64,000 nucleotides of DNA from an uncultured Winogradskyella sp. (GTDB lineage Bacteria; Bacteroidota; Bacteroidia; Flavobacteriales; Flavobacteriaceae), in assembly GCA_913055905.1 (NCBI GenBank), contig CAJXLB010000010.1, forward strand, positions 20,164-84,163. Direction: 5' to 3'. How positions within the stretch are numbered: the first letter of the stretch is position 1; the number at the start of each line of letters is the position of its first letter. The notes beneath the pieces were generated by a model. That model made no database searches and was not told the origin of the DNA. It saw only the letters and a list, made by a program, of their open reading frames with translations. Of the stretch, positions 1 through 64,000 are shown in pieces. Both the position numbers and the translations under genes were made by a program.

Positions 1-329
1 GCGATTAAAACCAAACAAAAAGACCCAAGGAATTTACCTAAAACGATTTGGGCGTAAGATAAAGGTTTGGTGAGTAAGACCTCTAGGGTACCTTGTTTTT
101 TTTCGTCACTGAAGCTCCGCATGGTAACCGCTGGTGCTAGAAACAATAATATCCATGGTGCAAGGACAAAATAGTTCTGAAGACTTGCCACACCAGAATT
201 TAAAATGTTGAAGTCACCGTCAAACACCCAGAGGAATAGACCATTGAGCACTAAAAAGACACCAATAACCAAATAGCCTATAGGTGAATTAAAAAAGGTA
301 TGTATTTCTTTTTTTAAAAGTGCTAACAT
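1..329 (-). CDS. gldF: Gliding motility ABC transporter permease GldF (partial, N-terminal part)
   Basis: Only the first ~110 residues are inside the window; the gene continues past position 1. The start ATG is at 329. The N-terminus begins MLALLKKEIHTFFNSP, followed by a first membrane segment (GYLVIGVFLVLNGLFLWVF), a short loop, a second membrane segment near FVLAPWILLFLAPAVTM, and the cytoplasmic motif RSFSDEKKQGTLEVLLTKP. This is the ABC-2 permease pattern that I recognise as GldF, the membrane subunit that works with GldA and GldG in flavobacterial gliding. Its place next to an ABM-domain gene and a DUF62 gene on the same strand fits flavobacterial order. The truncation is due to the window edge. 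Confidence 0.9.
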   Translation of the reverse strand, partial: MLALLKKEIHTFFNSPIGYLVIGVFLVLNGLFLWVFDGDFNILNSGVASLQNYFVLAPWILLFLAPAVTMRSFSDEKKQGTLEVLLTKPLSYAQIVLGKFLGSFCLVLI

Positions 330-358
330 CTCATGAGCTTCTTTTACAACGGCTAAAT

Positions 359-655
359 TTAGTGCAAGGATACAACTTTATCAACACTCCACGCCTCAGG
401 TTTGGCAGCAAATAGAGGTTTCGTCTTTGCCCATACCGATTTAAACAAATCTGAATGTCTGTAGGATTCAAGGGCAGCTTCGGATTCCCAATAGCTGTAG
501 GTGAAAAAAATAGTGGTGTTGTGCTTGTCTCTGTAGAGCTCCAGGAACTGGCACCCTTGAAACTGCCTTATGGCCTCCTTATTGCGATTGAAATTTTCTT
601 TAAACGCTGCAATAGCGTCAGGTTTGAAGGTCATTTTAACAATTCGGACTAACAC
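359..655 (-). CDS. ABM-fold (putative quinol monooxygenase-like) small protein
   Basis: This 98-residue protein has the size and pattern of the antibiotic-biosynthesis monooxygenase (ABM) dimeric alpha+beta barrel: an opening strand (VRIVKMTFKP), a helix, a central CQFLELYRD strand, the typical YWESEAALESYRHSDLF segment, and a closing strand. Members range from heme-degrading and quinol oxygenases to proteins of unknown role, so no substrate can be assigned. The start is GTG at 655, four bases after the stop of the upstream DUF62 gene. An internal ATG at 634 would cut off the first beta strand. It probably shares a transcript with DUF62 and gldF. Confidence 0.8.
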   Translation of the reverse strand: MLVRIVKMTFKPDAIAAFKENFNRNKEAIRQFQGCQFLELYRDKHNTTIFFTYSYWESEAALESYRHSDLFKSVWAKTKPLFAAKPEAWSVDKVVSLH

Positions 656-659
656 AGTT

Positions 660-1496
660 TTAAGGTTTTAAAAAATTTACGGTTACCGTATCCATGGTTT
701 TTAAACCCATCAATGTTGAAGCGCTTCCTACCGTATCGCAATTACTTTTATAAACGGCAATTTCTAAATAGCCTGAAGAATTAAAAACAACCAGACCCTT
801 TCCTTCATCGTTTCGTTTTGATTCGTCTTGGCTGAAATCTACAATATCACTGTATTTCTTATAAATTTTATAGAACTTGTGATTTCTTGCCGAAATCTCG
901 AAAGGTCTTGTTTTTTGAACAGTCTCAAAAAATCTTTTCTTAATGTTGGTCACTACATTACCGTAATTGTCAATATAGATAACCGTTCCAATTATTTGAT
1001 TTTTTTCGTCATTGACAAAGGGTTCTAAATTCTTTATGGGTTTAATACTGTTAATAACTTTACCAATGATTTCTAGTGTACCACCTCGAGCGATATGGCA
1101 GGCCACCTTCACAAAAACATCGAGAACCGAAAAACTTGTTTCAATTTTATCGTGAATGTTGATTTCCACAATCTTTTCTGGTGCAATTTCAGCACAAATC
1201 ATACTCATAATACCGTTGTTGGCACATATAAAGTAATGATCATCTAGCTTCATCGCAATATGCTTATTTTCAGGGTTTAACTCTGAGTCAATACCTATGA
1301 TGTGGATGGTGCCTTTGGGGAAACTACTGTAAGCATTTAAAATAATGTACGCTGCTTCCAAAATATTGAAAGGTGATACCGAATGCGATATATCAACAAT
1401 CCTAACCTCCGATAACTGGCTGTAAATAGCTCCTTTTATGGCGCCGGCAAAATGGTCCTTTTCACCAAAATCAGTCGTTAAAGTGATTATTGCCAT
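660..1496 (-). CDS. SAM hydroxide adenosyltransferase / SAM hydrolase family (DUF62)
   Basis: This 278-residue protein carries the hallmarks of the DUF62 (SAM_adeno_trans) family: TTDFGEKDHFAGAIKGA at residues 6-22, a central FICANNGIMS-like segment, and YIDNYGNVVTNI near residue 174. The family uses S-adenosylmethionine; some members (fluorinase, chlorinase) halogenate it, but most bacterial members are SAM hydrolases that release adenosine and methionine. I see no basis for a halogenase call. It is divergent from phoH, with about 110 bp between them, and lies head-to-tail with the ABM gene and gldF, which suggests one operon. On the minus strand a TAGTTTTG -7-like box lies about 70 bp upstream. 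Confidence 0.88.
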   Translation of the reverse strand: MAIITLTTDFGEKDHFAGAIKGAIYSQLSEVRIVDISHSVSPFNILEAAYIILNAYSSFPKGTIHIIGIDSELNPENKHIAMKLDDHYFICANNGIMSMICAEIAPEKIVEINIHDKIETSFSVLDVFVKVACHIARGGTLEIIGKVINSIKPIKNLEPFVNDEKNQIIGTVIYIDNYGNVVTNIKKRFFETVQKTRPFEISARNHKFYKIYKKYSDIVDFSQDESKRNDEGKGLVVFNSSGYLEIAVYKSNCDTVGSASTLMGLKTMDTVTVNFLKP

Positions 1497-1605
1497 ATGT
1501 TTAATTGTTGATAATTTTTTCTAGAATCCTCGTTGTAAAATTGTTAGATTTGATTCACAAAACTAAGAAAAGAAAACAGATTAACACACTAAATCAAACA
1601 GCCTT

Positions 1606-2559
1606 TTGAATGAACTTATTTTAGAGCTAGAGGAAATTTCACCCAAAGAATTCTTCGGGGCTCAAAACGCTAATATCGAACTACTTAAAAAATACTTTCC
1701 CAAACTAAAAATTGTAGCTAGAGGTAATAAAATTAAGGCGTATGGAGATGAAGATCTCTTAGAAGAGTTTGACACACGAATGATGATGCTCATGCAACAT
1801 TTTGGTCGCTACAACAAATTGGACGAAAATGTCATTGAGCGGGTTTTAACAAGTAACAGTAGCGAGGATTATACCACCTCTGCAAAAAGTGGAGACGTTC
1901 TTGTTCATGGTGTTGGCGGTAGGCTCATTAAAGCACAGACGGTTAATCAAAGAAAATTGGTAGAAGCCATCCGTAAAAATGATATGGTCTTTGCCATAGG
2001 ACCTGCCGGAACGGGTAAAACCTATACAGGAGTTGCACTTGCCGTAGAAGCCCTAAAGAAAAAAGAGGTTAAGCGTATTATCTTAACACGACCAGCGGTG
2101 GAAGCTGGTGAAAACTTGGGCTTTTTACCAGGTGACCTCAAAGAGAAGTTGGATCCTTACATGCAACCACTCTATGATGCGCTACGGGATATGATTCCTC
2201 ATGAGAAACTCGATAATTATATTGAAAAAGGCATCATACAGATTGCACCTTTAGCGTTTATGCGTGGCCGCACCTTGGATAATGCCTTTGTTATTTTAGA
2301 TGAAGGGCAAAACACCACGCACGCACAGATGAAAATGTTCTTAACAAGGATGGGAAAGAATGCCAAGTTCTTGTTAACAGGCGATCCTGGTCAGGTAGAT
2401 TTACCGCGCCGAACCATATCTGGCTTAAAGGAAGCGTTGTTGGTGCTTAAGGATATTAACGGTATAGGCATCGTATATTTGGATGATAAAGATGTTATTA
2501 GGCATAAACTTGTTAAGAAAGTGATTGCCGCTTACAAGAGTATTGAAAATAGAGATTAA
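1606..2559 (+). CDS. PhoH family ATPase (PhoH/YbeZ-like)
   Basis: A 317-residue P-loop ATPase of the PhoH/YbeZ type. Residues 1-120 form the N-terminal RNA-binding-like region. Then come Walker A GPAGTGKT, the helicase-like FLPGDLKEKLDPYMQPLYD block, Walker B VILDEGQN and the TGDPGQVDLP motif. YbeZ relatives act with YbeY in rRNA processing and stress; that role here is inference. The start is TTG at 1606. The nearby ATG at 1610 is out of frame, and the residues after TTG (NELILELEEISPKEFFG) match the usual N-terminus of flavobacterial PhoH. purC follows after 24 bp, probably on the same transcript. Confidence 0.92.
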   Translation: MNELILELEEISPKEFFGAQNANIELLKKYFPKLKIVARGNKIKAYGDEDLLEEFDTRMMMLMQHFGRYNKLDENVIERVLTSNSSEDYTTSAKSGDVLVHGVGGRLIKAQTVNQRKLVEAIRKNDMVFAIGPAGTGKTYTGVALAVEALKKKEVKRIILTRPAVEAGENLGFLPGDLKEKLDPYMQPLYDALRDMIPHEKLDNYIEKGIIQIAPLAFMRGRTLDNAFVILDEGQNTTHAQMKMFLTRMGKNAKFLLTGDPGQVDLPRRTISGLKEALLVLKDINGIGIVYLDDKDVIRHKLVKKVIAAYKSIENRD

Positions 2560-2583
2560 TCCATAGGCCATAAATAGTTACCA

Positions 2584-3537
2584 ATGAATACGATTATAGA
2601 TACCAATTTTCAGTTTCCTAATCAGGTTAGGGTTTACAAAGGAAAGGTTAGGGAGGTTTATTACATGGGTAATGACCTTTTGGTTATGGTGGCAACCGAT
2701 AGGCTTAGCGCTTTTGATGTGGTAATGCCAAAGGGTATCCCTTATAAAGGACAAATCCTAAATCAGATTGCCACCAAAATGATGAAGGCTACTGAAGACC
2801 TAGTACCTAACTGGTTAGTGGCCACGCCTGACCCTAATGTTGCCGTTGGTCATCTATGTGAACCATTTAAGGTAGAGATGGTGATACGTGGGTATCTTTC
2901 TGGTCATGCCGCTCGCGAATATAAAGCAGGTAAACGTATGTTGTGCGGTGTTACTATGCCAGAAGGAATGAAGGAAAACGACAAATTCCCACAACCAATT
3001 ATTACTCCAGCAACAAAAGCCGAAAAAGGAGATCACGATGAAGATATCTCTAGGGAAGATATTTTAAAAAGAGGCATTGTTTCTGAAGAGGATTATCACG
3101 TTTTAGAAGACTACACCAGAAAACTCTTTGAACGAGGAACCGAGATTGCTGCCGAGCGTGGTTTGATTTTAGTGGATACCAAATACGAGTTTGGCAAAAC
3201 TAAAGATGGCAGAATAGTGCTCATAGATGAAATTCATACGCCAGACTCCTCGCGCTATTTTTATGCAGATGGTTATGAAGACCGACAAGCTAAAGGTGAA
3301 CCGCAAAAACAGTTATCTAAGGAGTTTGTAAGGCAATGGCTTATTGCCAACGGATTTCAAGGCTTGGAAGGTCAATCGGTGCCTTATATGAGTGACGACT
3401 ATATTTCTACCGTAAGCGACCGCTACATTGAGCTGTATGAGAATATTACTGGTGAAACCTTTGTTAAAGCAGATGTTTCAAATATTGAAGACAGGATTTA
3501 TAAGAATGTCTTGGACTACTTAAAGTCTGTATCCTAA
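2584..3537 (+). CDS. purC: Phosphoribosylaminoimidazole-succinocarboxamide (SAICAR) synthase
   Basis: This 317-residue enzyme joins aspartate to CAIR with ATP in de novo purine synthesis. It has the SAICAR synthetase fold: the N-terminal KGKVREVY loop, [14 protein letters not shown], the VRGYLSGHA-like block ([14 protein letters not shown]), [13 protein letters not shown], and the carboxyl-side [13 protein letters not shown] with catalytic acidic residues. The length matches the longer yeast-type PurC found in Bacteroidota, rather than the ~240-residue enterobacterial form. It follows phoH by 24 bp and converges with a DinB gene with a 4-bp overlap. No intrinsic terminator is seen between the two. 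Confidence 0.96.
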
Positions 3538-4064
3538 CTACCGTAATGATTTTTTAAGGTCCCCAAATGGTGCTCTACATGGTAGGCCGACAACATGATG
3601 ATTTCACGAACAGGCATTTTCCCCATAAGAGGATGTGGAAGGACTAAAGTGTCAAGATTTTTGTCGGATATCCTTACAGTCTTGTATTGCAGTTTCTTAC
3701 TCTCGGTTTGTAGCCGATTCATAAGATAATGTTTGTCGGCTAAATTGGGAACTTTCATGTTTTGTGAGGGCTTAAACGTTTTTCCTTTAGCTTCGGCTAA
3801 ACGCTCGTTGTAACGTTTTATAATAGTATCATAGTCGCGCACTGGTCTGTTCGTCTTTCCATACTTATAGCGCACAAAAAACCTTGGAAGACTTAAGGCC
3901 GTATTGAGCGGTGTAATGCTTTGCAATAAGTGCAGAACGTGTTGTCCCGTAGTCCATTTACCCTCAGGACCAACGATCCATAAATCATCTGGATGCTGTT
4001 CTAACCAAGTAATGAGCTCGGTATATTTAGCATCGATTAGACGGGCTATAGCTTCTTTGTCCAT
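3534..4064 (-). CDS. DinB family protein (DinB_2-like four-helix bundle)
   Basis: This 176-residue protein has the DinB-superfamily layout of a four-helix bundle with three spaced histidines that can bind a metal: H in [13 protein letters not shown] near residue 43, and [14 protein letters not shown] at the C-terminus. The family includes bacillithiol transferases and DNA-damage-induced proteins; no specific activity can be given here. It overlaps the end of purC by 4 bp in convergent orientation. The start ATG at 4064 follows an AT-rich leader. The next gene downstream in its own direction is purC on the opposite strand, so it is probably monocistronic. Confidence 0.85.
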
Positions 4065-4142
4065 AGGAATATGTTTCTTATAGAAAAGATACTCAAATAT
4101 TGAATAGCTTCAACCTAGAAAAACGTAAAAATTTACTTGAAC

Positions 4143-4898
4143 TTAATTTTCGCTTTCAATCTCTTGAACGACAACTTTATCCTTTTTAAAGATAGGAATA
4201 AGGTAAGACAGATTAAACCCAAATCCAGAGCCAAAACTCCCGCTATCATAGGTTCTATTGAAGCCTGGGATGTAAAGGTTTTCATAATTATCTGGAGCTG
4301 TCTCTGTCACTAGGAATTTGAGTTGTGCATTTATACCAGCAAAGAAGTTGGTAAACAATTCAGCCTTAATCCCCACAATTAGTTCGCCCCAAATAGCTGT
4401 TAAGCCACTAAACTCTTGGGTATTATCGACAGAGAACTGCTGGTTCCAATATTGATTGTTCACGTTGTAAATATCATAACTGTTCCGCGTTTGGCTAAAG
4501 GTACTGGCACCAACTCTAAAGCCAGCGTACAACATATTCTGCATATCTAGCCAATTCCTGTAAAAATTAAGATCTATTCCGCCTTTAAAATAGCTGCCTT
4601 TAGTGGTATTGCTCAGTACCTCATTTTCAATGGTGCGTTCCTCGTTACCCAATTCACCTGCTAAGTAAATTCGTTTGGTTAAACGATAGTCGGCCATAAT
4701 TTCTACACCTGTGTAATTGTCATCAATAAAGGACCTAACCAACTTGCTGATATCCGCACCCAGGCGCAAGCCATATTTTTCCTTAAAAATGAGCGTATCC
4801 TTTACCATATCATTGTCTTGGGCAATCCCAATATTGGAGATAGCTAAGAAGACAAACAGTATTTTAATGAAATATCTGTACATGGATGGTGTTTTCAT
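4143..4898 (-). CDS. DUF6048 family outer-membrane barrel-like protein
   Basis: A predicted outer-membrane beta-barrel of about 250 residues with an N-terminal signal peptide (YRYFIKILFVFLAISNIGIAQ). The mature part alternates short strands and turns: KYGLRLGADISKLVRSF, DYRLTKRIYLAGELGNEE, TKGSYFKGGIDLNFY, GFRVGASTFSQ, and a closing GFGFNLSYLIPIF. I recognise it as the flavobacterial DUF6048 family, which sits beside DUF6452 and rlmD. Its function is unknown. I place the start at ATG 4898 (MKTPSMYRYF); ATG 4883 is also possible, while 4937 would put a hydrophilic stretch before the signal peptide. It overlaps the end of the DUF6452 gene, so the two are likely translationally coupled. Confidence 0.82.
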   Translation of the reverse strand: MKTPSMYRYFIKILFVFLAISNIGIAQDNDMVKDTLIFKEKYGLRLGADISKLVRSFIDDNYTGVEIMADYRLTKRIYLAGELGNEERTIENEVLSNTTKGSYFKGGIDLNFYRNWLDMQNMLYAGFRVGASTFSQTRNSYDIYNVNNQYWNQQFSVDNTQEFSGLTAIWGELIVGIKAELFTNFFAGINAQLKFLVTETAPDNYENLYIPGFNRTYDSGSFGSGFGFNLSYLIPIFKKDKVVVQEIESEN

Positions 4899-5439
4899 TT
4901 TCAACGGTGCCGTTGATGTTTTCATTAATGACCACATTAATAATCCAATTATCTGGATCCGATATGGGTACCACTTCTAACTCGGTAAAAACGCTTTTGT
5001 AGCCACAAGCACGGGACACGTAAACAAACTGTGGTTTATATCTCAGTTCTAGGATATCTTCATTGGAAGAGGTGTTAGCATTGTCGTCAAGCCTAAAATT
5101 GGTAGACTGTTCTAGCACAAACCTCGTGACAACTTCATCTCCTTCAGTACCCACCAATAGTGGCAAGGCCAGTTCGGTTGTATTGGTGTTAAAAACTAAG
5201 GTTGCAGCCGAATTTGTTACGGGTTGTGTAGGTTGTCCATTTTCGTCCAACACCAAGTCTTCGCCATAAGCTGTAAGTCTTGAGACAGGCTTGAATTCAT
5301 CTTGATTGGCAATATCATAAAACCCTATGAGCACTCGAGGCGTTGTAGGTGTGCCCTCGGCACAAATATCGTCACGCTCACAAGCTATGGTGAGCAGCAA
5401 AAGGGCCAACATAGAAACTTTTCTCAGTACTTTTCGCAT
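4864..5439 (-). CDS. DUF6452 family lipoprotein
   Basis: A ~191-residue predicted lipoprotein. It begins MRKVLRKVSMLALLLLTIAC, a short basic start and hydrophobic core ending at a lipobox cysteine, then ERDDICAEGTPTTPRVLIGFYD, the signature of the DUF6452 family found in Flavobacteriia. The rest is beta-rich with no catalytic motif that I recognise. The function is unknown, and the fixed pairing with the DUF6048 barrel suggests a shared envelope task (inference). I chose ATG 5439 over 5460 because it gives a normal lipoprotein signal and because a -7-like box (minus strand, 5471-5478) would leave almost no leader for 5460. Confidence 0.8.
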   Translation of the reverse strand: MRKVLRKVSMLALLLLTIACERDDICAEGTPTTPRVLIGFYDIANQDEFKPVSRLTAYGEDLVLDENGQPTQPVTNSAATLVFNTNTTELALPLLVGTEGDEVVTRFVLEQSTNFRLDDNANTSSNEDILELRYKPQFVYVSRACGYKSVFTELEVVPISDPDNWIINVVINENINGTVENENTIHVQIFH

Positions 5440-5565
5440 TTGTGGTAGCGTTACAAGCATTTCCGTTAGGCAAATAAATTAAAAAGATTAGACATAAGCT
5501 AAAGACTGTTGTTTAACTTTAAAAGGTTAAAAAAAATAGAACAGGTCAATGTGTAATTCATATTT

Positions 5566-7017
5566 TTATTTTTCAAAAAGCGCCACGGTTTCAATATGTG
5601 AGGTATGCGGGAATTGGTCTACCAAACTTAGTTTCTTTAACGCATAACTAGAACCAATTAATTGCTCTGTGTCCCGTGCCTGAGTGGCAGGATTACAAGA
5701 TACATAAACCAAACGGTCTGCATTTAAATTAATTATTTTTTTTAGGGTCTTTGGTGCAATACCAGCACGAGCGGGATCTAAGATTACCGTCCTGATCTTA
5801 TTGGTATATTGCGGATGTTCGCTCAAGAATTTCCCGACATCTGCGGTAAAGAACGTTACACCTTCAATTCCATTTCTTTGGGCATTGCGTCTGGCATCTA
5901 CAATGGCCGACTCTACAATATCTACACCAACAATTTCTGCATTGTGGGATTTACTCGCCAGGATTTGGCCTATGGTTCCCGTACCGCAAAACAAATCTAG
6001 AACTATGGAATTGTCTATCGAAGCCTTATCCTGTAAAGCGTACTCTATCACTTTGGAATATAAGCGTTCTGCAGATTTGGGGTTGGTCTGAAAAAAACTT
6101 TTCATGCTTATTTCAAACTGAAGGCCCAATAGTTCCTCCACAATTTTGTCCTCGCCATAAACAAGTTTTATAGATCCCGAGGTGGCTATGGTTCTGTCGC
6201 CAATGTCGTCATTAATAGTATGCAAAAATCCAGCCACACGACTACCGAACAGCTTTACAAGATATTGGGCAAACGCCTCTAAATTAAATTTGGACAGGTC
6301 GTGGGAGGTGGTCACGAGGTTGAAGAGCAGCTTATTGGTCTTATAAGATTTTCGGACTACGAGATATCTAAAAAAACCTTCTTTTTTTGGTGCATGCCAA
6401 GCTTTTAAACCTGTAGCCTTACAATAGGCTCTTATGTCTTTAAGTTGGTTTTCAACTTGGTCGTCAAATAAACCAGAGTCTTTATCGAGATTTTCGCCAC
6501 ACCACCAGAGCCCTCTTCTTTTAAACCCTAAGGTAAATTCATCAACATCGGTTTTAAGGTTTCGGTCATACCCAATGGCCGAAAAGCCATATTCCATCTT
6601 ATTGCGATAGTGAAAGGTATGTGGAGATTCAATAAACGCATCAAATTTAGTCTCTATATCAGCAATCTTTCCGATGCGCTTAAAAAGTTCCAGCGTACTT
6701 TGCTTTTTATATTGGTGTTGTAAATCTATGGGTAGGTTAATGTAGGGCGCACCAGGAATGTCTTGGTAGGGTAGGGCGATTTCATCTTCAGAAGGCTCAA
6801 TAACCTCTAGCAGTTTACACTCGGCATAAGTTTTACTCGATTTTTTTACTTGGGCTTTAACCACTTGACCAGGAAGGCTGTTGGGCACAAAAACCACAAA
6901 TTCGCCATGCTCGTTTCGTAGTCTCGCAATGCCTTTTCCGCCAAAAGCGTAGTCTTCAATAGTAAGATTTAGGATTTCTCCGCGTTTTACAAATTTATTT
7001 CGCTCTCGTCTCGGCAT
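5566..7017 (-). CDS. rlmD: 23S rRNA (uracil(1939)-C(5))-methyltransferase RlmD
   Basis: A 483-residue class I SAM methyltransferase. A TRAM domain spans roughly residues 8-70 (RGEILNLTIEDYAFGGKGIARL), followed by the central RumA-like region and the methyltransferase core, with LDLFCGTGTIGQ (motif I), VILDPARAGI and the nucleophile loop YVSCNPATQAR (Cys441). It methylates a 23S rRNA uracil through a covalent cysteine adduct. E. coli RlmD carries an [4Fe-4S] cluster after the TRAM domain; here that segment reads PYQDIPGAPYINLPIDLQHQ with no cysteines, so the cluster is absent. A promoter lies just upstream (7037-7063, minus). The DUF6452/DUF6048 pair follows on the same strand. Confidence 0.94.
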   Translation of the reverse strand: MPRRERNKFVKRGEILNLTIEDYAFGGKGIARLRNEHGEFVVFVPNSLPGQVVKAQVKKSSKTYAECKLLEVIEPSEDEIALPYQDIPGAPYINLPIDLQHQYKKQSTLELFKRIGKIADIETKFDAFIESPHTFHYRNKMEYGFSAIGYDRNLKTDVDEFTLGFKRRGLWWCGENLDKDSGLFDDQVENQLKDIRAYCKATGLKAWHAPKKEGFFRYLVVRKSYKTNKLLFNLVTTSHDLSKFNLEAFAQYLVKLFGSRVAGFLHTINDDIGDRTIATSGSIKLVYGEDKIVEELLGLQFEISMKSFFQTNPKSAERLYSKVIEYALQDKASIDNSIVLDLFCGTGTIGQILASKSHNAEIVGVDIVESAIVDARRNAQRNGIEGVTFFTADVGKFLSEHPQYTNKIRTVILDPARAGIAPKTLKKIINLNADRLVYVSCNPATQARDTEQLIGSSYALKKLSLVDQFPHTSHIETVALFEK

Positions 7018-7036
7018 CTACTCGGATTTTAGACTG

Positions 7037-7063
7037 CAAATATAGGAGCATTTCTTAGACCAA
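7037..7063 (-). promoter_or_regulatory. Candidate Bacteroidota promoter for rlmD
   Basis: On the minus strand TTG (7063-7061) and TATATTTG (7044-7037) are separated by 16 bp, close to the Flavobacterium consensus TTG-N17-23-TAnnTTTG. The -7 box matches fully and the spacing is one base short. It lies about 20 bp before the rlmD start, which gives a short leader. Confidence 0.55.
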
Positions 7064-7251
7064 AGTGCTCAATTGTTCTTTAAAATGGCTATAAAATATT
7101 AAAGGATTTTACTACCTTGCCAAACATCTAGGGATGATTTCTCTCCCACGCTGCTTTTTCATGGCCACACCATTACTACGCATGGAAACCCTTGGCTTTT
7201 GAAGGAATAAAGGTAGAGCAGAAATAGTTGTTTTTTACTAATTAAAATTTT

Positions 7252-8538
7252 ATGAAAATGGCTGTTTTAGACCACATTTCATCGCAAGAAGCGATGGCTT
7301 TAGAAAATAAGTATGGTGCGCAAAATTATCATCCGTTACCAGTTGTTTTAAGTAAGGGAGAAGGTGTTTTTGTTTGGGATGTAGAAGGTAAAAAGTATTA
7401 CGACTTCCTATCGGCATATTCGTCCTTAAACCAAGGTCATTGCCATCCAAAAATTGTGGATGCCATGACCCAGCAAGCAAAACGCTTAACCTTGACCTCA
7501 AGGGCATTTTATAATGATATGTTGGGGCGTTACGAAAAGTACGCGACCCAATATTTTAAGTTCGATAAAATGCTGCCTATGAATTCTGGAGCGGAAGCTG
7601 TTGAAACGGCTATAAAGCTTTGCAGGAAGTGGGCGTATGAGGTTAAAGGCATTGATTTAAACAAGGCAGAGATTGTCGTTTGTAAAAATAATTTCCACGG
7701 AAGGACAACAACCATTGTATCATTTTCCAATGACCCTGTGGCACGAGAACATTTTGGGCCGTTTACTAGTGGTTTTATAAAGGTGGAGTACGATAATCTT
7801 ACCGAGTTGGAAGCTGTTCTTAGTTCCAATCCAAATGTAGCAGGCTTCTTGGTAGAGCCTATTCAAGGTGAGGCTGGGGTTTATGTACCTAGTGAAAATT
7901 ACTTAAAGGAAGCTAAGGCGCTCTGCGAAACATACAATGTACTGTTTATAGCAGATGAAGTACAAACGGGAATTGCACGTACAGGACGTTTATTGGCGAC
8001 GTGTGGTAATTGCACCTGTGAGAATAAGGATTGTTCTGGTACGCCAGATGTAAAACCAGATATTTTGGTCTTGGGGAAAGCGCTAAGTGGTGGTTTGTAT
8101 CCGGTATCTGCGGTGATGTCCACTAATGAAATTATGAATGTAATTCGTCCGGGTAATCATGGTAGTACCTTTGGTGGTAATCCAGTAGCAGCTGCGGTAG
8201 CTATTGCAGCTTTGGAAGTGGTTAAAGAAGAGAAATTAGCAGAAAATGCCGATTATCTTGGGAAAGTTTTCCGAGCCGAAATGAACAAGTATATCGAAAC
8301 AAGTAATATTGTGTCTCTAGTAAGAGGAAAGGGCTTGTTAAATGCCATTGTTATTAATGACGATGAGGATAGTGACACGGCTTGGAATATTTGTTTAAGG
8401 CTGCGTGATAATGGTCTTTTGGCCAAGCCTACACATGGCAATATGATAAGATTTGCTCCACCTTTGGTAATGACAGAAGATCAGCTCTTGGAGTGTGTGT
8501 CCATAATAACAAAAACCTTAAAGGAGTTTGAAGTGTAA
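7252..8538 (+). CDS. rocD: Ornithine--oxo-acid transaminase
   Basis: A 428-residue fold-type I, class III PLP aminotransferase converting ornithine and 2-oxoglutarate to glutamate semialdehyde and glutamate. Visible features are the N-terminal [21 protein letters not shown] typical of ornithine aminotransferases, [17 protein letters not shown] (cofactor phosphate), [25 protein letters not shown], and the Schiff-base lysine in LGKALSGG (Lys276). Between these last two lies an insert with four cysteines (251, 254, 256, 261; [11 protein letters not shown]), absent from the human and Bacillus forms I know. The start is ATG 7252, though ATG 7258 (MAVLDH) is equally plausible. A terminator follows at 8559-8592. 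Confidence 0.95.
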
Positions 8539-8558
8539 TTCTCTAAGAGACTAAGGAT

Positions 8559-8592
8559 AAAAAAAGCGATTTTCAATGAAAATCGCTTTTTT
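8559..8592. terminator. Bidirectional intrinsic terminator between rocD and the CCC-motif gene
   Basis: A perfect long inverted repeat (AAAAAGCGATTTTC, loop AAT, GAAAATCGCTTTTT) with A-runs on the left and T-runs on the right. It can stop rocD transcription on the plus strand and the convergent membrane-protein operon on the minus strand. Confidence 0.9.
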
Positions 8593-8612
8593 ACGTTATA
8601 AGGGTTGAAGTC

Positions 8613-8951
8613 TTATTCCACTTCTATTCCCATTTGCTTGTATATTTCCATTTGTTGCTCCATGTAGGCATCCCAACCTCCAGCTGAAAAAATGGTATAA
8701 GCCGTCCATGCCATAGTGAGTACAGCTAAAACAAGACCTATTATGGCAATGATTTTAGCGGTTTTAACCTGACTGAAATTACTGTAAAGTTCAGGTTGCT
8801 CGGCATACAGCTTTTCATCTTTATTAGCCAAGAAAAAGGCGATTCCAGATAGAATGAGCCCACCAATTCCAGCACTAAAACAGCAGCATATAAAGGATAT
8901 GCTTCCTAAGATAATCGAGGTGGTTGCATTAGGTAATTTTTGTTGTTCCAT
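8613..8951 (-). CDS. CCC-motif small membrane protein
   Basis: A 112-residue integral membrane protein with two or three hydrophobic segments. The first, SIILGSISFICCCFSAGIGGLIL, contains the triple cysteine that names this flavobacterial family, and another follows near IIAIIGLVLAVLTMAW. A cytoplasmic-type loop FFLANKDEKLYAEQPELY lies between them. The role is unknown. It starts 5 bp after the DUF2752 gene, and the two form an obvious pair: both are small cysteine-containing membrane proteins, often found together in Bacteroidota. It ends in a shared bidirectional terminator. Confidence 0.75.
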   Translation of the reverse strand: MEQQKLPNATTSIILGSISFICCCFSAGIGGLILSGIAFFLANKDEKLYAEQPELYSNFSQVKTAKIIAIIGLVLAVLTMAWTAYTIFSAGGWDAYMEQQMEIYKQMGIEVE

Positions 8952-8956
8952 AATGA

Positions 8957-9256
8957 TTAATTGAGATATAGTTTAATTAAGTAGCTACTGATTATAACAG
9001 CGACGTTGATTATAGCCAAGATAGCAATAATTTTTCCGCCATATTTAAAATTTTTAAAACTATTAATAAGGATAAACCCAAATAACAGTATCAAGGTATA
9101 AATCGCAGGATACATAATAAAAGCGCCTGCCAAATCACCCTTTAATAAGAGAAATGCCGAGCGTTGAAGTCCGCAGCCCATACACTCAAAGCCAAAGAAC
9201 TTTTTGTTTACGCAAGGCAGCATGTAGTCTTCCAAACTTTTTATCATATTGTACAT
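8957..9256 (-). CDS. DUF2752 domain membrane protein
   Basis: A 99-residue membrane protein with the DUF2752 signature: a conserved ECMGCGLQRSAFLLLKGD block (CxxCG followed by a basic residue) and then two hydrophobic helices (MYPAIYTLILLFGFILIN and IIAILAIINVAVIISSYLI). The family is widespread in Bacteroidota and Actinobacteria and its function is not known. ATG 9256 is used; ATG 9247 (MIKSLEDY) is also possible. It is divergent from the gene at 9353 and forms an operon with the CCC-motif gene 5 bp downstream. Confidence 0.85.
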   Translation of the reverse strand: MYNMIKSLEDYMLPCVNKKFFGFECMGCGLQRSAFLLLKGDLAGAFIMYPAIYTLILLFGFILINSFKNFKYGGKIIAILAIINVAVIISSYLIKLYLN

Positions 9257-9297
9257 AAGGCTAAAATAATAAATTAGAATTTACCTTAGAAATCTTA

Positions 9298-9325
9298 TTG
9301 AAAACCTAACTTAACTGTATTTTTG
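9298..9325 (+). promoter_or_regulatory. Bacteroidota promoter TTG-N17-TATTTTTG
   Basis: TTG at 9298-9300, 17 bp, then TATTTTTG at 9318-9325 match the flavobacterial -33/-7 consensus exactly. Transcription would start near 9332. This rules out an upstream start for the following gene and supports ATG 9353 with a ~20-nt leader. Confidence 0.8.
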
Positions 9326-9352
9326 TGGTATCTTATTAAAACCTTGTACGGA

Positions 9353-9571
9353 ATGAATCGCTCTAGAATTATAAGTATCATATGTCTAGTTGTTGGTGGG
9401 TGCGTAGCTATCTATGCTCAGGCCGAAGAACAGCAAAACACCTATTTGCTTATTGGAGGCATTGTCCTACTTATGATTGGTGTCTACAGCATTTCCAGAA
9501 ACATTCCTAGTAAGTACGACAAGGAAAAAACAGATTCTTTTGTAAAATCCGAATCAGAAGATGACAATTAA
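9353..9571 (+). CDS. Small two-helix membrane protein, unknown function
   Basis: A 72-residue protein starting MNRSRIISIICLVVGGCVAIYAQ, with two hydrophobic helices (residues ~5-22 and ~32-50) and a charged tail (KYDKEKTDSFVKSESEDDN). I do not recognise a named family. The start was chosen from the promoter at 9298-9325; an upstream in-frame TTG at 9323 overlaps the -7 box. The gene overlaps the following Smr gene by 11 bp, so they are probably coupled in one operon, a typical arrangement for small membrane genes before Smr/DUF2027 genes in this group. Confidence 0.75.
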   Translation: MNRSRIISIICLVVGGCVAIYAQAEEQQNTYLLIGGIVLLMIGVYSISRNIPSKYDKEKTDSFVKSESEDDN

Positions 9572-10118
9572 AATTGGCGATAGGATAGAGGCTATTGATG
9601 AAGATTTCAAAGGCGTGGTAACAGCAATTACCGGTAATACTTTACAAGTTGAGGATGCCGATGGCTTTATTATGGAATTTGAAACTAATGAGGTTATGTT
9701 ACGGCAATCCGACTCTACCTTACAAGACGCTATATACAATACAGATATTGAAGCTATAAAACGCCAAAAACAAGAGCGCAAACCAAGACCATCAACCAGA
9801 AAAAAACCAAAAGACCAACAGAAAGCCAAATTTATTGTGGATTTACATATCCATCATTTGACCGACTCTACAAAAGGCATGACCAATTTTGATATGCTGA
9901 ATCTGCAGCTAGACACAGCACGCCAACAATTGGAGTTTGCCATACGTAAACGCATCCCTAAAATGGTATTTATCCACGGTGTAGGTGAAGGTGTTTTAAG
10001 ACAGGAATTGGAAACACTACTTAGACGCTACAATAATGTCGACTTTTATGATGCCGACTATAAAACCTACGGTCTAGGCGCAACCGAGGTCAAGATTTTT
10101 CAAAATGTACAACCTTAG
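9561..10118 (+). CDS. Smr domain protein (DUF2027-type N-terminus)
   Basis: A 185-residue protein. The N-terminal ~55 residues form a small beta domain (IKIGDRIEAIDEDFKGVVTA), followed by a basic linker (KRQKQERKPRPSTRKKPK). The C-terminal Smr domain begins at VDLHIHHL and contains the LxxHGxGxGxL signature (VFIHGVGEGVLRQELETLL) and a closing KTYGLGATEVKI. Smr domains, as in MutS2, bind or nick nucleic acids and can act on collided ribosomes; the exact job of this stand-alone form is unknown. It overlaps the upstream membrane gene by 11 bp and converges with the TSP3-repeat lipoprotein gene with a 4-bp overlap. Confidence 0.88.
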   Translation: MTIKIGDRIEAIDEDFKGVVTAITGNTLQVEDADGFIMEFETNEVMLRQSDSTLQDAIYNTDIEAIKRQKQERKPRPSTRKKPKDQQKAKFIVDLHIHHLTDSTKGMTNFDMLNLQLDTARQQLEFAIRKRIPKMVFIHGVGEGVLRQELETLLRRYNNVDFYDADYKTYGLGATEVKIFQNVQP

Positions 10119-11050
10119 TCGTTAGATTGCGGAATAGGGTCACCAACGTAGTCTCCCAAATTATATTCGTCACCTCTAATGATGTCAAGATCGAATCCTT
10201 TCACTAAAAAACTGGTAGTCACTATACGTACATAATCGCGCCAGTTTGGGCCAGGATTAGCACCAGGATTACCAAAATCATTGGGTTCACCAGCATTGAG
10301 ATAAAACGCCAGGTTAGGATTCTCTGCATTTGGGTTAACATCGTCTCTAGGGTCTTGGTTGCCATCCTCATCTTCCGAAATTGTGTTTACACCGTCGCCA
10401 TCATCATCTGGATCTAAGTAATCAGGTGTGCCATCACCATCGGTATCTAAGGGATTCGTATTTGGGTCCGTGTCGGTATCATCATCATTAAGCTCGTCAC
10501 GCGTCGGGACATTGTCACCATCATCATCTCTGTCAAGATAATCGGGTATACCATCACCATCAGTGTCTTGGGCGTTTGGGTAATTACCGTTTTCGTCCGG
10601 TTCGCCGCGACCTTCAAAAATCGTAGGCACGCCATCTTGGTCATCATCTTCAACGGTAACGGTCACCTCTATGCTGCCTGTTTCTGCTTCATAATCTTCA
10701 AGTATAACCAAGTCTGAAGCCTGAATCAAACCACACAGTTCTTGGTTGTCTACGCTTCTATTATAGGTTCTGTAGATAAAACGTGCCGTGGTGCCATTAA
10801 TGGGAATAATGACAGGCTCATTTGGTGGTGTTGGATTCTGAAAGAGTAGGGCATTATCGGCATTTCGTGGAAATATGACACCTATGGATTCACTGGGATC
10901 GTCCCTTAGGTCGAAAACATAATAGGATTCGGCATTGTTATCGCAACGGTTTAATTCCTTGTCGAAATCTAAATTCACCGTAATGATATCGCCATCATCA
11001 CAAGCACATAAAACCAATAGCGCACAAATTCCTAATAAGCGTTTCATCAT
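10115..11050 (-). CDS. Lipoprotein with thrombospondin type 3-like calcium-binding repeats
   Basis: A 311-residue predicted lipoprotein: signal MMKRLLGICALLVLCAC with the acyl-accepting cysteine at residue 17, a beta-rich N-terminal half, and then acidic repeats of the form DTDGDGxPDYLDxDDDGD, at about residues 155-230. These DxDGDG loops are TSP3-type calcium sites. The last ~70 residues are another beta region without a visible sorting domain. It is probably surface-exposed in the outer membrane; its binding partner is unknown. A -7-like TATTTTTG box is on the minus strand at 11067-11074, just before the start. The second ATG at 11047 is an equal alternative. Confidence 0.82.
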   Translation of the reverse strand: MMKRLLGICALLVLCACDDGDIITVNLDFDKELNRCDNNAESYYVFDLRDDPSESIGVIFPRNADNALLFQNPTPPNEPVIIPINGTTARFIYRTYNRSVDNQELCGLIQASDLVILEDYEAETGSIEVTVTVEDDDQDGVPTIFEGRGEPDENGNYPNAQDTDGDGIPDYLDRDDDGDNVPTRDELNDDDTDTDPNTNPLDTDGDGTPDYLDPDDDGDGVNTISEDEDGNQDPRDDVNPNAENPNLAFYLNAGEPNDFGNPGANPGPNWRDYVRIVTTSFLVKGFDLDIIRGDEYNLGDYVGDPIPQSND

Positions 11051-11137
11051 ATCAAAGGATTTAGAGCAAAAATAGCCGATTTACAAATTAATAACGCTTG
11101 ATTATTTAAATAATTTTATTTGCAATATTTTTACGGC

Positions 11138-12283
11138 ATGAAAGCAGTTTACCTTGATAATGCCGCAACTACAGCACTACGGCCTGAAGTGATTGCACGT
11201 ATGGCAGAAGTGCTAAGTAATAACTATGGAAATGCATCCTCTACCCATAGTTTTGGGCGTGCATCTAAAGCGCTTTTAGAGCAATGCCGAAAGAATATAG
11301 CGGCTCATTTTAAGGTGAGTGCTGGAGAGATCGTTTTTACCTCTGGAGGAACCGAAGCCGATAATCTCGCCTTACGCAGTGCGGTTAGGGATTTAGGTGT
11401 TACCGATATCATCACCTCTAGAATTGAGCATCATGCGGTACTGCATACAGCAGAGCAGTTGCAACATGAGTACAATATCGATCTTCATTTTGTGGATATC
11501 GATGAAACGGCACAGGTAGATTTTAAGAACCTTGAACAATTGCTCGAACAAAGTGACAAGGCCTTGGTGAGCCTTATGCATATCAATAATGAAGTAGGTA
11601 CCATTTTAGACCTAAAGCGTGTTGGCGACTTATGCCGAACGTATGGAGCCCTATTTCATTCGGATACCGTGCAATCCGTTGGACATTTCAATTTAGATTT
11701 AAGCCAACTCCATGTCGATTTCCTTGCGGCCAGTGCGCATAAATTCCATGGTCCTAAGGGTGTGGGCTTTTGTTTTGTGAGGAAAGGAACCGGATTAAAA
11801 CCTTTGATTTTTGGAGGCGAGCAGGAGCGTGGCTTTAGAGCTGGAACCGAATCCCTTCATAATATCGTTGGTATGGACGAAGCGCTTAACATAGCTTATA
11901 AGAATCTAGAAACGGAGAAAGCTTACGTCTCCGAGCTTAAATCCTATTTTGTTGAAACGCTGAAAGCCAAAATCCCAGACGTATATTTTAATGCCAAGAG
12001 TGATGACCTAGACCATGCCACCTATACCTTGGTCAATGTAGGCTTGCCCATTGCTCCCGAAAAAGCAGCTTTATTGCAATTTCAGTTGGACTTAAAAGGT
12101 GTGGCCTGCTCCAAGGGAAGCGCCTGCCAGAGTGGAAGCGCCCAACAATCCCATGTGCTCACAGCCATTTTAGATGATGAGCACCTTCAACGGCCCTCGG
12201 TACGCTTTTCCTTTAGTCAATTTAATACTAAAGACGAGTTGACTTATGTGGTTGAGGTGTTGGAGGAGTTTGTTAATTCTTAA
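11138..12283 (+). CDS. Cysteine desulfurase family protein (NifS/IscS-like)
   Basis: A 381-residue PLP enzyme of aminotransferase class V. Features are VYLDNAATTALRPEV at the N-terminus, FTSGGTEADNLAL, the EVGTILDLK block, the cofactor lysine in SAHKFHGPKG (Lys202), and a catalytic cysteine loop CSKGSACQSGSAQQSHVL with Cys330 as the likely persulfide carrier. It takes sulfur from cysteine for Fe-S clusters or thio-modification. There is no iscU or tRNA-modification gene nearby, so the acceptor is unknown. I use ATG 11138; an upstream in-frame TTG at 11120 would add only a short AT-rich stretch. It converges with the T9SS protein gene with an 11-bp overlap. Confidence 0.9.
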   Translation: MKAVYLDNAATTALRPEVIARMAEVLSNNYGNASSTHSFGRASKALLEQCRKNIAAHFKVSAGEIVFTSGGTEADNLALRSAVRDLGVTDIITSRIEHHAVLHTAEQLQHEYNIDLHFVDIDETAQVDFKNLEQLLEQSDKALVSLMHINNEVGTILDLKRVGDLCRTYGALFHSDTVQSVGHFNLDLSQLHVDFLAASAHKFHGPKGVGFCFVRKGTGLKPLIFGGEQERGFRAGTESLHNIVGMDEALNIAYKNLETEKAYVSELKSYFVETLKAKIPDVYFNAKSDDLDHATYTLVNVGLPIAPEKAALLQFQLDLKGVACSKGSACQSGSAQQSHVLTAILDDEHLQRPSVRFSFSQFNTKDELTYVVEVLEEFVNS

Positions 12284-14105
12284 CAATAACTTTTTCAGAT
12301 TTTACCGCATCTGAGCTTGTGCTTACGGTGGCGATATACACACCATCACTAAGGTCTTGCGTTGAAATTTTATATTGCGTCTTAACGCTTCCTGCAGCAG
12401 TGCGAATGACACTACGGCCAGACACATCAAAAAGTTCAATGGTTGAGATATCCAAGCCATTTGGATTAAACACCTGCACCTCGTGAACGCGATTGTTCTG
12501 TTTGATTGATAAACGCTCCAAAGCTACCTCTTCTGCACTTAAGGCATTATCTGTTGTAAACACAATTTCGAAACGGTTGGGATAGTGCCCTGGCTCAATA
12601 TTAAGCTCATAATCGATTTCTCTAAGATTTATATAAGTCTCATTTAGTGCATCGTAAACGTAGATGCCTTGCGAATCCTCAAAATTCTGGATATCAAAGA
12701 TTCTAAAACGCAGAGGTTGTTGTTCTTCTATGTCGATTATCAATGGAATTCTTAAATCTTGATTAAAAGGATAGGCTTGTGCGCCATAATCATCGCCATC
12801 CAATTCAAAATAAGCATCAGAGTCGTAAGCTTGAGCACGTTTTAGTTCCATTCCTCTATCATGTCCAAATGTTGCTGTATCGTGAAAGTTGAGAACCAAT
12901 TGTCTGGTGTATTGACTTTCGCCCACCGTAAAATCAACATTAACTCTAAAACGCCTATAATCATCAGGGACAATGGACAGCCCATTATCTTGGTATTGAA
13001 TGCTATTGCTCTCAGAACTAACGTCGTTTGTTGCTTCAGCACTCCTAAAAAAGATGCTATTAGTACCATCTTCTTTTACGAATTCTCGCATTGAATTATT
13101 CACGGTTACAATACCATTAGGACCACCCAAACCTTCAACCATAAAGCCTTGACCAATTGGGATAAAACGTCTTGCAACTTTACTACCAACTGCAGGAGGG
13201 CCAGGTGGTAAAGGTAGGGCATTGTCTTGTTCGTCGTAGGTAAAAAAGACAGCTGGAGCGAAAGTTTCTGTTACGCCGGAGAAATCAATTGTGTATGTGG
13301 CATAACCTCCAACATATTGCTGTAAAACATGTGATGGAATATTTCCGTATTGTTCCCAATAAAATAGAGTGCCATCTATTTCACTCACATTAGCAGGATC
13401 ATGTATCAAGTCCAGAGCATCCAAAGCACTTGGATATGGGTTACCAATTAATGTGAATTGTCCCAGTGCTACTGTATTAGTTATAGTACCGTTATTCGGT
13501 TTTCCCCTGAAGTCATAAGTTGTGTTTCCAGTTAATCCAGTTCCATTCCCTTTCATGGTAAAGCCCAGCCCAGGAGCTAAGGGTCCAGCAGAGCCTAAAT
13601 AAACCCACTCCGCATACTGGTCAGAAGCCACAAACGAAAATAACCACCGATCTGAAATAACTAAAGGGTCAGCCGTTCCGTTTAAGGCACCAGTGAATCC
13701 ACTGTTGTTGCTGTCAATAGGGTCAGCTGTTCCGAGTAAGGGATCGTCTATCTGGTTTACCCTAAAAGGATTATTAATGTTAATTCCACCAACTCCACCG
13801 ACAGGTGAGCACCAATAATTATAAGACCATTGGTTTACATTGCCTTCTTGATAAACACTTAGTTCACCTTGACCAGAGTTACCAACATCACTGTCTTGAA
13901 GTAATTGCGCCTCATTGCGTAAATAGATATAACTACTATTAGTAGCTAAGTTAATGTCATTAGTAACAAACAAGGGTGCCACATTAGGGCCAGGCGTAAA
14001 CCCATCGCCATCTACATAGATAAAACTATTAGGGCCAACATGTAAATCTTGGGCAAAGGCTAAACTACAAGAGAGTAGAAGGCATAGTGTGAGGGAACGT
14101 GTCAT
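12273..14105 (-). CDS. T9SS type A sorting domain surface protein
   Basis: A 610-residue secreted protein. The signal peptide is MTRSLTLCLLLSCSLAFAQ. The long middle is Gly/Asn/Pro-rich with beta strands and phrases such as NYWCSPVGG and TLIGNPYPSALDA, which are common in large flavobacterial cell-surface proteins. The last ~80 residues are a type A sorting domain: EVQVFNPNGLDISTIELFD, VSGRSVIRT, and an ending DGVYIATV...KSEKVIVKN. It should be exported by the type IX system and attached to the surface. No catalytic domain is visible. A strong promoter lies at 14164-14194. There is an 11-bp convergent overlap with the cysteine desulfurase gene. Confidence 0.88.
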   Translation of the reverse strand: MTRSLTLCLLLSCSLAFAQDLHVGPNSFIYVDGDGFTPGPNVAPLFVTNDINLATNSSYIYLRNEAQLLQDSDVGNSGQGELSVYQEGNVNQWSYNYWCSPVGGVGGININNPFRVNQIDDPLLGTADPIDSNNSGFTGALNGTADPLVISDRWLFSFVASDQYAEWVYLGSAGPLAPGLGFTMKGNGTGLTGNTTYDFRGKPNNGTITNTVALGQFTLIGNPYPSALDALDLIHDPANVSEIDGTLFYWEQYGNIPSHVLQQYVGGYATYTIDFSGVTETFAPAVFFTYDEQDNALPLPPGPPAVGSKVARRFIPIGQGFMVEGLGGPNGIVTVNNSMREFVKEDGTNSIFFRSAEATNDVSSESNSIQYQDNGLSIVPDDYRRFRVNVDFTVGESQYTRQLVLNFHDTATFGHDRGMELKRAQAYDSDAYFELDGDDYGAQAYPFNQDLRIPLIIDIEEQQPLRFRIFDIQNFEDSQGIYVYDALNETYINLREIDYELNIEPGHYPNRFEIVFTTDNALSAEEVALERLSIKQNNRVHEVQVFNPNGLDISTIELFDVSGRSVIRTAAGSVKTQYKISTQDLSDGVYIATVSTSSDAVKSEKVIVKN

Positions 14106-14163
14106 GCGTTATAAGTTTTTTACTATAGCTTAGTAGGGTAACCTAAAGTGTATTAGTAAGTTA

Positions 14164-14194
14164 CAAATCTAAATAAATATTATTGTTAAGACAA
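14164..14194 (-). promoter_or_regulatory. Bacteroidota promoter TTG-N20-TAGATTTG for the T9SS protein gene
   Basis: Read on the minus strand, TTG (14194-14192) is followed after 20 bp by TAGATTTG (14171-14164). Both elements and the spacing fit the Flavobacterium consensus. This leaves a leader of roughly 50 nt before ATG 14105. Confidence 0.75.
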
Positions 14195-14253
14195 GTCGCT
14201 TAGCGTTGATTTAGGTCATTGCACTAAAAAATCGGTGAACTTCACTAAAAATT

Positions 14254-16719
14254 CTAGAATCGTGCCGATAATCTTAAATTAAAGACTCTAGGCGTCAGGA
14301 AATTAGGAATGGCAAATTGACGTTTGGTATACACATCGCGTACCCAAGTATTGGTAATACTGTTCTGGTTATTGAACATGTTGTAGATTTCAAAACCTAT
14401 GGATAAATCCTTGAAGGCTCGTTTCCATTTAGCGTTGTACTGTTTTTCAGGGTCAACCAATACATAGGAGATGCCCAAGTCGGCACGTCGGTAGTCTCGT
14501 AAACGCAATTGAAAGTCATAAGGGTCGGCATAGCTTGGTGAGCCGCCTGGAACGCCAGTATTATAGACCAAATTGAGGTACATCTTTAAATCTGGAATAT
14601 TGGGTACATAATCCTGAAATAAAATTCCAAATTTTAATCGCTGGTCCGTAGGCCTTGAAATAAAACCGCGATTATCGATATTCTCTTCGGTCTTTAAATA
14701 CCCAAAGCTAAACCAGGATTCGGTTCCCGGCACAAATTCACCATTTAAGCGCATATCCAGGCCATAGGCATAGGCTTCGGCATTATTCCGGGCGCGATAG
14801 CGGATGCGCACATTTTCTATGGTGTAAGGATTGACATCGCTTAAGCCTTTGTAATAGGCTTCCGTTACCAATTTAAAGGGACGTTCCCACATCTCGAAAC
14901 TGTATTCGTTGCCCAGTACAATGTGAAAGGATTTTTGCGCCTTAACACTGGGTTGAACAATTCCTGAAGAGTCCCTGAGCTCTCGATATAATGGCGGCTG
15001 GTAGTAGAGACCACCAGCAATTCTGAAGAGCACGTCGTTTTCCCAATTCGGCTTAATGCTAAACTGGGCTCTCGGACTTATAACGGTTTGATTTGTAGAC
15101 GTTATACCTTCTCCAGAAACCGTCCAATTGTGCAAACGTGCACCAATATTGTAAAATACCTCATTGTCGCCCCAGGTTGTGGTTTTACTTAGTTGGGCAA
15201 AGGCTTGTATTCTATTGATTTGCGTGCGGTTTAGGGCACGGATATTTTGAAAGGCGGTTAGTGGACCTTCAAAGGGCTCATACGGCTGAAGGTTTGGTTC
15301 GCTAAAATTAGGAGGTCTTATAGAAAAACCTGCGGAATCTATAACTTCCCACTCTACAAGGCGGTCCCTAATATCTTCATGGGTATATTTTACGGACCAT
15401 TCCACATTGGTTTCGTCATCGACATCATAATCGCCACGATGTTCCAAATTCACAAAGAAGGCGTCTAAATCATTACGTGCATGGGTGAGTTGGGAGCCTA
15501 TGCCTTCGCTAAATTCAACTTCCCCTAGGTCCTCATCGCCAATATTGGTGTTAACTTCGCCAAGTCTGTATTGTGCAAAAATGTCGAAATACTCCTGCTC
15601 CAAAGCATGGTAGGCCGAACCAATTAGCTTAAGGGTTAAATCGTCATTGACGTAATAATTGGCTTTAAACGCGCCGAAATAGGTTTGGTATTCGGTTTGT
15701 TCCCGACCATCATAAAAAACCAAGAGCGCCACAGGTTCCTGTAAAGTACCAAAATTGGTTTGACGGTTCTGTGGTTCAAAATTATATTGGTTGATGGAGA
15801 TATTTCCCAAGACATTGAGGTGGAATTTATCCGTGAATTTATAGGTCAGAAATGTTTGGGCATCTGCAAAGACCGGTTCTACATTACCTTCGGTTTCAAG
15901 GTTATTTAAAATAAGACTGTTGTCTCTGTAGCGCACACTAGCAATACCTGAGAATTTACCGTTCTTGGAAATGGTCTCACCTGTAAAACTTCCGCCAAGA
16001 AAACTCAAATCGGTCCGAAACTGCGTGTTTATAGGTGTTCTGTAGGTAATGTCCAGCACTGAGGAAAGCTTATCGCCAAAGCGTGATTGAAAGCCACCTG
16101 CTGAGAAGTCTACATTCTGAACCATGTCCGTATTCACAAAGCTGAGACCTTCTTGATTTCCAGAGCGGATTAAAAACGGTCGGTACACTTCAATTTCATT
16201 CACATATACCAGGTTTTCATCAAAATTACCACCACGCACCGAATACTGGGTACTTAACTCATTGGAGATGTTGACACCTGGTAAGGTCTTTAAAATATTT
16301 TCAACACCAGGTTGCGCACCCTTTATTTTTCTTATGACTTCGGGAGCTATGGACGTTACACCATCTACCGATTGTCTTGTATTGGTCTTTATGACAACCT
16401 CTGCTATTTGCTCTACTGAAACCTTAAGAACTGGATTGAACTCTATTTCCTGCCCGTTTTCCAAATTAAAAGGCACTTCCACACGTTTATGGCCAAGATG
16501 GGTAAAAACAATTATGACTTTTTGATCGGAAGGTATGCGGATTTCATAGAAACCATTATCATTGGAGGAGGTACCCTCGCCAGTATTGGCCTTAATATTT
16601 ACTTGACCGATGGGTTCATTAAATTCGTCCAGTATAACACCTCTGATTACTGCACTTTGCGAAAAGGACAAAAAGGATAGGAAACACCCAAGAAGGGCAA
16701 TACAAAACTTTGGTTTCAA
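14254..16719 (-). CDS. TonB-dependent receptor with carboxypeptidase-like N-domain
   Basis: An 821-residue outer-membrane receptor. It has a signal peptide (FCIALLGCFLSFLSFSQ), a carboxypeptidase-regulatory-like beta sandwich (VIRGVILDEFNEPIGQVNI, residues ~23-105), a plug domain (LKTLPGVNISNELSTQYSVRGG near 145-165), and a 22-strand-type barrel ending in the expected aromatic residue (RVFNLRLSARF). It imports a ligand using TonB energy; the substrate is unknown. No susD partner lies beside it and the length is too short for a SusC. It follows the M23 peptidase gene by 11 bp on the same strand, so the two are likely one operon. Confidence 0.92.
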   Translation of the reverse strand: MKPKFCIALLGCFLSFLSFSQSAVIRGVILDEFNEPIGQVNIKANTGEGTSSNDNGFYEIRIPSDQKVIIVFTHLGHKRVEVPFNLENGQEIEFNPVLKVSVEQIAEVVIKTNTRQSVDGVTSIAPEVIRKIKGAQPGVENILKTLPGVNISNELSTQYSVRGGNFDENLVYVNEIEVYRPFLIRSGNQEGLSFVNTDMVQNVDFSAGGFQSRFGDKLSSVLDITYRTPINTQFRTDLSFLGGSFTGETISKNGKFSGIASVRYRDNSLILNNLETEGNVEPVFADAQTFLTYKFTDKFHLNVLGNISINQYNFEPQNRQTNFGTLQEPVALLVFYDGREQTEYQTYFGAFKANYYVNDDLTLKLIGSAYHALEQEYFDIFAQYRLGEVNTNIGDEDLGEVEFSEGIGSQLTHARNDLDAFFVNLEHRGDYDVDDETNVEWSVKYTHEDIRDRLVEWEVIDSAGFSIRPPNFSEPNLQPYEPFEGPLTAFQNIRALNRTQINRIQAFAQLSKTTTWGDNEVFYNIGARLHNWTVSGEGITSTNQTVISPRAQFSIKPNWENDVLFRIAGGLYYQPPLYRELRDSSGIVQPSVKAQKSFHIVLGNEYSFEMWERPFKLVTEAYYKGLSDVNPYTIENVRIRYRARNNAEAYAYGLDMRLNGEFVPGTESWFSFGYLKTEENIDNRGFISRPTDQRLKFGILFQDYVPNIPDLKMYLNLVYNTGVPGGSPSYADPYDFQLRLRDYRRADLGISYVLVDPEKQYNAKWKRAFKDLSIGFEIYNMFNNQNSITNTWVRDVYTKRQFAIPNFLTPRVFNLRLSARF

Positions 16720-16730
16720 ATAGTAAGGTT

Positions 16731-18419
16731 TTATTTTCTGTAAAACGTTGCTTCAAATGTAGAACTATTTCCAACATTATCCGTAACTATTATTTTCAAA
16801 TTATTTTTGGTGTCGGTCACCACGTTATCGTTAAAATCGTGCACGAGCATATCAGTTTTATAGTCGTACTCCATAAGAATCCACTTGCCATTGACCGTTG
16901 CCCTATACTTACTTATGCCAGATAACTTGTCTTGAATTTTCACTTTTAAATAGCGGTACTTGCTCAACCATTTTTTATCCTGAAAGTTTACTGGAGTAAT
17001 TTCAGGGCCTTCGGTATCCATGGCCAATGCGTAAGTTCCAAAGACATTGGTTCCGGCGCTAAGCGTGTCGCCTTTACGTGTGGCGCCTATGTAATATGGT
17101 TTTTTGTAATAACCATATAATCTGGCGATGTACAACTTGTTCTTATCCTCAGGCTTGTAGTGGCTTATATCGTAATTGATATAAAAGTTTTTTTGCAGCG
17201 GAATAACATCCTCATGTAAAAACAAGGTGTCGCAATTCACTCTAAAATCAACAAATTTATTATCGTACAAAGTGTTTTTATAGATGTTGACGCTAACATT
17301 ACCAGACTCCAAAATCGTGGTCTCATCGGCTTTTAACAAGGCTTTCTCAAACTGAGCCTTGTAAGGTTCTTTTTCTAAGGTTGATTTTTTGCCAGTAATA
17401 GGAATATTGACCCACGACTCATTGCCTTGAAAATCCAAAATACGCATACGGTAAACCGAAGCCGTGCTATCTTCAACCCTAACATAACCGTTGTCGTAAG
17501 TGTCTTTGTATAGGCTCAACGGATTGTTTTTCTCAATAAATAGTTTTTGGATGCGTGATCGTTTCGTCTTGTAATATTCGTAATCAACGAGGCGCTTGAT
17601 GTGCTTGGTCTCTTCAAAGCTAAATCGTTTAAAATCGAGTTCTAGGCTCTTGTTCCCATTAAAAAACGTCTGGATTTTACTTACACCATTTTTATTTGGG
17701 GCATAGTCTTGCCGATCGTAAGTGACCACACCAAACCCAATAGTACCAAAGGCTTCTATGCTTTCTACATCGTAACTGCCCCTAGCTTTGGGAATAAGCC
17801 GGAGAGGTATGCGTCCCTGTTTGCCATTTACAGAAGCTTCGTCATCAGTCGTGTAAGCAAAGACATTTAAGACCAGTGGTGCTTTGGTGTCCTTTGCACT
17901 GATACCAAAAAGCATGGGATTAATGGGACGTTCTTGGTTGTCCCTGATTTCAAAATGAAGATGCGGTCCGCCAGAACCACCTGTGTTGCCAGAATACGCA
18001 ATGACTTCATCTGATTCTATTGGCAATTCTGAAGGATTTGGAAACACCTCTACCTCAAAACTCTCTTTATCATATTGGCATTCTTTGATGTAAGCTTCCA
18101 AGCGTTTGGAAAATTTTTGAAGATGCCCATAAACCGAAGTGTAACCGTTAGGGTGTGTGATGTATATGGCTTTACCATAGCCAAAATGGGAAATTTTAAT
18201 TCGGCTCACGTAGCCTGGGCCAGTGGCATAAACTTTAAGGCCTTCGCGTTGTTGGGTTTTAATATCCAAACCAGCATGAAAGTGACTCGACCGTAATTCG
18301 CCAAAAGTACCCGACAGCACAATAGGTATATCTAAAGGCGGCCTGAAATAATCTTGAGGGTATTCAGATTGTGCAAAAGATGAAAAACTAAGGAAAAAAA
18401 GTAAAAAGGCATATCTCAT
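16731..18419 (-). CDS. M23 family metallopeptidase (LytM-type), large periplasmic form
   Basis: A 562-residue exported protein with signal peptide MRYAFLLFFLSFSSFAQ. The M23/LytM domain is N-terminal (residues ~35-185) and keeps the zinc ligands: HFHAGLD (His and Asp) and HLHFEIRD, plus the GHLQKF histidine and the GNTGGSGGPHLHF block. It is therefore likely an active peptidoglycan endopeptidase rather than a degenerate one. The remaining ~370 residues are beta-rich repeats of unknown function, unusual compared with short LytM proteins but seen in Bacteroidota. It comes 11 bp before the TonB receptor gene. Confidence 0.88.
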   Translation of the reverse strand: MRYAFLLFFLSFSSFAQSEYPQDYFRPPLDIPIVLSGTFGELRSSHFHAGLDIKTQQREGLKVYATGPGYVSRIKISHFGYGKAIYITHPNGYTSVYGHLQKFSKRLEAYIKECQYDKESFEVEVFPNPSELPIESDEVIAYSGNTGGSGGPHLHFEIRDNQERPINPMLFGISAKDTKAPLVLNVFAYTTDDEASVNGKQGRIPLRLIPKARGSYDVESIEAFGTIGFGVVTYDRQDYAPNKNGVSKIQTFFNGNKSLELDFKRFSFEETKHIKRLVDYEYYKTKRSRIQKLFIEKNNPLSLYKDTYDNGYVRVEDSTASVYRMRILDFQGNESWVNIPITGKKSTLEKEPYKAQFEKALLKADETTILESGNVSVNIYKNTLYDNKFVDFRVNCDTLFLHEDVIPLQKNFYINYDISHYKPEDKNKLYIARLYGYYKKPYYIGATRKGDTLSAGTNVFGTYALAMDTEGPEITPVNFQDKKWLSKYRYLKVKIQDKLSGISKYRATVNGKWILMEYDYKTDMLVHDFNDNVVTDTKNNLKIIVTDNVGNSSTFEATFYRK

Positions 18420-18545
18420 TTTACCATTATCTTTTGAGCTAAAATATTAATTTGCTTGGCATTTTCAAGAATTGGAAGTCATTTATTTGTAATAACGTGG
18501 CAGTGAGCGTATTCTTACATCCATTAAAAAAATACTGAAAAACAA

Positions 18546-18576
18546 TTGTTATTTCTCCACAGGAATACTAAATTTG
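18546..18576 (+). promoter_or_regulatory. Bacteroidota promoter TTG-N20-TAAATTTG for the coiled-coil/zapA operon
   Basis: TTG at 18546-18548 and TAAATTTG at 18569-18576 are separated by 20 bp and match the consensus fully. The coiled-coil gene starts 25 bp downstream at ATG 18601. Confidence 0.8.
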
Positions 18577-18600
18577 TTTACATAGTATTGAATTGCTTTA

Positions 18601-18891
18601 ATGAGTAAGATAGAAGAAATTGTTGACGCTTTAGAAAACAAAATAAGCAAGGTTTTACATAAGCAAGAAGTGTTGAAGCAAACTAATGCAAAACTTTCGC
18701 AACAACTTCGAGAGCACGAGCAAAAACTTCTAGAGCAGCAAGATGAAATAGCATCTTGGGCAGAAAAGTATGAAACACTCAAGATTGCAAATACAATGCT
18801 TGGTAGTGACGATAATAAACGAGAAACGAAGCTAAAGATAAACGCACTTATAAGGGAAATTGACCATTGTATTAGTCAGCTTTCAGAGTAA
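18601..18891 (+). CDS. Small coiled-coil protein upstream of zapA
   Basis: A 96-residue protein, almost entirely predicted coiled coil: heptad-like spacing through EIVDALENKISKVLHKQ and LREHEQKLLEQQDEIASWAEKY, then a second helix IREIDHCISQLSE. It has no signal peptide or membrane segment. I do not recognise a named family. It sits directly before zapA (17 bp), sharing its promoter, so a division-related role similar in principle to the ZapA partner ZapB is an attractive but unproven inference. The start ATG 18601 fits the promoter. Confidence 0.75.
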   Translation: MSKIEEIVDALENKISKVLHKQEVLKQTNAKLSQQLREHEQKLLEQQDEIASWAEKYETLKIANTMLGSDDNKRETKLKINALIREIDHCISQLSE

Positions 18892-18907
18892 GTGTAAGCG
18901 ACATTGG

Positions 18908-19195
18908 ATGCCAGAACAATTAAAAATTAAGTTATCTATTGCCAACAGGGTTTACCCTTTGACCATAAACCCCAAGCAAGAAGAGGGCTTAAGAAAGGCC
19001 GCAAAAAAGATTGAGGCCATGATTGGGCAATTTGAGCAAAATTATTCCGTTAGGGATAAGCAAGATGTTTTGGCCATGTGTGCCTTACAATTTGCGGCTC
19101 AGGTGGAGCAAAAATCTATTGACAAGGAATATGTGAACGAGGAAGTTCAGGAGAAGTTGATAACCTTAAATGAGCTCTTAAGCAAACATATTTAA
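18908..19195 (+). CDS. zapA: Cell division protein ZapA
   Basis: A 95-residue protein of the ZapA family: a small N-terminal alpha/beta head (LKIKLSIANRVYPLTINPKQEEGLRKAA) and a C-terminal coiled coil (QDVLAMCALQFAAQVEQ). ZapA bundles FtsZ filaments at the division ring. ATG 18908 gives the family N-terminus MPEQLKIKLSI; an earlier ATG at 18860 lies inside the preceding coiled-coil gene. A structured RNA resembling 6S follows, which matches the known zapA-ssrS linkage of other bacteria. Confidence 0.88.
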   Translation: MPEQLKIKLSIANRVYPLTINPKQEEGLRKAAKKIEAMIGQFEQNYSVRDKQDVLAMCALQFAAQVEQKSIDKEYVNEEVQEKLITLNELLSKHI

Positions 19196-19228
19196 CTCGT
19201 ACGTTCTTTAAAATATAAAAAGGTTACT

Positions 19229-19418
19229 GCCTACATTAGTTATATTTTTTGATAAACTCAACGCTAATTCTTTAAAAAGGGTGAGTTTAAATTGTAAAAT
19301 CGTGCTGCCAGTGCTGAGCTAGACTCAGTATCTCGGGCAGATTTTTGATCAGTTTGTTAGCCCTAAACTTGTTTTTAAGGAGTTTATACAAAATCAGAGC
19401 TGATGTAGGCTTTTTTTT
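19229..19418 (+). ncRNA. ssrS: 6S-like RNA (6S-Flavo type candidate)
   Basis: The ~240-bp gap between zapA and rny folds as one long RNA. A closing stem pairs 19229-19239 (GCCTACATTAG) with 19400-19410 (CTGATGTAGGC; one G-U pair), followed directly by eight T. Inside are a perfect 8-bp hairpin TAAACTCA/TGAGTTTA (19253-19289), a bulged hairpin built from CTGCC/GGCAG and CTGAG/CTCAG (about 19306-19340), and a TAAACT/AGTTTA hairpin (about 19365-19386). Length, single long closing stem, internal bubbles, terminal U-run and position after zapA all fit 6S RNA, which mimics an open promoter and binds RNA polymerase. No perfect -7 box was seen, so it may be processed from the zapA transcript. Confidence 0.75.
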
Positions 19419-19436
19419 AATATCTAAATAAACACT

Positions 19437-21014
19437 ATGGATACAAATACAATCCTATATATCATAGGAGGCGTTGTTTTAGGAGTGGTAGTTGGTTACC
19501 TTATTGCGAGTATGATGCAAAAAGGGACGGCCTCAAAAATTATCAGGGAGGCGCAAAACGAATCTAAAGCAATTTTAAAGCAGGCCAAAGCAGATGGAGA
19601 GGCCATTAAAAAAGATAAAATACTCCAAGCCAAAGAGAAGTTTATTGAACTTAAGGCGGAACACGAAAAGGTAATCCTCTCTAGGGATAAAAAAATGGCA
19701 CAGGCCGAGAAACGCATTAGGGATAAGGAATCCCAAATCTCCAATGAGCTGTCCAAAGCGAAAAAGGCAACACAGTCTTTAGAGGATAAGATGAAAGACT
19801 ATGACTTTAGGCTCGAGTTTTTGGAGAAAAAGCGTATTGAGGCCGAAAAGGCTCACAAGAGTCAGATTAAACAGTTAGAAGTCATTTCCCAGTTATCGGC
19901 TGAGGAAGCAAAAGAACAGCTTATAGAAAGCCTCAAGGAGGAAGCCAAGACAGACGCCATGGCTTTTGTGCAGGATAGAATAGAGGAGGCCAAACTAACG
20001 GCACAGCAAGAAGCCAAGAAAATTATTATCAATACCATTCAGCGTATTGGAACGGAAGAAGCCATAGATAATTGCGTGTCGGTTTTCAATATAGAATCCG
20101 ATGACGTTAAGGGTAGAATCATAGGACGCGAAGGTCGTAACATTAGAGCCATTGAAGCAGCTACTGGAGTAGAAATTATCGTAGACGATACACCAGAGGC
20201 TATTATTTTGTCGTGTTTTGACTCTGTGAGACGTGAAATTGCGCGTCTTTCGCTTCATAAGTTGGTAACCGATGGTCGTATTCACCCAGCACGAATTGAA
20301 GAAGTAGTTCGTAAAACAGAAAAGCAAATAGAGCAGGAAATCATAGAGGTAGGGAAACGTACGGTTATCGATCTTGGGATTCATGGTCTTAACCCTGAAC
20401 TAATTAAAATGGTAGGGCGTATGAAATACCGTTCGTCTTATGGTCAAAACCTCTTACAACACTCTAGGGAAGTGGCTAAGCTTTGCGGTGTTATGGCAGC
20501 AGAATTAGGCTTAAACCCAAAACTAGCCAAGCGCGCTGGTTTGTTACACGATATTGGTAAAGTTCCTTCATCTGAGGCGGATATTGAAACGCCTCATGCC
20601 ATTTTGGGTATGCAGTGGGCCGAAAAATATGGGGAAAAACCAGAGGTTTGCAATGCCATTGGAGCACACCATGATGAAATTGAAATGACCACTTTATTAT
20701 CGCCAATAATTCAGGTTTGTGATGCTATTTCCGGTGCAAGACCAGGTGCGAGACGACAAGTTCTGGATTCGTACATTCAGCGCTTAAAGGATTTGGAAGA
20801 TGTAGCCTTCGGATTCACTGGTGTAAAGAAAGCGTATGCCATCCAAGCAGGACGCGAATTGCGCGTGATTGTTGAAAGTGAAAAGGTGTCTGATGATAAA
20901 GCTGCAAGCCTATCTTTTGAAATTTCACAAAAAATACAAACAGACATGACCTATCCAGGTCAGGTAAAAGTTACGGTTATCAGAGAAACACGAGCCGTAA
21001 ATATTGCCAAATAA
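19437..21014 (+). CDS. rny: Ribonuclease Y
   Basis: A 525-residue membrane-anchored endoribonuclease that starts mRNA decay. It has an N-terminal transmembrane helix ([21 protein letters not shown]), a long charged coiled coil to about residue 195, a KH domain with [15 protein letters not shown], and an HD domain with LLHDIGKVP plus the later AIGAHHDE metal ligands. The length and order match the Bacillus enzyme. ATG 19437 starts 19 bp after the T-run of the 6S-like RNA, so it may need read-through or a weak promoter within the RNA gene. A terminator shared with xerD follows. Confidence 0.96.
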
Positions 21015-21037
21015 GAGACAACTAACTCAAATGAGTG

Positions 21038-21070
21038 AAAAGGGTGCTGCACATTGTTCAGTGCCCTTTT
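21038..21070. terminator. Bidirectional terminator between rny and xerD
   Basis: AAAAGGG (21038-21044) pairs with CCCTTTT (21064-21070), with additional pairing possible in the loop between. A and T runs on both sides allow termination of rny (plus) and xerD (minus). The xerD stop codon begins right at its edge. Confidence 0.8.
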
Positions 21071-21979
21071 CTATGTTCTGGGGTGATACTTTTTTAAAAC
21101 CTCGCTGAGGTGGGAGCGGTCAACGTGCATGTAAATTTCAGTAGTGGTGATGCTTTCGTGGCCCAACATCATCTGTATGGAGCGAAGATCGGCACCATTC
21201 TCCAAGAGGTGTGTCGCAAACGAATGCCTAAAGGTATGGGGTGACACATTTTTTTGAAGTCCTGATTTTTTAACCAATTGTTTAATAATGGTAAACACCA
21301 TAGCTCGTGTCATCTGCTGGCCCTTATAATTTAGAAAAACAATATCCTTAGAGTTTGGTGCGACTTCGATATGATTTCTTATGTCCAACCAAATGGTAAT
21401 ATACTTTTGCGTTGAGTCTCCAATGGGAACGAAACGTTGCTTGTTTCCCTTTCCGGTAATTTTCAGAAACCCCTCATCAAAGAAAAGATCAGATATCTTT
21501 AGGTCTATAAGTTCGCTTACTCTGAGTCCGCAACTGTAGAGCGTTTCTAAAATAGCTCTATTGCGCTCACCCAAGTTAACGCCATTGTAGGTATAACTCA
21601 AATCAATAGAGGCAATAAGCTTGTCTATGTCCTGTACCGAGAGCGTATCTGGAAGTTTTCTCCCAATTTTGGGCGACTCAATTAAATCTAAGGGATTGGT
21701 GGTTCGGTATTTTTCAAAAATGAGGTAATCAAAAAAATTTCTGAGTCCGGAAATCAAGCGTGCCTGAGACCTTGGATTGATGCTTTTAGATACCTCGTAG
21801 ATAAAAACCTTAAGTATTTCATTATTTATACTTACGGGCGATGCCTTAATATCATGTGCCTCAAGGTGGGCCATGAGCTTTTTAATGTCGTAGCTATAAT
21901 TTTGAATGGAATTCTTAGAAAGCCCACGTTCTATACGGAGATAGTGCTGATAATCGGTAAGGGCTGTTTCCCACTTCAT
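21071..21979 (-). CDS. xerD: Tyrosine recombinase XerD
   Basis: A 302-residue tyrosine recombinase of normal XerD length. The N-terminal SAM-like core-binding domain (YQHYLRIERGLSKNSIQNY) is followed by the catalytic domain with LYSCGLRVSELIDL (catalytic Arg), HTFRHSFATHLLENGADLR (His248, Arg251), LGHES (His274) and the nucleophile Tyr283 in IYMHVD. XerD resolves chromosome dimers at dif together with XerC. It lies alone, convergent with rny, with no attachment-site repeats or phage genes, so it is the housekeeping enzyme and not an element integrase. Confidence 0.92.
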   Translation of the reverse strand: MKWETALTDYQHYLRIERGLSKNSIQNYSYDIKKLMAHLEAHDIKASPVSINNEILKVFIYEVSKSINPRSQARLISGLRNFFDYLIFEKYRTTNPLDLIESPKIGRKLPDTLSVQDIDKLIASIDLSYTYNGVNLGERNRAILETLYSCGLRVSELIDLKISDLFFDEGFLKITGKGNKQRFVPIGDSTQKYITIWLDIRNHIEVAPNSKDIVFLNYKGQQMTRAMVFTIIKQLVKKSGLQKNVSPHTFRHSFATHLLENGADLRSIQMMLGHESITTTEIYMHVDRSHLSEVLKKYHPRT

Positions 21980-22191
21980 GGTTTAAAGATAGCCATATAA
22001 TGTAGGATTTAAACATACGCAATTCATCGTATTTTGCACAAAAATTGTTAATAACGAAAAAATTAAAGCACTTAAAATCAGATAAGTATATTTTTTTGTT
22101 CATTAAATTGTTAATAACTCACCTAAATTTCTTTAATATTTGGAAAAAATAGTGTTCATTTGTACTAATCAATTTTAAAAACTTAATAACT

Positions 22192-22671
22192 ATGAAACGA
22201 ATTTTACTTTCTGCATTAGCTGTATTTGCTTTTGCAACTATCAGTGCTCAGGATTTTAATGCTGGGTTAAATGTTGGTCTTCCTATTGGAGATGCCGGAG
22301 ATGCTTACACCTTTAATATTACTCTAGATGTGAGTGCACTATGGGAAGTGTCCGAAAGTTTCGATGCTGGTGTTGCTACAGGTCTATCTTATAATTTAGG
22401 TGACGAGATTGCAGGCTTTAGCATTGATGATGCCATATTTCTACCAATCGCTGCTGCAGGACGATTTGCAGTTTCCGAGGATTTCACTCTTGGTGCTGAT
22501 TTAGGTTACGCACTTGGTTTGGCTCCTGATGGTAATGATGGAGGATTCTATTACGCACCTAGAGTACAATATGGTGTAAGTGATGCACTTGACATCGTAT
22601 TATCTTATAGAGGAGTGTCAGATGATGGCTCTTTTGACGTAATCAACCTTGGTGTTGAATTCGGATTTTAA
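22192..22671 (+). CDS. Small outer-membrane beta-barrel protein
   Basis: A 159-residue protein with signal peptide MKRILLSALAVFAFATISAQ. The mature part shows alternating strands with aromatic girdle positions (FNAGLNVGLPIGDAGDAY, TLGADLGYALGL, YYAPRVQYGV, DIVLSYRGV) and ends VINLGVEFGF, the C-terminal aromatic residue of an outer-membrane barrel. An eight-strand barrel is likely. It is acidic and alanine/glycine-rich; the function is unknown. It ends in a terminator almost identical to the one after the next barrel gene. The gap before it (21980-22191) is AT-rich and I found no full-consensus promoter there. Confidence 0.8.
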   Translation: MKRILLSALAVFAFATISAQDFNAGLNVGLPIGDAGDAYTFNITLDVSALWEVSESFDAGVATGLSYNLGDEIAGFSIDDAIFLPIAAAGRFAVSEDFTLGADLGYALGLAPDGNDGGFYYAPRVQYGVSDALDIVLSYRGVSDDGSFDVINLGVEFGF

Positions 22672-22695
22672 GACAATTTTTATTTATAAAAAATT

Positions 22696-22724
22696 AAACC
22701 GAGGCCATAGGTCTCGGTTTTTTT
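22696..22724 (+). terminator. Intrinsic terminator after the first barrel gene
   Basis: AAACCGAG (22696-22703) pairs with CTCGGTTT (22713-22720) around the loop GCCATAGGT, followed by T. The stem-loop is nearly the same as the one at 23438-23466. Confidence 0.92.
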
Positions 22725-22801
22725 ATGCAAAATGATTACGGTCATTGTAAAGCTAAGGCGAATCGTTTTCTTTTACAGCTGTAATTTTAAAACATTGTGT
22801 T

Positions 22802-23410
22802 ATGAAACGATTGTTATTAGTAATTTTTGCCGTTTTGGCCTTTACATCCCTAAGCGCACAAAGCTTTCGTTTAGGTGTTAAGGCAGGACCAAATTTCGCC
22901 TCAGTTAATGGCGATGATACGGAAGACGTCGATGGAAGAACATCCATACATTTTGGAGCCGTCGCTGAGTTTGGTATCAGTGAGGCTTTTTCCGTGCAAC
23001 CAGAATTGCTCTACAATTCTGTTGGAGCGACCTCCAGCTATACAGATACCTTTAGCGGAATGACATTCAATGTACACGAAACCCTTAAGCTCAATTATTT
23101 AAGTTTGCCAATTATGGCAAAATATAAAGTGGCTAAAGGTCTGAGTTTAGAGGCAGGCCCCCAAATTAGTTTCTTGTTATCTGCAGATGAAGAAGTTGAA
23201 GTGGATTCTGAAAGTGTAGAGGTAGATGTCAGTGATTTTGTTAAATCCGTTGATTTTGGACTAGGTTTTGGGGCTTCTTATGAATTGGATATGGGATTGT
23301 TCTTTACCGCACGCTATATGCTTGGTTTATCTAATATCAATGATTTTGAAGGCGATTTTACAAATCGCAATAATGTGTTACAGCTATCCGTAGGGTATTT
23401 TTTCCTATAA
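22802..23410 (+). CDS. PorT-family-like outer-membrane beta-barrel protein
   Basis: A 202-residue protein with signal peptide MKRLLLVIFAVLAFTSLSAQ. The opening RLGVKAGPNFASVNGDD, the FSVQPELLYNSVGA block, LNYLSLPIMAKYKV and LSLEAGPQISFLL are the classic pattern of the outer-membrane protein beta-barrel domain in the PorT-like group, and the final VLQLSVGYFFL gives the terminal aromatic residue. An acidic insert (DEEVEVDSESVEVDVSD) is probably an outer loop. Its function is unknown; it is not the T9SS PorT itself as far as I can tell. It follows the first barrel gene and has a near-copy of its terminator. Confidence 0.85.
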   Translation: MKRLLLVIFAVLAFTSLSAQSFRLGVKAGPNFASVNGDDTEDVDGRTSIHFGAVAEFGISEAFSVQPELLYNSVGATSSYTDTFSGMTFNVHETLKLNYLSLPIMAKYKVAKGLSLEAGPQISFLLSADEEVEVDSESVEVDVSDFVKSVDFGLGFGASYELDMGLFFTARYMLGLSNINDFEGDFTNRNNVLQLSVGYFFL

Positions 23411-23437
23411 GTAATAGTTTAACAAATAAACACCTCG

Positions 23438-23466
23438 AAAACCGAGGCCATAGGTTTCGGTTTTTT
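23438..23466 (+). terminator. Intrinsic terminator after the second barrel gene
   Basis: AAAACCGA (23438-23445) pairs with TCGGTTTT (23457-23464) around GGCCATAGGTT, then T. Loop and flank (GGCCATAGGT...TTTTTTATGC) repeat those of the terminator at 22696-22724. Confidence 0.9.
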
Positions 23467-23493
23467 ATGCGCTGTATTTAGTATCTTTATCAC

Positions 23494-23919
23494 ATGACAA
23501 AGATTGCAATCATTAATGGCCCAAATCTCAATTTACTGGGCAAACGTGAGCCTGAGGTTTATGGCCATCAATCCTTTGAGGATTATTTAAAGGTCTTGGC
23601 ATCCAAATACAGTCACATAACGTTCACTTATTTTCAATCCAACATAGAAGGGGAGCTTATCGATAAATTACAAGAGCTAGGTTTTAGTTATGATGGCATT
23701 ATCTTAAATGCTGGTGCCTATACGCATACGTCCGTAGGTATTAGCGATGCTGTAAAGGCCATAACAACGCCTGTTGTAGAAGTTCATATCTCCAACACCT
23801 TTTCCAGGGAAAGCTTTAGGCATCAGTCCTACATTTCACCAAATGCTAAAGGAGTGATCATTGGTTTTGGGTTGCTGTCCTATGACTTGGCCGTACAAAG
23901 TTTAATAGAAGGCCAGTGA
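23494..23919 (+). CDS. aroQ: Type II 3-dehydroquinate dehydratase
   Basis: A 141-residue enzyme of the shikimate pathway that removes water from 3-dehydroquinate. The type II signatures are all present: IINGPNLNLLGKREPEVYG with the catalytic region, FQSNIEGELIDKLQ, GIILNAGAYTHTSVGISDA, and EVHISNTFSRESFRHQSY. The length is normal. The stop overlaps the GTG start of the following barrel gene (GTGA, 23916-23919), which suggests translational coupling. It lies between unrelated envelope genes, as is usual for a scattered Bacteroidota aro gene. Confidence 0.95.
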   Translation: MTKIAIINGPNLNLLGKREPEVYGHQSFEDYLKVLASKYSHITFTYFQSNIEGELIDKLQELGFSYDGIILNAGAYTHTSVGISDAVKAITTPVVEVHISNTFSRESFRHQSYISPNAKGVIIGFGLLSYDLAVQSLIEGQ

Positions 23920-24398
23920 AAAATTTAAGAACATATTTAGCGTTACTTGTCTTCATTTTTGGCATAATCCTTTCCAGTTCACAAACCGAATTTGGACTTA
24001 AGGGTGGTGTTAACCTTACATTTTTTGATCTTATAGAAGGTAACTTTGGTCCCAATGCTGAAGTCGATGTTGGCTATTACGGTGGTGTTTTTGTTGACTT
24101 TAGGGTTAATGAGGGCTTTCATTTTCAGCCAGAGCTCTTGTATATCAATATAGACGAGTTTAGGTTTCTTAATGCGCCGTTGTATCTTAAGTACGACATC
24201 AACAATAACTTTCATATCCTAGTTGGACCAAGTCTCAACTGCTTTTTTGACTTTTTTACCAACAAATTTAAGGTTAGGGCAGATGTTGCCCTGGCTTACG
24301 ATTTAAGTAAACGTCTAGGTCTGCATATGAAATATACTTTAGGTTTTGAAGAGTTGGCACCTAATGTTATTTTCCTTGGCCTGAGTTTTCGTCCATAA
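23916..24398 (+). CDS. Small outer-membrane beta-barrel protein (PorT-like group)
   Basis: A 160-residue protein with signal peptide LRTYLALLVFIFGIILSSSQ followed by TEFGLKGGVNLTFFD, FHFQPELLYINI, FLNAPLYLKYDI and LVGPSLNCFFDF, the same strand pattern as the barrel gene at 22802 but shorter. The start is GTG at 23916, overlapping the aroQ stop by 4 bp; no ATG is available before the signal peptide. Function unknown. A terminator shared with lpdA follows. Confidence 0.78.
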   Translation: MKNLRTYLALLVFIFGIILSSSQTEFGLKGGVNLTFFDLIEGNFGPNAEVDVGYYGGVFVDFRVNEGFHFQPELLYINIDEFRFLNAPLYLKYDINNNFHILVGPSLNCFFDFFTNKFKVRADVALAYDLSKRLGLHMKYTLGFEELAPNVIFLGLSFRP

Positions 24399-24430
24399 AA
24401 AAAGGACAAAACCACTGGGCTTGTCCTTTT
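24397..24430. terminator. Bidirectional terminator between the barrel gene and lpdA
   Basis: AAAAGGACAA (24400-24409) pairs perfectly with TTGTCCTTTT (24421-24430) around AACCACTGGGC. A-run and T-run on opposite sides serve the barrel gene (plus) and lpdA (minus). Confidence 0.92.
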
Positions 24431-24450
24431 AATTTATGTGTTTAATTTTA

Positions 24451-25827
24451 TTAGAGGTGTATAACCTCATCATAGGCATCTGCCACGGCTTCCATAACGG
24501 CTTCACTCATCGTTGGGTGAGGGTGAACCGCTTTAAGGACTTCATGGCCTGTTGTTTCCAGTTTTCTGCCTAGTACTGCTTCTGCAATCATATCCGTAAC
24601 ACCAGCACCAATCATATGGCAACCTAACCATTCGCCATATTTAGCGTCAAAAATAACCTTGACAAAACCTTCCTTATTGCCACCTGCGCTCGCTTTACCT
24701 GAAGCGGAGAACGGGAATTTTCCAACCTTAATATCGTAACCTTGTTCTTTGGCCTGCGCTTCGGTTAAACCTACGCTTGCCACCTCTGGCGAACAATACG
24801 TACAACCTGGCACATTGCCATAATCCAATGGCTCAACATGATGACCGGCTATTTTTTCAACACACAAAATACCTTCAGCAGAAGCTACGTGCGCTAAGGC
24901 CTGGCCTGGTGTAACATCACCAATGGCATAGTAACCTGGTATATTGGTTTGGTAATAATCGTTAACCAAGATTTTATCCCTGTCCACAGCTATACCAACA
25001 TCTTCTAAACCTATATTCTCAATATTGGATTTTATACCTACAGCAGATAAAACAATGTCAGCCTCCAAGACTTCTTCGCCCTTTTTCGTTTTAACGGTAG
25101 CCTTAACACCTTTACCAGAAGTATCTACAGAAGTCACTTCGGCAGAGGTCATTATTTTGATACCAGATTTTTTAAAGCTACGCTCCAATTGTTTGGAGAC
25201 TTCATCATCTTCTACAGGTACTATTTTTGGCATGTACTCTACGATAGTGACTTCAGTACCCATGGAGTTATAGAAATAGGCGAATTCAACACCTATAGCT
25301 CCAGAGCCAACAACGATCATCTTTTTTGGTTGCTTTTCTAAAGTCATAGCTTTTCTGTAGCCAATAACCTTTTTGCCGTCTTGAGGTAAACTTGGCAGCT
25401 CCCTAGATCGTGCTCCAGTAGCGATGATCACATGGTCCGCTTCATATTCCTTACCATCTACTTCGACTTTCTTACCAGGTTTCAATTTTCCAAAGCCTTC
25501 GATAACGTCAATCTTATTCTTTTTCATTAAAAATTTAACGCCGTTGCTCATACCATCTGCAACACCACGGCTTCGTTTTACCACAGCATCAAAGTCATGT
25601 TCGGCATCTTTTACCTTTAGACCATAGTCTTCGGCATGTTTTAAATATTCAAAAACTTGAGCAGATTTTAGGAGGGCTTTTGTAGGTATGCAACCCCAAT
25701 TTAAACAGACACCACCAAGGCTCTCTTTTTCTACTATGGCTGTTTTAAAGCCTAATTGGGAAGCTCTTATGGCAGTAACATAACCTCCAGGTCCACTTCC
25801 TAAAACGATAATATCATATTTGCTCAT
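24451..25827 (-). CDS. lpdA: Dihydrolipoyl dehydrogenase (E3)
   Basis: A 458-residue flavoprotein that reoxidises dihydrolipoamide in 2-oxoacid dehydrogenase complexes and the glycine cleavage system. It has FAD-binding IIVLGSGPGGYVTAIRA, the redox disulfide GGVCLNWGCIPTKALLKSA, NAD-binding VVGSGAIGVEFAYFY, YAIGDVTPG, and the C-terminal base HPHPTMSEAV. The length is standard. No E1 or E2 genes are adjacent. A promoter with full consensus lies at 25858-25889. Confidence 0.95.
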   Translation of the reverse strand: MSKYDIIVLGSGPGGYVTAIRASQLGFKTAIVEKESLGGVCLNWGCIPTKALLKSAQVFEYLKHAEDYGLKVKDAEHDFDAVVKRSRGVADGMSNGVKFLMKKNKIDVIEGFGKLKPGKKVEVDGKEYEADHVIIATGARSRELPSLPQDGKKVIGYRKAMTLEKQPKKMIVVGSGAIGVEFAYFYNSMGTEVTIVEYMPKIVPVEDDEVSKQLERSFKKSGIKIMTSAEVTSVDTSGKGVKATVKTKKGEEVLEADIVLSAVGIKSNIENIGLEDVGIAVDRDKILVNDYYQTNIPGYYAIGDVTPGQALAHVASAEGILCVEKIAGHHVEPLDYGNVPGCTYCSPEVASVGLTEAQAKEQGYDIKVGKFPFSASGKASAGGNKEGFVKVIFDAKYGEWLGCHMIGAGVTDMIAEAVLGRKLETTGHEVLKAVHPHPTMSEAVMEAVADAYDEVIHL

Positions 25828-25857
25828 ATGTGCGTTTGTTTAATGAAAATTGAGATG

Positions 25858-25889
25858 CAAAAATAAGGAATTATGCAGATAAACCTCAA
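25858..25889 (-). promoter_or_regulatory. Bacteroidota promoter TTG-N21-TATTTTTG for lpdA
   Basis: On the minus strand TTG (25889-25887) and TATTTTTG (25865-25858) are separated by 21 bp, within the known range. The start codon of lpdA follows about 30 bp downstream. Confidence 0.75.
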
Positions 25890-25988
25890 ATATGTAAATT
25901 CAATTTACAATCTTTTGACCTTCTGTTGAATATGATTACAGGATGAATCCTTAGTGTAATACTCTAGGTAAATAATGAACAATTGACA

Positions 25989-26468
25989 TTAGTCCTTTTC
26001 GGGTACAAATTTAAGAGCCACACCATTAATGCAATGTCGTTTTCCTGTGGTAGCCTTAGGACCATCGTTGAAGACATGACCTAAGTGACCGCCACAATTG
26101 GCGCAGTGCTCCTCTGTTCGGGCATAACCTAATTTATAATCGGTAGAAAAGGCGACGTTTCCTTCGATTTCGCGATCAAAACTTGGCCACCCTGAACCCG
26201 AATCAAATTTGTGCTCACTTTTAAATAATGGTGCATCGCAGGCTGCACAGTGATAGACACCAGGTTCATAGTTTTTGTTCAAGGGGCTAGAAAATGCACG
26301 TTCGGTACCTTCTTGCCGTAATACGTAAAATTGTTTTGGTGTAAGTTCCTCTTTCCATTCCTGTTCGGTTTTCTGTACTGGAAATTCTTCAGCCTTTTTC
26401 GTTTTCTGTGCAGTGCCTTGGCAATTAAAGCCAAGCAGCACGAGTAAAAGTCCTATAAATTTTTTCAT
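25989..26468 (-). CDS. msrB: Peptide-methionine (R)-S-oxide reductase MsrB, exported form
   Basis: A 159-residue protein that reduces the R-epimer of methionine sulfoxide. The N-terminus MKKFIGLLLVLLGFNC is a lipoprotein-type signal, so it likely works outside the cytoplasm. The MsrB domain keeps both zinc CxxC pairs (CAACDAP, CANCGGHLGHVF), the GSGWPSF substrate motif, and the catalytic cysteine in KRHCINGVALKF. There is no fused MsrA domain. It is divergent from the glycogen locus and ~160 bp from lpdA. Confidence 0.93.
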   Translation of the reverse strand: MKKFIGLLLVLLGFNCQGTAQKTKKAEEFPVQKTEQEWKEELTPKQFYVLRQEGTERAFSSPLNKNYEPGVYHCAACDAPLFKSEHKFDSGSGWPSFDREIEGNVAFSTDYKLGYARTEEHCANCGGHLGHVFNDGPKATTGKRHCINGVALKFVPEKD

Positions 26469-26628
26469 AGTTTGAATTTTTTATAAAGGTAAATGTCGTT
26501 AATTACAAATAATAAAGGTTTAACCTAAAATTAAAGGTTTTTCAATCGAAATTAGTTTATTTTTATAGGGCTGATGGAAGGTATTTTTTTAAGACACTTC
26601 TGCAATAAATGGTAAGACTAAAAAACGT

Positions 26629-27843
26629 ATGAAGGTATTATTTTTAACGCGTGAATTCCCACCATATGTCTATGGTGGTGCTGGCGTACATGTAGAATAT
26701 TTGGCTAAAGAACTTTCGGAATTAATGAAGGTTGATGTCCGCGCCTTTGGCGATCAAGATGTCGTTACCAATAATTTATCAGTTAAGGGTTTTTCTTGGG
26801 ACGATACCAACTTTGATGCTGCGGACGAGAAGCTTAAGATGCTCTTCAAGACCTTAAAAGTAGGCTTGGACATGAATATAGCGCCCACCGATGCCAATGT
26901 GGTGCATTGCCATACGTGGTATTCCCATTTTGCCGGAATTTTGGCGAAACTTTGTTATGGTCTTCCATTGGTAGTGACAACGCACTCCCTGGAACCCTTG
27001 CGTCCATGGAAACGAGAGCAGTTGGGAAGAGGTTACGATGCGTCATCATGGGTGGAAAAAACGGCTATTGAAATGGCAGATGCCATTATTGCCGTTTCTG
27101 AAGAGACAAAAGCAGATGTTCTAAATTACTTTGATGTTGATGAAAAAAAAATAGAGGTCATTTACAATGGTATAGACCTTAAGGAGTATGCTGCGACATC
27201 AGAGACTTCGGTTTTAGAAAGTTATGGTATAGACCAAACTAAGCCCTTTGTCTTATTTGTAGGTCGGATAACACGACAAAAAGGGATTATTCATTTGGTT
27301 AACGCCATAAAATTTATAGATAAGGATACCCAAATTGTACTCTGTGCAGGTGCCCCAGATACTGAGGACATTGCCAAGGAAATGGAAGACGCTGTGGCAA
27401 AGGCATCGGCAGACAGGGATAATATCTTTTGGATTGATAAAATGCTTGATAAAAAGGATGTTATTCAGCTTTATTCCCATGCTACCGTATTTTGCTGTCC
27501 TTCCATTTACGAGCCCTTTGGAATTATAAACATAGAAGCCATGGCTTGTGAAACAGCTGTCGTGGCCAGTGCTGTAGGCGGCATTAAGGAAGTTGTTGTT
27601 CCTGGGGAAACCGGACTATTGGTTCCGCTAGAGCAGCAAAAAGAGGCGCCCTTTGAGCCTGTTGATCCAGATCAATTTTCTAAAGACCTTGCTGAAGGTA
27701 TAAATACGGTTGTTGCCGATAAGGACCTTCAAAAAAATATGGCCAAAGCTGGGCGAAAGCGCGTGGAAGACCATTTTGATTGGAAAGCCATCGCTAAACA
27801 AACAAAATCACTTTATAAATCTTTAATTGACTCTAATGTATAA
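26629..27843 (+). CDS. glgA: Glycogen synthase / maltose-1-phosphate synthase-like glycosyltransferase (GlgA/GlgM type)
   Basis: A 404-residue GT-B glycosyltransferase of the short corynebacterial-type glycogen synthase family. Features are LTREFPPYVYGGAGVHVEYLA at the N-terminus, VVHCHTWYSHFAGILA, the start of the second Rossmann fold FVGRITRQKGIIHLV, and the donor-site EX7E region EPFGIINIEAMACETAVVAS. Mycobacterial GlgM, which makes maltose 1-phosphate from ADP-glucose and glucose 1-phosphate, belongs to the same group, and here the gene lies in front of glgC and glgE. I therefore favour a GlgM-like activity, but sequence alone cannot exclude chain elongation as in classical GlgA. It overlaps glgC by 8 bp. 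Confidence 0.85.
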   Translation: MKVLFLTREFPPYVYGGAGVHVEYLAKELSELMKVDVRAFGDQDVVTNNLSVKGFSWDDTNFDAADEKLKMLFKTLKVGLDMNIAPTDANVVHCHTWYSHFAGILAKLCYGLPLVVTTHSLEPLRPWKREQLGRGYDASSWVEKTAIEMADAIIAVSEETKADVLNYFDVDEKKIEVIYNGIDLKEYAATSETSVLESYGIDQTKPFVLFVGRITRQKGIIHLVNAIKFIDKDTQIVLCAGAPDTEDIAKEMEDAVAKASADRDNIFWIDKMLDKKDVIQLYSHATVFCCPSIYEPFGIINIEAMACETAVVASAVGGIKEVVVPGETGLLVPLEQQKEAPFEPVDPDQFSKDLAEGINTVVADKDLQKNMAKAGRKRVEDHFDWKAIAKQTKSLYKSLIDSNV

Positions 27844-29101
27844 TCAAAAAGTACTTAGCATCATTTTAGGAGGCGGACAAGGATCTCGCCTTTATCCACT
27901 TACAGAAACACGATCTAAACCAGCGGTGCCGATCGCTGGAAAATACAGGTTGGTGGATATTCCTATTTCCAATTGTATCAATTCTGAAATTAAGCGCATG
28001 TATGTGTTAACGCAATTTAATTCGGCATCGCTTAATCAACATATAAAAAACACCTATCACTTTAGTTTTTTTAGCTCGGCTTTTGTTGACGTTCTGGCTG
28101 CAGAACAAACCATACATAGTGGTGATTGGTTTCAAGGTACTGCAGATGCTGTAAGACAAAGCATGCATCACTTTATGCAACATGAGTTTGAGTATGCTCT
28201 GATTCTTTCTGGTGACCAGCTCTACCAAATGGATTATAACGAAATGATAAATGCCCATGAAGCATCAGGTGCAGATATCAGTGTGGGTACATATCCTGTC
28301 AATGCCAAGGATGCCACGTCATTTGGTATTTTAAAAACTGATGCAGATAATAATATTACCTCGTTCATAGAAAAGCCTTCTTCAGACTTATTGAAGGATT
28401 GGAAGTCGGAAGTTAGTGATGAAATGCTAGCACAGGGAAGAGAGTATCTTGGGTCAACCGGAATCTACATTTTTAATAGAGACTTATTGGTAGAATTAAT
28501 GAATGATACATCTACCGTTGATTTCGGTAAAGAAATCATACCACAATCCATAGGAAAACACAAGGTCGTAAGCTTTCCTTTTGAAGGATATTGGACAGAT
28601 ATTGGTAACATAGATAGTTTTTTTGAAGCTAATCTTGGCTTAACGGACGATATACCTAAGTTCAATCTCTATGATATGAATCAAAGGGTATTTACCCATG
28701 CTCGTATTTTACCTACGTCTAAAATATCAGGAACTACCCTAAATAAAGCCGTTATTGCCGAAGGCTGTATTATTCAAGCTGCGATGATCGAGAAATCGGT
28801 TATTGGTATTCGCTCTCGTATAGGGAAGGAATCAACGATAATAAATACCTATATGATGGGTTCTGACCTTTATGAATCTTTAGAAGAGATAGAAACCAAG
28901 CACATTAACATCTTAATGGGCATTGGTGAGCGATGTTTTATTAAAAATGCCATAATCGATAAGAACTGTAGAATTGGTGATGACGTTCGCATTAATGGCG
29001 GTAAGCATTTAAAGGATGCCGAAACAGATACTTACCTGATAAAGGATGGTATTGTGGTGATTAAAAAAGGTGCTGTAATCCCTAAAGGAACGGTTATTTA
29101 A
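27836..29101 (+). CDS. glgC: Glucose-1-phosphate adenylyltransferase
   Basis: A 421-residue nucleotidyltransferase making ADP-glucose, the donor for the synthase upstream. It has the N-terminal SIILGGGQGSRLYPLTETRSKPAVPI motif, the catalytic SGDQLYQMDY aspartates, the substrate motif FIEKPSS, and a C-terminal left-handed beta helix (EGCIIQAAMIEKSVIGIRS...IGDDVRINGG). It resembles the plant/cyanobacterial type in sequence. ATG 27836 overlaps the previous stop (ATGTATAA), which points to coupling; an in-frame TTG at 27827 is less likely. Confidence 0.94.
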   Translation: MYNQKVLSIILGGGQGSRLYPLTETRSKPAVPIAGKYRLVDIPISNCINSEIKRMYVLTQFNSASLNQHIKNTYHFSFFSSAFVDVLAAEQTIHSGDWFQGTADAVRQSMHHFMQHEFEYALILSGDQLYQMDYNEMINAHEASGADISVGTYPVNAKDATSFGILKTDADNNITSFIEKPSSDLLKDWKSEVSDEMLAQGREYLGSTGIYIFNRDLLVELMNDTSTVDFGKEIIPQSIGKHKVVSFPFEGYWTDIGNIDSFFEANLGLTDDIPKFNLYDMNQRVFTHARILPTSKISGTTLNKAVIAEGCIIQAAMIEKSVIGIRSRIGKESTIINTYMMGSDLYESLEEIETKHINILMGIGERCFIKNAIIDKNCRIGDDVRINGGKHLKDAETDTYLIKDGIVVIKKGAVIPKGTVI

Positions 29102-29232
29102 AACTACTTTTCAACACAAACAGTAATTCAAACGTTGTAGTTTGTCATTATTTTAGAATAATGAAATTCATACCCATTTTTATTTGCGTTTTTTATTAAA
29201 TTCGGCATTGAAATAGCTAATTTTTTATAGAA

Positions 29233-31170
29233 ATGCAAAATCAAAAGCGTGTAGTCATCGATTATGTGGCTCCCCAAATAAACGGTGGTGAGTTCTTTAT
29301 AAAACGTGTTGTAGATGAATTTGTAAATGTTGATGCCCATGTACTTGTCGATGGTCATGATGTCATTGGCGCTTCGGTTTTGTACAAACACGAAAAAGAG
29401 CGTAAATGGAGTGAATCTAGAATGCATCTTGTTGTGAATGATGAATGGAAATCGTCCTTTCAGGTTCAGAAACAAGGGTTTTATAGTTATAAGGTTCAAG
29501 GTTGGGTAGACTACGCTTTAAATTGGCAGCATGGTATAGAGCGAAAAATTGATGATGGGCAACATGTAAAGTCAGAATTGCTGGAAGGAATAACTTTGCT
29601 CAAACCACTTCTAAAAAAAGCATCAAGGGAGGAGCAAGATTACCTCAATTACTGTATAGCCTGTTTTGATGACCCTGAACAGTACGATTCGGCCATAAAG
29701 GAAGCCAAAAGCAGCGAGCTCCATGATATTTTTATGAAATATCCCGAAAAGCATCTTGCAAACGAATCTAAAGAGCTACAGGTTTATGTAGACCGTAAAA
29801 AAGCGAGATTTAGTACGTGGTACGAGTTTTTTCCAAGGTCTGCATCAGAGCAAGAAGGGCAGCACGGCACCTTTAAGGATTGCGAACGTCTGTTGCCGCG
29901 CATCGCTCAAATGGGCTTTGATACTTTGTATTTTCCGCCAATCCATCCGATTGGTTATGTTAACCGTAAAGGAAAAAACAACACCACCGAAGCACAGCCA
30001 GGAGATGTGGGCTCGGCTTGGGGCATCGGGTCTCCAGAAGGTGGACATAAAGCCATCCATCCTAAATTAGGAAGTTTGGAGGACTTTAAAGAGCTTATTA
30101 ATAAGGCTAAAGCACAAGGAATAGAAATAGCTATGGACTATGCCTTACAGGCCGCTCCAGACCATCCATGGGTAAAAGATCATCCCGAATGGTTTAAATG
30201 GCGACCAGACGGAACCGTGCAGTATGCAGAGAATCCACCCAAAAAGTACCAGGATATTTTGCCGATTTATTGGGAGTCTAAAGACTACAAGAATCTGTGG
30301 AATGAATGTCTGGATATTTTGATGTACTGGATTGATTGTGGTATAACCATATTTAGGGTAGATAATCCGCACACCAAGCCATATTACTTCTGGGAGTGGA
30401 TTATCGCAGAGGTTAAGAAAAAGCATCCGGATATCATTTTTTTGGCAGAAGCTTTTACCAAACCTAAGGTGATGCAGCAATTGGCAAAGCGTGGCTATAC
30501 GCAATCGTATACCTATTTTACATGGCGAAATTCAAAACATGAATTAACCGAGTACCTCACTGAGCTTACCCAAACAGACCAGCGTGAGTATATGCGCCCT
30601 AATTTTTGGCCCAATACACCAGATATTAATCCTTACCACTTACAAGGGTCTAACGAATCTAAATACATGCAGCGTTACGTCCTTGCAGCTACCTTGAGTT
30701 CTAACATAGGTATTTATGGGCCAGTTTATGAACAAATGATAGATGAGGCCGTACCAGGAAAGGAAGAGTATTTTATGTCTGAGAAATTTGAGGTAAAACA
30801 TTACGATTGGTTTAAGCAAAATAAATTGACCACCGTAATTTCTAGGATAAATCAAATTCGTCATGAGCATGAAGCCTTGCAGCAAACCAATAATATTAAA
30901 TTCTGTCATGTAGACAACGATAACCTCATGGCTTATTATAAATGGAATGACAGTAAATCCGATGAACTTTTAATCGTGGTCAGCTTAGAGCATCATTACT
31001 CTCAGCAAGGAACGGTACAGTTGCCATTATCTGATTTGGGTGTTTATCCCGGACACCATATCAATGTGAGTGATTTAATTACAGGAAGTAATTACAATTG
31101 GTATAACGAATGGAATTTTGTAGAGTTGCATCCCACTCTACCGTTTCATATCTTTAAAATAAATAAATAG
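29233..31170 (+). CDS. glgE: Alpha-1,4-glucan:maltose-1-phosphate maltosyltransferase GlgE
   Basis: A 645-residue GH13 enzyme that adds maltosyl units from maltose 1-phosphate to alpha-1,4-glucan. After an N-terminal domain (to ~180) comes the GH13 barrel starting STWYEFFPRSAS, with the GlgE-type PPIHPIGYVNRKGKNN, the nucleophile Asp377 in FRVDNPHTKP and the acid/base Glu406 in FLAEAFTKP. The 29-residue spacing between them equals that of Streptomyces GlgE (D394/E423). The NPHTKP string separates GlgE from amylases and trehalose synthases. It begins 131 bp after glgC and is followed by maltokinase after 3 bp. The length is slightly below the actinobacterial enzymes. Confidence 0.93.
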   Translation: MQNQKRVVIDYVAPQINGGEFFIKRVVDEFVNVDAHVLVDGHDVIGASVLYKHEKERKWSESRMHLVVNDEWKSSFQVQKQGFYSYKVQGWVDYALNWQHGIERKIDDGQHVKSELLEGITLLKPLLKKASREEQDYLNYCIACFDDPEQYDSAIKEAKSSELHDIFMKYPEKHLANESKELQVYVDRKKARFSTWYEFFPRSASEQEGQHGTFKDCERLLPRIAQMGFDTLYFPPIHPIGYVNRKGKNNTTEAQPGDVGSAWGIGSPEGGHKAIHPKLGSLEDFKELINKAKAQGIEIAMDYALQAAPDHPWVKDHPEWFKWRPDGTVQYAENPPKKYQDILPIYWESKDYKNLWNECLDILMYWIDCGITIFRVDNPHTKPYYFWEWIIAEVKKKHPDIIFLAEAFTKPKVMQQLAKRGYTQSYTYFTWRNSKHELTEYLTELTQTDQREYMRPNFWPNTPDINPYHLQGSNESKYMQRYVLAATLSSNIGIYGPVYEQMIDEAVPGKEEYFMSEKFEVKHYDWFKQNKLTTVISRINQIRHEHEALQQTNNIKFCHVDNDNLMAYYKWNDSKSDELLIVVSLEHHYSQQGTVQLPLSDLGVYPGHHINVSDLITGSNYNWYNEWNFVELHPTLPFHIFKINK

Positions 31171-31173
31171 GTT

Positions 31174-32805
31174 ATGACCAAAAAGAAATCTTCGGCCACA
31201 AATCTTCAGCTACCGTACAATTTTGATGTACGCTGGGAAGAGCTTATGGAAAATAAAGATTTCGTAAAGATATTTCTATCAGATGTTCTCGAGAATTACA
31301 TTGTTAAACAGCGTTGGTACGGTGGAAAATCGAGTAAACTTAAATATATAGAGCTCGCGCAATATTTCAGAATTCAAAAAAATGAAGAGGTCTATTATGG
31401 CCTCATTTTGGAGGTTAACTTCGAGGAAGCCTTTTACCAACATTACTTTATTCCCATAGCCTTTGTGTCTGATGAAAGCTTTGCCAAAGACGACCGTATT
31501 TTACCCATAAGCATTCAGAACCAAGAAGGTTATATCATAGATGCCATAAATCTCGAAGCCTTTAGGAAAGTAGTCTTTGAGCGCATTCTTACCGCGGCAC
31601 CTATAGACAAAACTCCAGTGCAGTACCATAAAAGTACCATATTTAAGGATTGCGAATATGAATCCTCTCGGTTTATGGGAATGGAGCAAAGTAACACCTC
31701 CATTGTTTACAATGAGAAATACGTTTTAAAATTTTTTAGACGTATTTATGCCGATAGAAATCCCGACTATGAAATGAGCCGATTTTTATCGGAAACCAAG
31801 GATTTTAAAAACACTCCAGCTTATTTGGGAAGTGTGCAAATTAAAGACCACGAAAACGTAAACATCACCATAGCTCTTATGCAAGAAATGGTGCCCAATC
31901 AAGGTGATGCATGGGATTACATGCTCAAGGAGTTACATAAGGTCTTCAGTAATTTAGAGTATAAAGGAATAAATATAGACGCCCTCCCGCAAACGCAACA
32001 ATTTGAAAGATTAGATATTAGGGACATTCCTCCCCAAATCATCGATTGGGCTGGACTCAATATCTTTACTAAAATTCAAAAATTGGCCCAACGAACGGCC
32101 GAAATGCACATCGCCTTAGGTTCGGAATTTGAAGATACGGCCTTTACGCCAACGCGATTTAATGGAGATTATACGGTTTGGTTAAAGAATAGGTTGCTCT
32201 ACCAATTTCAAAACAGGTTGAATTCCGTAGAGAATAACATGCACAAACTAGAGGGATTGGCACTAGAATTGGCTCAAGAATTTTTGGAAAAGAAAAACGA
32301 GATAAGAAAGCGTTTTGTCAATTTTGACTGGACCAAACTCAAAGGAGAACGGTTACGCGTGCATGGCGACTATCACTTGGGGCAAATTTTGGTAAAGGAT
32401 GATGATTTTTATATTCTGGACTTTGAAGGAGAGCCAGAGAGCACCATTAGGGATAGAAAAGTGAAGCAGCCACCTTTGAAAGATGTGGCCGGATTGTTTC
32501 GTTCGTTTCATTACGCGATTTACGCTACCATATTCAATAATTTAGATAAATACCAACATGACCAAGAGCAGCTGTTTAAGGCAGGCGAAATCTTATACCA
32601 GTATCTTATAGGTTTATTTTTAGGGACTTACGTTGTGGTCATTCAAGATGCAAATATTAATATTGGCTATCAGCAAGAGCGTGTTTTCCTTTTAAAATAT
32701 TGTCTGTTAGAGAAAGCAGTTTACGAATTGGGTTACGAACTTAACTCTAGGCCACGATGGGCCGTCATTCCATTAAAGGGAATTTCAAATATTATCAACC
32801 ACTAG
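31174..32805 (+). CDS. Maltokinase (Pep2/Mak-like), stand-alone
   Basis: A 543-residue protein with the aminoglycoside phosphotransferase-like fold of maltokinases. It has the N-terminal cap (WYGGKSSKLKYIELAQYF), a Brenner-type catalytic loop HGDYHLGQIL (His397, Asp399), the metal site ILDFEGEPE (Asp416), and the family C-terminus RPRWAVIPLKGI. Maltokinase makes maltose 1-phosphate from maltose and ATP, feeding GlgE. In many bacteria it is fused to trehalose synthase; here it is free and no treS is in the window, so its maltose would have to come from glucan breakdown or uptake (inference). It lies between glgE (3 bp) and glgB (5 bp). Confidence 0.88.
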   Translation: MTKKKSSATNLQLPYNFDVRWEELMENKDFVKIFLSDVLENYIVKQRWYGGKSSKLKYIELAQYFRIQKNEEVYYGLILEVNFEEAFYQHYFIPIAFVSDESFAKDDRILPISIQNQEGYIIDAINLEAFRKVVFERILTAAPIDKTPVQYHKSTIFKDCEYESSRFMGMEQSNTSIVYNEKYVLKFFRRIYADRNPDYEMSRFLSETKDFKNTPAYLGSVQIKDHENVNITIALMQEMVPNQGDAWDYMLKELHKVFSNLEYKGINIDALPQTQQFERLDIRDIPPQIIDWAGLNIFTKIQKLAQRTAEMHIALGSEFEDTAFTPTRFNGDYTVWLKNRLLYQFQNRLNSVENNMHKLEGLALELAQEFLEKKNEIRKRFVNFDWTKLKGERLRVHGDYHLGQILVKDDDFYILDFEGEPESTIRDRKVKQPPLKDVAGLFRSFHYAIYATIFNNLDKYQHDQEQLFKAGEILYQYLIGLFLGTYVVVIQDANINIGYQQERVFLLKYCLLEKAVYELGYELNSRPRWAVIPLKGISNIINH

Positions 32806-32810
32806 AATTT

Positions 32811-34721
32811 ATGTCAGAAGTTATTGCACACAGTTTATTTACGGATTTTGATATTGATTTATTTAAATCTGGAAAACATTACCGTCTTTACGAAAAATTC
32901 GGTTCCCACATTATTACCGTCAATGGTGTAGAAGGAACATATTTTGCGGTTTGGGCTCCGAGCGCCAAAGCCGTATCAGTAATAGGAGATTTTAATTACT
33001 GGTTGGAAGGCGACCACAAACTCAATGTGCGCTGGGATGAGAGTGGTATTTGGGAGGGCTTTATCCCAGGAGTAGGTAAAGGAAATATCTATAAATATAA
33101 AATTCAAAGTCATCATAACGATATAAAGACAGAAAAGGCCGATCCTTATGCGCGACGTAATGAGCACCCACCGAAAACAGCTTCTGTGGTTTGGGAAGAC
33201 AATTACAAGTGGAAAGACTCCAAATGGATGAAATCCCGTAAAGAGAACAATGCGCTGGATGCACCGTTTTCCGTTTACGAAGTTCATTTAGGCTCTTGGC
33301 GAAAAAAGATGGAGGAGAATAGGTCCTTATCCTATGCCGAACTTGCCGAGGATTTGGTAGCCTACGTTAAGGACATGAATTTTACGCATGTAGAACTCAT
33401 GCCCATTATGGAATATCCTTACGATCCATCTTGGGGTTATCAGCTTACGGGCTATTTTGCACCAACGGCACGCTTTGGTTATCCTGATGAATTCAAACTA
33501 TTGGTAGATAAATTGCATCAAAACGGCATCGGTATTATTTTGGATTGGGTACCGTCACATTTCCCTGAAGACGCTCATGGTCTTGGGTTTTTCGATAATT
33601 CTCATCTGTACGAACATCCAGACAGAAGAAAGGGCTATCACCCAGACTGGAAGAGTTTGATTTTTAATTACGGACGCAATGAGGTAAAATCTTTCCTTAT
33701 AAGTAATGCGCTTTTTTGGTTAGACCAATATCATGCCGATGGGTTGCGTGTAGACGCTGTGGCATCCATGCTGTTCCTCGATTATAGTAGGGAAGAGGGC
33801 GAATGGGAGCCAAATATGTTTGGCGGACGCGAAAATCTTGAAGCCATAGCTTTTATGAGAGAAATGAATGAAGCGGTTTATAGTGCTTTTCCGGACATAC
33901 AAACCATTGCTGAGGAATCTACTTCGTTTCCCATGGTGTCCAAGCCAACCTATATCGGAGGTTTAGGTTTTGGTATGAAATGGATGATGGGTTGGATGCA
34001 TGATACGCTACAATATTTTGCAAAAGAACCTGTGTACCGTAAGCACCATCAAAACGATTTAACCTTTTCAATGACTTATGCTTTTACTGAGAACTTTATG
34101 CTACCGCTAAGTCATGACGAAGTCGTTTACGGAAAACGTTCCATCTTGGGCCGAATGCCTGGTGACGAATGGCAGCGCTTTGCCAATTTGAGATTGCTTT
34201 ATGGTTATATGTTTACACACCCAGGGACTAAGCTATTGTTTCAAGGGGCAGAATTTGGACAAAGTGAGGAATGGAATTTTCAACAAAGCTTAGATTGGCA
34301 TTTGTTACAATATGAACCGCATAAGGGCGTACAAGCCTTAATTAAGGACCTTAATACATTCTACAAAAAGGAACCTGCACTGTTTGAGAAACAATTTTCT
34401 GGAGAAGGATTTGAATGGATAGATTATAATGATGCCGAAAATTCTGTATTGGTCTATATGCGAAAAGGAAATGACCCTAAAGATGATCTCATAATAGCCT
34501 GTAATATGACACCAGTTCCAAGAGAAAACTACCGCATGGGCATACCTAGAAAGGGCAAGCTTAAAGAGGTATTTAATAGCGACTTAAAAAAATATTTTGG
34601 AAGTGGTAACTACAAGAACAAAATGAAAACGTCTAAAGCCGAGCCATGGCAATTCAGGGATAATTCTGTAGAAATCAATATTCCACCTTTAGGAATGTTA
34701 GTATTTAAATATGCCAAGTAA
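32811..34721 (+). CDS. glgB: 1,4-alpha-glucan branching enzyme
   Basis: A 636-residue GH13 branching enzyme introducing alpha-1,6 branches. It has a CBM48 domain (TYFAVWAPSAKAVSVIGDFNYW), the barrel motifs WGYQLTGYFAPTARFG, nucleophile Asp315 in GLRVDAVASML, acid/base Glu368 in IAEEST, and LSHDEVVYGK. The D-E spacing of 53 equals that of the E. coli enzyme (405/458). The extra N1 domain of the E. coli form is missing, the shorter type. I place the start at ATG 32811 (MSEVIAHSLF), just after the maltokinase stop; an earlier ATG at 32757 would force a 49-bp overlap and add a non-family stretch. Confidence 0.95.
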   Translation: MSEVIAHSLFTDFDIDLFKSGKHYRLYEKFGSHIITVNGVEGTYFAVWAPSAKAVSVIGDFNYWLEGDHKLNVRWDESGIWEGFIPGVGKGNIYKYKIQSHHNDIKTEKADPYARRNEHPPKTASVVWEDNYKWKDSKWMKSRKENNALDAPFSVYEVHLGSWRKKMEENRSLSYAELAEDLVAYVKDMNFTHVELMPIMEYPYDPSWGYQLTGYFAPTARFGYPDEFKLLVDKLHQNGIGIILDWVPSHFPEDAHGLGFFDNSHLYEHPDRRKGYHPDWKSLIFNYGRNEVKSFLISNALFWLDQYHADGLRVDAVASMLFLDYSREEGEWEPNMFGGRENLEAIAFMREMNEAVYSAFPDIQTIAEESTSFPMVSKPTYIGGLGFGMKWMMGWMHDTLQYFAKEPVYRKHHQNDLTFSMTYAFTENFMLPLSHDEVVYGKRSILGRMPGDEWQRFANLRLLYGYMFTHPGTKLLFQGAEFGQSEEWNFQQSLDWHLLQYEPHKGVQALIKDLNTFYKKEPALFEKQFSGEGFEWIDYNDAENSVLVYMRKGNDPKDDLIIACNMTPVPRENYRMGIPRKGKLKEVFNSDLKKYFGSGNYKNKMKTSKAEPWQFRDNSVEINIPPLGMLVFKYAK

Positions 34722-34838
34722 ATGGCATGGAAAAAAGGCTTTATGGGAACCATACAATAACTAAAACGTTATAGTTAGTAACTCATCGAAAATACAATCC
34801 TGTAGTCTTTTAGAAGTTCAATTTTTTCCGTTTTTTTA

Positions 34839-34858
34839 CACGATTTTATAAAATCGTG
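34839..34858. promoter_or_regulatory. 20-bp perfect palindrome at the start of the GH31 gene
   Basis: CACGATTTTATAAAATCGTG is a perfect inverted repeat that ends two bases before the ATG at 34861. It could be an operator for a dimeric regulator or an RNA hairpin that masks the start region. No T-run follows, so it is not a terminator. The rest of the 139-bp gap holds no clear promoter. Confidence 0.55.
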
Positions 34859-34860
34859 CT

Positions 34861-37266
34861 ATGATAGTAAACACAGAACTAGAGAACAAGGGAAATCAGT
34901 TTCCTTCCAAAATTATAGATTTTAAAAAGGATGTAGATAAGCTCTATTTTTCTACAAGCAATGATGTTATTCTAGAGCTCACGGTAGTTAGGGATAGTGT
35001 CCTAAGGTTCAGATATACTACCGTTGGTAATTTTGACAATGACTTTTCTTATGCCATTACAAAATATGCCAGTATTGGTTTCAATAAATTGGAAATTGAG
35101 GAAAAAACAGATTGTTTTGAAATTGAAACCTCAAAATTGCGTTGTGAAATCTCCAAGGAAAGTCTTCGGGTTTCTATTTATGATGTAAAGGATAATTTTC
35201 TCATCAACCAAGATGAAATAGGTTTTCATTGGGAAGAGAGCTATGAATATGGTGGTAACATCGTAAAGATGAGCAAAATATCCAATGATGGTGAGAGCTA
35301 TTATGGCCTTGGTGATAAACCAAATCATTCTAATTTAAAAGGTAAGCGTTATAAGAACTGGGTAACGGATTCTTATGCTTATGGCAGAGATACCGATCCT
35401 ATTTACAAGGCTATTCCGTTTTATACCGGCTTACATCATAATAAGGCCTATGGTATTTTCTTTGACAATACCTTTATGTCGTCTTTTGACTTTGCGCATG
35501 AAAGACGAAATGTAACAAGTTTCTGGGCTCAAGGTGGAGAAATGAATTATTACTTTATCTATGGTCCAAAAATGAACGATGTTGTTGAAAGTTACACGGA
35601 TCTAACAGGAAAACCCCATCAACTACCTCCACTTTGGGCTTTAGGCTTTCATCAATGTAAATGGAGCTATTATCCTGAAAGTAAGGTAAAGGAAATCACG
35701 TCAACGTTTAGAAAATTACAGATTCCCTGTGATGCCATTTACTTGGATATCGATTATATGGATGGTTTTAGATGTTTTACTTGGAACAAGGAGTATTTTC
35801 CAGATCCTAAGCGAATGGTAAAGGAATTGGCGGAAGATGGTTTTAAAACAGTGGCCATTATAGATCCGGGAATCAAGATTGATAAGGACTATGAGGTTTT
35901 TAAAGAAGGTCTGGAGCAAGATTTTTATTGCAAACGAGCCGATGGTGCCTATATGAAAGGAAAAGTCTGGCCAGGGGAATGTTATTTCCCTGATTTTACC
36001 AATCCTGAAGTTAGGGATTGGTGGTCTGGTTTGTTTAAAGAACTCATTGAAGACATTGGCATAAAAGGTGTTTGGAACGATATGAATGAACCTGCTGTTA
36101 TGGAGGTGCCGAATAAAACATTTCCAGATGATGTAAGACACGACTATGATGGTAATCCTTGCAGCCATAGAAAGGCTCATAATATTTATGGCATGCAAAT
36201 GGCAAGAGCGACCTACCAAGGACTAAAAAAATACAGCTATCCTAAGCGTCCTTTCGTAATTACGAGAGCAGCCTACTCAGGGACACAACGGTATACGTCT
36301 ACATGGACTGGTGATAACGTTGCTACTTGGGAGCATTTGTGGATTGCCAACATCCAAGCTCAGCGCATGGCCATGTCTGGTTTTGGGTTTGTAGGTAGTG
36401 ATATTGGTGGTTTTGCAGAGCAGCCTTCAGGAGAATTATTTGCGCGGTGGGTGCAGCTTGGAGCCTTCCACCCGTTCTTTAGAGTTCATTCTTCAGGTGA
36501 TCATGGTGATCAAGAACCTTGGGCTTTTGACGAGGACGTTACCGATATTGTTAGAAAATTTATTGAGCTGCGCTACCAGTTATTACCTTATTTGTACACT
36601 GCTTTTTGGAATTATGCGGATCATGGTACGCCACTTTTAAAGTCTTTGGTGTTGTACGACCAAGAAGATGTGCAAACCCATTACAGAACGGATGAATTTA
36701 TTTTTGGAGAGCAAATACTGGTTTGCCCTATTCAGGAGCCCAATGCTAAAGGTCGTAGAATGTATGTGCCTCGAGGTAATTGGTACAATTTTTGGACAGA
36801 TGAAGTGATTAAAGGAGGAAAAGAAATGTGGGTAGATGCTGATATAGATAGCATGCCTTTATTTGTTAAGGAGGGAGCTATAATTCCTAAGTTTCCTGTT
36901 CAGCAATATGTAGGTGAAAAAGAAATAACCGAGATAACATTAGACGTCTATTACAAAGAAGGTAAGGAAAAAAGTGAATTATACAGCGATGCTAATGATG
37001 GCTACGATTATACCAAAGGACGTTATAGCCTAAGAACATTCAGTCTCACTGGACGTAAGGACGAGCTGATTATTAATCAGCATAAAGAAGGGAAGTTCAT
37101 GACGACTTACGAAACGTTTAAAATCAACATTCATGGTTTACCTTTTGACATTGGAGAGATTCAACTCGATAATGAGGAAGTGTCCTTAGATGCTCTATCG
37201 GCCAATGGTATTCAAACTTTTGTAGTTGATAAGAACTTTTCAGAATTACACTTTATTTCTAAATAA
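34861..37266 (+). CDS. Glycoside hydrolase family 31 (alpha-glucosidase-like)
   Basis: An 801-residue GH31 enzyme without signal peptide, thus cytoplasmic. It has an N-terminal beta sandwich (to ~250, with YYGLGDKPNHSNLKGKRY), the catalytic barrel with PCDAIYLDIDYMDGFRCFTW, the nucleophile Asp407 in VWNDMNEPAVM, the acid FVGSDIGGF (about Asp514), HPFFRVHSS, and the usual C-terminal beta domains with LFVKEGAIIP. The most likely activity is release of glucose from alpha-glucan ends; specificity within GH31 cannot be read from sequence alone. It is the last gene of the glycogen locus and is preceded by a palindrome that overlaps its leader. Confidence 0.92.
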   Translation: MIVNTELENKGNQFPSKIIDFKKDVDKLYFSTSNDVILELTVVRDSVLRFRYTTVGNFDNDFSYAITKYASIGFNKLEIEEKTDCFEIETSKLRCEISKESLRVSIYDVKDNFLINQDEIGFHWEESYEYGGNIVKMSKISNDGESYYGLGDKPNHSNLKGKRYKNWVTDSYAYGRDTDPIYKAIPFYTGLHHNKAYGIFFDNTFMSSFDFAHERRNVTSFWAQGGEMNYYFIYGPKMNDVVESYTDLTGKPHQLPPLWALGFHQCKWSYYPESKVKEITSTFRKLQIPCDAIYLDIDYMDGFRCFTWNKEYFPDPKRMVKELAEDGFKTVAIIDPGIKIDKDYEVFKEGLEQDFYCKRADGAYMKGKVWPGECYFPDFTNPEVRDWWSGLFKELIEDIGIKGVWNDMNEPAVMEVPNKTFPDDVRHDYDGNPCSHRKAHNIYGMQMARATYQGLKKYSYPKRPFVITRAAYSGTQRYTSTWTGDNVATWEHLWIANIQAQRMAMSGFGFVGSDIGGFAEQPSGELFARWVQLGAFHPFFRVHSSGDHGDQEPWAFDEDVTDIVRKFIELRYQLLPYLYTAFWNYADHGTPLLKSLVLYDQEDVQTHYRTDEFIFGEQILVCPIQEPNAKGRRMYVPRGNWYNFWTDEVIKGGKEMWVDADIDSMPLFVKEGAIIPKFPVQQYVGEKEITEITLDVYYKEGKEKSELYSDANDGYDYTKGRYSLRTFSLTGRKDELIINQHKEGKFMTTYETFKINIHGLPFDIGEIQLDNEEVSLDALSANGIQTFVVDKNFSELHFISK

Positions 37267-37344
37267 ATTCAGTTGATTTTGTTTAGAGCTACTTGATTGA
37301 TATGGAACGAATTTTGTATTTTTCAAAATCAAAAAAAAAAGATT

Positions 37345-38172
37345 ATGGATATAAAAAAGAACCTGCTAGCCTTTGGATTGTTGACTATGGTCCTAGCTTG
37401 CGCAACAAATCCTTTCACGGGCAAGAAAACCATGGCCTTTGTGTCTAACGATCAATTATTTCCAGCGGCATTTGCTCAATACAATCAGGTACTTACTGAA
37501 AATAAAGTCATTACTGGCACAGCCGATGCTGAAATGATTACTCGGGTAGGAGAGCGCATCGCAGTTGCAGCGGAACGTTGGTTAAGTGCAAACGGTTATC
37601 AAGGTTATCTAGATGATTATAAATGGGAATACAAACTTATAGAATCTGAGCAGGTTAATGCTTGGTGTATGCCTGGGGGAAAAATAGCGTTCTACACAGG
37701 AATCTTACCAATAGCTGAAAATGAAACAGGAATAGCAGCTATTATGGGACACGAGGTAGCTCACGCTCTTGCAAACCACGGTCAGCAGCGTATGAGTGCC
37801 GCTTACATTCAGCAAGGATTGGCGGTGGCTGGTAATATTGCCTTGGCAAATGACCAACAGGCCTTAAATATTTTTAACCAATCTTATGGAGTTGTATCCA
37901 ACGTTGGTGGTATGCTGCCCTTTAGTAGAAGCCACGAAACCGAAGCAGACAAGATCGGAGTCTATTTAATGGCAATTGCAGGCTATAATCCGGATGAGGC
38001 TGCGAATTTATGGGAGCGTATGAAGGCGAAAAGTGGAGGTCAAGCACCTCCAGAGTTTATGAGTACACACCCAAGTAATGACTCTAGAATCCAAAACTTG
38101 AAAGCTCTTGCCCCTAAGGCCAAAGAGGAAGCCAAAAAGTTTGGGATCAATTCATTTAGACCGATAAATTAA
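37345..38172 (+). CDS. M48 family zinc metalloprotease, lipoprotein (BepA/LoiP-like)
   Basis: A 275-residue predicted lipoprotein. It starts MDIKKNLLAFGLLTMVLAC with the lipobox cysteine, followed by ATNPFTGKKTMAFVSNDQLF, a string typical of this envelope peptidase group. The M48 active site is HEVAHALANHGQQR and the third zinc ligand lies in SRSHETEADKIGVYLM. Such proteases act in outer-membrane quality control. ATG 37345 is chosen because it gives a clean lipoprotein signal; an in-frame start at 37297 would put a polar stretch first. A terminator follows. Confidence 0.9.
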   Translation: MDIKKNLLAFGLLTMVLACATNPFTGKKTMAFVSNDQLFPAAFAQYNQVLTENKVITGTADAEMITRVGERIAVAAERWLSANGYQGYLDDYKWEYKLIESEQVNAWCMPGGKIAFYTGILPIAENETGIAAIMGHEVAHALANHGQQRMSAAYIQQGLAVAGNIALANDQQALNIFNQSYGVVSNVGGMLPFSRSHETEADKIGVYLMAIAGYNPDEAANLWERMKAKSGGQAPPEFMSTHPSNDSRIQNLKALAPKAKEEAKKFGINSFRPIN

Positions 38173-38197
38173 TACAAATAATTATTCAGTATTTTAG

Positions 38198-38224
38198 AAG
38201 CTGTTCTCAGGAACAGCTTTTTTT
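38198..38224 (+). terminator. Intrinsic terminator after the M48 gene
   Basis: AAGCTGTTC (38198-38206) pairs perfectly with GAACAGCTT (38211-38219) around TCAG, followed by T. It lies 10 bp before the MFS gene start. Confidence 0.92.
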
Positions 38225-38233
38225 ACTTAACAC

Positions 38234-39535
38234 ATGAACGATATTAAAAAAGGAAGTCCTAAACTTCTTAATGCTTGGGCGTTTTATGATTGGGCAAATT
38301 CGGTATACACCTTAACCATTGCGTCTTCAATTTTCCCAATATTTTATTCGGCACTGTTTATAACGGAAATAAAGAAAATTACTGCTTTTGGATACGAATT
38401 TAAAAGTACCGCCTTAATTACCTTCGTTACAGCTTTTACATTTATGGTTGTGGCAGTTCTATCTCCAATATTATCAGGAATAGCGGATTATGTAGGTAAC
38501 AAAAAGAATTTTATGAAGTTTTTTTGCTACCTGGGTTCAATAGGCTGTGTTGGTCTTTATTGGTTTAGCTTAGAGCGTATACATTTAAGTCTCTTGTTTT
38601 ATTTCATGGGATTAATTGGCTATTGGGGAAGTTTGGTTTTCTATAACTCTTATTTACCTGATATTGCTTTTGAAGAACAACAGGATAAAGTAAGTGCAAA
38701 GGGATTTGCCATGGGATATATTGGCAGTGTCTTGCTCCTTATTTTAAATTTAGCCATGGTTATGAGCCAAGATGAAGGCGCCGAAAAAATGCAAATGATG
38801 CGTTACTCCTTCGTAACGGTAGGTATTTGGTGGGCCTTATTTAGCCAGTACACCTTTAAGGTTTTGCCAAAAGGTGTTTCTTCTGGGCATAAGGTGACCA
38901 AGGAGATTTTGTTTCATGGGTTTAAGGAATTAAAAGGGGTTTGGAAACAACTAAAGGAAGACTTAAGGCTGAAGCGCTATTTATATGCCTTTTTTGTTTT
39001 TAGTATGGCCGTACAGACTATAATGCTGGTAGCTGTATATTTTGGTGAAGAGGAAATTAATTGGGGCAGTACCGAAGCTAAAACCACTGGGCTCATAGTG
39101 AGTATATTGGTTATTCAGCTCGTGGCTATCGTGGGCGCTATTTTAACGTCAAGGGCATCTTCTAAATTTGGAAATATCAAAACATTGATTATCACAAATT
39201 TTATTTGGATGTCTTTATGTGTTTATGCCTATTTCATGAAGAGTCCAGTGCAATTTTACATTGCAGCTGGTTTAGTTGGTTTGGTTATGGGCGGCATTCA
39301 GTCCTTAGCACGTTCTACCTATTCTAAATTTTTACCGCAAACCGAAGATACCACATCCTTCTTTAGCTTTTATGATGTCGCCGAAAAAATAGGAATCGTT
39401 ATAGGCATGCTCATTTACGGATTTATAGACCAGATAACGGGAAGCATGCGAAACTCCATCTTATTCCTGGTTTTGATTTTTTTGTTTGGGATTATTTTGT
39501 TGTTTAGGGTTCCAAAACACAGAATAAAGGACTAA
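38234..39535 (+). CDS. MFS transporter, UMF1/Atg22-like
   Basis: A 433-residue membrane protein with about twelve hydrophobic segments. The N-terminal LNAWAFYDWANSVYTLTIAS motif is the signature of the UMF1 (Atg22-like) branch of the major facilitator superfamily, and GLVGLVMGGIQSLARSTYSKFLP in the C-terminal half is also typical of it. The substrate is unknown; eukaryotic Atg22 exports amino acids from the vacuole, which should not be carried over. It sits between two terminators, so it is probably monocistronic. Confidence 0.88.
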   Translation: MNDIKKGSPKLLNAWAFYDWANSVYTLTIASSIFPIFYSALFITEIKKITAFGYEFKSTALITFVTAFTFMVVAVLSPILSGIADYVGNKKNFMKFFCYLGSIGCVGLYWFSLERIHLSLLFYFMGLIGYWGSLVFYNSYLPDIAFEEQQDKVSAKGFAMGYIGSVLLLILNLAMVMSQDEGAEKMQMMRYSFVTVGIWWALFSQYTFKVLPKGVSSGHKVTKEILFHGFKELKGVWKQLKEDLRLKRYLYAFFVFSMAVQTIMLVAVYFGEEEINWGSTEAKTTGLIVSILVIQLVAIVGAILTSRASSKFGNIKTLIITNFIWMSLCVYAYFMKSPVQFYIAAGLVGLVMGGIQSLARSTYSKFLPQTEDTTSFFSFYDVAEKIGIVIGMLIYGFIDQITGSMRNSILFLVLIFLFGIILLFRVPKHRIKD

Positions 39536-39562
39536 AAAAAGCCGCTGATTAGCGGCCTTTTT
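39534..39562. terminator. Bidirectional terminator between the MFS gene and the head-GIN gene
   Basis: AAAAAAAGCCGCT pairs with AGCGGCCTTTTT around GATT. It lies just after the MFS stop and before the stop of the minus-strand operon, so it can serve both. Confidence 0.9.
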
Positions 39563-39580
39563 ATGACATGGATTTGTTAT

Positions 39581-40306
39581 CTAGGATTTAATACTGCCTG
39601 AACCAGATATGGTGGTATTTTTGGTTTTAGGATTTCCAGAATATATAATATCGCCAGAACCCGAAATACGACCGTTTAAATGACCTGAACAAAAGACTTT
39701 GGCCGTACCAGAGCCAGAGATAGTGGCATCAACATCTTCACCACGCAGGTTTTCGCCATCAAAGTCTCCAGAACCAGCAATGACAACATTTAAATTGGTA
39801 GAAGTACCACTAATTTTAATGTCTCCAGAGCCTGCAATTTTTACGTGAGTCTTGGAGGCAGAAATAGCCAATTCAATATCGCCAGAACCGGCAAGTGCAA
39901 CCTCTAAATCATCCGAACTTAGGGCTCCGGAGCTAGTAATATCACCCGAGCCCGCAAGTGCTACAAGGTTGAGTTGCTCGTAAGGCACCGTAATGACCAA
40001 TCTGCGTGTTGGCTTTAGATTGTATCCATCCTTTACCTTGATGATGAGGTTGTCTTCAGAAATTTTAGTTTCAATATATTCCAAAAGGTTAGACTCACCT
40101 TCTAAGGTAATGGTTCCTTCTGAGCCCTCAATAAGTCTCACATCCATTGATCCAGCAACCTTGACGCCTTCATAATCAGCTACAGATCTTGTTGTTGAAC
40201 TCATATTGCCATTGCCTCTTACTTTTTCTCCACTTCCCCATTGGGCGCAGGATAGGGCAGAGCACATTATTGAAATAGCCAAGGACCAAAGTTTTAAATT
40301 TTTCAT
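39581..40306 (-). CDS. Head GIN domain (DUF2807) surface protein
   Basis: A 241-residue protein with a lipoprotein-like signal (KLWSLAISIMCSALSC) and then a right-handed beta-repeat domain full of short GSGDI/AGSGDIE motifs (for example VALAGSGDIELAI, VKIAGSGDIKI). This is the DUF2807, head-GIN, putative auto-transporter adhesin domain common in Bacteroidota. Likely exposed or periplasmic; ligand unknown. It is the last of four genes on the same strand after an ECF sigma factor, an anti-sigma-like protein and a DUF4097-type protein, so it is a candidate target of that regulatory pair. A bidirectional terminator follows. Confidence 0.88.
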   Translation of the reverse strand: MKNLKLWSLAISIMCSALSCAQWGSGEKVRGNGNMSSTTRSVADYEGVKVAGSMDVRLIEGSEGTITLEGESNLLEYIETKISEDNLIIKVKDGYNLKPTRRLVITVPYEQLNLVALAGSGDITSSGALSSDDLEVALAGSGDIELAISASKTHVKIAGSGDIKISGTSTNLNVVIAGSGDFDGENLRGEDVDATISGSGTAKVFCSGHLNGRISGSGDIIYSGNPKTKNTTISGSGSIKS

Positions 40307-40327
40307 AGTTTTTGTTTTAAATATTGA

Positions 40328-41413
40328 TTAATTAGTTTTAAATGTTACGCTTCCGTATTCGGAATCGATTTTCACAACGTTTCCAGAATTTGAATTGACA
40401 TGGTAACCCTTATATGTTTTGTCACTATTGTCCTTTTCCTTTACGGTAAAGGTAAACGATTCAGGATGGTTAAGGGACGCATACTCAAGATTGATATCAA
40501 AATCGAAATTGTAGTTTTGGTCAATGCCTATTGTAATTCCCGTAAATTCTGTATTTAAATTTAGATTGCCTGCATTGGAGGCCATTCGCTCGATTTTAAT
40601 AGAACCATAATCAGCCTTAATTTGAATGTTTTTGTACACAGTACCCAAACGCAAGGTTAAATAATCGCCAACACCTTCAAGATTGTTAATGTTGTCTATT
40701 TTAAGCGAACCGTAATCACATTGGTAGGTTATGTTTTCGCTGTTTTCAATTATAGACTTGGTATAATCTGCTTTAAGGTCAATAGACTTTGCGTTTTCTA
40801 TAGTAAACGCGCTATAATCGGCACTAATTTTTCCCTTATTGATATATTCAAAATAACAGTTATTGCTGTAGTCAAAACTTATGTTGGAATTGCCCAGAAG
40901 CTCTTGTGTGGTTATTTTTCCGTAATCACAGCTAATTGATGCGTTACCTTCGAGTTTGCTCAGATTAATAGCACCATAATCATTACTGAGATCAACATTA
41001 TTGGAAAGTGGCATCTTGACTCTGTAGTTAACTTCGATTTTAAGATTTCTTCGATTGCTCCAATTCCACCACGAGTTTTTTCGTTTTCCAAAACGTGTTG
41101 TAGCCGATATTACGTTACCAGAATCATTAAAATCTACAGTGATGTCGTCTAGACGCTCTTCAACCTTATCCGAGTTTCCTCCCGTAACTTTAATCGTAAT
41201 GTCAAATTCAATCCGATTTTGGTCCCACGTGACAATATCAAGATTACCGTAACTGTTGTTTATCTTAAGGGTAGCGTTAGACGATACATCATAAGATTTG
41301 GTAATCTTTTTTTCCTTGGTGCTTTTTGCCAATACATCAGTATTCTCCGCTGATGCTACGAATGGAAGTAGTAGCAAAAAGGCAAGTACTTTAAATGGTA
41401 TTTGTAGTTTCAT
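40328..41413 (-). CDS. DUF4097-like beta-repeat exported protein
   Basis: A 361-residue exported protein: signal peptide MKLQIPFKVLAFLLLLPFVASA, then a beta-helix-type repeat where NSYGNLDI, NDYGAINLSKLEG, CDYGKITTQELLG and ADYGSIKIERM recur about every 20 residues. This is the DUF4097 (putative adhesin) repeat pattern. It probably forms an elongated beta structure at the envelope; no enzymatic residues are visible. Its start overlaps the end of the anti-sigma-like gene by 23 bp and the head-GIN gene follows after 21 bp, so all are one operon with the sigma factor. Confidence 0.82.
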   Translation of the reverse strand: MKLQIPFKVLAFLLLLPFVASAENTDVLAKSTKEKKITKSYDVSSNATLKINNSYGNLDIVTWDQNRIEFDITIKVTGGNSDKVEERLDDITVDFNDSGNVISATTRFGKRKNSWWNWSNRRNLKIEVNYRVKMPLSNNVDLSNDYGAINLSKLEGNASISCDYGKITTQELLGNSNISFDYSNNCYFEYINKGKISADYSAFTIENAKSIDLKADYTKSIIENSENITYQCDYGSLKIDNINNLEGVGDYLTLRLGTVYKNIQIKADYGSIKIERMASNAGNLNLNTEFTGITIGIDQNYNFDFDINLEYASLNHPESFTFTVKEKDNSDKTYKGYHVNSNSGNVVKIDSEYGSVTFKTN

Positions 41414-41960
41414 TGGTGTTGTTTTTTAATTGTTTAATCGTTTCAATTTGTTCTAAAACCATATTTAGGATGTCTATTCTATTCTGAAAATTTGATATCA
41501 TCGCATAAATAACCCGTTGGTCCTTTCCGCTTTCTGTCAAGTCTGATTTTAATTTTTGATAGTCTTGTTCTAAGATTTCAATTTGCTCCAGGGCATCGTT
41601 GATTATTTCTTCAGTCAGTGGTGAACGCTCCTGATTGAGTTTTTTCAGTTCCGTTTCTAAGGTTACCGTGAAAAAATCCTGAGTTTCGGAAAGTTCTGGA
41701 GATACACTTGCCAGATCTAATACTTCTGGCTCATTTGGCACTAACATAAGTAGGCTGAAACCGAGCACTATGGTAGCGGCAATCGCTAGATATTTTTGCC
41801 AAGGTGTTGATTTTTGCCCTATTGAACTACCTTGGTTTTTACTGTTATTCAAGCGTTCTAAGAATCGTGCTTCGTGCCCTTTGGATGGCTCGGAAACATC
41901 GAATTTACCTTCGAGCTGCTCAAATAGCTGTTCTATTGTTTCATTTTGTTTCATGCTCAT
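41391..41960 (-). CDS. Probable anti-sigma factor (single-pass membrane protein)
   Basis: A 189-residue protein with a cytoplasmic N-terminal region (IEQLFEQLEGKFDVSEPSKGHEARFLERL), one transmembrane helix (KYLAIAATIVLGFSLLMLV, residues ~65-85) and a periplasmic coiled-coil-like part (EQIEILEQDYQKLKSDLTE). I recognise no zinc anti-sigma (HxxxCxxC) motif, so the call rests on position: it starts 1 bp after the ECF sigma gene and has the expected topology. It would bind the sigma factor until an envelope signal arrives (inference). It overlaps the next gene by 23 bp. A second ATG at 41954 is possible. Confidence 0.7.
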   Translation of the reverse strand: MSMKQNETIEQLFEQLEGKFDVSEPSKGHEARFLERLNNSKNQGSSIGQKSTPWQKYLAIAATIVLGFSLLMLVPNEPEVLDLASVSPELSETQDFFTVTLETELKKLNQERSPLTEEIINDALEQIEILEQDYQKLKSDLTESGKDQRVIYAMISNFQNRIDILNMVLEQIETIKQLKNNTNETTNTI

Positions 41961-41961
41961 A

Positions 41962-42516
41962 TTAATTTAAAATGGACACCAGCTTTTTTCTTAAACTTTC
42001 CTTTGCCCTGGAAATCATTGTTCGGCAATTACCGTAAGACAGATTCATTATTTCACATATCTCCTCATAATCATAACCTTCGATAAGGTGCAGTGTAAGA
42101 CCTAATTGATAATTTGGTTTAAGGGTTTTCATGGTCTTTAAAATATACTGCACGCTTTCATCAGTCTGCTCATCCTCGTTAATACCGTTGTCATCTTCTA
42201 CCTTATACATAATTGGATCCAGAGGGACTTCATTCATTTTTACGGTTTTGCGGTATTCAACAATACTGTTGTTAATTACAATACGCTTTAGCCATGCACC
42301 GAACATTTTAAAATCCTCTAATGAATCTAGTTTTGAAAAAGCCGACAAAAATGACTCTTGCATAATGTCTTCAGCTTTAAAGGAATCCTTTACAATCCTT
42401 AAGGCTGTATTGTACATTGCTTTGTGGTACCTATTGTAAACTTCCAACTGCGCCTTTTGGTTGTCTTTGGTACAAAGCAATAGTAACTGTTCTATATTTT
42501 GATTGGTTGATGTCAA
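41962..42516 (-). CDS. ECF-type RNA polymerase sigma factor
   Basis: A 184-residue sigma-70 family factor. Region 2 spans ~residues 25-90 (YNRYHKAMYNTALRIVKDSFKAEDIMQESFLSAF, split by the usual DxxQE-like motif) and region 4 spans ~125-180 (LTLHLIEGYDYEEICEIMNLSYGNCRTMISRAKE). The start appears to be TTG at 42516, since the next ATG lies inside region 2 and would break it. It heads a four-gene operon with a membrane anti-sigma candidate and two beta-repeat surface proteins, and is divergent from lon across 228 bp. Confidence 0.92.
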   Translation of the reverse strand: MTSTNQNIEQLLLLCTKDNQKAQLEVYNRYHKAMYNTALRIVKDSFKAEDIMQESFLSAFSKLDSLEDFKMFGAWLKRIVINNSIVEYRKTVKMNEVPLDPIMYKVEDDNGINEDEQTDESVQYILKTMKTLKPNYQLGLTLHLIEGYDYEEICEIMNLSYGNCRTMISRAKESLRKKLVSILN

Positions 42517-42744
42517 AAAAACAATTGCTTTATTCTAAAGATAGGTTTCATTTTAATTTGTTACACTTTATTTATAAAGATTTTGTTATTTCATAAAATA
42601 ACTGGCATAACTATTGACCCCTTATAGGTGTTGATAATCAATAAATATTTATAAATAATTGATTGTCAATAGTATAAAATTAAGTAGTACATTTAAACAA
42701 ACGCTAGTTGTCCTTATGGGATGACATAATGGCTTAAAAATATT

Positions 42745-45198
42745 ATGAAGAAATCCAATTTCATGAGACTTGACAGTTTGTCATTACAGGACTTTGATGA
42801 AAATTCAGAATTAATCCCTTTAATGACACCTGAAGATGAAGAGCTTATTAACAACGAAACACTACCGGAATCTTTACCTATTTTACCCTTAAGGAACACC
42901 GTGCTGTTCCCAGGTGTTGTGATTCCTATAACGGCAGGGCGAGACACGTCCATCAAGCTTATAAATGATGCCAATAGCGGTAGTAAGGTTATTGGCGTTG
43001 TGGCTCAAAAGGATGAGGCCGTAGAGAATCCGCAGGCTCAGGATATTTATAAAACAGGAACAGTAGCAAGGATATTGAAGGTTCTTAAAATGCCAGATGG
43101 TAACACAACGGTTATTATTCAAGGGAAAAAACGTTTTTTGGTGAATGAAATTATTGCCGAAAAACCCTATCTGCAAGCCACAATATCGGATTTACCTGAG
43201 CAAAAGCCAGAGAAGGATAACCAAGAATTCAATGCTATTATAGAATCCATAAAGGATTTGTCATTGGATATTATTAAACAGAGCCCTAATATTCCAACTG
43301 AGGCTACTTTTGCCATTAAGAATATAGAAAGCAGTTCGTTCTTGGTCAATTTTGTGTCTTCCAATATGAATCTTAAAGTAGAGGAGAAGCAAGAACTTCT
43401 AAAAATCAATGACCTCAAGGAACGTGCCCTGCAAACCTTAAAATATATGAATCTCGAATATCAAAAGCTTGAGCTTAGAAATGATATTCAGAGTAAGGTT
43501 CAAAGTGATATGAACCAGCAGCAGCGTGAGTATTTCTTACACCAGCAGCTTAAGACTATACAAGAAGAGCTTGGTGGCGGCGTAGCCTATGGCGAAGAGG
43601 TTGAAGAAATGCGCAAACGTGCCAAGGATAAAAAATGGGACGATAAGGTTAAGGACCATTTTGAAAAAGAATTGGCCAAGATGCAAAGGATGAATCCGCA
43701 AGTTGCAGAGTATTCTATCCAAAGAAATTATTTAGACCTATTTCTAGATTTACCTTGGAACGAATACAGCGAAGACCGATTTGATTTAAAACGTGCCAAA
43801 AAAATATTAGACCGTGATCATTTTGGTTTAGATGATGTTAAAAAACGAATTATTGAATATTTGGCGGTTCTTAAGCTGCGTAACGATATGAAATCTCCAA
43901 TTCTCTGTCTTTATGGACCTCCTGGTGTTGGTAAAACATCATTGGGTAAATCCATAGCAGAGGCTTTAGGTCGTGAGTACGTTAGGATGTCGCTTGGAGG
44001 TTTGCGTGACGAAGCCGAGATTAGAGGGCATAGAAAAACCTATATAGGTGCTATGCCTGGCCGAATTATTCAAAATCTTAAAAAAGCAGGAACATCCAAT
44101 CCTGTTTTTGTTTTGGATGAAATAGATAAGCTTTCAGCTGGTCATCAAGGTGACCCTTCATCAGCCATGTTAGAGGTTTTAGATCCAGAACAAAATAATG
44201 AGTTTTACGACAATTTCCTTGAAATGGGATTTGACCTTTCCAAGGTAATGTTTATTGCCACTTCAAACAGCCTTAACACCATTCAACCAGCCTTGAGAGA
44301 CCGTATGGAAATCATAGAGGTAACCGGATATACCATTGAAGAAAAGGTAGAAATTGCAAAGCGCCACTTGTTACCAAAACAACTCAAGGAGCATGGTTTG
44401 GATTCTAAAGCTTTGAAAATAGGTAAACGTCAACTTGAGAAAATCGTTGAGGGTTACACACGAGAGTCTGGTGTTAGAGGTTTGGAAAAACAAATTGCCA
44501 AAATGGTGCGCCACGCGGCAAAGAATATCGCCATGGACGAAGACTATAACGTAAAAGTGACCAATGAGGATATCATTGAAGTTTTAGGAAGTCCTAGGAT
44601 GGAACGTGATAAGTATGAAAACAATAATGTAGCTGGTGTGGTTACAGGTTTAGCTTGGACACGAGTAGGAGGGGACATTCTGTTTATTGAGTCTATTTTA
44701 TCCAAGGGAAAGGGTAATTTATCCATTACAGGAAACCTCGGAAAGGTTATGAAGGAGTCAGCAACTATTGCGATGGAATATATTAAGGCTCATGCGGAGC
44801 AACTTGATATTGACCCAGAAATTATAGGTAAGTATAATGTTCATATCCATGTGCCAGAAGGTGCGACACCAAAGGATGGACCGAGTGCTGGTGTAACGAT
44901 GTTAACGTCGTTGGTGTCTTTATTCACCCAACGTAAGGTCAAAAAAAGTTTAGCAATGACGGGAGAAATTACCCTGCGTGGCAAAGTATTACCTGTGGGT
45001 GGAATAAAAGAAAAAATCCTTGCGGCTAAGCGTGCAAGGATTAAGGAAGTGCTCCTCTGTGCCGATAACAAACGAGATGTAGATGAGATAAAACCAGAGT
45101 ACCTTAAAGGACTCACCTTTCACTACGTTAAGGACATGAGCGAAGTTTTGGATATTGCTATAACAAACCAAAAAGTAAAGAATGCTAAAAAATTATAG
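42745..45198 (+). CDS. lon: ATP-dependent endopeptidase La (Lon)
   Basis: An 817-residue AAA+ serine protease that degrades damaged and regulatory proteins. An N-terminal substrate domain ([18 protein letters not shown]) and coiled coil are followed by Walker [10 protein letters not shown] (from Gly391), Walker [11 protein letters not shown] and the protease domain with catalytic Ser714 in [10 protein letters not shown] and Lys757 in [11 protein letters not shown]. It has the normal length of Lon A. The 228-bp upstream gap is very AT-rich; it holds an imperfect inverted repeat (AATCAAT...ATTGATT, about 42637-42665) but no full promoter match. A LysM gene overlaps the 3' end by 17 bp. Confidence 0.97.
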
Positions 45199-45922
45199 TC
45201 ATGGCATTCTAGGGTTCCTATGTTCTTGTGCTGTGCTCTCAATGCAGGCACAAGAGCAACCAATCTATAAGGAAGTCGTTTTAGATGGCAAACCTGCGAG
45301 GCTGAACTTAAACACAGGAGAGGTCTCATTGATAGCACTTCAAAAACCAGAAGACAGCGTTGTGTCTCAAAAGCCTGATAATCTCGCTAACACAGTAAAT
45401 CCAAGCATCACAAAATACCATACCGTTAAGCAAGGTGAAAGTTTATTGGATATTTCAAGAACTTATAATGTTCCTTTAAATAAACTGAAAACCCTCAATG
45501 GATTGGAGACAACGCTTGTAGATACAGGTCAAGTGCTTCTAGTTTTTGAGACTGAAAACCAACAAACTGAACAGGGTGTCAATGATAGTATTCCTTCAAC
45601 CCTAGAGTTAACCGAAAAAAGTAATATCCATGTCGTTAAAAAGGGAGAAACGCTTTATAGCATCTCTAAATCTTATGGCTTGTCTGTTCAGGATTTAAAA
45701 TCAAGAAACAATCTCTCATCAAATTTGATAAAAATTGGCCAGGAACTTACGATAAAAGAGACATCCAAGAAAAATGAATCTGTGAATTCGGTAGTCGTTA
45801 AAAAAGGGGATACACTATACAGTCTTTCCAAACGCTACAATACAACGGTAGAAGAATTGAAGCGCCTTAACAACCTAGAAACCAATCTCATTTTAGTAGG
45901 TCAAACCTTGCGCTTAAGGTAG
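45182..45922 (+). CDS. Exported protein with three LysM domains
   Basis: A 246-residue exported protein with signal peptide [15 protein letters not shown] and three LysM modules: [19 protein letters not shown] (~79-125), [18 protein letters not shown] (~150-195) and [18 protein letters not shown] (~203-246). LysM binds peptidoglycan, so this is a wall-binding periplasmic protein; no catalytic domain is present. Its start lies 17 bp inside the end of lon, and porQ follows, so transcription with lon is likely. Confidence 0.85.
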
Positions 45923-45993
45923 TTTTCGGTCTTCTAAAAAATAAAAAAATCATATCCTCGTTTTAAGATAGATTTAGTTATTTTGCACCACTT

Positions 45994-47013
45994 ATGATAA
46001 AAAGTGTAGCCGCCTTTAGTTTTCTATGCTTATCGATACCTCTTTTTGCTCAGTTAGGTGGTGAATCTACTTACCAGTTTTTAAATTTAGTGTCATCTCC
46101 GCGCCAGGCTGCTTTAGGAGGAAAGGTGATAACTAATTTTGATCATGATGTTACGGATGCACTTTATAACCCTGCATCTATTAACTGGCAAATGCATAAT
46201 CAATTGGCTGTTAATTACTCGAGCTACCTTGGCGGTATAAGTTATGGTACTGCAGCTTATGCCTATACATGGGACAGGCGTGTACAGACCTTTCACGTGG
46301 GAATAACCTATATAAATTATGGAACTTTCGATGGTTATGATGTCAATGGAGTGGCCACCGGAACCTTTACTGGAAACGAAGCTGCCCTTTCTATGGGTTA
46401 CAATTACAACATTCCGTTCACAGATTTTTATGTTGGCGCCAATTTAAAAATAATAACTTCCTTATTAGAACAATATAATTCCGTAGGAGGAGCTATCGAT
46501 GTTGGCGTTATGTATATCAATGAGCGACTTGACTTTCGGGCTGCGTTAACGGTTAGAAATTTGGGTACTCAGTTTACAACCTATGCTGGGCAGACGGAGC
46601 CGCTTCCTTTTGAAGTAAACTTTGGTATGTCCCAAACTTTGGAAAATGTTCCATTGCGATGGCATTTCACCCTAGATAATCTTCAAGAATGGCCCATAGG
46701 TGTCTCTAACCCAGCAAGGGCTGAAACGGATTTGGATGGCAACCAAACCCAAGAGAAGGTTGGGTTTTTCAATAATGCCTTGCGCCATGTTATCCTTGGT
46801 GCCGAATTATTCCCAGACCGAGGATTTAATATACGACTAGGCTATAACTTTAGAAGGGCAGAGGAGCTTAGGATAGAAGATCAACGGAATTTTTCGGGAT
46901 TATCCGTTGGTGTTGGTATTAAATTGAATAAATTACGATTCAGTTACACACATGCAAGATACGCCAGCGCATCTAATACCAGTTTTTTCGGTCTACAAAT
47001 AGATTTGCAATAG
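45994..47013 (+). CDS. porQ: Type IX secretion system protein PorQ
   Basis: A 339-residue outer-membrane protein with signal peptide SVAAFSFLCLSIPLFAQ and a FadL-like PorV/PorQ barrel: GGESTYQFLNLVSSPRQAALGGKVI, NPASINWQMHNQLAVNYSSYLGG and a closing RFSYTHARYAS...FFGLQIDLQ. PorQ acts with PorV, PorU and PorZ in attaching type IX cargo at the surface. The placement between lon and cmk is the flavobacterial order I know. It precedes cmk with a 1-bp overlap (TAGTG). Confidence 0.9.
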   Translation: MIKSVAAFSFLCLSIPLFAQLGGESTYQFLNLVSSPRQAALGGKVITNFDHDVTDALYNPASINWQMHNQLAVNYSSYLGGISYGTAAYAYTWDRRVQTFHVGITYINYGTFDGYDVNGVATGTFTGNEAALSMGYNYNIPFTDFYVGANLKIITSLLEQYNSVGGAIDVGVMYINERLDFRAALTVRNLGTQFTTYAGQTEPLPFEVNFGMSQTLENVPLRWHFTLDNLQEWPIGVSNPARAETDLDGNQTQEKVGFFNNALRHVILGAELFPDRGFNIRLGYNFRRAEELRIEDQRNFSGLSVGVGIKLNKLRFSYTHARYASASNTSFFGLQIDLQ

Positions 47014-47702
47014 TGAAAAAGATAATTATCGCCATAGATGGCTATTCATCAACAGGAAAAAGTACCATTGCTAAAAAATTGGCACAAGCCCTTAATTATA
47101 TCTATGTAGATACAGGAGCCATGTATAGAGCGGTCACTTATTATGCACTTCATCATAATTGTGTATTTGAGGGTGAACTGATTTCTTCAAAATTGATAGA
47201 AGCCCTACCTAAAATCAACATTAGTTTTAAGTACAACGATGCCTTAGGTTTTGCTGAAGTTTACTTAAATGGCGAAAATATCGAAAAGGACATAAGAACG
47301 ATGGAGGTGTCGCAGTATGTGAGTCCAGTAGCTGCCTTGTCGGAAGTTCGACAAAAATTAGTGCAGCAGCAACAACAAATGGGAAAGGAGAAAGGAATAG
47401 TTATGGACGGAAGAGATATTGGTACGGTAGTTTTCCCAGAAGCGGAATTGAAACTTTTTATGACGGCCTCAGCTGAGACAAGAGCAATGAGACGTTATAA
47501 AGAGCTGCTAGAGCGCGGACAGCAGTTGAGTTACGAAGAGGTCCTAAAAAATGTGACCACGCGGGATTATATAGATTCTACACGCAAGGACTCTCCCCTA
47601 AAAAAAGCCAAGGATGCTATAGAAATTGATAATTCTAACCTTACCATCGAAGAACAGCTCACAAGCATACTTAATTTAGCAAAGGAAAAAATAAACAGCT
47701 AA
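47013..47702 (+). CDS. cmk: (d)CMP kinase
   Basis: A 229-residue P-loop kinase that phosphorylates CMP and dCMP. It has IAIDGYSSTGKSTIAKKLA (Walker A), YVDTGAMYRAVTYYAL, VMDGRDIGTVVFPEAELK and the lid region TRDYIDSTRKDSPLKKAKDA. The start is GTG at 47013, whose G is the last base of the porQ stop; no nearby ATG fits. A terminator follows. Confidence 0.95.
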   Translation: MKKIIIAIDGYSSTGKSTIAKKLAQALNYIYVDTGAMYRAVTYYALHHNCVFEGELISSKLIEALPKINISFKYNDALGFAEVYLNGENIEKDIRTMEVSQYVSPVAALSEVRQKLVQQQQQMGKEKGIVMDGRDIGTVVFPEAELKLFMTASAETRAMRRYKELLERGQQLSYEEVLKNVTTRDYIDSTRKDSPLKKAKDAIEIDNSNLTIEEQLTSILNLAKEKINS

Positions 47703-47737
47703 AAAAAACCTACCCAGTTATCTGGATAGGTTCTTTT
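47701..47737 (+). terminator. Intrinsic terminator after cmk
   Basis: ACCTACCCAG pairs with CTGGATAGGT around TTAT (one C-A mismatch), with an A-run before and T-rich sequence after. It may also serve the convergent BON-LysM gene. Confidence 0.75.
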
Positions 47738-47758
47738 CATTATTTTTAAGTAAGGCTA

Positions 47759-48136
47759 TTATAAATTAGGAATTACCAATTCTTGGTCTGGATAGATTAA
47801 GTCTGGATTTTTTAATTTATCGGTATTGGCTTCAAATATTTTCTGATATTTCGAAGCATCTCCATAATAGTGTTTGGCTATTTTACCTAAGGACTCTCCA
47901 GATTTAACCGTATGCCTTGCATAAACGGATTCGTCTTCAACCTTAATATCTGCCATGATATCGCTAGGGTTTTCTCCACCAATTTCCTTGATTTTGTCCC
48001 AAAGCAGATTTTTTTCGTATTGGGTGGCGGCCGTTCCCCACACCTTTAATTTACCGTCACCTTCTTCTACCTTACCGTTCTTGATGTTTAATTTTTCCCC
48101 AAGATCTAAAACGGGTTGATATTTTGCTTTAACCAT
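47759..48136 (-). CDS. BON-LysM protein similar to potassium-binding Kbp (YgaU)
   Basis: A 125-residue protein with an N-terminal BON-like part (NIKNGKVEEGDGKLKVWGTA, NLLWDKIKEIGGENPSDIMADIKV) and a C-terminal LysM (YARHTVKSGESLGKIAKHYYG...PDLIYPDQELVIPNL). This architecture and size match E. coli Kbp, a cytoplasmic K+-binding protein. There is no signal peptide, which fits Kbp rather than a wall-binding LysM protein. Function by homology only. It is divergent from rpsA, with 324 bp between them. Confidence 0.82.
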   Translation of the reverse strand: MVKAKYQPVLDLGEKLNIKNGKVEEGDGKLKVWGTAATQYEKNLLWDKIKEIGGENPSDIMADIKVEDESVYARHTVKSGESLGKIAKHYYGDASKYQKIFEANTDKLKNPDLIYPDQELVIPNL

Positions 48137-48313
48137 AGTAATAAATTTTAATAATTAATAGTATTATAAATATACCAATTTTAGAGCCATTTACCTACTT
48201 TTTTAAACCTAAGATAGGCTAATAAATCTTTCACAATATAGATTGGATTAAAAGTATGAAAACAACTAAATCAAAATAAATGGCAGCTCATGTTAACAAT
48301 TATGATTATAGTT

Positions 48314-48343
48314 TTGTAAAAGTCTGATTTTATTGTACTTTTG
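48314..48343 (+). promoter_or_regulatory. Bacteroidota promoter TTG-N19-TACTTTTG for rpsA
   Basis: TTG at 48314-48316 and TACTTTTG at 48336-48343 are separated by 19 bp, a full match. The transcript would begin near 48350 and carry a ~110-nt leader before ATG 48461. Confidence 0.82.
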
Positions 48344-48402
48344 CACACCTTTTTGGCGGTTTAGAGAAAGTAGAAAAGGAGGACAATAATTATTTTAAAC
48401 GC

Positions 48403-48439
48403 TTCTGTAGTAACCGTTAGACTTTCAAAATCTACAGAA
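48403..48439 (+). promoter_or_regulatory. Hairpin in the rpsA leader (candidate S1 autoregulatory site)
   Basis: TTCTGTAG (48403-48410) pairs perfectly with CTACAGAA (48432-48439), loop of 21 nt, ending 21 bases before the rpsA ATG. No T-run follows, so it is not a terminator. Feedback control of rpsA by S1 is known in E. coli; the link to this hairpin is inference. Confidence 0.45.
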
Positions 48440-48460
48440 TACAAATTTTTAATTCAGCGC

Positions 48461-50299
48461 ATGTCTGAAAAAGAAACAAAACAAGCTGAAGTTGAAGCAA
48501 CTGAAGCTAAAACAGTTGAAGCTCCAGAAGTATCTGAAGCTCAAAAAAATCCAGAAAAATTCTTAAAAGAGTTTGATTGGCACAATTACGAAGAAGGAAT
48601 TGAACAAGTAGCCGACAAAAAACTTGAAGAATTTGAAAAATTAGTATCCGAAAACTTCGTTGACACCTTAGATGACGAAGTTGTAGAAGGTGAAGTTATT
48701 CACATCACTGATAGAGATGCTATTATTGACATCAACGCCAAATCAGAAGGTGTTATTTCGTTAAACGAATTTCGTTACAACCCAGATTTAAAAGTTGGTG
48801 ACAAAGTTGAAGTACTTATTGATGTTCGTGAAGATGCAACGGGACAATTGGTACTGTCTCACAGAAAAGCACGTGTAATCAAAGCTTGGGAGCGTGTTAA
48901 TAAAGCACATGAAACAGGAGAAATCGTTAATGGTTTTGTAAAGTGCAGAACTAAAGGAGGAATGATTGTAGATGTTTTTGGTATCGAAGCATTCTTGCCA
49001 GGTTCTCAAATAGACGTAAAACCAATTAGGGATTACGATGCCTACGTTAATAAAACTATGGAGTTCAAAGTGGTGAAGATAAACCACGAATTTAAGAATA
49101 TCGTAGTATCACACAAAGCGCTTATTGAGGCTGACATTGAAGAGCAAAAGAAAGAAATCATTGGTCAGTTAGAAAAAGGACAAGTTTTAGAAGGTGTGGT
49201 TAAGAACATTACGTCTTATGGTGTATTTATAGACCTTGGTGGTGTAGATGGTTTAATCCACATTACAGACTTGTCATGGTCTAGAATCAATCACCCTAAC
49301 GAAATTGTAGAATTAGACCAAAAATTAAACGTAGTAATCCTTGATTTTGATGAAGATAAATCAAGAATTCAATTAGGTCTTAAGCAATTGAGCAAACATC
49401 CTTGGGAAGCCTTAAGCGAAGACTTAAAAGTTGGAGATAAAGTAAAAGGAAAGGTTGTTGTTATCGCAGACTACGGTGCTTTTGTAGAAGTAGCTGAGGG
49501 TGTAGAAGGACTTGTTCACGTGAGTGAAATGTCTTGGTCAACACACTTGCGTTCTGCACAAGACTTTGTTGAAGTTGGAGACGAAGTAGAAGCGGTTGTT
49601 TTAACCTTAGATAGAGATGAGCGTAAGATGTCTCTTGGTATTAAGCAATTAACGCCAGATCCATGGACAGATATTACAGCCAAATACCCTGTAGGTTCTA
49701 AACACACAGGTATTGTACGTAACTTCACTAATTTTGGTGTTTTTGTTGAGTTGGAAGAAGGTATCGACGGATTAATTTATATCTCTGATTTGTCTTGGAC
49801 TAAGAAAATTAAGCACCCATCGGAGTTCTGTAATGTTGGTGATAAATTAGATGTTATCGTCTTAGAATTAGATGTAGAAGGTCGCAAGTTATCTCTAGGT
49901 CATAAGCAAACAACGGAAAATCCTTGGGATAAATATGAAACCGAGTTTGCCATTGATACCACGCATAAAGCAGCGGTAAGCGAAATCGTTGACAAAGGTG
50001 CCACAGTAGCCTTCAATGAAGACATTGTTGCCTTTGTTCCTTCTCGCCACATGGAGAAAGAAGACGGTTCTAAACTCAAGAAAGGCGAAGAAGCAGAATT
50101 CAAGATTATTGAATTTAACAAAGAATTCAAAAGAGTTGTTGCTTCTCATACAGCCGTGTTTAGAGAAGAGGAAGCTAAGATTGTAAAGAAAGCAGCTAAA
50201 AAAGCAGAAGCTCAAGCTGCAGAAGCTAAGCCAACTTTAGGTGATGCTAATGATGCTTTACAAGCCCTTAAGGATAAAATGGATGGGAAGAAAAAATAA
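48461..50299 (+). CDS. rpsA: 30S ribosomal protein S1
   Basis: A 612-residue protein with six S1 (OB-fold) repeats: the first from DDEVVEGEVIHITDRDAIIDI, the third to fifth as clear copies (VLEGVVKNITSYGVFIDLGG, VKGKVVVIADYGAFVEVAEG, HTGIVRNFTNFGVFVELEEG), and a degenerate last repeat. It has an acidic N-terminal extension and a lysine/alanine-rich tail typical of the Bacteroidota protein. S1 helps mRNA binding to the small subunit; this matters in a clade that rarely uses Shine-Dalgarno pairing. A structured leader precedes it and a terminator follows. Confidence 0.97.
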   Translation: MSEKETKQAEVEATEAKTVEAPEVSEAQKNPEKFLKEFDWHNYEEGIEQVADKKLEEFEKLVSENFVDTLDDEVVEGEVIHITDRDAIIDINAKSEGVISLNEFRYNPDLKVGDKVEVLIDVREDATGQLVLSHRKARVIKAWERVNKAHETGEIVNGFVKCRTKGGMIVDVFGIEAFLPGSQIDVKPIRDYDAYVNKTMEFKVVKINHEFKNIVVSHKALIEADIEEQKKEIIGQLEKGQVLEGVVKNITSYGVFIDLGGVDGLIHITDLSWSRINHPNEIVELDQKLNVVILDFDEDKSRIQLGLKQLSKHPWEALSEDLKVGDKVKGKVVVIADYGAFVEVAEGVEGLVHVSEMSWSTHLRSAQDFVEVGDEVEAVVLTLDRDERKMSLGIKQLTPDPWTDITAKYPVGSKHTGIVRNFTNFGVFVELEEGIDGLIYISDLSWTKKIKHPSEFCNVGDKLDVIVLELDVEGRKLSLGHKQTTENPWDKYETEFAIDTTHKAAVSEIVDKGATVAFNEDIVAFVPSRHMEKEDGSKLKKGEEAEFKIIEFNKEFKRVVASHTAVFREEEAKIVKKAAKKAEAQAAEAKPTLGDANDALQALKDKMDGKKK

Positions 50300-50323
50300 G
50301 TCTAACCTATCCCTTATATAAAG

Positions 50324-50353
50324 AAAAGCCTTTCAGAAATGGAAGGCTTTTTT
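50324..50353 (+). terminator. Intrinsic terminator after rpsA
   Basis: AAAAGCCTTTCA (50324-50335) pairs with TGGAAGGCTTTT around GAAA (one mismatch-like G-T position), followed by T. It shows that an in-frame ATG at 50339 lies in the terminator and is not the start of the next gene. Confidence 0.9.
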
Positions 50354-50365
50354 GTTATTTTTACT

Positions 50366-50848
50366 ATGATGAGGATACTCTATTATGCCTTGGCTATTGC
50401 TGCTTGTTTCGTTTTGGGATACAGTCTCAACGAATTTTTCTTTAGGTATTCCAAATCTCTGCTTGTTCTTGGCATTGTGCCATTGGAGAATAGAACTATT
50501 CAAGACAAAGACATTGGTGCTATAGTACTAGGCTTGGCCTTTGGCTTGTTGCCACTGTTTCATTTGTTAATGGTAAAGGCTTCAAAACTAAATACAGCGA
50601 TAAAGCACAGTTTGAGTATGGCTCTGGTTTTGACCTCTGGTCTTATATTTTGGAGACTGCGTATTTTTGGACTTAACACTGAGCTTAAGCAACTCAATGA
50701 CTATATTGCCAGCAACAAATTACCATTAACTCCTGTTGCGGTTACTGATTTGAAATTCGATATTTATCTATTAATGGGTTTTCTAGTTGGTGCGTTAATC
50801 GCAATTCTAATCTTTAGAGACAAATCCGCACCACTAATTAGGAACTGA
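50366..50848 (+). CDS. Integral membrane protein, unknown function
   Basis: A 160-residue membrane protein with about four hydrophobic segments: ILYYALAIAACFVLGYSL, IGAIVLGLAFGLLPLFHLLM, SLSMALVLTSGLIFWRL and LLMGFLVGALIAILIF, with a hydrophilic loop NTELKQLNDYIASNKLPL before the last. I do not recognise a family. The start is ATG 50366 or 50369; an upstream ATG at 50339 is inside the rpsA terminator. It lies between rpsA and the convergent phosphorylase-like gene. Confidence 0.65.
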   Translation: MMRILYYALAIAACFVLGYSLNEFFFRYSKSLLVLGIVPLENRTIQDKDIGAIVLGLAFGLLPLFHLLMVKASKLNTAIKHSLSMALVLTSGLIFWRLRIFGLNTELKQLNDYIASNKLPLTPVAVTDLKFDIYLLMGFLVGALIAILIFRDKSAPLIRN

Positions 50849-50861
50849 TAAATAGATTGTA

Positions 50862-52505
50862 TTAATTGAAAAGCTTCTTGTAATAATCTTCAGCCATCCG
50901 ATGGCTAGAGAACGCCGGAATAACATCATCCATGCCTTTATAAACAATACGCTGCCATTTATCTGGTTCATTATAAAACGTTGGAATGACCTCGTCTTCC
51001 AGTATTTTATACAGATTTTGAGCATCCAATTTGTCTTGTTCCTCTACAGGAAGGTTGTGGTCTAACTCCGGAAGGACAAAACTATTTTTACCATGTTTTT
51101 CAAACTCTGGTATCCAACCATCATTAACAGATACATTAACTGAACCGTTCATGGCAGCCGTCATACCACTGGTACCAGAAGCCTCGCGAGTTATCCTCGG
51201 TGTATTTAACCAAATATCAGAACCGAGTTTTAGTTGGCGCGAGAGCGCTATCTCATAACCTGTTAACACGGCCAAATTCGGGTGTTCCTTGGATACGTGT
51301 ACTAATTTGTTAAAAACGTCGATGCCAAATTGGTCGTGTGGATAAGGTTTTCCTGCCCAAATAATTTGAATAGGATAGTCCTTGTTGTAAATGAGTTTTA
51401 AAAAGCGCTCAAAATCATAAAGCAATAAATCGGCTCTCTTGTATCCAGCAAAACGTCTCGCCCAAACAATGGTTAGAGTTTCTGGGTTGAAAAGCTTTTC
51501 GGTTTGGTTAACCACAGTTTTGAAGAGTTCTTCTTTCAGTTCTATCTTTCGTTTTATAAAAAGTTTATCGTTCAATTTATCTTTAGCATTTTTTAGAGCC
51601 TTGTCCTGCCAAAAATTTTGATTCTGTGCATTGGTAATAGGAATTATAGAGCAAATCCCTGAATAGGATTTCCACATATCCTTAGCCACTTTAGCGTGAA
51701 GCTTGGACACGGCATTTGCTTTTTTGGCCATTCTCAGAGCCGAAACCGTATAATTGATATTGCCACTATTAACTGTCTCCTCTGCTAGCTCTTCATCGGT
51801 TAAGGTCCTTCCAAAAAAGCCACATTTATTCAAGAATTTTCCATCTCTTTCTTCATTGCCGGCTTTTTCGGGTGTGTGGGTGGTAAAGACAAGTTGATTC
51901 TTGTTTATTCCTTTATCTTTTAAATAATAAAAAGCTGGCAGGGCATGACCCTCATTAAGATGATAGATGTCTGCGCCACCTAAAGCTTCTACAACTTTTG
52001 CGCCACCAACACCCAAAACAATACTTTGGGAAATCCTTGTAGTTTCATTGGCATCATATAAATGATCCGTAATGGTTCTAGATAGGTAATCATTACCTTC
52101 GACATCTGTGCTCAAAAGGTATAAGGGGACAGTCCCAAAAAGTTCTGGTTTAAGCACATAGGCCTTAACTTTTACATTAGGGTTGCCATGAAGGGTTACT
52201 TTAACTTCGATGCCAGTGTCCTCTAGAAAATTATAGGTTTTTTCTACAAAATCTGTTCTAAGGGTTTTATCGCTGTTTCTCGATTGGTCGTAATAACCAT
52301 ATTTCCAAAGCATACCAACACCAATCATATTCTGCTTAAGTTCATAAGCTGATCGCATGTGGGATCCCGCCAAAAATCCAAGACCGCCTGAATAGATCTT
52401 TAGAGCTTGGTCTATACCAAATTCCATACTAAAATAGGCTACTTTTTTATTGAAGGGTTTTACGGGTTTATAAGGGTGGTACCAGGTATTATATTTGCTA
52501 GACAT
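50862..52505 (-). CDS. glgP: Alpha-glucan phosphorylase family protein (GT35) lacking the PLP lysine
   Basis: A 547-residue member of the short alpha-glucan phosphorylase group: VAYFSMEFGIDQALKIYSGGLGFLAG, DIYHLNEGHALPAFYYL, FTTHTPEKAGNEERDG, TIVWARRFAGYKRADLLLYD, and LNTPRITREASGTSGMT. In phosphorylases that last motif reads GTSGMK or GTGNMK and the lysine carries pyridoxal phosphate; here the codon is ACG, threonine (residue 449). Everything around it is kept, so this is not a decayed gene. Either PLP is bound otherwise or the protein does a different reaction. ATG 52505 (MSSKYNTWYHPYKP) is preferred; ATGs at 52526 and 52547 precede it and overlap a TACATTTG -7-like box. Confidence 0.85.
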   Translation of the reverse strand: MSSKYNTWYHPYKPVKPFNKKVAYFSMEFGIDQALKIYSGGLGFLAGSHMRSAYELKQNMIGVGMLWKYGYYDQSRNSDKTLRTDFVEKTYNFLEDTGIEVKVTLHGNPNVKVKAYVLKPELFGTVPLYLLSTDVEGNDYLSRTITDHLYDANETTRISQSIVLGVGGAKVVEALGGADIYHLNEGHALPAFYYLKDKGINKNQLVFTTHTPEKAGNEERDGKFLNKCGFFGRTLTDEELAEETVNSGNINYTVSALRMAKKANAVSKLHAKVAKDMWKSYSGICSIIPITNAQNQNFWQDKALKNAKDKLNDKLFIKRKIELKEELFKTVVNQTEKLFNPETLTIVWARRFAGYKRADLLLYDFERFLKLIYNKDYPIQIIWAGKPYPHDQFGIDVFNKLVHVSKEHPNLAVLTGYEIALSRQLKLGSDIWLNTPRITREASGTSGMTAAMNGSVNVSVNDGWIPEFEKHGKNSFVLPELDHNLPVEEQDKLDAQNLYKILEDEVIPTFYNEPDKWQRIVYKGMDDVIPAFSSHRMAEDYYKKLFN

Positions 52506-52657
52506 TGATGTATTGATTTGAGTCATAAAAAGCTCAAATGTAAGCATTAGTGCCTCATAAATTAGGTGATAATTATCATAAAACTCAAAGCGCTGAAAGA
52601 AATAACGATATCTTAATATTCTGTTACTTTAAGTGATAATTTCCTAATTTTTTACGT

Positions 52658-52665
52658 TAACTTTG
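52658..52665 (+). promoter_or_regulatory. Candidate -7 element TAACTTTG for pyrR
   Basis: TAACTTTG fits TAnnTTTG exactly and lies 28 bp before the pyrR ATG. No clear TTG is present at the -33 distance. I looked for a PyrR-type attenuator in the short leader and found none. Confidence 0.5.
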
Positions 52666-52692
52666 CGAAGTGAATAACGTCTGAGCGCTGAT

Positions 52693-53232
52693 ATGAGTCA
52701 AAAAGTATTACTCAACTCTAAGGAAGTCAATATAATTCTACATAGGCTTGCATGCCAGCTCATTGAAAACCATGATAATTTTGAAGAAACGGTATTGGTA
52801 GGGATACAACCACGAGGTAAATTTCTTGCCAACAGACTGGCGACATTATTACGGGAAGAATACAAGATAAAAAACATTCAACTCGGACATTTAGATATAA
52901 CCTTTTTTAGGGACGATTTTAGACGAGGTGCTAAGCCCTTGGAAGCAAACACAACGGAAATAGATTTTATAGTAGAGGATAAAAATGTTGTTTTTATTGA
53001 TGATGTCCTCTATACAGGGAGAAGTATACGGTCGGCTTTAACGGCTATACAGTCTTTTGGTAGACCAAAGAATATTGAATTGCTTACCTTGGTAGATAGA
53101 AGGTTTAGCAGGCATTTACCAATTCAGCCTACATACAAGGGAAGACAAGTAGATGCTATAGACGAGCAGCGTGTAAAGGTCAACTGGATAGAAAATGCAG
53201 GTGAGGATGTAGTGTATCTAGTGGATAAATAA
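52693..53232 (+). CDS. pyrR: PyrR: pyr operon regulator / uracil phosphoribosyltransferase
   Basis: A 179-residue type I phosphoribosyltransferase fold protein. It has LVGIQPRGKFLANRLA, GHLDITFFRDDFRR, the PRPP-binding motif NVVFIDDVLYTGRSIRSAL and VDRRFSRHLPIQPTYKGR, all typical of PyrR. In Gram-positives PyrR binds pyr mRNA and is also a weak uracil phosphoribosyltransferase; the leader here is too short for a standard attenuator, so its regulatory mode is open. pyrB follows after 30 bp. Confidence 0.92.
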   Translation: MSQKVLLNSKEVNIILHRLACQLIENHDNFEETVLVGIQPRGKFLANRLATLLREEYKIKNIQLGHLDITFFRDDFRRGAKPLEANTTEIDFIVEDKNVVFIDDVLYTGRSIRSALTAIQSFGRPKNIELLTLVDRRFSRHLPIQPTYKGRQVDAIDEQRVKVNWIENAGEDVVYLVDK

Positions 53233-53262
53233 GATAGTTATTGCAATTAGAATACTTGTAAC

Positions 53263-54192
53263 ATGAGCGAATTAAGTGTTGATCACTTATTAGGAATAAA
53301 ATATCTCAACAAAAGGGACATTGATCTTATCTTCGAAACTGCAGATCAATTTAAAGAGGTTATCAATAGACCCATAAAAAAGGTGCCGTCATTGCGTGAT
53401 ATCACTATTGCGAATCTATTCTTTGAAAATTCAACACGCACAAAATTATCTTTTGAATTGGCAGAAAAACGACTCTCTGCTGATGTTATCAATTTCTCAG
53501 CTTCTCAATCTTCAGTCAAAAAGGGAGAGACCTTAGTAGATACGGTGAAAAATATTTTATCAATGAAAGTTGATATGTTGGTAATGCGCCATCCCAACCC
53601 AGGAGCTGGAGTATTTTTATCAAAACATGTAGATGCACGAATTATAAATGCTGGAGACGGTGCCCATGAACATCCAACCCAAGCATTATTGGACTCTTAT
53701 TCTATAAGGGAAAGACTTGGTGAGGTAAAAGGCAAGAATGTGGTTATAGTTGGTGATATTTTGCATAGTAGAGTGGCTTTATCCAATATTTACGCCCTAC
53801 AATTGCAAGGGGCTAACGTTAAGGTATGTGGCCCAAGAACACTTATTCCTAAGTATATAGAAGCGTTGGATGTGCAGGTTGAAACCAACTTAAAAAAAGC
53901 GCTACAATGGTGCGATGTAGCAAATATGTTGCGTGTTCAAAATGAACGAATGGACATAACTTATTTCCCTTCAACAAGAGAATATACGCAGCAATTTGGC
54001 ATTAATAAAGATTTGTTAGAGAGCTTAAACAAAGAAATTGTTATTATGCATCCTGGTCCTATCAATAGAGGCGTGGAGATTACAAGTGATGTTGCCGACT
54101 CTAAACAAGCCATAATTTTGGATCAGGTAGAAAATGGTGTAGCTATCAGAATGGCCGTAATATACCTTTTGGCCTCAAAAATTAAACAATAG
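53263..54192 (+). CDS. pyrB: Aspartate carbamoyltransferase catalytic subunit
   Basis: A 309-residue transcarbamylase, the committed step of pyrimidine synthesis. It has the carbamoyl phosphate motif FFENSTRTKLSFELAEKRL, SVKKGETLVDTVKN, VMRHPNPGAG, HEHPTQALLDSYSIRE and HPGPINRGVEI. No regulatory pyrI is adjacent, as is common for the PyrR-linked type. It follows pyrR and precedes a small gene (3 bp) and rnz, forming a likely four-gene operon. Confidence 0.95.
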   Translation: MSELSVDHLLGIKYLNKRDIDLIFETADQFKEVINRPIKKVPSLRDITIANLFFENSTRTKLSFELAEKRLSADVINFSASQSSVKKGETLVDTVKNILSMKVDMLVMRHPNPGAGVFLSKHVDARIINAGDGAHEHPTQALLDSYSIRERLGEVKGKNVVIVGDILHSRVALSNIYALQLQGANVKVCGPRTLIPKYIEALDVQVETNLKKALQWCDVANMLRVQNERMDITYFPSTREYTQQFGINKDLLESLNKEIVIMHPGPINRGVEITSDVADSKQAIILDQVENGVAIRMAVIYLLASKIKQ

Positions 54193-54195
54193 GCA

Positions 54196-54528
54196 ATGAT
54201 TATTGATAGAGACGGTAATATAACCATAATCACGCAGGAGCATCCTTCCGTAAAGACCTTGGTCAACAACATTGAGCAGTCTTACGATAAATTTAGACCT
54301 TACCACCTAATTATAAACCTAACATCCTTAGAAAAGCAACACTTAGAAGATATTATTGAATTTCTAAGGCTAAGCAATAAACATCGAAGCGATAAAAAGT
54401 CCTTTGTCGTGGTTTCAGATAAGGTTAATTTAGATGAAATGCCAGATGAAATTGTTGTGGTGCCTACACTTCAAGAAGCCTATGATATAGTTGATATGGA
54501 GGATATAGAAAGGGACTTAGGCTTTTAA
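54196..54528 (+). CDS. Small STAS-like protein of unknown function
   Basis: A 110-residue cytoplasmic protein, IIDRDGNITIITQEHPSVKT..., with alternating strands and helices (YHLIINLTSLEKQHLEDIIEFLRLS, KSFVVVSDKVNLDEMPDEIVVVPTLQEA). The order beta-beta-alpha-beta-alpha and the LIINLTSL strand recall a STAS/SpoIIAA fold, but I do not recognise a named family. It fits tightly between pyrB (3 bp) and rnz (2 bp), so it is co-transcribed and probably translationally coupled with them. Confidence 0.75.
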   Translation: MIIDRDGNITIITQEHPSVKTLVNNIEQSYDKFRPYHLIINLTSLEKQHLEDIIEFLRLSNKHRSDKKSFVVVSDKVNLDEMPDEIVVVPTLQEAYDIVDMEDIERDLGF

Positions 54529-54530
54529 AT

Positions 54531-55436
54531 ATGAAACTCACCATCATAGGATGTCATAGTGCAACACCACGTGTTAATACCAATCCAACCGCTCAGGTGT
54601 TGGAAATTAAAAACCACACCTTCTTAATTGATTGTGGCGAAGGCACCCAAGTTGAATTGCGACGACATAAAATAAAATTCTCAAGGATTCGGCACATCTT
54701 TATTTCGCATTTACATGGCGATCATTGCTTCGGACTCGCTGGCCTTTTGAGTACATTTAATTTATTGTCAAGAGAAACCGAATTGCATATTTATTGTCCT
54801 AAAGGACTAAAGGAGGTTATTACGCTTCAACTTAAGCTGTCCGATTCATGGACCAAATATCCTCTTATATTTCATGAACTAACTACTAAGAAATCGGAAC
54901 TTATTTTTGAGGACGATAAAGTAGAAGTTTATACCATACCACTAAAGCACAGGATTTATACCAATGGCTTTTTATTTAAAGAAAAAGAAAACGAAAGGAA
55001 ATTGGATATAGATGCTGTTCGTAAGGCAAACATAAATTTGGCTTACTACAGAAAGCTTAAGCAAGGTGCAGATGTAATAAATGAGCATGGTGAGATTGTG
55101 AAGAACGAAATGGTAACCATAGACCCGAAACCGGCTAAGAGTTATGCATTTTGTAGCGATACGGTTTATACGGAATCTATTGTACCTATTATAAAAAATG
55201 TATCAGTTTTATATCACGAATCTACATTTTTAGAAAAAAACTTGGACTTATGTGAGCTTACCAAGCACAGTACGGCAAAACAAGCTGCCACAATAGCAAA
55301 AAAGGCCCAAGTAGAAACTCTAATCTTAGGGCATTACTCAACCCGATACAATGGCTATTTGGGTTTTCTAAACGAAGCTAAATCAGTTTTTGAAAATGTT
55401 ATTCTAGCCCAGGATGGGAAGACTCTAGAATTTTAG
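54531..55436 (+). CDS. rnz: Ribonuclease Z
   Basis: A 301-residue metallo-beta-lactamase-fold nuclease that trims tRNA 3' ends. It has the N-terminal LTIIGCHSATPR, the metal motif FISHLHGDHCFGLAGLLSTF, YTIPLKHRIYTNGFLFKEKE, FCSDTVYTESIVPII, HESTFLEKNLDL, KHSTAKQAATIAK and LILGHYSTRY. The length and motif order are those of dimeric bacterial RNase Z. It is the last gene of the pyrR-pyrB run. Confidence 0.93.
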   Translation: MKLTIIGCHSATPRVNTNPTAQVLEIKNHTFLIDCGEGTQVELRRHKIKFSRIRHIFISHLHGDHCFGLAGLLSTFNLLSRETELHIYCPKGLKEVITLQLKLSDSWTKYPLIFHELTTKKSELIFEDDKVEVYTIPLKHRIYTNGFLFKEKENERKLDIDAVRKANINLAYYRKLKQGADVINEHGEIVKNEMVTIDPKPAKSYAFCSDTVYTESIVPIIKNVSVLYHESTFLEKNLDLCELTKHSTAKQAATIAKKAQVETLILGHYSTRYNGYLGFLNEAKSVFENVILAQDGKTLEF

Positions 55437-55444
55437 GCCAAATA

Positions 55445-55756
55445 CTATTTTTTTCTGAATTTATTTTTGGCATATACAGAGCCCACAACAAGACCGAGAA
55501 CGATTATTGTTGAATTGACCAAGAAAATGTAGTGAGCTTTTAGCTCCAAGGCATCTAAAACCAGATAAACAATCAGGGAAAAAACGCCTAATGCTATTAA
55601 AGCCCACTTAAGAAAAAGAGACAGCTTTTTTAGTTCTATCTTTTCTTTTTCCTCTTTGGACAACATATGATATCCCGCAATCAAGGAAGGAAACGCCTCA
55701 ACTAAAAACGCACAGCCAATAAGCCCTAAACTCAAAACAATTTGACCTAACAGCAT
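55445..55756 (-). CDS. DUF3784-like small membrane protein
   Basis: A 103-residue membrane protein with three hydrophobic segments (LLGQIVLSLGLIGCAFLV, FLKWALIALGVFSLIVYLVL, IFLVNSTIIVLGLVVGSVY). The loop after the first, SLIAGYHMLSKEEKEKIELKKLSLF, carries the LIAGYxxxSKEEK signature of DUF3784. Function unknown. It overlaps the stop of the upstream STAS-like gene by 1 bp and is convergent with rnz. Confidence 0.75.
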   Translation of the reverse strand: MLLGQIVLSLGLIGCAFLVEAFPSLIAGYHMLSKEEKEKIELKKLSLFLKWALIALGVFSLIVYLVLDALELKAHYIFLVNSTIIVLGLVVGSVYAKNKFRKK

Positions 55757-56169
55757 TAATTAAGTTCGTTTAACTGTTCAACCCAGCGTATGGCTTCTTC
55801 TAATGTTCTTGCGCGCTTAATTGGAATGGAAGCCAGCTGTTTTTCAATATTGGCATTAATAAAGGTAGAATCTCTATAGCTTACAATGGCAGCAGCTATT
55901 AGAATGCTATCTTCCTTGTCAAAATAAGACCATAATACAGGGTCTATGGAGTAGGAATTTACCCGATTGGCCACATAGGCTAACCTTTTATGTAAACCGT
56001 AATGCTGTCTTAAGGAGTCTATTAGCTCATTAAGTTTGGCCCAATTTAAATGCTCGCCTTCATTTACTTCCATGATAAAATAATCATCTAATGCATAATA
56101 CACGCCAAAATCTAGATTAATTTTTTTGAAAGAAGCAAGTTTTGAAGTGGGGGAATCTTCAAATTTCAT
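55756..56169 (-). CDS. Hypothetical STAS/SpoIIAA-like protein
   Basis: A 137-residue soluble protein: KINLDFGVYYALDDYFIMEVNEGEHLNWAKL..., then KRLAYVANRVNSYSIDPVLW and a C-terminal RARTLEEAIRWVEQLNELN helix. The strand-helix alternation and the tail resemble STAS/SpoIIAA-like proteins, but no diagnostic motif is present. It forms a two-gene operon with the DUF3784-like gene and is divergent from pdxH across about 70 bp. Confidence 0.65.
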   Translation of the reverse strand: MKFEDSPTSKLASFKKINLDFGVYYALDDYFIMEVNEGEHLNWAKLNELIDSLRQHYGLHKRLAYVANRVNSYSIDPVLWSYFDKEDSILIAAAIVSYRDSTFINANIEKQLASIPIKRARTLEEAIRWVEQLNELN

Positions 56170-56199
56170 TTACTAGTTTTGGATAAATATACTCTTTTT

Positions 56200-56230
56200 T
56201 TGAGCTCCAAAAAAAATTGAAGTATCTTCG
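56200..56230 (+). promoter_or_regulatory. Bacteroidota promoter TTG-N20-TATCTTCG for pdxH
   Basis: TTG (56200-56202) and TATCTTCG (56223-56230, one mismatch to TAnnTTTG) are 20 bp apart. It lies directly before ATG 56238 and argues against a TTG start at 56217, which lies within the promoter. The leader would be very short. Confidence 0.6.
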
Positions 56231-56237
56231 TTTAACT

Positions 56238-56885
56238 ATGGAAAAAGATTTAAGTAATTACCGCAAAACCTATAAAAAAGGAGAGTTACTAAAAGCCAAT
56301 GTCCCAGAAAACCCTATGGAATTGTTTAGGGATTGGTTTATAGAAGTAGATACACATTTTAACGTAGGCGAAACCAATGCCATGACGCTTTCAACCTTTG
56401 GTTTGGATGGCTTTCCTAAGAGTAGGGTTGTGCTGCTCAAAAAGTACACTTACGAAGGCTTTATATTCTACACTAACTATGAGAGTGAAAAAGGCTTGGC
56501 CATTGCCGCCAATCCTGCCGTATGCTTATCGTTCTTTTGGCCTGCAGCAGAACGCCAGATTATAATTAAAGGAAAAGCTGAGAAAATACCAGAAAATCTT
56601 AGCGATGGTTATTTTGAATCGCGTCCCAGAGGAAGCCAGTTAGGTGCTCTGGTTTCTAATCAAAGTGAAGTCATTTCAAGCCGTGAAGAATTAGAAGAAC
56701 GGTTAAGGGCCTTGGAGATAAAGTATGAAGGTAAAACCATAGAGCGACCTAAATTTTGGGGCGGTTATATGGTGCGACCTGAAGAAATGGAATTCTGGCA
56801 AGGAAGACCCAACAGACTACACGACAGAATTCGCTACAGGTTACAATTGGATTATAATTGGAAAATCGAAAGACTGTCACCTTAG
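56238..56885 (+). CDS. pdxH: Pyridoxamine 5'-phosphate oxidase
   Basis: A 215-residue FMN enzyme that makes pyridoxal 5'-phosphate. It has NAMTLSTFGLDGFPKSRVVLLK, FYTNYESEKGLAI, FWPAAERQIIIKGKAEKI, FESRPRGSQLGALVS and the C-terminal EFWQGRPNRLHDRIRY with PNRLHDR substrate-binding residues. The length is that of the classic PdxH. ATG 56238 (MEKDLSNYRKTY) matches the family N-terminus and the promoter just upstream. Confidence 0.95.
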   Translation: MEKDLSNYRKTYKKGELLKANVPENPMELFRDWFIEVDTHFNVGETNAMTLSTFGLDGFPKSRVVLLKKYTYEGFIFYTNYESEKGLAIAANPAVCLSFFWPAAERQIIIKGKAEKIPENLSDGYFESRPRGSQLGALVSNQSEVISSREELEERLRALEIKYEGKTIERPKFWGGYMVRPEEMEFWQGRPNRLHDRIRYRLQLDYNWKIERLSP

Positions 56886-56890
56886 ATTAT

Positions 56891-56998
56891 CGATTAAATG
56901 ATTTAAAAAGTCGATTAAAGGCGGAAAATTCTGTTTTGTAAGTGTATTTGGTCGATGTTTTGCTTAAATATTCGATGAAATACACGTTGTTTATCGAT
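56891..56998. repeat. Phased CGAT boxes upstream of the CAP gene
   Basis: Five CGAT tetramers begin at 56891, 56912, 56953, 56973 and 56995, i.e. at spacings of 21, 41, 20 and 22 bp, close to whole multiples of two helical turns. Most sit in TCGATNNA-type contexts. This may be a multi-site binding region for a regulator on one face of the DNA, or chance in AT-rich sequence. A short inverted repeat TAGCG-N6-CGCTA follows at 57020-57035. Confidence 0.4.
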
Positions 56999-57070
56999 TT
57001 TAACATTTCTTTAACGTTGTAGCGATTAGACGCTATTAAATTAGTAGGACCAAATCTAAATTACCTACTT

Positions 57071-57568
57071 ATGAAAGTGTCTAAACTACTGCCATTTTTG
57101 GCAATTGTAGCCCTCTTAGGCTTGTCATCCTGCTCTACAGATACGTCTATAGAAGACGAGATTAAAGCGATAGAAGTCCCGCAAGCTCCAGAAGCCAAAC
57201 AAATAGAAATAGAGATTATGGAGCTCATTAATGCGCACAGGATTAATAAGGGATTGAATACGCTAGAAGACCATAATACAGTTAAAGCCGTTGCATTTAC
57301 GCATACCGATTACATGATACAAGTTGATAATGTCTCGCACGATAACTTTTTTCAAAGAAAACAGAGTTTACAACTTAATGCCGATGCAAATATTGTGTCT
57401 GAAAATGTAGCTTACGGCTTTAGTTCTGCTGAATCTGTTGTAAACGCCTGGCTAGATAGTCCAAGTCACCGCGAAAATATTGAAGGCAACTTTACCGATT
57501 TTGATATTTCAGCTGAGCAAAATGCCGAGGGAAAATGGTATTTCACAAATATCTTTATAAAGCGTTAG
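57071..57568 (+). CDS. CAP (SCP/PR-1) domain lipoprotein
   Basis: A 165-residue predicted lipoprotein. Signal KLLPFLAIVALLGLSSC gives the lipobox cysteine, followed by an acidic linker and a CAP domain from ~residue 45: MELINAHRINKGLNTLEDH, the conserved histidine in FTHTDYMIQ, VSHDNFFQRK, VSENVAYGF and WLDSPSHRENIEGNFTDF (second histidine). CAP proteins are extracellular and bind lipids or act as proteases in a few cases; the role here is unknown. It ends in a terminator. Confidence 0.88.
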   Translation: MKVSKLLPFLAIVALLGLSSCSTDTSIEDEIKAIEVPQAPEAKQIEIEIMELINAHRINKGLNTLEDHNTVKAVAFTHTDYMIQVDNVSHDNFFQRKQSLQLNADANIVSENVAYGFSSAESVVNAWLDSPSHRENIEGNFTDFDISAEQNAEGKWYFTNIFIKR

Positions 57569-57595
57569 ACCGCTCAAAAAGTTGATTAATAGCAA

Positions 57596-57624
57596 GAAAA
57601 AGACCGCCTAGAGCGGTCTTTTTT
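57596..57624 (+). terminator. Intrinsic terminator after the CAP gene
   Basis: AAAAAGACCGC pairs with GCGGTCTTTTTT around CTAGA, a strong GC core with a T-run. Confidence 0.93.
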
Positions 57625-57841
57625 AGTATAAGCCATATTGTTTCTCATCTAAATGGATTTCTTTTAAGAGTGAGGCTCTAATGCAAGAATTGAATCGCTA
57701 ATGGCCCTTAAATGGAATAACTATAATGGTATATAGGTCCGTTAATGGCAGAATTAAATAATGAAATATTCCACCGGAATGAAAGTTTATATTGTAAGTA
57801 CTTATATTTTTGTTGGCAATAATTTAACGAACTAAACAAAA

Positions 57842-58942
57842 ATGAATAAAATTAAATTTTTTCTGCAATTTGTAATATTAGTTTTTTTGAGTTGTGATAG
57901 TAATTCTGATGACACAAATCAAAATAATTCTAACATTTTCAACGGATCTATCGTATTAAGCTCACAAGAAGAAGTTGATGACTTTGGTTCTAATGGCTAT
58001 GAAATTGTTACGGGGAATATTCAAATTGTAGACACAAGTAATAACATTGTTGACCTAAGTAGTTTAAACAGTATTAAGAGGATAGAACGAAAGTTAACTT
58101 TATTTAATTGTCAAAATTTAATTGAAATTAATGGATTCAATGCGCTTGAGTATGTTGAAGACTTTGTTGTTTCAGCATGTGTTAATCTTACCAATATATC
58201 AGGATTAGACAATTTGGAAACAATTTCTCGTTCAATTTTTATAGGAGATAATGCCAGTTTAGAAAATATCACTTTGGAAGTAACAGGTAATTCAATGTCA
58301 TTTGAATGCAATAATAATAGCTCACTGGAAGTGGTTGAATTGCCAAACCTAAATGAACTGGATTTTTTTAGACTAAATAACTTATCAATTAATATCTCGT
58401 TTAATTTTCAATCCCTGAATACTGTGAACGAATATATCAGGATTATTGATAATCTCTTTACTACTTTAGATGGTTTTGATAACCTATCATATTGTAGAGA
58501 AATTTTGTTCCTAGACAATCCTGGATTAGTTAATATTACGGCTTTTGAAAATATCTCAGAGGCATCCGCAATTACTCTAATCAATAATCCTCTCTTGAGT
58601 GACATAAGTGGTTTTAGTAACCTCCAAGTTATTTCATCTTTGCATATGGATTTAAATGAAACCATAGAAAATATAGATGGTCTTAGCGGTTTAACGCAGA
58701 TTACAAATCGAGTAAGAATAAGGGAGAATGTCCAACTTAACAATTTAAACGGTTTGATAAATGTTAATTCAATTGGTGATACATCTACCGGAGAAATTAA
58801 TATCACTGGCAATCTTATGCTTTCAGATTTGTGTGGTATTAGTAATGCCGTTGTAAATGGAAACTTCAATGAGAATTACTTGATTGAAGGTAACTTGTTA
58901 AATCCAACACAAGAAGATTTTATTAATGGAATTTGCAATTAA
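57842..58942 (+). CDS. Leucine-rich-repeat/L-domain-like lipoprotein, AT-rich
   Basis: A 366-residue predicted lipoprotein. MNKIKFFLQFVILVFLSC is a lipobox signal, followed by an Asn/Asp-rich linker. The body is built of ~23-residue repeats of the receptor L-domain/LRR kind: LSSLNSIKRIERKLTLFNCQ, INGFNALEYVEDFVVSACVN, ISGLDNLETISRSIFIGDN, ISGFSNLQVISSLHMDLNE, IDGLSGLTQITNRVRIREN. Such surface proteins are often variable. The gene is visibly more AT-rich than its neighbours, starts after GTTGGCAATAATTTAACGAAC, and is followed by a long palindrome (58951-59114), so it may be a mobile or exchangeable cassette (inference). The upstream gap (57625-57841) has a TATTTTTG -7-like box but no clear -33. 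Confidence 0.82.
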   Translation: MNKIKFFLQFVILVFLSCDSNSDDTNQNNSNIFNGSIVLSSQEEVDDFGSNGYEIVTGNIQIVDTSNNIVDLSSLNSIKRIERKLTLFNCQNLIEINGFNALEYVEDFVVSACVNLTNISGLDNLETISRSIFIGDNASLENITLEVTGNSMSFECNNNSSLEVVELPNLNELDFFRLNNLSINISFNFQSLNTVNEYIRIIDNLFTTLDGFDNLSYCREILFLDNPGLVNITAFENISEASAITLINNPLLSDISGFSNLQVISSLHMDLNETIENIDGLSGLTQITNRVRIRENVQLNNLNGLINVNSIGDTSTGEINITGNLMLSDLCGISNAVVNGNFNENYLIEGNLLNPTQEDFINGICN

Positions 58943-58950
58943 AAAACTAT

Positions 58951-59114
58951 TACTAACAATGGCTAGAAGTAATTGGTTGTTGTCGTATACTTCTGAAAAT
59001 TTGCTTACGCACAGTTCGCACTTCGTGCCCGTGTCTTGCGGATTTTCACTTTGGTGTGTACCTGCAAATTTAAGTGCTTACCCATTCAACTACTTATAAA
59101 TAGAGCCGTTAGAG
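58951..59114. repeat. Long imperfect palindromic element after the LRR gene
   Basis: The non-coding stretch after the LRR gene folds on itself. Outer arms CTAAC(AAT)GGCT and AGCCGTTAG, then AAGTAATTG and CAACTACTT, then AAATTTGC (about 58998) and GCAAATTT (about 59063), with ACGCACA/TGTGT and a central GCAC-TTC-GTGC hairpin. It is GC-richer than the gene before it. The shape recalls integron attC sites and short palindromic repeats, but the GTTRRRY/RYYYAAC cores are not met exactly, so I leave it unnamed. Confidence 0.6.
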
Positions 59115-59118
59115 TAAA

Positions 59119-59149
59119 ATAAAAAAGGCAAGTTTTTAAACTTGCCTTT
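59119..59149 (-). terminator. Intrinsic terminator of the adhesin-PorP/SprF-OmpA operon
   Basis: AAAGGCAAGTTT (59124-59135) pairs with AAACTTGCCTTT (59138-59149). On the minus strand a T-run follows, so it ends the operon that closes with the OmpA-family gene. Confidence 0.92.
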
Positions 59150-59174
59150 CATTTTATAACTAGATGATATTGGT

Positions 59175-61079
59175 TTATTCGCTTACAATATAGAAATAAG
59201 ATCTTCTGTTCATTTGGTGTTCTTCTTCAGAGCATTTCACGCCATTAGAACAATTATTGAGTAATTGAGTTTCACCATAGCCTATGGCGCTCTCAATTCT
59301 ATTTGGGTCTATACCTCGAGAGATTAGATAATCTCTTGTAGATTTAGCTCTCCTATCGGATAATTTCATATTATATCTGTCGCCACCTCTACTGTCTGTA
59401 TGCGATTCAATCTTAATCACCATAGTTGGATGTTTTCTTAATACATCTACGATGTTTTCCAATTCATATTGCGCATCGGTTCTTATATTCCACTTGTCGA
59501 AATCAAAAAATATTGGATTTATAACAATCTGGTTGTCTATAATTAGTGGTGTAAGGACTATGTCGGCTGAGTTCACCTTGTTATTGTCGTCGGTTGTATT
59601 AACGGTTACCTGATTCTCTTTGTAATCCATTTTACTCGCAACAACGGTGTAGGTTTTATTACAATCAACAGTAAACGAGTAGTCGCTTTTATCTTCAGTA
59701 TTAACTTCCTCTATTATTTTTCCAGTCTCATCAATCAATCTAACAACGGCACCAGATAACAAAATTCCGGTTTCACTGTCTTTAATGCTACCAGCTATGA
59801 TTTCTTTACATGGTCTAGAATCGAAGGTATAAATGTCATCGCTTCCCTTTCCGTCGGGTCGGTTAGAGGAGAAGAATCCCACTTGCTCTTCAGAATTGAT
59901 AAAAAAGGCAAAGTCGTCATATCCACTGTTGTAAGGTGACCCTAAATTTTCGGGTTCACTGCGTTCACCTTTTAAAATATTCGATTTAAAAATATCTAAA
60001 AGTCCAAGATTTAGATGACCATCTGAAGAAAAATATAGCGTACTATCTTTAGCTATAAAAGGAAACATTTCGCGGCCTTCAGTATTCACAAATTCACCAA
60101 GATTTTCTGGTGTGCCATACGAGCCATCTTCATTGATGCTTACAGAATAAATATCTGTTTGCCCAATACCGCCTTCACGGTCAGAGACAAAATAAAGCGT
60201 TTTGTTATCTGGGCTCAAAGCTGGATGGCCTGTAGAGTAAACATCATCGTTAAAAGGCAGTTCTTCAACCTCTGCCCAAATACTGTCAACCAATTTGGCC
60301 TTGTAAATTTTTAAATGGGTTGTACCTTTTTTGTCATACTTAAGGCGATTTCTTTTATTTACATTATCTCTTGTAAAGTAAAGGGTCTTTCCGTCATTGG
60401 TAATCGCAACGGCAGCTTCGTGATAATCTGAATTAATTTCTTCTGAATTTATCGTGCTAACAGGCCCAAAATTTAGGACACCATCGCTAACACTTATAGA
60501 TGCTTCGTATAAATCTAAAAAAGGTTCCCTGTTCCAGCTATAAAGCTTTTCGCCTTCGCCGCTTGCTGAAGCAAAATATACTGTGTTGTTATGCACGTAA
60601 GCCCCAAAATCTGAATTTTCTGAATTAAAAGGCGCATTTTCTACATTTACAACCAACTCATTTTTAGAGGTCAGTTTGTCGTATATATCAACTTCATCTG
60701 GATTGTATCCCTTTAGCCTACTGTCGCCCTTGTGAACGGCCATGAGTTCTTTAAACCATTTGTCGGCTTCCTCAAATTCTCCAATACTTCTTAATGACTG
60801 AATATATTTGTAAAGATATTCCGCCTCTAAGCGATTATATTTGCTTAGTGCTGCACCGTACCAACGTGCGGCTTCTTCTGATTTAGAGTTGTTATAGTAA
60901 GCATCTCCTAGTCTGGTTAATACATGGTCACTGCTATCACCTTTTTCTACAGCTTTTTCGTAGAGTTCAATAGCTTTAACATAACCATAGTTTTTAAAAA
61001 ACTTGTCTGCTAATTTAACCTGTGCAAAAGACAAGGTACCAATTAGTATAAAGCTTAAGGCTAAAAATTTTGTTTTCAT
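59175..61079 (-). CDS. OmpA family protein with TPR, PD40 and carboxypeptidase-like domains (PorE-like)
   Basis: A ~634-residue outer-membrane associated protein with signal peptide MKTKFLALSFILIGTLSFAQ. The domains in order are TPR-like repeats (~20-120, DKFFKNYGYVKAIELYEKA), WD40/PD40 beta-propeller strands (GKTLYFTRDNVN, NKTLYFVSDREGG, DSTLYFSSDGH), a carboxypeptidase-regulatory-like domain (~420-500), and a C-terminal OmpA peptidoglycan-binding domain (FFDFDKWNIRTDAQYELE, HTDSRGGDRYNMKLSDRRA). This is the layout of the T9SS component PorE and its paralogues, which tie the machine to the wall. It starts just after PorP/SprF; ATG 61091 is an alternative start. Confidence 0.88.
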   Translation of the reverse strand: MKTKFLALSFILIGTLSFAQVKLADKFFKNYGYVKAIELYEKAVEKGDSSDHVLTRLGDAYYNNSKSEEAARWYGAALSKYNRLEAEYLYKYIQSLRSIGEFEEADKWFKELMAVHKGDSRLKGYNPDEVDIYDKLTSKNELVVNVENAPFNSENSDFGAYVHNNTVYFASASGEGEKLYSWNREPFLDLYEASISVSDGVLNFGPVSTINSEEINSDYHEAAVAITNDGKTLYFTRDNVNKRNRLKYDKKGTTHLKIYKAKLVDSIWAEVEELPFNDDVYSTGHPALSPDNKTLYFVSDREGGIGQTDIYSVSINEDGSYGTPENLGEFVNTEGREMFPFIAKDSTLYFSSDGHLNLGLLDIFKSNILKGERSEPENLGSPYNSGYDDFAFFINSEEQVGFFSSNRPDGKGSDDIYTFDSRPCKEIIAGSIKDSETGILLSGAVVRLIDETGKIIEEVNTEDKSDYSFTVDCNKTYTVVASKMDYKENQVTVNTTDDNNKVNSADIVLTPLIIDNQIVINPIFFDFDKWNIRTDAQYELENIVDVLRKHPTMVIKIESHTDSRGGDRYNMKLSDRRAKSTRDYLISRGIDPNRIESAIGYGETQLLNNCSNGVKCSEEEHQMNRRSYFYIVSE

Positions 61080-61093
61080 AGTCTGTTTCATTT

Positions 61094-62029
61094 TTAGAAG
61101 TATCGAGGTGATTTTATTCGTCTGCTTTTAAAAACTTCAAACATCAATAATACTTCATGGGTACCGCTTGTGTAAGCCCTAATATCAGAAATAGGATATT
61201 CATAAGCATAACCGATACGTAATTGTTTAGAAACCTGAAAATCAGCTATTCCTCCGATTGCTGCAGCCGACTCGTTAAATCTATAACCACCTCCTATCCA
61301 AAATGTTTCATTGAAAAGAAAGTTGGCTGAGACATCAAAAGATAGTGGTGCACCATTAGTTGCTTTTAATAGTACTGATGGTTTTAACTTTGTTGTAGGA
61401 CTTAAATCAAAAACATAACCACCAGTTAAGTAATAGCTCACGCGTTCTAAGGCTACATAATCAATGGTACCATTTCCACCATTGTTATAATCTGTATTTA
61501 AAATCCTAGGGGAGGAGAGACCAACATACCAGCGCTGTGAATGCCAGTAGATACCAGCTCCTACATTTGGACTCCATCGGTTAGATACGTCATTAAAAAA
61601 CGGGTCATTAACAACAGAAGGGTCATTTAACAGCTCTTGATCCAAATTATAATGTGTAAATCCAGCTTTTAGACCAAAGGCCAGTTCAGAATTGGCACCA
61701 GTTCTAATCGTATATGAAAAATCGCCATAAATGTAGGAGAAGTTCTCGTAACCTAGTTTGTCATTGATAAATGACAGGCCTAAACCGATTTTATCATTTC
61801 TCAAAGGAGAATGAACAGAAAGGGTTTGAGTTTCTGGCCCACCTTCTAGACCTACCCATTGACTTCTATGAAGGCCAACGGCACTAAAGGTCTCTCTACT
61901 TCCAGCATAGGCTGGGTTGATAGAAATTGTGTTAAACATGTACTGCGTAAATTGAGGCAACTGCTGAGCTAATGCAGAGGATACGCTCAATATAAATAGG
62001 GCAATACTTATTGATTTAGTAAGCTTCAT
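61094..62029 (-). CDS. Type IX secretion membrane protein PorP/SprF family
   Basis: A 311-residue outer-membrane barrel with signal peptide ISIALFILSVSSALAQ and the family's opening QLPQFTQYMFNTISINPAYAGSRETFSAVGLHRSQWVGLEG, followed by regular strands (IGLGLSFINDKLGY, YGDFSYTIR, LRIGYAYEYPISDI). PorP/SprF proteins help deliver partner adhesins carrying type B sorting domains to the surface. The gene lies 9 bp after such an adhesin gene and before an OmpA-family gene, as in sprB-sprF loci. I do not assign sprF itself because many paralogues exist. Confidence 0.92.
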   Translation of the reverse strand: MKLTKSISIALFILSVSSALAQQLPQFTQYMFNTISINPAYAGSRETFSAVGLHRSQWVGLEGGPETQTLSVHSPLRNDKIGLGLSFINDKLGYENFSYIYGDFSYTIRTGANSELAFGLKAGFTHYNLDQELLNDPSVVNDPFFNDVSNRWSPNVGAGIYWHSQRWYVGLSSPRILNTDYNNGGNGTIDYVALERVSYYLTGGYVFDLSPTTKLKPSVLLKATNGAPLSFDVSANFLFNETFWIGGGYRFNESAAAIGGIADFQVSKQLRIGYAYEYPISDIRAYTSGTHEVLLMFEVFKSRRIKSPRYF

Positions 62030-62038
62030 CGGTTAAGT

Positions 62039-64000
62039 TTATTTATTTGTTGCTACGTAAATTGGACCTGCAATAGGTTTCAATCCACTGTTTCTTAAAT
62101 TTATAACATAGTAGTAGGTTCCAGTTGGGACAAAACCAGAGCCTCCTACTGAAGATCCATGGGCTTCACCATTCCAATCGTTCTGGTAATTCTTTGATTC
62201 GTATATTTTTGCTCCCCATCTATTGTATATTTCAAGTTCTATCACAAAACCACAGTCCTCGATTCCTGTAACTTCAAAGAAATCGTTGATGTTATCACCA
62301 TTTGCAGTTACTGTTTTTGAAATAACAACATTGTCTAAACCACAGGCAAGAACCACACAGTCATCATCAATGGTTACATTAACTTCAACTTCTGTTGGAC
62401 AAGGTCCTTCTGTTATAGCATATTTGAATGTGTATACGCCAAGCTCTACAGACCCTGGGTCAAATAGACTTCCGTCTAAGGTAGCATCACCCGAGACAAC
62501 AGACCAAGTTCCATTCATATCAAAGTCACCTTGAAGCAGATCAAATAAGTCAAATTCTGAATCTAGAATACATCTATTGGCGTCAAAGGCATCAATGATA
62601 TTGCTGATTTCAACAGTAATATTTTGAACAAATTCACTAGAATTTCCACAATCATCAGTAACCACCCACGTTCTTATAATTGAATAATCTTCAAAATCAT
62701 TCATTTGCGTTGATTCTTCTGTGAAATCAACCTCTATATTATTGGAACAGGCGTCTTCGAAAACTAGGTCAGGTACCGCAGGGATATCGTCACATGCAGC
62801 AATAATATTTTCGTCAAAAGGAGTTACTAAAGCTGGTGGTGTATTATCATCAACAGTTATAATCTGCGTATGACTAACCGTATTTCCGCAAGAGTCTGTA
62901 GCAGACCATGTTCTGGAAATAATTTGATTACCTAAACATGCACCTTCAACGATCTCTTCATTGAACTCAACAGAAACGTCTTCACAATTATCAGAAGCAG
63001 TTAAGGTCTCTGCTTCAGGTATTGCATCGCATTCAACTGTAATATCAGCAGGTAGATTTTCTATAAATTCGGGAGCCGTAGTATCTTGAACGGTAATTAT
63101 TTGAAGATGAGAGCTCATATTTTCACATTCGTCAATCACAATCCACTTTCTTTCAATGGTATAAGTGTTAGCGCAATCACCTTCAATAATTATGTCATCG
63201 TACGTAGCTTCTAATCCCGAAGAACAATTGTCATTTTCGTCTGTAACATCACCTGTTATAGTAAGATCTGTAGGGTCTACATCGCATTCGATGGTTATAT
63301 CCGCAGGTACTGTAAATGTTGGTGCAGTGGTATCCACCACGAATATGGTCTGATTTAAGGTAGTGGTATTGCCACAGTCATCAGTCAATGTCCAAGTTCG
63401 TGTAATGGTATATTCATTGACACATGAGCCATTTGCAGAACTATCACTATAAGAAGCCTCTAAATTTGTAGAACAATTATCAGCTTCATCAGAGACATCT
63501 CCTGTTATAGTTAGGTCTGTAGGGTCAACATCACATTCTATAGTGATGTCATCAGGTACAGTGAATGTCGGAGCAGTAGTATCCACCACCGTAATGGTCT
63601 GGTCGGCGGATGTGCTGTTGCCGCACTCATCGGTTACGGTCCAGGTACGGACAATGGTCTTGGTGTTGCCGCAGGCCGCAGTCTCAACGTCGGACTCTGT
63701 GACGGTCACCGTACCACAGGTATCGGCACCTGTTGCCACGCCGGTGTTGGCAGAGGACTCGTCCTCGGTACACTCTATGGTGACATCGGCAGGCACGGTA
63801 ATGGTAGGTGGTGTCGTATCGACCACCGTAATGGTCTGGTCGGCGGATGTGCTGTTTCCGCACTCGTCGGTTACGGTCCATGTACGGACAATGGTCTTGG
63901 TGTTGCCACAGGCAGCGGTCTCCACGTCGGACTCTGTGACGGTCACCGTACCACAGGTATCGGCACCTGTTGCCACGCCGGTGTTGGCAGAGGACTCGTC
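62039..64000 (-). CDS. Giant HYR-repeat surface adhesin with T9SS type B sorting domain (partial, C-terminal part)
   Basis: The frame is open to position 64000 without a start, so the N-terminus lies beyond the window. The visible ~653 residues hold 79-80-residue HYR-like Ig repeats (DTTxPTITVPADVTIEC...ATGADTC...TIVRTWTVTDECGNS) with paired cysteines, then degenerate copies, a non-repeat stretch (IIDAFDANRCILDSEFDLFDLLQGDFD), and the gliding motility-associated C-terminal domain (TANGDNINDFFEVTGIEDCGFVIELEIYNRWG...DWNGEAHG...PTGTYYYVINL). It should be exported by the type IX system as a long surface filament or adhesin together with the PorP/SprF gene 9 bp downstream. Confidence 0.93.
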   Translation of the reverse strand, partial: DESSANTGVATGADTCGTVTVTESDVETAACGNTKTIVRTWTVTDECGNSTSADQTITVVDTTPPTITVPADVTIECTEDESSANTGVATGADTCGTVTVTESDVETAACGNTKTIVRTWTVTDECGNSTSADQTITVVDTTAPTFTVPDDITIECDVDPTDLTITGDVSDEADNCSTNLEASYSDSSANGSCVNEYTITRTWTLTDDCGNTTTLNQTIFVVDTTAPTFTVPADITIECDVDPTDLTITGDVTDENDNCSSGLEATYDDIIIEGDCANTYTIERKWIVIDECENMSSHLQIITVQDTTAPEFIENLPADITVECDAIPEAETLTASDNCEDVSVEFNEEIVEGACLGNQIISRTWSATDSCGNTVSHTQIITVDDNTPPALVTPFDENIIAACDDIPAVPDLVFEDACSNNIEVDFTEESTQMNDFEDYSIIRTWVVTDDCGNSSEFVQNITVEISNIIDAFDANRCILDSEFDLFDLLQGDFDMNGTWSVVSGDATLDGSLFDPGSVELGVYTFKYAITEGPCPTEVEVNVTIDDDCVVLACGLDNVVISKTVTANGDNINDFFEVTGIEDCGFVIELEIYNRWGAKIYESKNYQNDWNGEAHGSSVGGSGFVPTGTYYYVINLRNSGLKPIAGPIYVATNK
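63591..64000 (-). repeat. 237-bp nearly identical tandem repeats in the adhesin gene
   Basis: The unit starting at 63591 (GTAATGGTCTGG...) recurs at 63828, a period of 237 bp (79 residues), with only a few base differences over the ~170 bp visible of the second copy. The copies are clearly GC-richer than the related but diverged repeats at 62.6-63.58 kb. The array runs out of the window. Confidence 0.9.

Follow-up and report, generated by a model that had tools for sequence, protein, structure and literature searches.

The window, a 64,000-nucleotide stretch of one contig of an uncultured Winogradskyella sp., contains a GlgC–GlgM–GlgE–GlgB operon whose enzymes very probably form a pathway for glycogen storage, with ADP-glucose as the feed and maltose 1-phosphate as the intermediate. 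GlgC would convert glucose 1-phosphate to ADP-glucose, which GlgM would combine with a second glucose 1-phosphate to yield maltose 1-phosphate; GlgE would transfer the maltosyl group to an elongating alpha-1,4 chain with release of phosphate, and GlgB would branch that chain. A free maltokinase may provide an optional second entry by converting cytosolic maltose, either imported or left from glucan breakdown, to maltose 1-phosphate. From the genes themselves, their retained active-site residues, genome-wide searches and patterns of co-occurrence, we infer the enzyme activities and the flux. The sequence-only reading of this DNA had proposed ADP-glucose as the main entry, and the occurrence patterns support that proposal, pointing to the GT4 enzyme as the maker of maltose 1-phosphate.

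Gene content of the operon

Six co-directional genes lie on the plus strand between positions 26629 and 37266 in the order GT4 GlgM, GlgC, GlgE, free maltokinase, GlgB and GH31, all where they had been placed from sequence alone and all matched by profile HMMs. The first, glgM (26629–27843), encodes a putative GT4 alpha-maltose-1-phosphate synthase (using ADP-glucose and glucose 1-phosphate) that scored 555.5 bits against the GT4 model TIGR02149 (‘glgA_Coryne’; cut-off 302.4). Its best PDB sequence match was the GlgM of Mycobacterium smegmatis (6tvp; E 3.9e-105; 51% identity over 377 aligned residues), which was also the nearest fold to its predicted structure. The eight ADP-glucose residues described for the M. 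smegmatis enzyme (H109, V146, N171, R207, K212, E289, G292 and I293; PMC7137382, available text) are identical in the host protein, and all eight are present in 98 of 98 GlgM proteins and 6tvp. The same 98 proteins and 6tvp share R125, K128 and Q131 within the motif LEPxRPWKxEQLG, while in alignments with MshA, a sucrose-phosphate synthase and P. abyssi GlgA the K128 position is replaced and the R125 position is K, K and P, respectively. Our guess is that these three residues might hold the phosphate group of glucose 1-phosphate. A preference for glucose 1-phosphate is not readable from the sequence, as the solved GlgM is without known acceptor residues in the available account (PMC7137382).

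The second gene, glgC (27836–29101), encodes an ADP-glucose pyrophosphorylase (PRK02862, 620 bits, cut-off 537; TIGR02091, 432 bits, cut-off 424.9). It most likely starts at ATG 27836, replacing TTG 27827 of the open reading frame list, and with this start overlaps GlgM by 8 bases. The third, glgE (29233–31170), encodes a predicted maltosyltransferase with both characteristic domains, GlgE_dom_N_S (PF11896, 169.7 bits, cut-off 25) and GLGE_C (PF21702, 83 bits, cut-off 27), and best PDB matches to 5cgm (E 2.3e-165) and 4u2y (E 2.7e-164). The nucleophile D377 and acid E406 proposed earlier correspond in the alignment to residues 394 and 423 of the Streptomyces coelicolor GlgE chain, its catalytic pair, and the two residues are invariant across the 74 GlgE proteins compared. 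The maltokinase gene mak (31174–32805) begins 3 bases after glgE and encodes a free protein, without TreS fusion, that fell just below the cut-off of TIGR02457 (364 bits, cut-off 375), exceeded that of Mak_N_cap (PF18085, 23.5 bits, cut-off 22) and matched PDB maltokinases at E values of about 1e-31 to 1e-30; its previously noted HGD and DFEG motifs are present at residues 397 and 416. The branching enzyme gene glgB (32811–34721; 636 aa; PRK12313, 959 bits, cut-off 577) most likely starts at ATG 32811 and therefore does not overlap mak. The last gene (34861–37266) encodes a GH31 alpha-glucosidase-like protein (PF01055, 436 bits, cut-off 23.5) that is probably cytosolic, as no signal peptide is apparent by eye; in L012, a locus of the same genus, a search of the 4 kb following glgB revealed no GH31 gene.

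Sources of maltose 1-phosphate

Profile searches covered the whole host genome (98.67% complete) and extended to it the earlier observation that treS is missing from the locus: no TreS exceeded the cut-off (best match 84 bits versus 678), which excludes trehalose entry by the known TreS step. TreY was likewise not found above its cut-off in the host genome, and no GT3 synthase was found; among glucan polymerases, the genome-wide searches covered GlgE, GT5 and GT3. A classical glgA elsewhere in the genome could also have supplied the pathway, and no full-length GT5 was found; apart from GlgM, which matched weakly, the GT5 search yielded a single N-terminal fragment (270 aa, PF08323) adjoining a pantoate ligase gene.

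To place the host in its phylum, 395 Bacteroidota genomes from 170 genera were surveyed, with about four GlgM candidates scored per genome, such that a low-ranked GlgM in a GlgE-free genome could escape scoring. GlgM exceeded the cut-off in 30 genomes, all of them among the 129 with GlgE matches, of which two (G042 and G183) had a weak PF11896 match only and were dropped, leaving 127 clear cases. The sequence-only reading had called this way of building glycogen uncommon in the phylum, a statement that has to be qualified, as GlgE occurs in 30 of the 170 sampled genera (two weak) and GlgM in 14. TreS, maltokinase and GlgC were tested in 49 of the 127 genomes with a clear GlgE (the other 78 comprise 75 from one family and 3 from another), TreY and OtsA in 18 of 51 genomes and GT3 in 38 (a single stop codon interrupts the GT3 match in G320 and likewise in G371), and the resulting co-occurrence counts are not phylogenetically independent. 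GlgC was above its cut-off in 30/30 GlgM genomes versus 1/19 tested GlgE genomes without GlgM. TreS was absent from 21 of the 30 GlgM genomes, and 14 of these 21 also had no maltokinase match, which leaves GlgM as their only recognisable source of maltose 1-phosphate. In effect, these 14 genomes are natural knock-outs of the alternative recognised sources, making GlgM function testable in harmless marine bacteria.

Co-occurrence extended to named genomes encoding a GlgM of at least 62% identity: GlgE was present in 50 of the 50 tested (50 of 80 loci), a set picked by GlgM similarity that includes many metagenome bins of unstated completeness. Twenty-three of the 50 are labelled as phyla other than Bacteroidota, and in 11 of these 23 GlgE immediately follows GlgM. 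Among 55 flavobacterial-type loci, GlgC follows GlgM in 53 (gaps of −111 to 657 bases), and GlgE also lies within the examined stretch in 40.

The GT4 protein might instead be a glycogen synthase that elongates glucan with ADP-glucose, with GlgE and maltokinase performing a minor, separate salvage of maltose. The family model TIGR02149 bears the name glycogen synthase, full-length GT5 is missing from 28 of the 30 GlgM genomes (in the other two, G154 and G202, a full-length GT5 GlgA adjoins glgC and glgE) and GT3 was not above cut-off in any of the 30, such that the GT4 protein could replace both synthases. In addition, across bacteria in general, GT4 homologues are reported from genomes that have glgE as well as from genomes that do not (Koliwer-Brandl 2016, available text), and GT4 membership alone therefore proves nothing. 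However, a stand-alone glycogen synthase would be expected in GlgE-free genomes, yet the two genes occurred together in all 30 Bacteroidota genomes with GlgM and all 50 named genomes tested; in the 14 genomes lacking TreS and maltokinase, no known route would supply GlgE with substrate; and the closest solved enzyme, M. smegmatis GlgM, had no detectable glycogen synthase activity according to the available text (PMC7137382). We therefore regard a glucan-elongating role as unlikely.

A similarly low probability attaches to maltokinase as the main entry, whereby maltose imported through a starch locus would be phosphorylated and enter glycogen directly, leaving GlgM a backup role. Such a role fits the position of mak directly behind glgE, a starch-type locus in the host genome with genes for a beta-phosphoglucomutase, a GH65 protein and a GPH-like sugar symporter that scored below the cut-off of its family, and eight tested genomes with GlgE and maltokinase that lack GlgM and TreS. 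However, all eight retain another synthase, either GT3 or full-length GT5, and the GH65 protein would draw on the same maltose if it is a maltose phosphorylase. Moreover, mak is the gene missing from some related operons, being unseen in 7 of the 40 flavobacterial-type loci where GlgM, GlgC and GlgE are all present (GlgB and GH31 are in view in six of the seven, while the sequence of the other ends early). It is very improbable that trehalose still feeds the pathway through OtsA–OtsB, an unrecognised trehalose-to-maltose enzyme and maltokinase, as despite a 734-aa OtsA–OtsB protein and five GH13 frames in C1 of the host genome, the best TreS match lies far below its cut-off, the three of these five C1 proteins that were scanned gave weaker matches to TreS than to models for maltodextrin glucosidase or alpha-amylase, and OtsA had no match in 11 of the 18 genomes tested.

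Relation to known GlgE pathways

The GlgC–GlgM feed is probably a self-standing version of the GlgE pathway, independent of trehalose and widespread outside the actinobacteria. In every genome with this GT4 clade, the protein named glycogen synthase would then be a maltose-1-phosphate synthase, and the pathway would serve as the main storage route in marine Flavobacteriia (for example Winogradskyella, Algibacter and Polaribacter). If so, building glycogen from glucose 1-phosphate would consume one nucleotide per two glucose units, by stoichiometry half the classical cost. Confirmation would correct a gene name and would bear on how flavobacteria convert algal sugar into alpha-glucan reserves, which pass into the carbon cycle of the sea.

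The chemistry of the pathway is already known, and the GlgM-fed arrangement without a trehalose step is a little-described variant. The mycobacterial GlgC–GlgM–GlgE branch shares with the host pathway its enzymes and their inferred sequence of action, and at 51% identity the host GlgM keeps all of its donor residues and the host GlgE its catalytic pair. However, mycobacteria also use TreS–Pep2 (PMC11046441, available text) while neither TreS nor TreY was found in the host, where the genes form one operon that includes a free maltokinase and GH31. In the TreS–Mak/GlgE systems of Chlamydiales, Pseudomonas and Pontibacter, GlgE likewise polymerises maltose 1-phosphate and GlgB branches the product, but these are described, in the sources available, as trehalose-fed, whereas the host has no TreS and an unfused maltokinase.

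Nitrospira marina, which is not an actinobacterium, is annotated with both glgM and glgE and, unlike its relatives, is without a glgA-type synthase, as reported in a single annotation sentence of the accessible text (PMC8115632). In Defluviicoccus, glgM accompanies glgC and glgE in 8 of 9 genomes, but according to the table available most genomes also encode treS, glgA, treY and treZ and thus would not depend on a GlgM-only feed (PMC9041414). Polaribacter sp. Hel_I_88 is, like the host, a marine flavobacterium, in which GlgE protein was reported to rise and alpha-glucan to be made, with the available text referring to a ‘starch synthase GlgA’ and not separating GlgM from GlgA (PMC11093988). 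Its Polaribacter relatives L074, L079, L081 and L082 carry the same operon as the host. A 2024 review, in its available part, states that GlgE bacteria outside the actinomycetes use the TreS route only and that GlgM is mostly actinobacterial (PMC11046441); the genomes examined here argue otherwise. As far as the accessible text goes, glgM has also been mentioned, without further treatment, as a viral gene (PMC12766990). A literature search, with most subscription papers outside its reach, revealed no apparent treatment of GlgM in Bacteroidota.

Origin, regulation and flanking genes

In the best GlgM tree (100 rows), the neighbours of the flavobacterial clade are Chloroflexota, Pseudomonadota and Planctomycetota instead of other Bacteroidota, suggesting transfer from another phylum. 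However, a topology with all Bacteroidota in one clade was not rejected by the AU test (p 0.182), the tree contains long branches and its named rows were picked by similarity; a horizontal origin of glgM is therefore not established and is not claimed.

Regulatory signals at the operon were dropped from consideration, as promoter and terminator scans remained at chance level (33 matches versus 40.5 expected and 10 versus 10.1, respectively). A Bacteroidetes-type promoter pattern gave 3 matches versus 3.3 expected, none of them upstream of the operon on its strand.

Downstream of the operon on the plus strand lie genes for an M48 peptidase (37297–38172; PF01435) and an Atg22-like MFS transporter (38234–39535; PF11700, 262 bits). 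The M48 gene occupies the same place in L015, L017 and L023 and was not found after GH31 in L013 or L016, while the transporter gene lies near the operon in L015, L017 and L019 and was not found in L013 or L016. Outside the operon, an alpha-glucan phosphorylase-like GT35 gene on the minus strand (50862–52547; TIGR02094, 433 bits, cut-off 191.7; PF00343) possibly acts in glycogen breakdown to glucose 1-phosphate.

The glycogen operon and its GT4 synthase

The sequence-only reading had placed a six-gene glycogen locus at 26629-37266, and its presence and positions were borne out by gene calls and HMM matches, which identified GlgM (a predicted GT4 maltose-1-phosphate synthase, 26629-27843), GlgC, GlgE, maltokinase, GlgB and GH31 genes on a single strand. 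The start of GlgC overlaps the 3' end of GlgM, while gaps of 3 and 5 bases separate maltokinase from GlgE and GlgB, respectively. The nearest named relatives are Winogradskyella (W. pelagia GlgM, 85% identity), and gene order is mostly conserved across 55 flavobacterial-type loci (L052-L104, L111 and L114), with GlgC downstream of GlgM in 53 and GlgE also within the examined stretch in 40, of which 33 encode maltokinase and 36 GlgB. In one locus of the same genus (L012, G226:C1:2520500-2540400), an OtsA gene on the opposite strand lies between glgC and glgE, compared with a gap of 131 bases in the window, and GH31 was not found within 4 kb downstream of glgB. Among relatives, the M48 peptidase and Atg22-like MFS genes (window 37297-39535) also lie close to the glycogen genes in L015 and L017 and, in part, in L019 and L023, but not in L013 or L016, and a glycogen-related role for this pair is unproven.

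GlgM shares 51% identity with its M. smegmatis counterpart (192/377 aligned residues), and the eight ADP-glucose donor residues named in PMC7137382 are all kept, both here and in 98/98 relatives. An AlphaFold model (pLDDT 87.8) best matched the solved M. smegmatis GlgM, 6tvp (E 1.2e-39, TM 0.85/0.89), with lower TM values for a P. abyssi GT5 synthase (0.77/0.73), MshA (0.75/0.77) and E. coli GlgA (0.70/0.60). Likeness in sequence, donor residues and fold does not prove the predicted GlgM acceptor, on which the pattern of occurrence tells more.

Synthases, trehalose enzymes and a proposed route in the host genome

The lack of TreS noted for the window proved to hold genome-wide, with no match above the cut-off in the host genome (2.95 Mb, 13 contigs, 98.67% complete; best 84 versus 678 bits). 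A classical full-length glgA elsewhere, raised earlier as a possible alternative source of polymer, was searched for and not found: the GT5 matches were a weak one to GlgM itself and a 271-aa frame (C1:618453-619133; L010:1381-2193, minus strand) whose 270-aa protein has only the N-terminal domain, beside a pantoate ligase gene. Retention of a GlgA-GT5 fragment in Bacteroidetes is described in a review (PMC11046441), and GT5 frames of 261-344 aa were counted from profile matches in 43/51 genomes tested. Neither GT3 nor, above the cut-off, TreY was found in the host genome, and OtsA-OtsB (734 aa) is present on C3, a separate contig from the operon. Among the polymerase families searched (GlgE, GT5 and GT3), only GlgE has a complete gene. 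A starch-type locus (C1:772000-809000) encodes a GPH-like symporter, beta-phosphoglucomutase, a GH65 protein and GH13 enzymes. The window also carries an alpha-glucan phosphorylase-like gene (50862-52547, minus strand; TIGR02094, 433 bits), ~13.6 kb from the GH31 gene, whose product could convert glycogen back to glucose 1-phosphate, which GlgC and GlgM both take as a substrate.

The host very probably stores glycogen through GlgC, GlgM and GlgE. In the established chemistry of these enzymes, each ADP-glucose costs GlgC one ATP, a second glucose 1-phosphate serves as the acceptor for GlgM, and phosphate is set free at the GlgE step. With one ATP at GlgC and glucose 1-phosphate as acceptor at GlgM, one nucleotide would bring two glucose 1-phosphates into polymer, versus two nucleotides by the classical route and also by OtsA-OtsB-TreS-maltokinase; from this stoichiometry we infer a halved nucleotide cost. 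Such economy would suit cells obtaining glucose 1-phosphate via phosphorylases, and a laminarin phosphorylase is noted for such bacteria in PMC11093988. That paper also reports that GlgE protein rises in Polaribacter sp. Hel_I_88 while alpha-glucan forms, and uses GlgA transcripts from two genome bins as a proxy. In other Polaribacter the operon gene that would correspond to GlgA is GlgM. The chemistry is already known; the configuration was not found described for Bacteroidota in the literature searched.

GlgM and the proposed feeds of GlgE in Bacteroidota

GlgE matches occurred in 129/395 Bacteroidota genomes and GlgM above the cut-off in 30/395, with about four candidates scored per genome, and all 30 GlgM genomes also had GlgE. 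By genus, GlgE was present in 14/14 GlgM genera versus 28/170 overall (30/170 including two weak matches), an association for which a plain hypergeometric test, ignoring kinship, gave 4e-13 when genera were counted and 1e-16 when genomes were. Within the host's own family (41 genomes), 10 had GlgE and 8 GlgM.

Feeds were surveyed in 49 of the 127 genomes with clear GlgE. GlgM was present in 30, all with GlgC above the cut-off; TreS was present in 9 of these and absent from 21, of which 14 had no maltokinase match. Full-length GT5 was absent from 28/30 GlgM genomes, and GT3 above the cut-off from all 30. The exceptions, G154 and G202 (same family; L017 and L019), encode both synthase kinds, with a full-length GT5 glgA adjoining glgC and glgE and GlgM elsewhere. 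The 19 genomes without GlgM comprised 11 with TreS and 8 with free maltokinase only (G130, G234, G099, G190, G320, G371, G079 and G137). These 8 all encode another synthase (GT3 in 3, full-length GT5 in 5), and their GlgE may serve a maltose-salvage side route. The simplest reading is that GlgE has three feeds in the phylum: TreS-maltokinase, GlgC-GlgM and, as a supplementary one, maltokinase by itself.

GlgM with GlgE in other phyla

Named GlgM relatives with 62-67% identity were assigned, from record titles and the GlgM tree, to Chloroflexota, Planctomycetota, Verrucomicrobiota, Lentisphaerota, Pseudomonadota (Accumulibacter, Dechloromonas) and Nitrospirota. The best tree split the Bacteroidota, which horizontal transfer may explain, but a single Bacteroidota clade was not rejected (AU test, p 0.182). 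GlgE was present in 50/50 named genomes tested (from 80 loci chosen by GlgM similarity), 23 of them from phyla other than Bacteroidota, where it lay immediately downstream of GlgM in 11/23. This pattern does not agree with the statement in PMC11046441 that bacteria other than actinomycetes use only the TreS route. In two earlier genome papers, glgM is listed with glgE for Nitrospira marina (PMC8115632) and, alongside treS and glgA, for Defluviicoccus (PMC9041414). Koliwer-Brandl 2016 describes GT4 homologues both with and without glgE (PMC4981310), a set that may be wider than the GlgM clade compared here.
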